20,402 bases of DNA from a candidate division KSB1 bacterium (GCA_022566355.1 JADFJB010000087.1:1-20402); one strand, 5' to 3'; positions 1 to 20,402 are shown, numbered from the stretch's first letter. The notes: generated by a model from the sequence alone, not told the origin. Translations and numbers: made by a program.

Positions 1-7
1 CATAATC

Positions 8-2620
8 TTAAATGAGATAATGGGGTTGTTTTGAGCTATCGATTTCTTGTGTAATCAGCGCCCGGAACGGCAGATAATGCAAAAGACTATGCGCTACAAT
101 AATCAAATGTTCTTTACCGCTGAGAGCGCCGGCCTCTACCACAGGCGCGATTAGTATTTCGTATAACCTGTGCAAAGGCATCATCCAAAACCGTTCATCT
201 AATTTCCCCTTGTTCATATTCCGGACGCCGGTTCCCCGGTATAGTGCAATTTTACCGCGTACACTTTGCTTCCCTTCTGGAACAGTAAAAACCTGTAGAT
301 TTTCTTGGGTCACGACGAAAATGATGGTACTTTCTTCCGTAATAAAGTATTCCAATAGTGCCGATTTATTTGTTAGCAATCGTTGTATTGTCGACACCGG
401 AAAGGGATCGATACTGACCAGGGAATTATATTCAGGGTGGCGTAATTTGATGTCGAGCAACAAACGCTGATAGTCCATTTGGGCTTTCTCTATTGAGTGG
501 CGATAACTACTTTCTGAACCACGTAATCCTTTATTGTCGTCCTCCTCTTCTACGATTTGGGAGCGTAGATTTTGTATTTTGATGCGAAGTTCTCGTTCCT
601 GGACTATCAAATTTTGAGTAGTGGGATCATGAGAATCTATCTTTGTATTTCCCAATCGGTCAAGCAAGGCGCGGGAGCGGGCTCGTTCTACATATTCAAA
701 GGCTTCTTCGACACGATTCATCCGAACAAGCAGGGTCACCATTGCCTCATAGGTCTCAAAACTGTTATGTATGATACCTGCTTTGAATTCCTCAACTTCA
801 GCTTGTGCGCGAATTTTTTCGACCGTAGTCACTGCTGCTTGAAATGAATAAAAGGCACGTTCATCATCACCGCGGTCTTGCCACAATTTTCCCCGACCCA
901 GATAGAGCTGCCAGCGCAACTCCGGATCTTCTAAACCCTCACTAATGGCCAATCCCTGTTCGTATGCCCTGGCTGCTTTTTTCCCACTATCAAGCTCACG
1001 GTAAAAATCTCCCTGTTGTAACTGTAACCAGCCTTGCAATCTTCGGTTACCGATACCTTGTGCAAGGTTCATGGCCAACTTCCAGGTATCAATAGCTTTT
1101 ACGGGTTCATCCTCCAAACTGTAAACATAGCCCAGGTTGCCTAGATCCATACACTCGTTATTTTTTTCACCAAGATCTTTATGAAATTTTAGAGCCTGTC
1201 CAAAGGCATCCTCAGCTTTTTCCAACTCGTTCATTTCCAGGTAGGTGCGACCTATAGTTGAGAGTGTGGATGCTTGTCCGCTAACGTTTTCAATACTTCT
1301 ATGCAGTTCAATTGCGTTACTAAAATTCTCCAAAGCCCTGGCGTGATCTCCTACAGCCATGTAGGTTTGACCCAACGCCTCGATCCAATAAGCCTCGCCG
1401 CGGACATGACCCATGTCACGATGAATTTCCAGCGCCCTTTGATAATTGCGGATTGCTTCCGGATATTCTCCGCGAAATTTATACAAATCCGCCAATCGTC
1501 CTAATTGGTATGCTTCTCCTTCCTGGTATCCCAATTCCTGGTGAATCGCCAAGGCTTGTTGGAAATGACTTAAGGCTTTATTGTAGTCACCCAAGCTCAA
1601 ATAGGCAAGTCCCAAATTGCCCAGGTCGTTCCCTTCGCCCTGGCGATCTCCCAATTCTCGCCTGATAGGCAGAGCCTCGCCATAAATTGCAATTGCGTCT
1701 CCATAATCCCCCAATTCAATTTGGATATTGGCAATGTTGGCCAGGTTCCTCGCGATACTGCGTTGGTTTTCTAACGTGCGATTCAATTCAAGGGCGTGCT
1801 GGTAGTTCGCCAGCGCCTTTTCATAGTTACCCATCTCTTGATGAATGAGGCCGGTATTGTTGTAATCTGCGGCCATGCCTCGTTTATCATCGAGTTCTTT
1901 TCGATAGGGTAGAGCCCTCTCAAAATAAGCACGGGCAGTAGGGTAGTCGCTCCAATCGCTATAGACATTGGCGATATTCCCCAGTCGATTGCCTGTACGC
2001 CATTTGTCGCCGATTTCTTCCAGGGCTGTTAGCGACTTTTGGTAGTTTTCGAGGGCCGCATCGAAATCCCCCAGGTAGAAATAGGCAGCGCCAATGCTGC
2101 CTGGAATTGCTGCCAAATCATCTAAATCATCGATATTTTGCGCTAGTTCCAATGCCTGTTCATAAAAGTTCCGAGCGAGATCATATTTCCCTTGCAGCAA
2201 GCTGTCCCTGGCCGTTTTCCTTAGCACCAAGATTTGAGCTTTAATTTTGGTAGATTCGGATGAAAATTTTTTGTAGCGATGCGCTTTTTCCAGGTAAAAG
2301 CGGTCGCCAAATTCTTGCGCATAAATATCTGCCAGGGCGTTGGCTGTCTCCCAATCATGGTTTCCTGCCGCGGTTGTGCCACGAGTTTTCTTTAGTATTG
2401 AGGAATCCAGCACAGATTCGATGGTTCGAATTGCATCCAATCTTTGGGTTTTGAGGAGGTCTCTTACCCTGGTTAAGTCATCATTTGTATAGGCTTGCAG
2501 GAGCTGGACTTTAAATTCTTGTCGGGAGAGGGGTTGAGCAATACCTGAGTTTGCTGTTGTGCACAAAAGCAATAAAGGCAAACTTAACAAAATTAATGTG
2601 GTGAAAAGATTTCGTTTCAT
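8..2620 (-). CDS. Exported TPR-CHAT protein, ending early inside the CHAT domain
   Basis: The protein has an N-terminal signal peptide (MKRN, then a Leu-rich stretch ending near GIAQP). About ten tetratricopeptide repeats with roughly 40-residue spacing follow (about residues 140-590), with classic TPR phrases such as GDYNKALSHFQQALAIHQEL. Next comes a helical linker with ERARSRALLDRL, then the start of a CHAT domain (clan CD, caspase/separase-like), recognisable from SALLEYF and HSLLHYLPFRAL. I start it at 2620, because longer versions read into a palindromic repeat, and GAGGA lies about 10 bases before this ATG. The frame ends HYLI-TAA at 8-10. The next codons read Asp-Tyr, and CHAT proteins commonly have LIEDYA here, so Glu appears to be replaced by a stop. 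The usual catalytic His and Cys of CHAT would lie beyond it. It is the last gene of a minus-strand cassette with a sigma factor and a zinc-finger membrane protein. TPR-CHAT identity is secure; activity is doubtful. Confidence 0.88.
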   Translation of the reverse strand: MKRNLFTTLILLSLPLLLLCTTANSGIAQPLSRQEFKVQLLQAYTNDDLTRVRDLLKTQRLDAIRTIESVLDSSILKKTRGTTAAGNHDWETANALADIYAQEFGDRFYLEKAHRYKKFSSESTKIKAQILVLRKTARDSLLQGKYDLARNFYEQALELAQNIDDLDDLAAIPGSIGAAYFYLGDFDAALENYQKSLTALEEIGDKWRTGNRLGNIANVYSDWSDYPTARAYFERALPYRKELDDKRGMAADYNNTGLIHQEMGNYEKALANYQHALELNRTLENQRSIARNLANIANIQIELGDYGDAIAIYGEALPIRRELGDRQGEGNDLGNLGLAYLSLGDYNKALSHFQQALAIHQELGYQEGEAYQLGRLADLYKFRGEYPEAIRNYQRALEIHRDMGHVRGEAYWIEALGQTYMAVGDHARALENFSNAIELHRSIENVSGQASTLSTIGRTYLEMNELEKAEDAFGQALKFHKDLGEKNNECMDLGNLGYVYSLEDEPVKAIDTWKLAMNLAQGIGNRRLQGWLQLQQGDFYRELDSGKKAARAYEQGLAISEGLEDPELRWQLYLGRGKLWQDRGDDERAFYSFQAAVTTVEKIRAQAEVEEFKAGIIHNSFETYEAMVTLLVRMNRVEEAFEYVERARSRALLDRLGNTKIDSHDPTTQNLIVQERELRIKIQNLRSQIVEEEDDNKGLRGSESSYRHSIEKAQMDYQRLLLDIKLRHPEYNSLVSIDPFPVSTIQRLLTNKSALLEYFITEESTIIFVVTQENLQVFTVPEGKQSVRGKIALYRGTGVRNMNKGKLDERFWMMPLHRLYEILIAPVVEAGALSGKEHLIIVAHSLLHYLPFRALITQEIDSSKQPHYLI

Positions 2621-2641
2621 TGTTAAGGAGTCCTCATTTAA

Positions 2642-2667
2642 TGTCATTCCCACCAAAGCGGGAATCT
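2642..2667. repeat. Short palindromic intergenic repeat (TGTCATTCCC type)
   Basis: TGTCATTCCC and GGGAATCT flank a short spacer. The arms ATTCCC (2646-2651) and GGGAAT (2660-2665) are perfect inverted copies. A related palindrome lies at 18469-18508. It sits just upstream of the TPR-CHAT start. Repeats of this general look are widespread in bacterial genomes; I cannot tell whether it has a function. Confidence 0.55.
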
Positions 2668-2701
2668 ATATATTGTATCTTCTGAAAAATAACAATCTAT
2701 C

Positions 2702-2802
2702 TGTCATTTCGAGGAGTTTACGATGAGAAATCTTATAATCCATTTCAAGTATGACTTGTTGGCAGACAAGATTTCTCCTCGCTTCGCTGTGTCAAAATGA
2801 CA
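2702..2802. repeat. About 100-bp inverted-repeat element, MITE/REP-like
   Basis: The ends are inverted copies (TGTCATTT at 2702 and AAAATGACA at 2794-2802). Inside them a second pair, GAGAAATCTT (2725-2734) and AAGATTTCTC (2768-2777), is a perfect 10-bp inverted repeat around a roughly 33-bp centre. No reading frame is evident. The structure suits a small non-autonomous palindromic element. It fills most of the gap between the anti-sigma-like gene and the TPR-CHAT gene, so it could also form a hairpin in a joint transcript. Confidence 0.6.
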
Positions 2803-2889
2803 CACTATTTATTTTTATCTATAAGGTCATCTTCCAAAAATTATTTTTATTTAATCTCAATTTTAAGATTTCCATCTAAGTTTAAATAT

Positions 2890-3744
2890 CTATTCAGCTT
2901 TGAAGGTAAAATATTCCATGTCGGAGAGAGTGGATCTGCCAAATTCATAGTTGCCTTCTACTTGCCAAAAGTAGGTCATAGCAGATTGAAGTTTTATTTC
3001 TTTTGGCAAAGTCACATCATTTTTCTTTGTCTTTATCTCCCAAATGATATCGCCATTTGAATCAAGCAGAAGGAAGTTGTAGGTGGAGATATTTTCTACT
3101 TTTGTCCAACTAAATTTTAGTTGTCGTCCTTCAACGTCACTTTGGTTTTCAGGGGCTTGCAACTGAATTTGGAGTTCCGCTGTAGATTCGCGTGTAATCA
3201 GCGGGGATTGAATTTTACTTTGTGGTTGATAAATGATAAAACCAATTATCAATACAGTTAGTGCAAAACCTGCCCAACGATAGACAGGTTTTGGTGAAAC
3301 CAATACATCCCAAAGAATTCTTACTTTTTCTCCAGCTGAACCTGTGATTGATGTAAAGGTTTGCTTGATTCGTTCTGGCAAACCAAGGTTAACTTCAATT
3401 AGACCTTCGGCTTTGAGTTCGTGTAATAAACTATCTAAGGAAACTAACCTATCAAGACAATATTCACATTCACCTAAATGGAGTTGAACCTCTTTTTTAG
3501 ATTTTGTACTGGTTGGGCTTTCTATGTAGGTCAGTATCTGGGAGTCATCGTAGCAGTCCTGTGTTTCTTGCTTTTGTTGAATTGAGATATTGCTTCGTAT
3601 GAATGTTCGAAGATTTTCATATGCCTTTACTTTTTTGCTGCATTTGGGACAAGATTGCAGGTGATTCTCAATTTTACCTTTTTTAATTTGATTTAAATTG
3701 CCACTTTTGTAAGCGATCAATTTCGATAAGTTCACACACTGCAT
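2890..3744 (-). CDS. Membrane protein with two anti-sigma-type zinc fingers and an Fn3-like exterior domain
   Basis: The N-terminal half carries two equal zinc-binding modules: Cys3, His28, Cys32, Cys35 and Cys64, His89, Cys93, Cys96, each with the HX3CX2C motif of zf-HC2/ZAS anti-sigma factors and the same 25-residue spacing to an upstream Cys. One membrane segment follows (about 157-173, AGFALTVLIIGFIIY). The C-terminal part (about 190-284) has the Trp/Tyr pattern of an Fn3-like beta sandwich (KFSWTKVE, YFWQVEG). The cytoplasmic fingers would hold the sigma factor while the outer domain senses or binds something. It starts at ATG 3744 with AGGAGT at 3752-3757. It lies downstream of a sigma factor and upstream of the TPR-CHAT gene, both on the same strand. 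The anti-sigma role is inferred from motif and position. Confidence 0.82.
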   Translation of the reverse strand: MQCVNLSKLIAYKSGNLNQIKKGKIENHLQSCPKCSKKVKAYENLRTFIRSNISIQQKQETQDCYDDSQILTYIESPTSTKSKKEVQLHLGECEYCLDRLVSLDSLLHELKAEGLIEVNLGLPERIKQTFTSITGSAGEKVRILWDVLVSPKPVYRWAGFALTVLIIGFIIYQPQSKIQSPLITRESTAELQIQLQAPENQSDVEGRQLKFSWTKVENISTYNFLLLDSNGDIIWEIKTKKNDVTLPKEIKLQSAMTYFWQVEGNYEFGRSTLSDMEYFTFKAE

Positions 3745-3840
3745 TAATTATGACTCCTTTCGTTTAATATGAAGAAACGGACATGACAAAACTTTTTTGC
3801 GGTTTTTTTTAACTATTCAGCCTCGAAGTCTCTAAGACAT

Positions 3841-3995
3841 CCCTTTCCCCTTTCCCTTATACCTTTTCCCTCATTCCTTTTACCTCATACCTTATACCTT
3901 ATACCTAACCCCTAACCTCATACCTAATACCTAATACCTTATACCTAACCCCTAACCTCATACCTCATACCTCATACCTCATACCTTTTCCCTTT
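3841..3995. repeat. Degenerate 6-7 bp tandem repeat array
   Basis: About 155 bases consist almost only of variants of CCTTATA, CCTAATA, CCTCATA and CCTAACC. A higher-order repeat is also visible: the 25 bases from 3901 recur from 3941. The array abuts the stop codon of the sigma gene (3996) and fills the gap to the anti-sigma-like gene, so it would be transcribed if the genes form an operon. It recalls the short tandemly repeated heptamers known from cyanobacteria, but any relation is only by appearance. There are no spacers, so it is not CRISPR. Confidence 0.85.
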
Positions 3996-4820
3996 TTACT
4001 TTTCAAGATCCGAGGGCCCAATACCTCTTTCTTTTAGCTTAACTTTCAAAGCCTTCAAGGCTTTTTTAAGTTTTCGATTTACCTGCCAAATGCTTTTCAT
4101 TTTCAGGATTCGTGCTGTTTGTTCAAGAGTCATCCCTTTTAACACATGTAGCCTAATGATCAATTTCTCTTGATGGGGAAGTGTGTTAAGTATTTCATTC
4201 AGTATCCCCTTAGTTTCTTGGTGAATCAGTTGTTGTTCAGCGTTAGGTTCATTCCGGTCTGAATGATCGAGTTCATCTACATCGTCAAATGACAAAAGGG
4301 GTAGAAACGCTTGTCTGTTCTCAAAAAGTCTGAATCGAGTTTCACTGTTTAAGGTATCATGAATTTTATCTAAACGAATCAACATCTCCCCATAGTGTCC
4401 CTCAAATCTGTGCTGTGTTTTAAGAAGTTGAAAAGTTAATTCGGTTGAATAACCTTTCTGATAAATAAATTGGAAAATAGTCTGCTCAATTGCCGGAAGT
4501 TTTTTTATGCATTCAAACAACCGGTTTCTGCCTTTATTTCGAAACCAATCAAAGCAACAATTTCGTGTAACAACGACAATCCAGGTTTCGAATTCATAAT
4601 TGCGAGGTTGCTCAAAATAGGCCATTATTTTTTTATACTTATCTTTTTTGAATTGTTCAAGAACATAAGTGTACAATTCCATTTGATCATCATGATCCCG
4701 AACTAACTTTGCAATGACAGCCATTATTTGACGGTTAGAATCTTGTACGAAGTTAGACCATGCTTTTTCCGGATCATTTCGAAAAGCTTGATTCCAATCA
4801 TGACCCCTTAAAGTCGTCAT
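3996..4820 (-). CDS. Sigma-70-family RNA polymerase sigma factor, ECF-like with an enlarged linker
   Basis: Region 2 lies at about 20-100, with FETWIVVVTRNCCFDWFRNK resembling the core-binding and -10 recognition helices. Region 4 lies at about 204-262 (LNTLPHQEKLIIRLHVLKGM, then TLEQTARIL and a basic helix), a helix-turn-helix for the -35 element. At 274 residues it is longer than the usual roughly 180-200 of ECF factors. The extra 100 residues include a stretch (LPAIEQTIFQFIYQKGYS, 108-125) that resembles a second, degenerate region 4. The ATG at 4820 is preceded by AAAGG, 8 bases away. It heads a minus-strand cassette with the zinc-finger membrane protein and the TPR-CHAT protein, and it probably drives that cassette or a surface-stress regulon. 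Confidence 0.87.
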   Translation of the reverse strand: MTTLRGHDWNQAFRNDPEKAWSNFVQDSNRQIMAVIAKLVRDHDDQMELYTYVLEQFKKDKYKKIMAYFEQPRNYEFETWIVVVTRNCCFDWFRNKGRNRLFECIKKLPAIEQTIFQFIYQKGYSTELTFQLLKTQHRFEGHYGEMLIRLDKIHDTLNSETRFRLFENRQAFLPLLSFDDVDELDHSDRNEPNAEQQLIHQETKGILNEILNTLPHQEKLIIRLHVLKGMTLEQTARILKMKSIWQVNRKLKKALKALKVKLKERGIGPSDLEK

Positions 4821-4822
4821 CG

Positions 4823-4867
4823 AGGTAACCTTTATTAAAGTTAATGGGTAGCTTACCCAGGTTACCT
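4823..4867 (-). promoter_or_regulatory. Nested inverted repeat over the sigma-gene leader and ribosome-binding site
   Basis: AGGTAACCT (4823-4831) and AGGTTACCT (4859-4867) are perfect 9-bp inverted copies. Inside them TGGGTA (4845-4850) and TACCCA (4854-4859) form a second perfect stem with a 3-base loop. In the transcript the outer 3' arm covers the AGG of the likely Shine-Dalgarno sequence, two bases before the ATG. It could be a translation-blocking hairpin or a dyad operator. The structure is seen; the role is inferred. Confidence 0.5.
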
Positions 4868-5038
4868 AAATAAAATTCTTAACAGCGTGAGAAAAAAGTA
4901 TTGTCAACAACTTATTTAAAGAAAAACTATGGGACAAGGAAAAAGTAGATAAATTTACTGTTTGCGTTGCATCTTTGTTAAATCTGTTTTAGAATAATCG
5001 GTAGCTTTACTTTGTAAATTATCTTTAAGGATTTATCT

Positions 5039-5587
5039 ATGCGTATTCGAATCAACAAAAGTGCAATTCACATCATGCAGGGGGATATCACGCATCAAAA
5101 TACCGATGCTATCGTGAATGCTGCTAATAATTCCTTAATGGGTGGCGGTGGTGTTGACGGTGCCATTCATCGGGCTGGCGGACCTGAAATATTGGAAGAA
5201 AACAAGAAAATAGTAAAAGAAAAAGGACCGTTACCTACGGGAGAGGCAGTCATTACTACTTCGGGTAAAATGCCATCAAAGTATGTGATTCATACTGTCG
5301 GACCCATCTATAAAGATGGCGCCTCAGGAGAAGCAGATTTGTTGACCAATGCATATCGAAATAGCCTTGCTTTAGCGGCAGAAAAACAGCTTGAATCAAT
5401 CAGTTTTCCTTCTATCAGTACTGGTGTTTTTGGATATCCAATTCCTGATGCAACTGATATTGCCATTGAAACTGTAATTCAATTTCTAAGAGAGAATGAT
5501 CAAATTAAATTGGTACGATTCGTTTTATTTGACGATCGCACTTTCTTGTCCTATCAGCAAGCATTAAACAAGATTGGGAAAGACTAA
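5039..5587 (+). CDS. Macro-domain protein, O-acetyl-ADP-ribose deacetylase type
   Basis: This is a complete single-domain macro protein of 182 residues, the usual length for the YmdB/TTHA0132-like group. It binds ADP-ribose and, in this group, hydrolyses O-acetyl-ADP-ribose or mono-ADP-ribosyl groups. Visible motifs are QGDIT (14-18), IVNAANNSLMGGGGVDGAIH (25-44) with the catalytic Asn and Gly-rich loop, and SISTGVFGYP (125-134), the phosphate-binding loop. The start is ATG 5039 with AAGGAT nine bases before it. It is transcribed away from the sigma cassette, with a 218-base gap between them. No partner ADP-ribosyltransferase is seen in the window, so it is most likely a housekeeping enzyme. 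Confidence 0.95.
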   Translation: MRIRINKSAIHIMQGDITHQNTDAIVNAANNSLMGGGGVDGAIHRAGGPEILEENKKIVKEKGPLPTGEAVITTSGKMPSKYVIHTVGPIYKDGASGEADLLTNAYRNSLALAAEKQLESISFPSISTGVFGYPIPDATDIAIETVIQFLRENDQIKLVRFVLFDDRTFLSYQQALNKIGKD

Positions 5588-5612
5588 AACCAACTAACCT
5601 GAAGAATTCTTA

Positions 5613-5636
5613 GGCACAAAGGCACAAAGGCACAAA
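5613..5636. repeat. Three tandem copies of GGCACAAA
   Basis: Three perfect 8-bp units lie just downstream of the macro-domain gene. They are flanked by an 11-bp direct repeat (AGATTGGGAAA at 5571-5581, inside the end of that gene, and at 5651-5661), which suggests a small local duplication. Confidence 0.7.
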
Positions 5637-5682
5637 GAAAAAGAAATAAAAGATTGGGAAATATTGTAGGCTGAGTTTTAAA

Positions 5683-5698
5683 CCGACATTCATGTCGG
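5683..5698. repeat. Perfect palindrome CCGACAT-TC-ATGTCGG
   Basis: Seven-base perfect arms lie around a 2-base centre in the gap after the macro-domain gene. It could be a hairpin repeat or a weak terminator, but no U-tract follows on the plus strand. Confidence 0.45.
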
Positions 5699-5784
5699 CT
5701 CCGCACTTATGCTTTATTCATTCCTTATTTGATCATTGATTATTTGAAATTGGGATTTATTTGTGATTTGTGATTTCACACGCC

Positions 5785-5840
5785 GCATCCAACATCTAAT
5801 ATCCGGCATCTGGCATCCAACATCTAACATCCGGCATCCA
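5785..5840. repeat. Two 28-bp units built of eight heptamers
   Basis: GCATCCAACATCTAATATCC and the eight bases after it recur directly behind. The sequence splits into eight heptamers of the type (G/A)CATC(C/T)(A/G), with one unit starting AT. The array ends three bases before the stop codon of the SpoIIE remnant. It is the second heptamer-like array in the window after 3841-3995, but with a different core. Confidence 0.75.
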
Positions 5841-5843
5841 GCC

Positions 5844-5996
5844 TCAATCCACCTTCAACACCACCATGGTCATGTCATCATGCTGGGGGGCTTCCCCGGC
5901 AAAACCATTGATGATTTTGACCGTGTACTCAATTAATTCTTCGGCAGATGAGCCATTATGGTTTTGCAGCAATTCCGAAAAGCGGGTATCGCCAAA
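5844..5996 (-). pseudogene. C-terminal remnant of a SpoIIE/RsbU-type PP2C phosphatase
   Basis: Fifty codons read FGDTRFSELLQNH ... SSAEELIEYTVKIING ... EAPQHDDMTMVVLKVD and then a proper stop. This matches the end of SpoIIE-family serine phosphatases, in which FG.ERL..LL is followed by SAEEL and the metal-binding HDDMT, then a VVL strand. Directly upstream in frame is a TAA (5997-5999), and nothing before it resembles the rest of the phosphatase domain. All other domains are missing, so this is a deletion relic. These phosphatases normally dephosphorylate anti-sigma-factor antagonists in partner-switching pathways. Confidence 0.8.
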
Positions 5997-6302
5997 TTAT
6001 ACTCATTCCGACATGTTGTGGTGTGATTATTTTAAAATGATAAGGCGCTAAATCGCTCTTCTGGAAATCTGAGATGTTTTTGTGATATGAATTATATTGT
6101 ATAAATTGTTTAATGTAAATGATAGACTCAGGCAACCAACTTATTTCGGAATATTGGTTTTTGATGACAATGAATTACAACGGAGGGATGGACGTTGAGG
6201 CTTGAAATACAAAACGGAATAATAAAATAGGGAAATAGTTTTCATCAGTAATTAACCAAATTCTTTGTTTGGTAACGGCTTATACCTCATGTATATTATA
6301 AA
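5997..6302. other. Gap with no recognisable gene
   Basis: I see no coding frame, RNA gene or clear promoter here. I looked for a BrnT-like toxin before the antitoxin-like gene and did not find one in any frame. Confidence 0.5.
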
Positions 6303-6464
6303 ATGCCAGATAACCAAAAAACCGACTGGAAGAGGTTTGATGCAATGACCGATGAAGAGATTGATAAGTCAGAAATACCAGAATTGGGCGAAGAATGGTT
6401 TAAATCCAATTCTAAAGGTAGAAGTTATCAAACTTTCATCAATGCAGTATTAAGACATATGTAA
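6303..6464 (+). CDS. Small BrnA-like antitoxin, without a visible toxin
   Basis: The gene has 53 codons, too short for many gene callers. The N-terminal part, TDWKRFDAMTDEEIDKSEIP, followed by ELGEEWF, is the typical DNA-binding antitoxin opening of the BrnA/CopG-like group (DW.RL..MTDE.ID.SDIPEL.E.F). The end, SYQTFINAVLRHM, resembles the YQTLINAVLR ribbon-helix-helix tail. In BrnT/BrnA pairs the toxin gene usually lies just upstream, but that stretch holds no such frame. The 124 bases downstream before the deaminase also lack one. I see no strong ribosome-binding site. It is either an orphan antitoxin (left after loss of the toxin, or acting against a toxin elsewhere) or a stand-alone repressor. 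Confidence 0.68.
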   Translation: MPDNQKTDWKRFDAMTDEEIDKSEIPELGEEWFKSNSKGRSYQTFINAVLRHM

Positions 6465-6588
6465 AAACACAAAAAGGACGAGCTCTTGAATAGAATTCAT
6501 CCAATAATTTGATAGGGAATTATTATTATTTTAGGGCCGACTTCTTCTAAAAAAATGACCTAATAATACAAACAAAACGGAAAACCAA

Positions 6589-7080
6589 ATGAAACCAAAT
6601 CAATCCCGTCCTTCCTGGGACGATTACTTCATGGAAGTCGCAAATAGCATTTCCAAACGAGCCACCTGTGATCGGGGTAGAAGTGGCTGTGTGATTGCAA
6701 AGGATAAACATATCCTCGTTTCAGGCTACGTAGGCTCCCCGGCCGGACTACCCCATTGCGATGATGTCGGCCACCAAATGAAAAGCGTAATTCATGAGGA
6801 TGGAACAACCACAGACCATTGCGTGAGAACGGTCCACGCTGAGCAGAATGCAATTTGCCAGGCTGCGAAAGTTGGAATCTCAGTTCTGGGTGCAACAATC
6901 TACACCAGAATGACTCCCTGCCGGGTTTGTGCAATGTTAATCATCAATTGCGGCATTAAACGCGTAATATGCGAAAGGAAATACCACACCGGCATTGAAT
7001 CGGAAGAGATGTTTGCCGCGTCGGGTGTGGAATTAGTTTATAAGTATGATGAGCTGCAGAAATATGAAACCACAGATTAG
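6589..7080 (+). CDS. dCMP deaminase (zinc-dependent cytidine/deoxycytidylate deaminase family)
   Basis: It converts dCMP to dUMP, feeding thymidylate synthesis in the cytosol. The zinc site is complete: His83-Ala-Glu85 (catalytic Glu) and Pro110-Cys111-Arg-Val-Cys114. The N-terminal WDDYFMEVANSISKRATC and RSGCVIAKD are typical of the ComEB/dCMP deaminase group, and the length of 163 residues is normal. The start is ATG 6589, with only a weak purine stretch (CGGAAAA) before it. It stands alone on the plus strand between the small antitoxin gene and the outer-membrane protein gene. Nearby dCMP deaminases of phage origin exist, but nothing else here looks viral. Confidence 0.94.
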   Translation: MKPNQSRPSWDDYFMEVANSISKRATCDRGRSGCVIAKDKHILVSGYVGSPAGLPHCDDVGHQMKSVIHEDGTTTDHCVRTVHAEQNAICQAAKVGISVLGATIYTRMTPCRVCAMLIINCGIKRVICERKYHTGIESEEMFAASGVELVYKYDELQKYETTD

Positions 7081-7237
7081 CTTGATAACAATGATTTTTT
7101 GAGGGTAAATAAAAACATCTGTCTCTGAGGTTCTGACGACCTTAATAAATTTCAGAAATGAAACTATTTGATCAAAATATTGTAAAGTAATAATATTTGA
7201 TTCCAAATCGTATTTATTTAAATCAATCAAAAACTTC

Positions 7238-9646
7238 GTGATTAAACAACTGTTTACCCGGAAAATCAAATTCTTTAAGTTAGTATTCTTCTCTTTCCTT
7301 CTTTTTATATTAATCGATCCGCAAGGGGCTTTCTCACAAAAAATCATTCATGGCACAGTTAAAGATGCACAAACCGGCAATTTTCTTCCGGCGGCCAATA
7401 TCGTTATAGAAGGTACCTACCGCGGCACCATCACCAACGAAGAGGGGCGATTCTCGCTTAAAATCAAACAACTCCCGGCCACGTTGAAGGTAACCTATAT
7501 TGGCTATTTAGCCGAGAGACGAGTTATTTATTCCAGTTCAGGGAGCGAGCAAAACATTCTTCTTAAACCCACAGTTTTTGAGTTTGGGCCGATAGTCGTA
7601 ACTGCTGAAGATCCGGCGATAGCAATTATGCGCGAGGTTATAAAACGCAAGCAAATCTGGCGCGCAAAGCTATATTCCTACAAAGCCAGGGCCTTCACCC
7701 GGCAAAGACTGGAAAATGATTCAAGCATTGTCTCAATAACGGAAAGCATCTCCGTGGCGTTTTGGGACAAGAACAAAGGCGCCAGAGAGGTGATTCAATC
7801 CAAACGGCAAACCTCAAACGTAAAAGAGCAAGAGAATTTTGCCGGCGCCAGCTATGTCCCCAACTTTTATGATGATGATATAAAAATCCAGGGGCACAAG
7901 ACCATAGGACCGACTCACCCCAAAGCGCTCAGATATTACAATTTTAAACTGGAAAGCCAGCGGGTTTTGGATGATAAAATTATTTTCGATATCCGGGTCT
8001 CGCCGCGGACCAAACTCCAGCCGGCATTCGAAGGCAAGATATCCATAATGGATGAAGTATTTGCCATGATCGAAGTTGACCTGAAACCCGGTGACGCGTT
8101 TATTTTTCCGCAGCCCATCAAAGAATGGAATGTTTATTATAAACAGCAGTTTAGAAATTTCGGCAACGAATTCTGGCTGCCGGTGGATGTGCGAATCGAT
8201 GGTGATGTAAAAATCGGGTTCCCGGGGTTGAATTTTCCGACTATGAAATACCACCAAACATCCATACTCACAAATTACCAGATCAATGTTGTTTTGCCTG
8301 ATTCTATTTTTAAAGAGAAGCGGCTGCTGATAATCGACTCCCTTTCCATTAAACAGGATAATGACAGCCTGTTTGCTGCCAAACAGGAAGTCGTTCCGCT
8401 TTCGACTAAAGAGGAAGAAGCCTATTCCAACATCGATAGCACGTATACTATTGCGAAAGCCTTTAAACCTACAGGCATCCTGGCCCGGTTTGTAGATATG
8501 GACGATGAAGAAGAGTCGAAAAACAGGAAATCATCAAACCGGTTTATACCTTTCGATCCCCAGCTTTCTTATAATCGAGTCGATGGCGGACACCTTGGCT
8601 TAAGCTTGGACCGGAACATCCATAAAAACTTAAGAGGCAAAATTTCCGGTGGTTACAAAACGAATCTTCAGGAATGGGGATTTCAGGCAGAATTGAGATA
8701 CAGGTGGGGTAAAAGAAAGCGTGCATCCCTGGAGTTGATGTATTTCGATGATACCGAGACAAGGTACTTTTCGGAAAATTTTAGCCGGCAAGCGACGGCG
8801 TTGCGGCCCTTGTTTGGATCTGAAGATTATTATGATTATTATTGGGTAAAAGGATTTCGCAGTCAACTGGGTTATCGAATCCGGAAATTTGATTTGAACA
8901 TTTCGGCAGGGTTTCGGGCGGAGGAGCATTCCTCCAGGACAGACATTACCAGCAAAGGCTTGATCAGCCGGAAAGGCGGGCAAAGGCCCAACCCGGGAAT
9001 TCAGGGTGGTAAACTTCGTTCTCTGGAACTCACCTTGGCGTTCGGGGATGATTATACTCCATTTGGAGTTGTTGGTCAAAATAGTGCGGAAATTAAAATT
9101 GAGTACAGCCCTTCAAATTTGTTGTCGAATCAGTTCGATTTCACAACCTACCAATTTTCATTAAATGCCAGGCTACCCACTTTTTTTAAACGGAGGTTAA
9201 TGCCAAACACCCTCGAGCTCAGGCTTGTCGGTGGGACTTTTAGCGGAACGTTACCGGTGCAGCGCTTCGGCATTTTGGATGTCAGTCTGGGGGCGTTTAG
9301 TCCGTTTGGCGTATTCAAGTCTTTACAGGGTTACCCGTTGGAGGGAGAGAAATATTTTGCGGTTTTTTGGGAGCACAATTTTCGCACCATCCCCTTCGAA
9401 ATGATTGGATTGCGTTCCATTGCGAAAAGAGATTTAGGGATCATCCTTCATGGCGCTTTTGGCCGTACCTGGATCGAATCTTCGCGATTGACCACCCTCA
9501 CTTATTCTCCTCGCTACCAGGATAGTTTTCGCCATGAGATTGGGGTTTCGTTAAACGGATTGTTTGGCTTTTTCCGCCTGGATTATACAAGGAGGCTTGA
9601 TAAACCGGGGGATTATATAGGGTTTGGTTTTAAACGGTTTTTTTAG
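7238..9646 (+). CDS. DUF5686 outer-membrane protein with carboxypeptidase-regulatory-like N-terminal domain
   Basis: The protein has 802 residues and starts with GTG. The signal segment is FKLVFFSFLLFILI, cut near GAFSQ. The next 80 residues (KIIHGTVKDAQTGNFLPAAN ... GRFSLKI ... VTYIGY) form a CarboxypepD_reg-like beta sandwich, the same module found ahead of many TonB-dependent receptors. The rest matches the DUF5686 plan: PTVFEFGPIVVTAEDPAIAI, then a long beta-strand-rich region likely to form a barrel, ending YIGFGFKRFF with the terminal Phe typical of outer-membrane barrels. It has no TonB box or plug that I can see, so it is not an ordinary SusC. The function of the family is not known; the cell location is inferred. 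Good SD spacing is not obvious, so the true start could be slightly different. Confidence 0.85.
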   Translation: MIKQLFTRKIKFFKLVFFSFLLFILIDPQGAFSQKIIHGTVKDAQTGNFLPAANIVIEGTYRGTITNEEGRFSLKIKQLPATLKVTYIGYLAERRVIYSSSGSEQNILLKPTVFEFGPIVVTAEDPAIAIMREVIKRKQIWRAKLYSYKARAFTRQRLENDSSIVSITESISVAFWDKNKGAREVIQSKRQTSNVKEQENFAGASYVPNFYDDDIKIQGHKTIGPTHPKALRYYNFKLESQRVLDDKIIFDIRVSPRTKLQPAFEGKISIMDEVFAMIEVDLKPGDAFIFPQPIKEWNVYYKQQFRNFGNEFWLPVDVRIDGDVKIGFPGLNFPTMKYHQTSILTNYQINVVLPDSIFKEKRLLIIDSLSIKQDNDSLFAAKQEVVPLSTKEEEAYSNIDSTYTIAKAFKPTGILARFVDMDDEEESKNRKSSNRFIPFDPQLSYNRVDGGHLGLSLDRNIHKNLRGKISGGYKTNLQEWGFQAELRYRWGKRKRASLELMYFDDTETRYFSENFSRQATALRPLFGSEDYYDYYWVKGFRSQLGYRIRKFDLNISAGFRAEEHSSRTDITSKGLISRKGGQRPNPGIQGGKLRSLELTLAFGDDYTPFGVVGQNSAEIKIEYSPSNLLSNQFDFTTYQFSLNARLPTFFKRRLMPNTLELRLVGGTFSGTLPVQRFGILDVSLGAFSPFGVFKSLQGYPLEGEKYFAVFWEHNFRTIPFEMIGLRSIAKRDLGIILHGAFGRTWIESSRLTTLTYSPRYQDSFRHEIGVSLNGLFGFFRLDYTRRLDKPGDYIGFGFKRFF

Positions 9647-9791
9647 ATAAATTTTGTCTTTTAATGAGTTGTTATTAAAAAGGAATTCATCAATGCCACA
9701 GCAAATTTTGATATTCCAAATAAATATTTGTATGGGTAATCCAGGCGTAAATCAATAACGAGCCTCGTACCGTAGCTCTCTCTGATCAGGG

Positions 9792-10011
9792 TTACAGCGA
9801 TTGTAACCCAGGGCGACGCGCAGCTTCCATATCCTGCACTACTTCTGTGACTGTATAACCATCCGTATCGACGCCTTCTTCTTGAAAGCCGCCTGGCACA
9901 ACTTGTGTATGCTTTGGCCATATTATCGCCTGCCAGGAGGTTGATGATGTTTTTTGCTAGCTGAGCCGGAGGTTTACCGAATAATTTGTAAATAGAAAAA
10001 ACAAAAAAACA
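9792..10011 (-). pseudogene. Unrecognised gene remnant with a frame change
   Basis: On the minus strand one frame reads SIYKLFGKPPAQLAKNIIN and continues LLAGDNMAKAY. From about 9905 a different frame reads QVVPGGFQEEGVDTDGYTVT and then EVVQDMEAARRPGLQSL, ending at TAA 9792-9794. Both halves have protein-like composition, whereas the uninterrupted frame turns into an implausible run of Arg and Ser. This suggests a degraded 3' end of a gene shifted near 9905-9912, with no ATG in the upstream part. I do not recognise the family. The rest of the 9647-10134 gap is AT-rich with nothing identifiable. Confidence 0.3.
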
Positions 10012-10134
10012 TTAATATTGATTTGTATTGAATTTGATGGGAAGTAAGTTTAGCTTTTTCGTGGATTACCACAAATAGAACAAGTTTTTATTCACAAATA
10101 TTTACTCAATTTCATAAAAACCATATGGAAACCA

Positions 10135-12633
10135 ATGGGCAAGAAAAAGAGGCAAAAGAAAACATCAGAAGTTAAACCTAAGAGATCGCCAGGTTTTACT
10201 CTTACTGAAAATCAGCAAGTCCTTGTTGGGGTAATCGTCCTTATTGTGCTTATAATAGGTTATCTTTCTCCAATTGTTTTTGAAGGCAGGGTACCGCCGG
10301 CATCGGATAGTATCGGCTGGAGGGGAAGCGCACAATCGATTATTGAATCCAGGGAAGTACATGATTCGAATCCGTTATGGGCAAATAATGTGTTTGCCGG
10401 AATGCCAGGCTACCTCATTTCTCTGCAAGCGCCATTTGAACAACCATTCAAATATGTCATAAGAGCTGTAAATAAGTTAATAAACTGGCGGGCGACATAC
10501 CTAATTTTGGGTGCAATGGGAATCATTTTTCTCATGCGATTTTGGCGATTTTCACCGCTAACCAGCACTTTTTCTGCGATAGCCTATATCTGGTGGCCTT
10601 ATCTATTTGGCATTTTAGAAGCCGGGCATAACACCAAAGTAAGAACGATGATGTTAATGCCGCTAATTTTGTTCGCATTCGTAAAGCTGTTAAAAAAACC
10701 GGGTATGTTGAATGCTTCTCTTTTTGCAATTTTTTTCAGTTTAGGAATCCAATCCAATCACTATCAAGTTATGTTTTACATTTCGATGGTTTTGGCTGTT
10801 TTTGGGATTTTCCATATGGTGCGTTTTTTTCAACAAAAAGAATGGCGCTCAATCGGAATTAGAACTGCACTGGTTATAGGCGCATTAATCCTGGCGGTTG
10901 GGATTTCTTCTTTCCCAACCCTGGTTGTAAAGGAATATTCAAAATACTCCATCCGGGGTGGGACTGGAGAAGCTGCTTCGAGCGGATTGAGTTACGATTA
11001 TGCTACCAACTGGTCGTTGTATCCGGGGGAGATGATGACTTTTATTATTCCACGTTATTATGGAGGAAGCTCCTCTGAGCAGTACACGGGTGATGCCGTT
11101 CCGGAATTAAAAGGCAGGACCATCCCGGGTTACTGGGGCCACAAAATCTTTACTACAACAACCGATTATATGGGGGTAATATCCTTATTTTTTGTAGGCA
11201 TTGCTTTGGTTTTTAGAAGACGGGATAAGCGAGTTCTTACCCTCGCTGTGGTTTGTGTGCTTTCACTCCTGGTTTCATTCGGAAAGCACTTTCCGGTTGT
11301 ATACGATCTCTTTTTTAATTTTGTACCGTACTTTAATCAATTTCGCATACCTTCGATGATTTTGGTGTTGGTGCAATTGGGGATTGCCATCCTTGCCGGA
11401 TTTGGATTTGAATTTATAGTTAATCATTCTCAAGAAAAAATTCCCCCGCAAAAAATCATTAAGACCATCGCAATTATATTTGGAATATTTGTTTTCCTGG
11501 GGTTGATCCCTCTCTTTTTGAAAAGCGTCATTCCATTGGCTAAAGCGGATGATTTGAATAATTACCAGCCGCAACTTTTAGCGCTTATTAAAGAAGCCCG
11601 ATTCGATATGCTTAAACAGGATTCCATCCGGCTTTTGCTTTTGGCAACTGTTGCATTTGGAATTACTTTGGCTTATTTAAAAAAGTGGGTTTCGAAACTA
11701 GTATTCACAATTTCAATTCCTTTGCTTCTCGTATTTGATCTATTCGGCGTTAGCAATCGCTATTTGCAAAACCTGGTGAAGCCCAACGAGTTTAACAAAT
11801 ATTTTGCTGAAACGGCTACAGACAAATTTTTACTACAGGACCAGACACATTATAGAATTTTTCCACTTGGTCAGCTTTACGGTACTAATAGTTGGTCATA
11901 TCGGCATCAGTCTATTGGCGGCTATCACCCTGCAAAATTAAGAACAATCCAGGACCTTAATGAATTCAGCCTTTACAAAGGAACAGATCCGGGTTTTCAA
12001 AATAGTTCGAATATTCCGATTAACTGGCACATTCTAAATATGCTCAATGTAAAATATGTTTTGGCCCAAACTCAAATTGAACATTCGAATTTAAAGCAAG
12101 TTTTTGCAGATAATCAGAGTAACATCCTGGTTTATGAAAATCTTGCAGCTTTGCCCAGGGTTTTTACCGTAGGAGAAGTAGAAATCATTAAAATGCGGGA
12201 AAGCCGGTTTGCAAGATTAAACTCTTCTGAATTTGATCCGGCAAAAAAGGCGATCTTAGAAGAAGAGTTGGATACGGAAATTGGCGTACCCGTTAACTTT
12301 GCCAGTGAAATTACCCGTTACGAACCCAATCAAATTGATATAAAAGTCGATACCGATTCCAACACACTAATGGTTTTAAGTGAAATGTACTATCCAGCCG
12401 GCTGGAAGGCATATGTTGATGATGTTGAAACAAAAATTTACAAAACCAACCATGCCTTGCGGTCTATTGTCGTTCCGGCAGGGAAACATGAAATTCAATT
12501 CATATTTAAGCCGAAGTCTTATACTGCTAGTTTATGGATATCCGGTACTTCTATGACAATAGTATATTTGGTTTTGGGATTGGCGGTATTTCAAAGTTTT
12601 CAGAAAAAGAAACAGCAGCAGCCGAAAAGTTAG
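10135..12633 (+). CDS. YfhO-family polytopic membrane protein
   Basis: The protein has 832 residues with a basic cytoplasmic start (MGKKKRQKKTSEVKPKR), a first membrane helix near 30-48 (VLVGVIVLIVLIIGYL) and roughly a dozen hydrophobic segments. The exterior loop after helix 1 contains PPASDSIGWRGS, and the body has NPLWANNVFAGMPGY, as in YfhO proteins. The soluble C-terminal part ends with the characteristic LSEMYYPAGWKAYVDD ... VPAGKHEIQFIFKP, then a last helix. YfhO proteins are GT-C-like and are implicated in glycosylating lipoteichoic acid or other surface glycans in Firmicutes; in this lineage the substrate is unknown. It leads a run of surface-polysaccharide genes on the same strand. 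Another ATG at 10125 is in a different frame. Confidence 0.9.
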   Translation: MGKKKRQKKTSEVKPKRSPGFTLTENQQVLVGVIVLIVLIIGYLSPIVFEGRVPPASDSIGWRGSAQSIIESREVHDSNPLWANNVFAGMPGYLISLQAPFEQPFKYVIRAVNKLINWRATYLILGAMGIIFLMRFWRFSPLTSTFSAIAYIWWPYLFGILEAGHNTKVRTMMLMPLILFAFVKLLKKPGMLNASLFAIFFSLGIQSNHYQVMFYISMVLAVFGIFHMVRFFQQKEWRSIGIRTALVIGALILAVGISSFPTLVVKEYSKYSIRGGTGEAASSGLSYDYATNWSLYPGEMMTFIIPRYYGGSSSEQYTGDAVPELKGRTIPGYWGHKIFTTTTDYMGVISLFFVGIALVFRRRDKRVLTLAVVCVLSLLVSFGKHFPVVYDLFFNFVPYFNQFRIPSMILVLVQLGIAILAGFGFEFIVNHSQEKIPPQKIIKTIAIIFGIFVFLGLIPLFLKSVIPLAKADDLNNYQPQLLALIKEARFDMLKQDSIRLLLLATVAFGITLAYLKKWVSKLVFTISIPLLLVFDLFGVSNRYLQNLVKPNEFNKYFAETATDKFLLQDQTHYRIFPLGQLYGTNSWSYRHQSIGGYHPAKLRTIQDLNEFSLYKGTDPGFQNSSNIPINWHILNMLNVKYVLAQTQIEHSNLKQVFADNQSNILVYENLAALPRVFTVGEVEIIKMRESRFARLNSSEFDPAKKAILEEELDTEIGVPVNFASEITRYEPNQIDIKVDTDSNTLMVLSEMYYPAGWKAYVDDVETKIYKTNHALRSIVVPAGKHEIQFIFKPKSYTASLWISGTSMTIVYLVLGLAVFQSFQKKKQQQPKS

Positions 12634-12677
12634 AAAGGACATCAAGTCGAATTCAATAAATTTCAAAGTGTTTGTAG

Positions 12678-13084
12678 ATGCCACTACTAGCTAAATACCT
12701 GTTACAATTATCAGATTTCATGAATTATGGGGGGAAAAGATTCAGGGATGCTGCAAAACGATTATCCAAAGAAATGTCGACTCAACTCATTGAATGTGAG
12801 CATGAGAATTGGCAAAATGTTCACCCTTGTTTTGTTTTATCAACCGGAAGAGCAGGTACACTTTTATTAAACAAATTATTTTCATTATCTAAAACGCATT
12901 CCCGGTTCATCAACCGTCTCCAGAACTCATTCGCCCTTCAAAACGCGCTTATGAAAATTTATCCAAATCATGGGAGATTTATCGTGAGGTGTTTAAGAGC
13001 GCTCGAGAGGAATATCTACTAGAATCTGTACTCAGGCAAAAAGTATTTATCGAAACCAATAATTGCGTCTCAAATCTTATTTGA
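12678..13084 (+). pseudogene. Sulfotransferase family remnant: frameshifted and lacking its C-terminal part
   Basis: The first frame (ATG 12678) carries the 5'-phosphosulfate-binding loop typical of PAPS-dependent sulfotransferases, CFVLSTGRAGTLLLNKLF (residues 51-68). At the A-run 12891-12894 the sensible frame changes by one base: after SK it continues NAFPVHQPSPELIRPSKRAY ... EEYLLESVLRQKVFIETNNC, then NLI and TGA at 13082-13084. Without the shift the frame ends at 13022 after 114 residues of mixed sense. A single lost A explains it. Even when repaired, the product stops just after the IETNN motif, so more than half of a normal roughly 300-residue enzyme is missing, and the flippase gene starts 32 bases later. 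It probably once sulfated a surface glycan made by this cluster. Confidence 0.82.
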
Positions 13085-13115
13085 TATTTTTGTGGTTTAA
13101 CCCTTTACTCCTATT

Positions 13116-14609
13116 ATGCTCGAAAAACTCAAACAAACAGTTAAACACATGGGGTTTTTTGCCCTCGGCAATATTAGTCCAAAATTATCGGGTTTTATTC
13201 TTCTGCCCATTTATACAAAACTTATCTCCGTTGCGGATTATGGTATCCTGGGTTTGTTCGAAGTGGTTGAATTGTTGAGTGTCCATATTCTTTCATTTGG
13301 AATTCCACAAGCTTTATTGCGCTGGCACGGTCTCACGGAAAGTGAGATAAAAAAGAAAAACTATATTTTTACCCTATTCATTTTTCTTACTTGTATTTGT
13401 GTGGGTAGCTTTTTAATTGTTTTGTCCTCAAGAAGTTTTTTGGCAGAATTTCTATTCGGTCAAAATATTTTTGCGAATTATTTTGTTGTCCTTTTTATAT
13501 CTATTTCTTTTACAGTTTTAAGCAAACTTCCTCTAACTTTACTTCGCTCAGAAGAAAAATCTCACCTTTATGCGACCTTCATTTCTATTCAATTTGCATT
13601 CAACTTAATCGCGAATATTTATTTTGTCGCAATTTTGAAATATGGGGTAAAAGGAATACTGATTTCGCAAGCAATCAGCACTGGATTAATCTTCTTAATT
13701 TTAACACCATATCTTTTTAAGAGAATGAATCCACATCTGGAATTGGCCGAATTAAAAAAAATGATTTTATTCAGCTATCCTTTTATCTTTTCCGCAATAG
13801 CATCAACAATTCTGAATGTAGGGGATCGCTATTTGCTAACGAAATTATCAACTTTAGAACAAGTCGGTTTATATTCTTTGGGATACAAATTCAGCAATAT
13901 CATGAAAATGCTATTGGTAGATTCGTTCATGCTGGGATTACCCGTTATCGGATGGAAAATCGTTAAAGAAAACAGCCAGCCTAAACGGTTTTTCTCAAAA
14001 GTGTTAACCTATATGGTTTTTGGATTACTATGGTTTGGATTGATTTTGTCTGCTTATTGCAAGGGATTGATTCATCGCTTCGCATTAAACCCAAATTACT
14101 GGGATGCTTATCACGTGGTGCCATTTTTTGTATTAAGCATCATTTTTGTCGGGATGCAGAGTCTGTTTTTTTTCGAATTGCAAATACCACAAAAAACCAA
14201 ACTGATTCCCCGAATTGTCGGTTGCGCAGCTGTTCTGAATATCATTCTTAATATTTTGCTAATTCCGAAATATGGTATGATGGGCGCGGTTTATGCTACT
14301 GTTTTTGCTCAATTCATTGCTTTGTTTGTTGCTTATCGCGTTGTACAAAAAGTTTATCCCGTTAAATATGAAATCAATAGGATATTGATATTGTTTGGAA
14401 TAGCAATCGGTTTATTTTTCATTACCGCAGTTTTTAACAACTATTCTTTGATCGAAAGAATCATCTATAAAGGATTGGTTATCTTGTCATTCCCATTCAT
14501 CCTTTACTTGATCCGGTTCTACGAGCCAATCGAGCTAGATCGAATTCGAGGTTCAATCAAAAAATGGAGTGGTAAAATATTGCTGCGAAAACCGCCCAAG
14601 ATGGATTAA
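13116..14609 (+). CDS. Wzx/MATE-like oligosaccharide flippase
   Basis: The protein has 497 residues, almost entirely hydrophobic, with 12-14 predicted membrane helices, the size and layout of the polysaccharide-biosynthesis flippases of the MOP superfamily. It opens with LKQTVKHMGFFALGNISPKL, then LPIYTKLISVADYGILGLFE, the hallmark N-terminal helices (gas.lp.ll...yg.ls..dyG). Downstream, NVGDRYLL and the LNIILNILLIPKYGMMGAVY segment are also family-typical. It would flip undecaprenyl-linked glycan across the inner membrane. It lies just after the sulfotransferase remnant and the YfhO gene, on the same strand, and converges with a glycosyltransferase gene. No clear Shine-Dalgarno sequence precedes the ATG. 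Confidence 0.92.
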   Translation: MLEKLKQTVKHMGFFALGNISPKLSGFILLPIYTKLISVADYGILGLFEVVELLSVHILSFGIPQALLRWHGLTESEIKKKNYIFTLFIFLTCICVGSFLIVLSSRSFLAEFLFGQNIFANYFVVLFISISFTVLSKLPLTLLRSEEKSHLYATFISIQFAFNLIANIYFVAILKYGVKGILISQAISTGLIFLILTPYLFKRMNPHLELAELKKMILFSYPFIFSAIASTILNVGDRYLLTKLSTLEQVGLYSLGYKFSNIMKMLLVDSFMLGLPVIGWKIVKENSQPKRFFSKVLTYMVFGLLWFGLILSAYCKGLIHRFALNPNYWDAYHVVPFFVLSIIFVGMQSLFFFELQIPQKTKLIPRIVGCAAVLNIILNILLIPKYGMMGAVYATVFAQFIALFVAYRVVQKVYPVKYEINRILILFGIAIGLFFITAVFNNYSLIERIIYKGLVILSFPFILYLIRFYEPIELDRIRGSIKKWSGKILLRKPPKMD

Positions 14610-14771
14610 TGATCGCATGAAGTTGATAAAAACCGAAATCAAAGATAATGTTTTCTACAATTAATTGAGTGCTTCTTTTAGAAATGCATTTTCACAACTT
14701 AAAATTATCGCGATCAACCACGTAGCTCCAAACCGCCTCATTCCCCGGGTTTAGTTTTGATCATTGATTTT

Positions 14772-16103
14772 TTAATCAAGATTAGCATCCCAAACATCCA
14801 CCATTCGTTTTGTTAAGTTTTTAATTTCAAACTGCTTAATTGCGTTGGTATCATAATCAAGGACTAATTGCTTACTTCGAGACCACTGTTGATACAAAAA
14901 CAACACCTCTTTTTCAATCGTTATGGAATCATCTGGCTGGATAATAATGCCTGATTTTGTTTTGTTAATAATCCGTGCCGCTTCACTGTCCTGTGGCGCT
15001 AAAGCTAAAATGGGCCGTTTGGCACCGATATATTCGAACAGTTTGCTTGTAGGGATATTTTTACCTTGTGGAGAATCTATGATATATAAAAGCAGCAATG
15101 TCGATGAAACCATATTCGTTAAAGTTTGCTTATGATTCTGGTATCCCATGAACCGAATGTTTTGATGAAATTCCGAATTCCTAAATTTCATTTCAACATC
15201 ACTATCTACCGTCCCGTAGAAAACCATTTCGAGATCTTCTCTAAAATTTGTATGTTTCGAATATATGTTTTCGATGGCTCGAATAAAGCATGTCAAGTCG
15301 TAGCGAACAAACAATGAGCCGACATACGTTAGGATAAATTTATTGCTTGAGTTCGAGGGCAGGTTTTCAAAATCCAATTCATTAAAACCATTTGTGATAA
15401 TAATGTTCTTCGTTTGGATTTTTATCCCACTGGTTTTTTCTGTTTCTTTTTTAATCCCTTCGCAAACCCAGGTTAAGGAATCGGCGTGATTGAGAACCAA
15501 TTGGTTTAAAGCAGAATCAATTTTTAGGGGGATTATGGAATTCCTCTTAGGAACCAAATACTTAAACCAGGGATCACGAAAATCTGCGACCCATTTTTTA
15601 CCGGTTACGAATTTTAAGGCGCCAGCGATAATGTGAACTGTATTTGGAGGACCTGTAGAAAAAACCAGGTCAATTTTTTCTTTACGGATGACTCGTAGCC
15701 CTTTAAAAAAGGCAAAAGGAAACCAGCCAATTCTGGCATCAGGAATAAAAAGCCAGGTTCGGAGAAAAATGGCGATTTTTTCCTTTAAGCTCACAGTCCC
15801 TTGCTCATCAATTGAGAGTGTTGATAAATCGATAGCTTCTCCAATCTTGCGCCCAGTAAATTTCCGGTAAAGGCTGTAAGGCTCTGGAATGAAGGTTCGA
15901 TAGATACTCGTTTGCGGGGGGACTTTTTTTATTAGACTGTTATCAATAGTAGGGTAATCTCCATTTCTAACGGTTAGGATTACCGATTCCCACCCAAGTT
16001 GTGAAAGATTGTTTAAAAAGCGAAGTGTCCTTTGTACACCAGCCCCTCCGGATGGAGGGAAATAATAAGTGATAATCAGAACTTTTTTTTTAAGTGCGGG
16101 CAT
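14772..16103 (-). CDS. GT4-family glycosyltransferase
   Basis: The protein has 443 residues with a GT-B fold. The N-terminal Rossmann half starts KKVLIITYYFPPSGGAGVQR, the usual GT4 acceptor-side opening, and contains DLVFSTGPPNT and WVADFRDPW. The C-terminal nucleotide-sugar half includes ILTYVGSLF, IRFMGYQNH and, near 370-385, TSKLFEYIGAKRPILALAP with the conserved Glu that contacts the donor ribose or phosphate. It is soluble or membrane-peripheral and cytoplasmic. It faces the flippase tail to tail (162 bases apart) and likely adds a sugar to the same surface glycan; donor and acceptor cannot be told from the sequence. Confidence 0.92.
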   Translation of the reverse strand: MPALKKKVLIITYYFPPSGGAGVQRTLRFLNNLSQLGWESVILTVRNGDYPTIDNSLIKKVPPQTSIYRTFIPEPYSLYRKFTGRKIGEAIDLSTLSIDEQGTVSLKEKIAIFLRTWLFIPDARIGWFPFAFFKGLRVIRKEKIDLVFSTGPPNTVHIIAGALKFVTGKKWVADFRDPWFKYLVPKRNSIIPLKIDSALNQLVLNHADSLTWVCEGIKKETEKTSGIKIQTKNIIITNGFNELDFENLPSNSSNKFILTYVGSLFVRYDLTCFIRAIENIYSKHTNFREDLEMVFYGTVDSDVEMKFRNSEFHQNIRFMGYQNHKQTLTNMVSSTLLLLYIIDSPQGKNIPTSKLFEYIGAKRPILALAPQDSEAARIINKTKSGIIIQPDDSITIEKEVLFLYQQWSRSKQLVLDYDTNAIKQFEIKNLTKRMVDVWDANLD

Positions 16104-16183
16104 AAATTGGACTTGGCCAGAAATGTCTCTATGTTAAAAGCTCAAAATTATTCTAATTCCTGAAAAGAAACAAACGAATAGAA

Positions 16184-16289
16184 GCCACAGACAAACACCG
16201 ACTAACTATTTTAGTTATAAGTTTGTGCAAGTCTGTAGTTTTTTAGTCTGTGTAAGTCAGTGGCATTTTAGTCTGTGTAAGTCAGTGGC
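16184..16289. repeat. Tandem plus inverted repeat after the amidohydrolase gene
   Basis: TTTTAGTCTGTGTAAGTCAG followed by TGGC (24 bases) occurs twice in direct order (16241-16264 and 16266-16289), with a degenerate third copy before it (about 16215-16240). An imperfect inverted copy starts GCCACAGACAAACACCGACT at 16184. The block ends two bases before the stop codon of the amidohydrolase, so a transcript could fold into a long hairpin. A terminator role is possible but unproven. Confidence 0.75.
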
Positions 16290-16291
16290 CT

Positions 16292-17425
16292 TCAATCCGG
16301 GAAACCCGATTTATCAATTCCGGGAATAATCCTCAGGGCATTTTTATAGTAGAGTTTCTTCAACACCTCATCGGGTAGATTCATACCGTACATTTTCCAG
16401 AAGGCATGCCGTTTTCGATAGTAATCGAAATATTCATCGGCGGATTCTAACACGCGGAAGTAGACATAATATTCTTTTGGATTCCAGGAATCCTTGCCAA
16501 ACATAACCCGGTCCTGGTATTTGATGAACCATTCCCGTGCAAAACGTGGCTGGCGTCCCAGCTCAGCCAAAACCGCACCGATCTCGGTGTACATATTGGG
16601 TAATTCGTCCATCAATTTTCCCAATCGGCCAAGATCGTTGCCCATCCAGCCCAAATGAGCATTGATAAAAATAGTTTTTGGATGTTTGCGAAATACATTG
16701 TGCTGTTCACTCATAATTTGTTCCCAAGATGGAAAAATCGCAGGATCTCGATAACGCCCGGGTCTTTGTTTTAACTCCAACCAACGTTCGTTATTCTTGT
16801 CCTTCGGCAGCCAAAAAGCTGCCGGCTCGCCGGTATGGATGAGTACCGGAATTCCCAATTCTCCACATTTCGCCCAAACCGGATCAATGCGAGGATCGTC
16901 TACAGCAATGAGTTTTCCGCTTTTGTCCTTATTGGTTAATCCATGACTTTTATAAATTTTTAAGCCGTTAGCGCCATTTCGAACATCAATTTCAAGCTGC
17001 CTGATTGTATTTTCCGCCCAATCCGGCTCATCAATGTTATTAAAATCGATATTGGTGAAGACGATGAATCGCCCGGGTTTTTGTTTTTTTGCATTTTCAA
17101 CTGCTTGTTTTAGAAAATCACTTTCATTTAAACCAAAACTAAAAGTGCCGTCTTCATTTTGTGTTCGTCTAAACCCTCTGCCGCTGAGGTTTACCATAAC
17201 CGCCATATTAAGTTTGTCCATTTCAGTAGTAACTTCATTTAAATCCATTGATCCCATTCTACGTTGATGATTGTGCACATCAATAAATGGAAACTTGGCA
17301 CGTGTTAGCGGATTCTCCGGGACCACCAGGGTGGAAGGCGGGTTGTAATCCTCAAAAGACATGATTTGACCAAAAACAACAAATGGAAATAAAGTAACAA
17401 GAAAATTTATCACAATTCTTTTCAT
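16292..17425 (-). CDS. Exported amidohydrolase (PF04909-like TIM barrel)
   Basis: The protein has 377 residues with a short signal peptide (MKRIVINFLVTLFPFVVFG, cleaved near Gln20). The metallo-dependent hydrolase residues are all visible: Asp49-Val-His51-Asn-His53 at strand 1, Lys156 in GLKIYK, His197 in LIHTGEP, His257 in NAHLGW and Asp312 in MFGKDSW. This set fits the amidohydrolase-2 group, which includes decarboxylases such as ACMSD and lactonase-like hydrolases. The substrate cannot be read from the sequence. Export to the periplasm is unusual for decarboxylases and points to a hydrolase for an external compound. It is transcribed divergently from the MoaD/ThiS-like gene, with a 146-base gap. 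Confidence 0.88.
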   Translation of the reverse strand: MKRIVINFLVTLFPFVVFGQIMSFEDYNPPSTLVVPENPLTRAKFPFIDVHNHQRRMGSMDLNEVTTEMDKLNMAVMVNLSGRGFRRTQNEDGTFSFGLNESDFLKQAVENAKKQKPGRFIVFTNIDFNNIDEPDWAENTIRQLEIDVRNGANGLKIYKSHGLTNKDKSGKLIAVDDPRIDPVWAKCGELGIPVLIHTGEPAAFWLPKDKNNERWLELKQRPGRYRDPAIFPSWEQIMSEQHNVFRKHPKTIFINAHLGWMGNDLGRLGKLMDELPNMYTEIGAVLAELGRQPRFAREWFIKYQDRVMFGKDSWNPKEYYVYFRVLESADEYFDYYRKRHAFWKMYGMNLPDEVLKKLYYKNALRIIPGIDKSGFPD

Positions 17426-17571
17426 AGCTGGTTTTCCTTCATTTTATTTCATAAGTTTGATAACGGAGTTCAAAATAAAAATTAATACGATCTTTTGCAA
17501 TGCTAGATTCAAAAATAAAAGAAATCATCTTTCAACAGGCTAGTGTTCCGGAAAACTAAAATGGCGGTTTA

Positions 17572-17847
17572 ATGTCGGTTACAGTTCTTATTCCAACTCC
17601 GTTAAGATCTTATACGGATCATCAACAATCTATTGAAATTGATGGCCAGAGTGTTGATGAGATTTTAAACAAACTTATGAATCAATATCCATTATTACGC
17701 AAACAAATATGTACGGAAGATGGTACAATTCGCAGATTCGTAAATATATTCTTAAACGACGAAGACGTTCGTTTTTTGGAAAAAGATAAAACTCCTGTTA
17801 GAGAACTGGATGTCATCAGTATCATACCATCGATTGCAGGGGGTTAA
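17572..17847 (+). CDS. MoaD/ThiS-family ubiquitin-like sulfur carrier
   Basis: The protein has 91 residues ending in Gly-Gly, the tail that is adenylated and thiocarboxylated. The beta-grasp pattern is clear: VTVLIPTPLR, a central helix (SVDEILNKLMNQYP), IRRFVNIFLNDEDVRFL and VISIIPSIAGG. The RFVNIFLNDEDVR wording is closest to the CysO-like branch of MoaD proteins, which delivers sulfur for cysteine synthesis, rather than to ThiS of thiamine synthesis. No E1-like MoeB/ThiF or cysteine synthase gene is seen nearby in the window. The next gene, 30 bases on, is a broken rhodanese that would have fitted as sulfur donor. Confidence 0.9.
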   Translation: MSVTVLIPTPLRSYTDHQQSIEIDGQSVDEILNKLMNQYPLLRKQICTEDGTIRRFVNIFLNDEDVRFLEKDKTPVRELDVISIIPSIAGG

Positions 17848-17877
17848 AATAATAATCGCTAATAAAGACAAAACTAT

Positions 17878-18149
17878 ATGACCAACATCCAAGTCATTTC
17901 TCCAGTAGAATTAAAAGAAAAACTTGATAACGGCGAAGATATTTTTATTCTTGATGTTAGAGAACAGAATATGAGAACTGTAATTTAACCTGTCATTTAA
18001 TCCCTCTGAATACATTGCCATCTCGAATCCATGAATTAAATTCAAACAATGAAATCGTCGTCTATTGTCACACAGGTATCCGGAGCGCTTATGCAGTTAA
18101 TTTTTTATTGCAGCACGGATTTAACAATGTAAAGAATCTAATTAACTAA
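17878..18149 (+). pseudogene. Rhodanese-like sulfurtransferase, frameshifted and cut short
   Basis: Frame one (ATG 17878) reads MTNIQVISPVELKEKLDNGE, then DIFILDVREQ, a normal rhodanese N-terminus, and would stop at 17986-17988. From 17967 the next frame continues sensibly: EYENCNLTCHLIPLNTLPSR ... NEIVVYCHTGIRSAYAVNFL, with the catalytic Cys in the CHTGIR loop, then NVKNLIN and TAA (18147-18149). One missing base around 17966 accounts for the shift. Rhodaneses of this type continue after NL with GGI..W, which is absent here. The gene therefore has two lesions. It lies directly behind the sulfur-carrier gene, a usual pairing. Confidence 0.85.
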
Positions 18150-18287
18150 TATACCAAAATCACTTTTCTCAAGCTTTTTTGCAATTTCATCAGCCCATAA
18201 TCTTCCATTAGGTAAATCAACTGATGAGACCCAGAATTCTAGATTCCCCACAATTAAAGGCATCCATTCTTTAAGTTTTTCAGCAGG
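18138..18287 (-). pseudogene. Internal scrap of a TIR-domain protein
   Basis: Forty-nine codons on the minus strand, closed by in-frame TAG on both sides, read PAEKLKEWMPLIVGNLEFWV, SSVDLPNGRLWADEIAKKLE and KSDFGILVN. This matches the early part of the bacterial TIR group, in which LKEWLP is followed by SS.DI..G.RW..EIA..LE and then FGI.C.TP. The opening (F.SWSG type) and everything after FGI are gone. On one side it ends at the palindromic repeat cluster, and on the other it overlaps the cut end of the rhodanese by 12 bases. TIR proteins of this type are NAD-degrading or nucleotide-signalling enzymes often linked to phage defence; this piece is inert. Confidence 0.72.
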
Positions 18288-18509
18288 CTATCCGAGAGAC
18301 ACAAAAAATGTCATCTTCGAATGTTTTCAGGTTATCCGAGAACCCAAAAACTGTCACCCCCGAGCGCTTTAAGCGGGGGTCTATTTGCATTAGTTAAGCA
18401 CAAAATGAACTTTTGATTAAAGCTTGCAGGAGAGACAAGACCGGTTCTCGGACAGCCTGTGTAACAAGATTCCCGATAATCCCGCCCCAGGCGGGACGGG
18501 AATGACAGT
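18284..18509. repeat. Cluster of direct and inverted palindromic repeats
   Basis: CAGGCTATCCGAGAG (from 18284) and CAGGTTATCCGAGAAC (18328) are direct copies. GGTTCTCGGACAGCCTG (18443-18459) is their inverted copy. Between and behind them lie two hairpins starting at or ending with a TGTCA word: ACCCCCG...CGGGGGT (18356-18380) and ATTCCCG...CGGGAAT (18469-18503) ending ATGACAG. The arrangement looks like nested small palindromic elements and is related in sequence to the repeat at 2642. It contains no gene and borders the TIR scrap. Confidence 0.7.
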
Positions 18510-18821
18510 TTTATAAATCAGTTATGAGGTTTGTGAATAATCCAGGTTAATTAATATAACCCCAGTAACACCTTCTTCCGAGTTTAGTTAAAAAAGTATT
18601 TAACTAGATTTGTTTTTTGCATAACCTGGTTTATCAAGTTTAACCCCGACAATAATATTTTGAATGAATAGTATGTATTATTTTTATTTATGTGTCCCTG
18701 CATAGGTATTACTATATGAATTTCATATTTGTTATTCATACTTGTAATTCAATTTCCAAGTGTGATATAATGATTTTATCTAAGTCGTTTATAAATAGTA
18801 AGATACATAGAAAGATAAATT
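18510..18821. other. AT-rich gap upstream of the secreted Fn3/CBM gene
   Basis: I find no coding frame or RNA gene. The stretch is strongly AT-rich and probably serves as the upstream control region for the gene starting at 18890. Confidence 0.4.
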
Positions 18822-18837
18822 TGGCACAATTGTTGAA
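18822..18837 (+). promoter_or_regulatory. Possible sigma-54 promoter
   Basis: TGGCAC-AATTG-TTGAA has the -24 box and spacing of a sigma-54 promoter, but the -12 box has GA where GC is expected. It lies 52 bases before the ATG of the secreted protein, a fitting distance. One mismatch at a key position keeps this tentative. Confidence 0.3.
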
Positions 18838-18889
18838 CTGAAGATGTTAAAAACGACGACTAACGAACCACATACGAAAATGAGATAAA

Positions 18890-20402
18890 ATGAGTAAGAA
18901 ATATTTAAAATATGTATTAGTACTTTTTGTTCTAATTGTAAGTAATGCTCAAGCAGAAAATGTAACTGTATCCTGGGATGCCAATACAGAATCAGATTTA
19001 TTGGGTTACAAAATTTATTATGGCACTTCTTCCGGAAGTTATTCCCAAGTAATTGATGTCGGCAATGTAATTGAATTTCAGGTCAATAATCTTTCTGCCG
19101 GATCATATTTTTTTGTAGTCACTGCTTATGATAACTCATATAATGAGAGTGACTATTCCGCAGAAGTAGCTTTTACAATTATTGAGGTTCCGGACAATAG
19201 ACCTCCCCAGATTTCAAATGTATTGATAAATAATATAACAATGAATTCAGCTACGATTAGTTGGGATAGTGACGAATTGAGCGACAGTGAGGTTGAATAT
19301 GGCTTGGATACGAATTATGGAAGCAGTACGCCATTGGATGTGAATTTAGTAACAAGTCATAATGTGAACTTGGCGGGTTTATTGGTGAAGACAACGTATC
19401 ATTTTCGAGTAAAATCGAAGGATGGGAATGGTAATTCAACAATATCGAATGATTTTAATTTTACAACTTCATCTGAGATTGGTTCATCATTTGATGTGAC
19501 GATGGAGGCTGAAGATATGCCAATCAAGACGGGGGTAGGTACGGCAAATGGCCCTGGTTGGGCCTTATGGTCGAACGGAATTGTGGCTGAAGAGGTTGTT
19601 TTTCCAGGAAATTATGACTTTGAATTTACACTGCATGCGAAAGGAAATTTCATCAATAGCGAATGGACTAAGGCAGAGATTCGAATTGATCAGGTTTCAA
19701 AAAGCATAATAGAAGTTAACAGCTCCGAATATACTGATTTTAAAGTGATATTGCCTGTTACTGGTGGTGTGCATGAGGTAGCGATTGCGTTTATTAATGA
19801 TTATAACGCAAATGGACAGGATCGAAATTTATGGGTGGATTGGCTCCGAATTATGGGAGGTGAAACCGCGGATGATTCATCTGGAGTAGTACCTGCGCCA
19901 AATATCACGGATGTTGTATTAATTGACCTTCAGACAATTCGAGTTTCTTTCTCTCAAAAAATGAATGGATCATCAGTTACTAAAAAGGAAAATTATTCAA
20001 TTGAACCTTCAGTTCAAATTCTTTCAATCGATTTAGATGCATCCCAGGTGTTCGTAACTTTGACAACCAGCATTCACCAGGAAGAAGTTGATTATACATT
20101 AACAGTGCAAAATGTTAGTAATTCTTCTGATATTGCAATGGAAAGTCCTTATTCCAAAACTTATCGATTTTTGGGTGTTAACCCTCCATTGGAAGAAGCG
20201 CCACCCACAATAACAGATGTTTTACTGCTTAATCGTCAGTCAATTCGCATTTCTTTCTCTCAAAAAATGAATGGGTCATCAGTTACTAAAAAGGAAAATT
20301 ATTCAATTGAACCTTCAGTTCAAATTCTTTCAATCGATTTAGATGCATCCCAGGTGTTCGTAACTTTGACGACCAGCATTCACCAGGAAGAAGTTGATTA
20401 TA
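18890..20402 (+). CDS. Secreted multidomain protein: Fn3-Fn3-CBM-Ig repeats (runs off the window)
   Basis: The open frame has 504 codons without a stop before the window edge. A signal peptide (MSKKYLKYVLVLFVLIVSNA, cut near Ala22) is followed by two fibronectin type III domains (about 23-105, VTVSWDANTESDLLGYKIYY; about 107-200, SATISWDSDELSDSEVEYG). A domain resembling xylan-binding CBM36/60 modules comes next (about 202-323, MEAEDMP ... NDYNANGQDRNLWVDWLRIMG). Then come SbsA/Big_5-like Ig modules of 102 residues, beginning about 337 and 439 (ITDVVLIDLQTIRVSFSQKM). It is a cell-surface or matrix protein, probably glycan-binding; a catalytic domain, anchor or sorting tail may lie beyond the window. 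The start ATG follows a short ATG-AGA-TAA. Confidence 0.88.
   Translation, partial: MSKKYLKYVLVLFVLIVSNAQAENVTVSWDANTESDLLGYKIYYGTSSGSYSQVIDVGNVIEFQVNNLSAGSYFFVVTAYDNSYNESDYSAEVAFTIIEVPDNRPPQISNVLINNITMNSATISWDSDELSDSEVEYGLDTNYGSSTPLDVNLVTSHNVNLAGLLVKTTYHFRVKSKDGNGNSTISNDFNFTTSSEIGSSFDVTMEAEDMPIKTGVGTANGPGWALWSNGIVAEEVVFPGNYDFEFTLHAKGNFINSEWTKAEIRIDQVSKSIIEVNSSEYTDFKVILPVTGGVHEVAIAFINDYNANGQDRNLWVDWLRIMGGETADDSSGVVPAPNITDVVLIDLQTIRVSFSQKMNGSSVTKKENYSIEPSVQILSIDLDASQVFVTLTTSIHQEEVDYTLTVQNVSNSSDIAMESPYSKTYRFLGVNPPLEEAPPTITDVLLLNRQSIRISFSQKMNGSSVTKKENYSIEPSVQILSIDLDASQVFVTLTTSIHQEEVDY
19898..20402 (+). repeat. 306-bp in-frame tandem repeat encoding Ig-like modules
   Basis: The first unit starts at about 19898 and the second at about 20204. 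The 153 bases from 19944 match those from 20250 to the window end with only two differences, both silent (GGA/GGG and ACA/ACG). The first 46 bases of the units are more diverged. This points to a recent duplication or to gene conversion limited to the core. More copies may follow outside the window. Confidence 0.92.

Follow-up and report, generated by a model that had tools for sequence, protein, structure and literature searches.

The window, 20,402 nucleotides of DNA from a candidate division KSB1 bacterium, is one whole contig (G000:C87:1-20402) of a 4.62 Mb assembly that is 98.5% complete. Three adjacent minus-strand genes occupy its first 4.8 kb and encode a sigma factor (3996-4820), a putative anti-sigma factor (2890-3744) and a TPR-CHAT protein (8-2656). 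A preliminary description of the window had named these three genes, and open reading frames, profiles and domain matches confirm that all of them are present. The features of the locus are listed below.

3996-4820, minus strand: ECF-type sigma factor of 274 aa in which a long insert separates regions 2 and 4 (TIGR02937, Sigma70_r4_2)
3776-3800, minus strand: promoter-like element GCAAAA-N11-TGTCCGTT, 32 bp upstream of the start codon of the anti-sigma gene
2890-3744, minus strand: putative single-pass membrane anti-sigma factor, 284 aa (HxxxCxxC twice, zf-HC2, one transmembrane segment)
3409-3729, minus strand: pair of zinc-finger anti-sigma modules (residues 6-112), predicted to face the cytoplasm (AF2, alignment)
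3229-3285, minus strand: transmembrane segment, residues about 154-172 (hydropathy)
2893-3171, minus strand: Fn3-like domain, residues 192-284, predicted extracytoplasmic (AF2, Foldseek, sequence profile)
8-2656, minus strand: TPR-CHAT protein, predicted to be exported, C-terminus cut by the contig end (TPR_12, N-terminal hydrophobic segment)
2620, minus strand: probable start of the TPR-CHAT protein, an ATG (MKRNLFTTLILLSLPLLLLC...)
8-178, minus strand: beginning of the CHAT domain (about 50 of its 289 positions), without catalytic residues (PF12770)

A macro-domain gene (5039-5587) and the sigma gene are divergently oriented. Much of the sigma/anti-sigma gap consists of an imperfect tandem array with periods of 7 and 40 (3840-3987), and the anti-sigma/CHAT gap contains an inverted repeat (2721-2781). 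The matching anti-sigma/CHAT gap of L100 also has a palindromic repeat, of different sequence. An Rfam search gave no match.

The first gene product was recognized as a sigma factor by TIGR02937 (E 1.4e-19) and by Sigma70_r4_2 (E 4.4e-9); with the Pfam models, region 4 scored above the cut-off and region 2 below it. A profile built from nine relatives of this protein matched sigma chains in the PDB. The assembly encodes 27 sigma factors above cut-off, and the window's is among the three lowest-scoring; the other two adjoin CHAT genes as well. By profile, the clade of long sigma factors to which it belongs is found in KSB1, in Acidobacteriota and in records labelled Chloroflexi and Bacteroidetes.

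The second gene encodes a zinc-finger membrane protein that probably holds the sigma factor back. Its HxxxCxxC motifs lie at residues 28 and 89, the zf-HC2 match scores 25.6 bits (cut-off 22.2), and the zinc-finger His and Cys residues are invariant across the seven full-length two-finger relatives that we aligned. The AF2 model has three helices in each module (H6-13, H19-31 and H33-51 in the first; H67-75, H81-92 and H94-112 in the second). The protein has one hydrophobic segment, near residue 154, and basic residues on the N-terminal side of this segment point to an N-in/C-out topology. AF2 also predicted a beta domain at residues 192-284 with pLDDT of about 90, for which the Foldseek matches were mostly Fn3 (best 3.9e-5). 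The anti-sigma profile matched the Fn3-like protein 3mpc (E 2.1e-4) and RsiW (E 0.0027), and weakly the RslA-type 3hug_B (E 0.034). Together, the zf-HC2, transmembrane, AF2 and Foldseek results bear out the earlier picture of a single-pass protein with two zf-HC2 fingers inside and an Fn3-like domain outside, the sidedness following from the predicted topology.

The third gene product contains tetratricopeptide repeats (TPR_12 E 3.4e-63) followed by a partial CHAT match (E 6.6e-5), which covers PF12770 positions 3-47 within the open reading frame and 3-54 in a six-frame search that continues across the stop codon. The same domain was matched in relatives at E 2.1e-57 (P0001) and 1.5e-60 (L101). 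The stop lies at 8-10, seven bases short of the contig end, and the frames of related CHAT genes continue through this position without a stop. It is either an error at the contig end or a real late truncation. We looked for the missing end elsewhere in the G000 assembly, where it was not recognized among the paralogues and the fragment that were found. Thus the repeats, the N-terminal hydrophobic signal and the CHAT homology of the preliminary description stand, but the CHAT domain in the window is incomplete. Another contig of this assembly bears a degenerate CHAT fragment. At L031 (11826-12032), such a fragment, with an internal stop, adjoins an intact TPR-CHAT gene, with no sigma gene nearby. 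An N-terminal hydrophobic segment was present in 67 of 79 CHAT proteins and in 1 of 57 sigma factors. The CHAT protein is very probably exported by this measure, which would place it in the same compartment as the Fn3 domain of the anti-sigma protein.

CHAT genes were found in 73 of the 82 genomes of the phylum. We sampled them without regard to context, by domain match and length (about 800-1,300 aa), and the resulting 60 regions together with the window's own genome contributed 66 CHAT genes. Of these 66, 41 lie within 3.5 kb of both a sigma gene and a gene for a probable anti-sigma protein, as against about 3-4 expected by chance (about 4-6% per locus, based on 27 sigma genes in 4.62 Mb); anti-sigma proteins were called by their zinc-finger motif, and in about 16 of the 41 only by size and a single transmembrane segment near the sigma gene. 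The pair was not near the other 25 CHAT genes, some of which are at contig ends. Approached from the sigma clade, CHAT adjoins 16 of the 20 loci that have sufficient flanking sequence. The 16 are spread over KSB1, Acidobacteriota and one Chloroflexi-labelled record, and they include GC-rich loci whose sigma frame was taken from the genome search and not from the ORF caller. Sigma genes without CHAT are found at L152, L105 and L024, and L151 has a partial sigma gene. The third gene at L024 (8981-11119) starts like the CHAT proteins of L025 and L155 and has an octopine-dehydrogenase domain in place of CHAT at its end, through either gene exchange or an assembly join. In several cassettes the CHAT gene is on the opposite strand and still adjacent, so one shared transcript is not general.

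We then compared sigma and CHAT tree distances across 40 cassettes and obtained a Spearman correlation of 0.395. When CHAT partners were swapped within the same genome, the mean fell to 0.12 and the observed value was reached in 12 of 2000 swaps; species kinship alone therefore does not explain the correlation. These results support the conclusion that sigma and CHAT co-diverge as cognate pairs. The same gene order thus recurs and co-occurs in many related genomes, by both the CHAT count and the sigma-clade count, and the three genes form a conserved unit, as had been proposed from the window.

The survey also turned up another cassette type (L097, 2349-4052 and 7035-7385; L076, 2880-4551 and 7515-7910). 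Here a protein of 410-440 aa with two N-terminal transmembrane segments and a protein of 120-130 aa are encoded between the anti-sigma and CHAT genes, and a small two-transmembrane protein follows CHAT. A Pfam scan of the two L097 proteins (2349-3674 and 3690-4052) gave no match. Many genomes of the phylum encode, in addition, a distinct CHAT protein, about 2,700-2,800 aa in length (for example G014:C44, G012:C112 and G077:C2).

The sigma/anti-sigma gap contains the element GCAAAA-N11-TGTCCGTT, which is identical in pattern and spacing in three KSB1 genomes (the window's, L100 and L101), with L100 and L101 proteins that are just 34-45% identical to those of the window. A scan of the G000 assembly allowing up to one mismatch returned the window's copy as the sole match; a relaxed form of the element has eight sites in that assembly and lies just before a gene only in the window. 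Of 12 lineages, 7 have TGTCC[GA]T between their sigma and anti-sigma genes, compared to a mean of 0.26 for random windows of equal length, and none of 5000 placements reached 7. At L144 the motif falls inside the last codons of the sigma gene. Shared promoter motifs had been suggested as a way to the regulon; one is present in the sigma/anti-sigma gap, and none was found before the sigma or CHAT genes. A Sigma-70 promoter scan performed at chance level. The TGTCCGT element is a candidate sigma-dependent promoter for the anti-sigma and CHAT genes, and its recurrence in the gaps of these lineages suggests autoregulation.

Csx29 was aligned to a profile built from six CHAT domains (E about 1e-6), which allowed the catalytic His (in ATH) and Cys (in SAC) to be mapped. 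The Cys is kept in 66 of 66 CHAT domains of the phylum sample and the His in 64, so the family as a whole retains its catalytic residues; both are also present in the Acidobacteriota members that we aligned. The two exceptions, L096 and L080, are the nearest relatives of the window's CHAT protein (51% and 42% identity). They read FATTAHF in place of FATHG, with His changed to Thr and the Cys kept. The CHAT protein of L107 has Tyr at the canonical His position, and the copy in the window stops short of both catalytic residues. AF2 models of the CHAT protein (four sequences) gave pLDDT under 50 for the CHAT domain, and active-site geometry is not readable from them. The presence of the TTAH form in two species from separate families speaks against random decay. 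In the window's lineage, the caspase-like part may have lost the ability to cut proteins. The protease step of the preliminary description accordingly fares differently at two levels: proteolytic release is plausible across the family, where the residues are conserved, and doubtful for the window's lineage because the canonical His is lost in its two nearest relatives.

We favour, on balance, a reading in which the trio is a trans-envelope switch, with the exported TPR-CHAT protein acting on the outer domain of the anti-sigma protein. In its original protease version, the exported CHAT protein would cut this outer domain at site 1 and so release the sigma factor. The near-universal His and Cys of the phylum sample, their retention in Acidobacteriota, the alignment of the dyad with Csx29 and the predicted shared compartment of CHAT and Fn3 domains all speak for cleavage, but the canonical His is lost in L096, L080 and L107, the window's copy ends before it and no cleavage site was identified; we regard this version as unlikely for the system as described. 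The direction could also be reversed. The sigma/anti-sigma pair would then sense through Fn3 and induce an exported TPR-CHAT protein with a role outside the cell, in defence, surface remodelling or cell-cell contact. ECF sigma factors often have their targets next to their own genes, CHAT is also found without sigma, and the candidate promoter precedes the anti-sigma and CHAT genes, so that CHAT has the look of belonging to the regulon. The co-divergence of sigma and CHAT as pairs, and linkage kept on opposite strands, nevertheless fit a partnership somewhat better, and we consider the reversed arrangement a real, if rather improbable, alternative.

It is much less probable that the window's third gene is a decaying pseudogene beside an ordinary ECF/anti-sigma system. 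An in-frame stop inside the CHAT domain and the degenerate fragment on another contig would fit decay, but just 7 bases separate the stop from the contig end, and over the remaining 882 codons the frame is open, with 51% identity to L096. These readings overlap, and their weights were judged rather than calculated.

The trans-envelope switch would operate as follows. The zinc-finger part of the anti-sigma protein would bind the ECF-type sigma factor and keep it at the membrane. Outside, the TPR-CHAT protein would act on the Fn3 domain and alter how tightly the sigma factor is held; once freed, the sigma factor would use the TGTCCGT promoter to transcribe the genes for anti-sigma and CHAT, giving feedback. 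In the majority of CHAT relatives, the conserved His-Cys pair could carry out the outside step by cleavage, with intramembrane proteolysis to follow. The CHAT protein of the window's lineage, whose nearest relatives lack the canonical His, would more likely rely on binding, as a pseudo-protease sensor, or on a His at a shifted position. Of this scheme, the gene order, conservation, domains, co-divergence and element are observed, and export, topology, sigma/anti-sigma binding, promoter use and the direction and chemistry of the CHAT step are inferred. The switch draws on the 41 of 66 CHAT genes with a sigma/anti-sigma pair close by, the 16 of 20 clade loci, co-divergence, the hydrophobic N-termini, the RsiW and Fn3 matches, the shared element and Csx29 homology; counted against it are the missing canonical His in the two nearest relatives and L107, the 25 of 66 CHAT genes away from any such pair, the CHAT-less sigma loci and the opposite-strand CHAT genes. 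The fuller proposal, a family of such switches in which TPR-CHAT gates the zinc-finger anti-sigma and the window's branch is a binding-only pseudo-protease, is offered tentatively and may well not hold in all its parts.

The membrane anti-sigma factors of the RsiW/SigW and RseA/RpoE systems are released by regulated intramembrane proteolysis, with DegS or PrsW as site-1 protease. The window's protein resembles them in having a single membrane pass, a predicted cytoplasmic sigma-binding part and zinc-finger similarity to RsiW, but differs in its two zinc-finger modules, its Fn3-like outer domain and its pairing with a CHAT protein rather than DegS or PrsW. We also considered a defence system and rejected it: PADLOC returned generic TPR matches, with weak TPR-region matches to PDC-S39 and C3a156 in relatives, and no match for the sigma or anti-sigma protein.

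In type III-E CRISPR (Cas7-11/Csx29-Csx30-CASP-sigma), the protease Csx29 lifts the block imposed by a sigma inhibitor (PMC10028731). Both systems combine a TPR-CHAT protein, a sigma inhibitor and an ECF-like sigma factor, and their CHAT domains are homologous. Csx29, however, acts inside the cell on an RNA-guided complex, whereas the window's CHAT protein is predicted to be exported; the putative inhibitor here is a membrane zinc-finger protein, and the canonical His is lost in the nearest relatives. A search of the G000 assembly with PF03787 (Cas7-11/RAMP effector) gave no match, and four control genomes were positive; the cassette is therefore not type III-E, and the earlier statement that CRISPR parts are absent holds for the RAMP effector. 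ECF sigma genes beside EACC2-caspase proteins have been described (PMC8195603), and these share with the window a caspase-like domain, TPR and ECF sigma genes, but involve another caspase family and gene set, with no zinc-finger anti-sigma named. A close precedent is ECF54, whose gene context includes CHAT-domain proteins and no anti-sigma (review PMC8999054, section 3.3), together with subtilase and carboxypeptidase neighbours in an Actinobacteria example; proteolytic control was proposed there (PMC8999054). The link between ECF sigma factors and CHAT proteins is thus already on record, and the window's cassette differs from ECF54, as described, by its adjoining membrane anti-sigma, predicted CHAT export and promoter-like element. 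The literature searched contained no account of a cassette that joins sigma, zinc anti-sigma and CHAT genes; the main ECF classification paper, outside that search, may hold one.

Caspase-like control of a sigma factor outside CRISPR has so far been raised for ECF54, from gene context alone. The cassette provides many natural replicates in two phyla, an outer anti-sigma domain for CHAT to act on, a candidate promoter for use as a reporter, and a natural contrast between branches that keep the canonical catalytic His and branches that lack it. Its recurrence across two bacterial phyla suggests that the trio is probably a way of signalling across the cell envelope.
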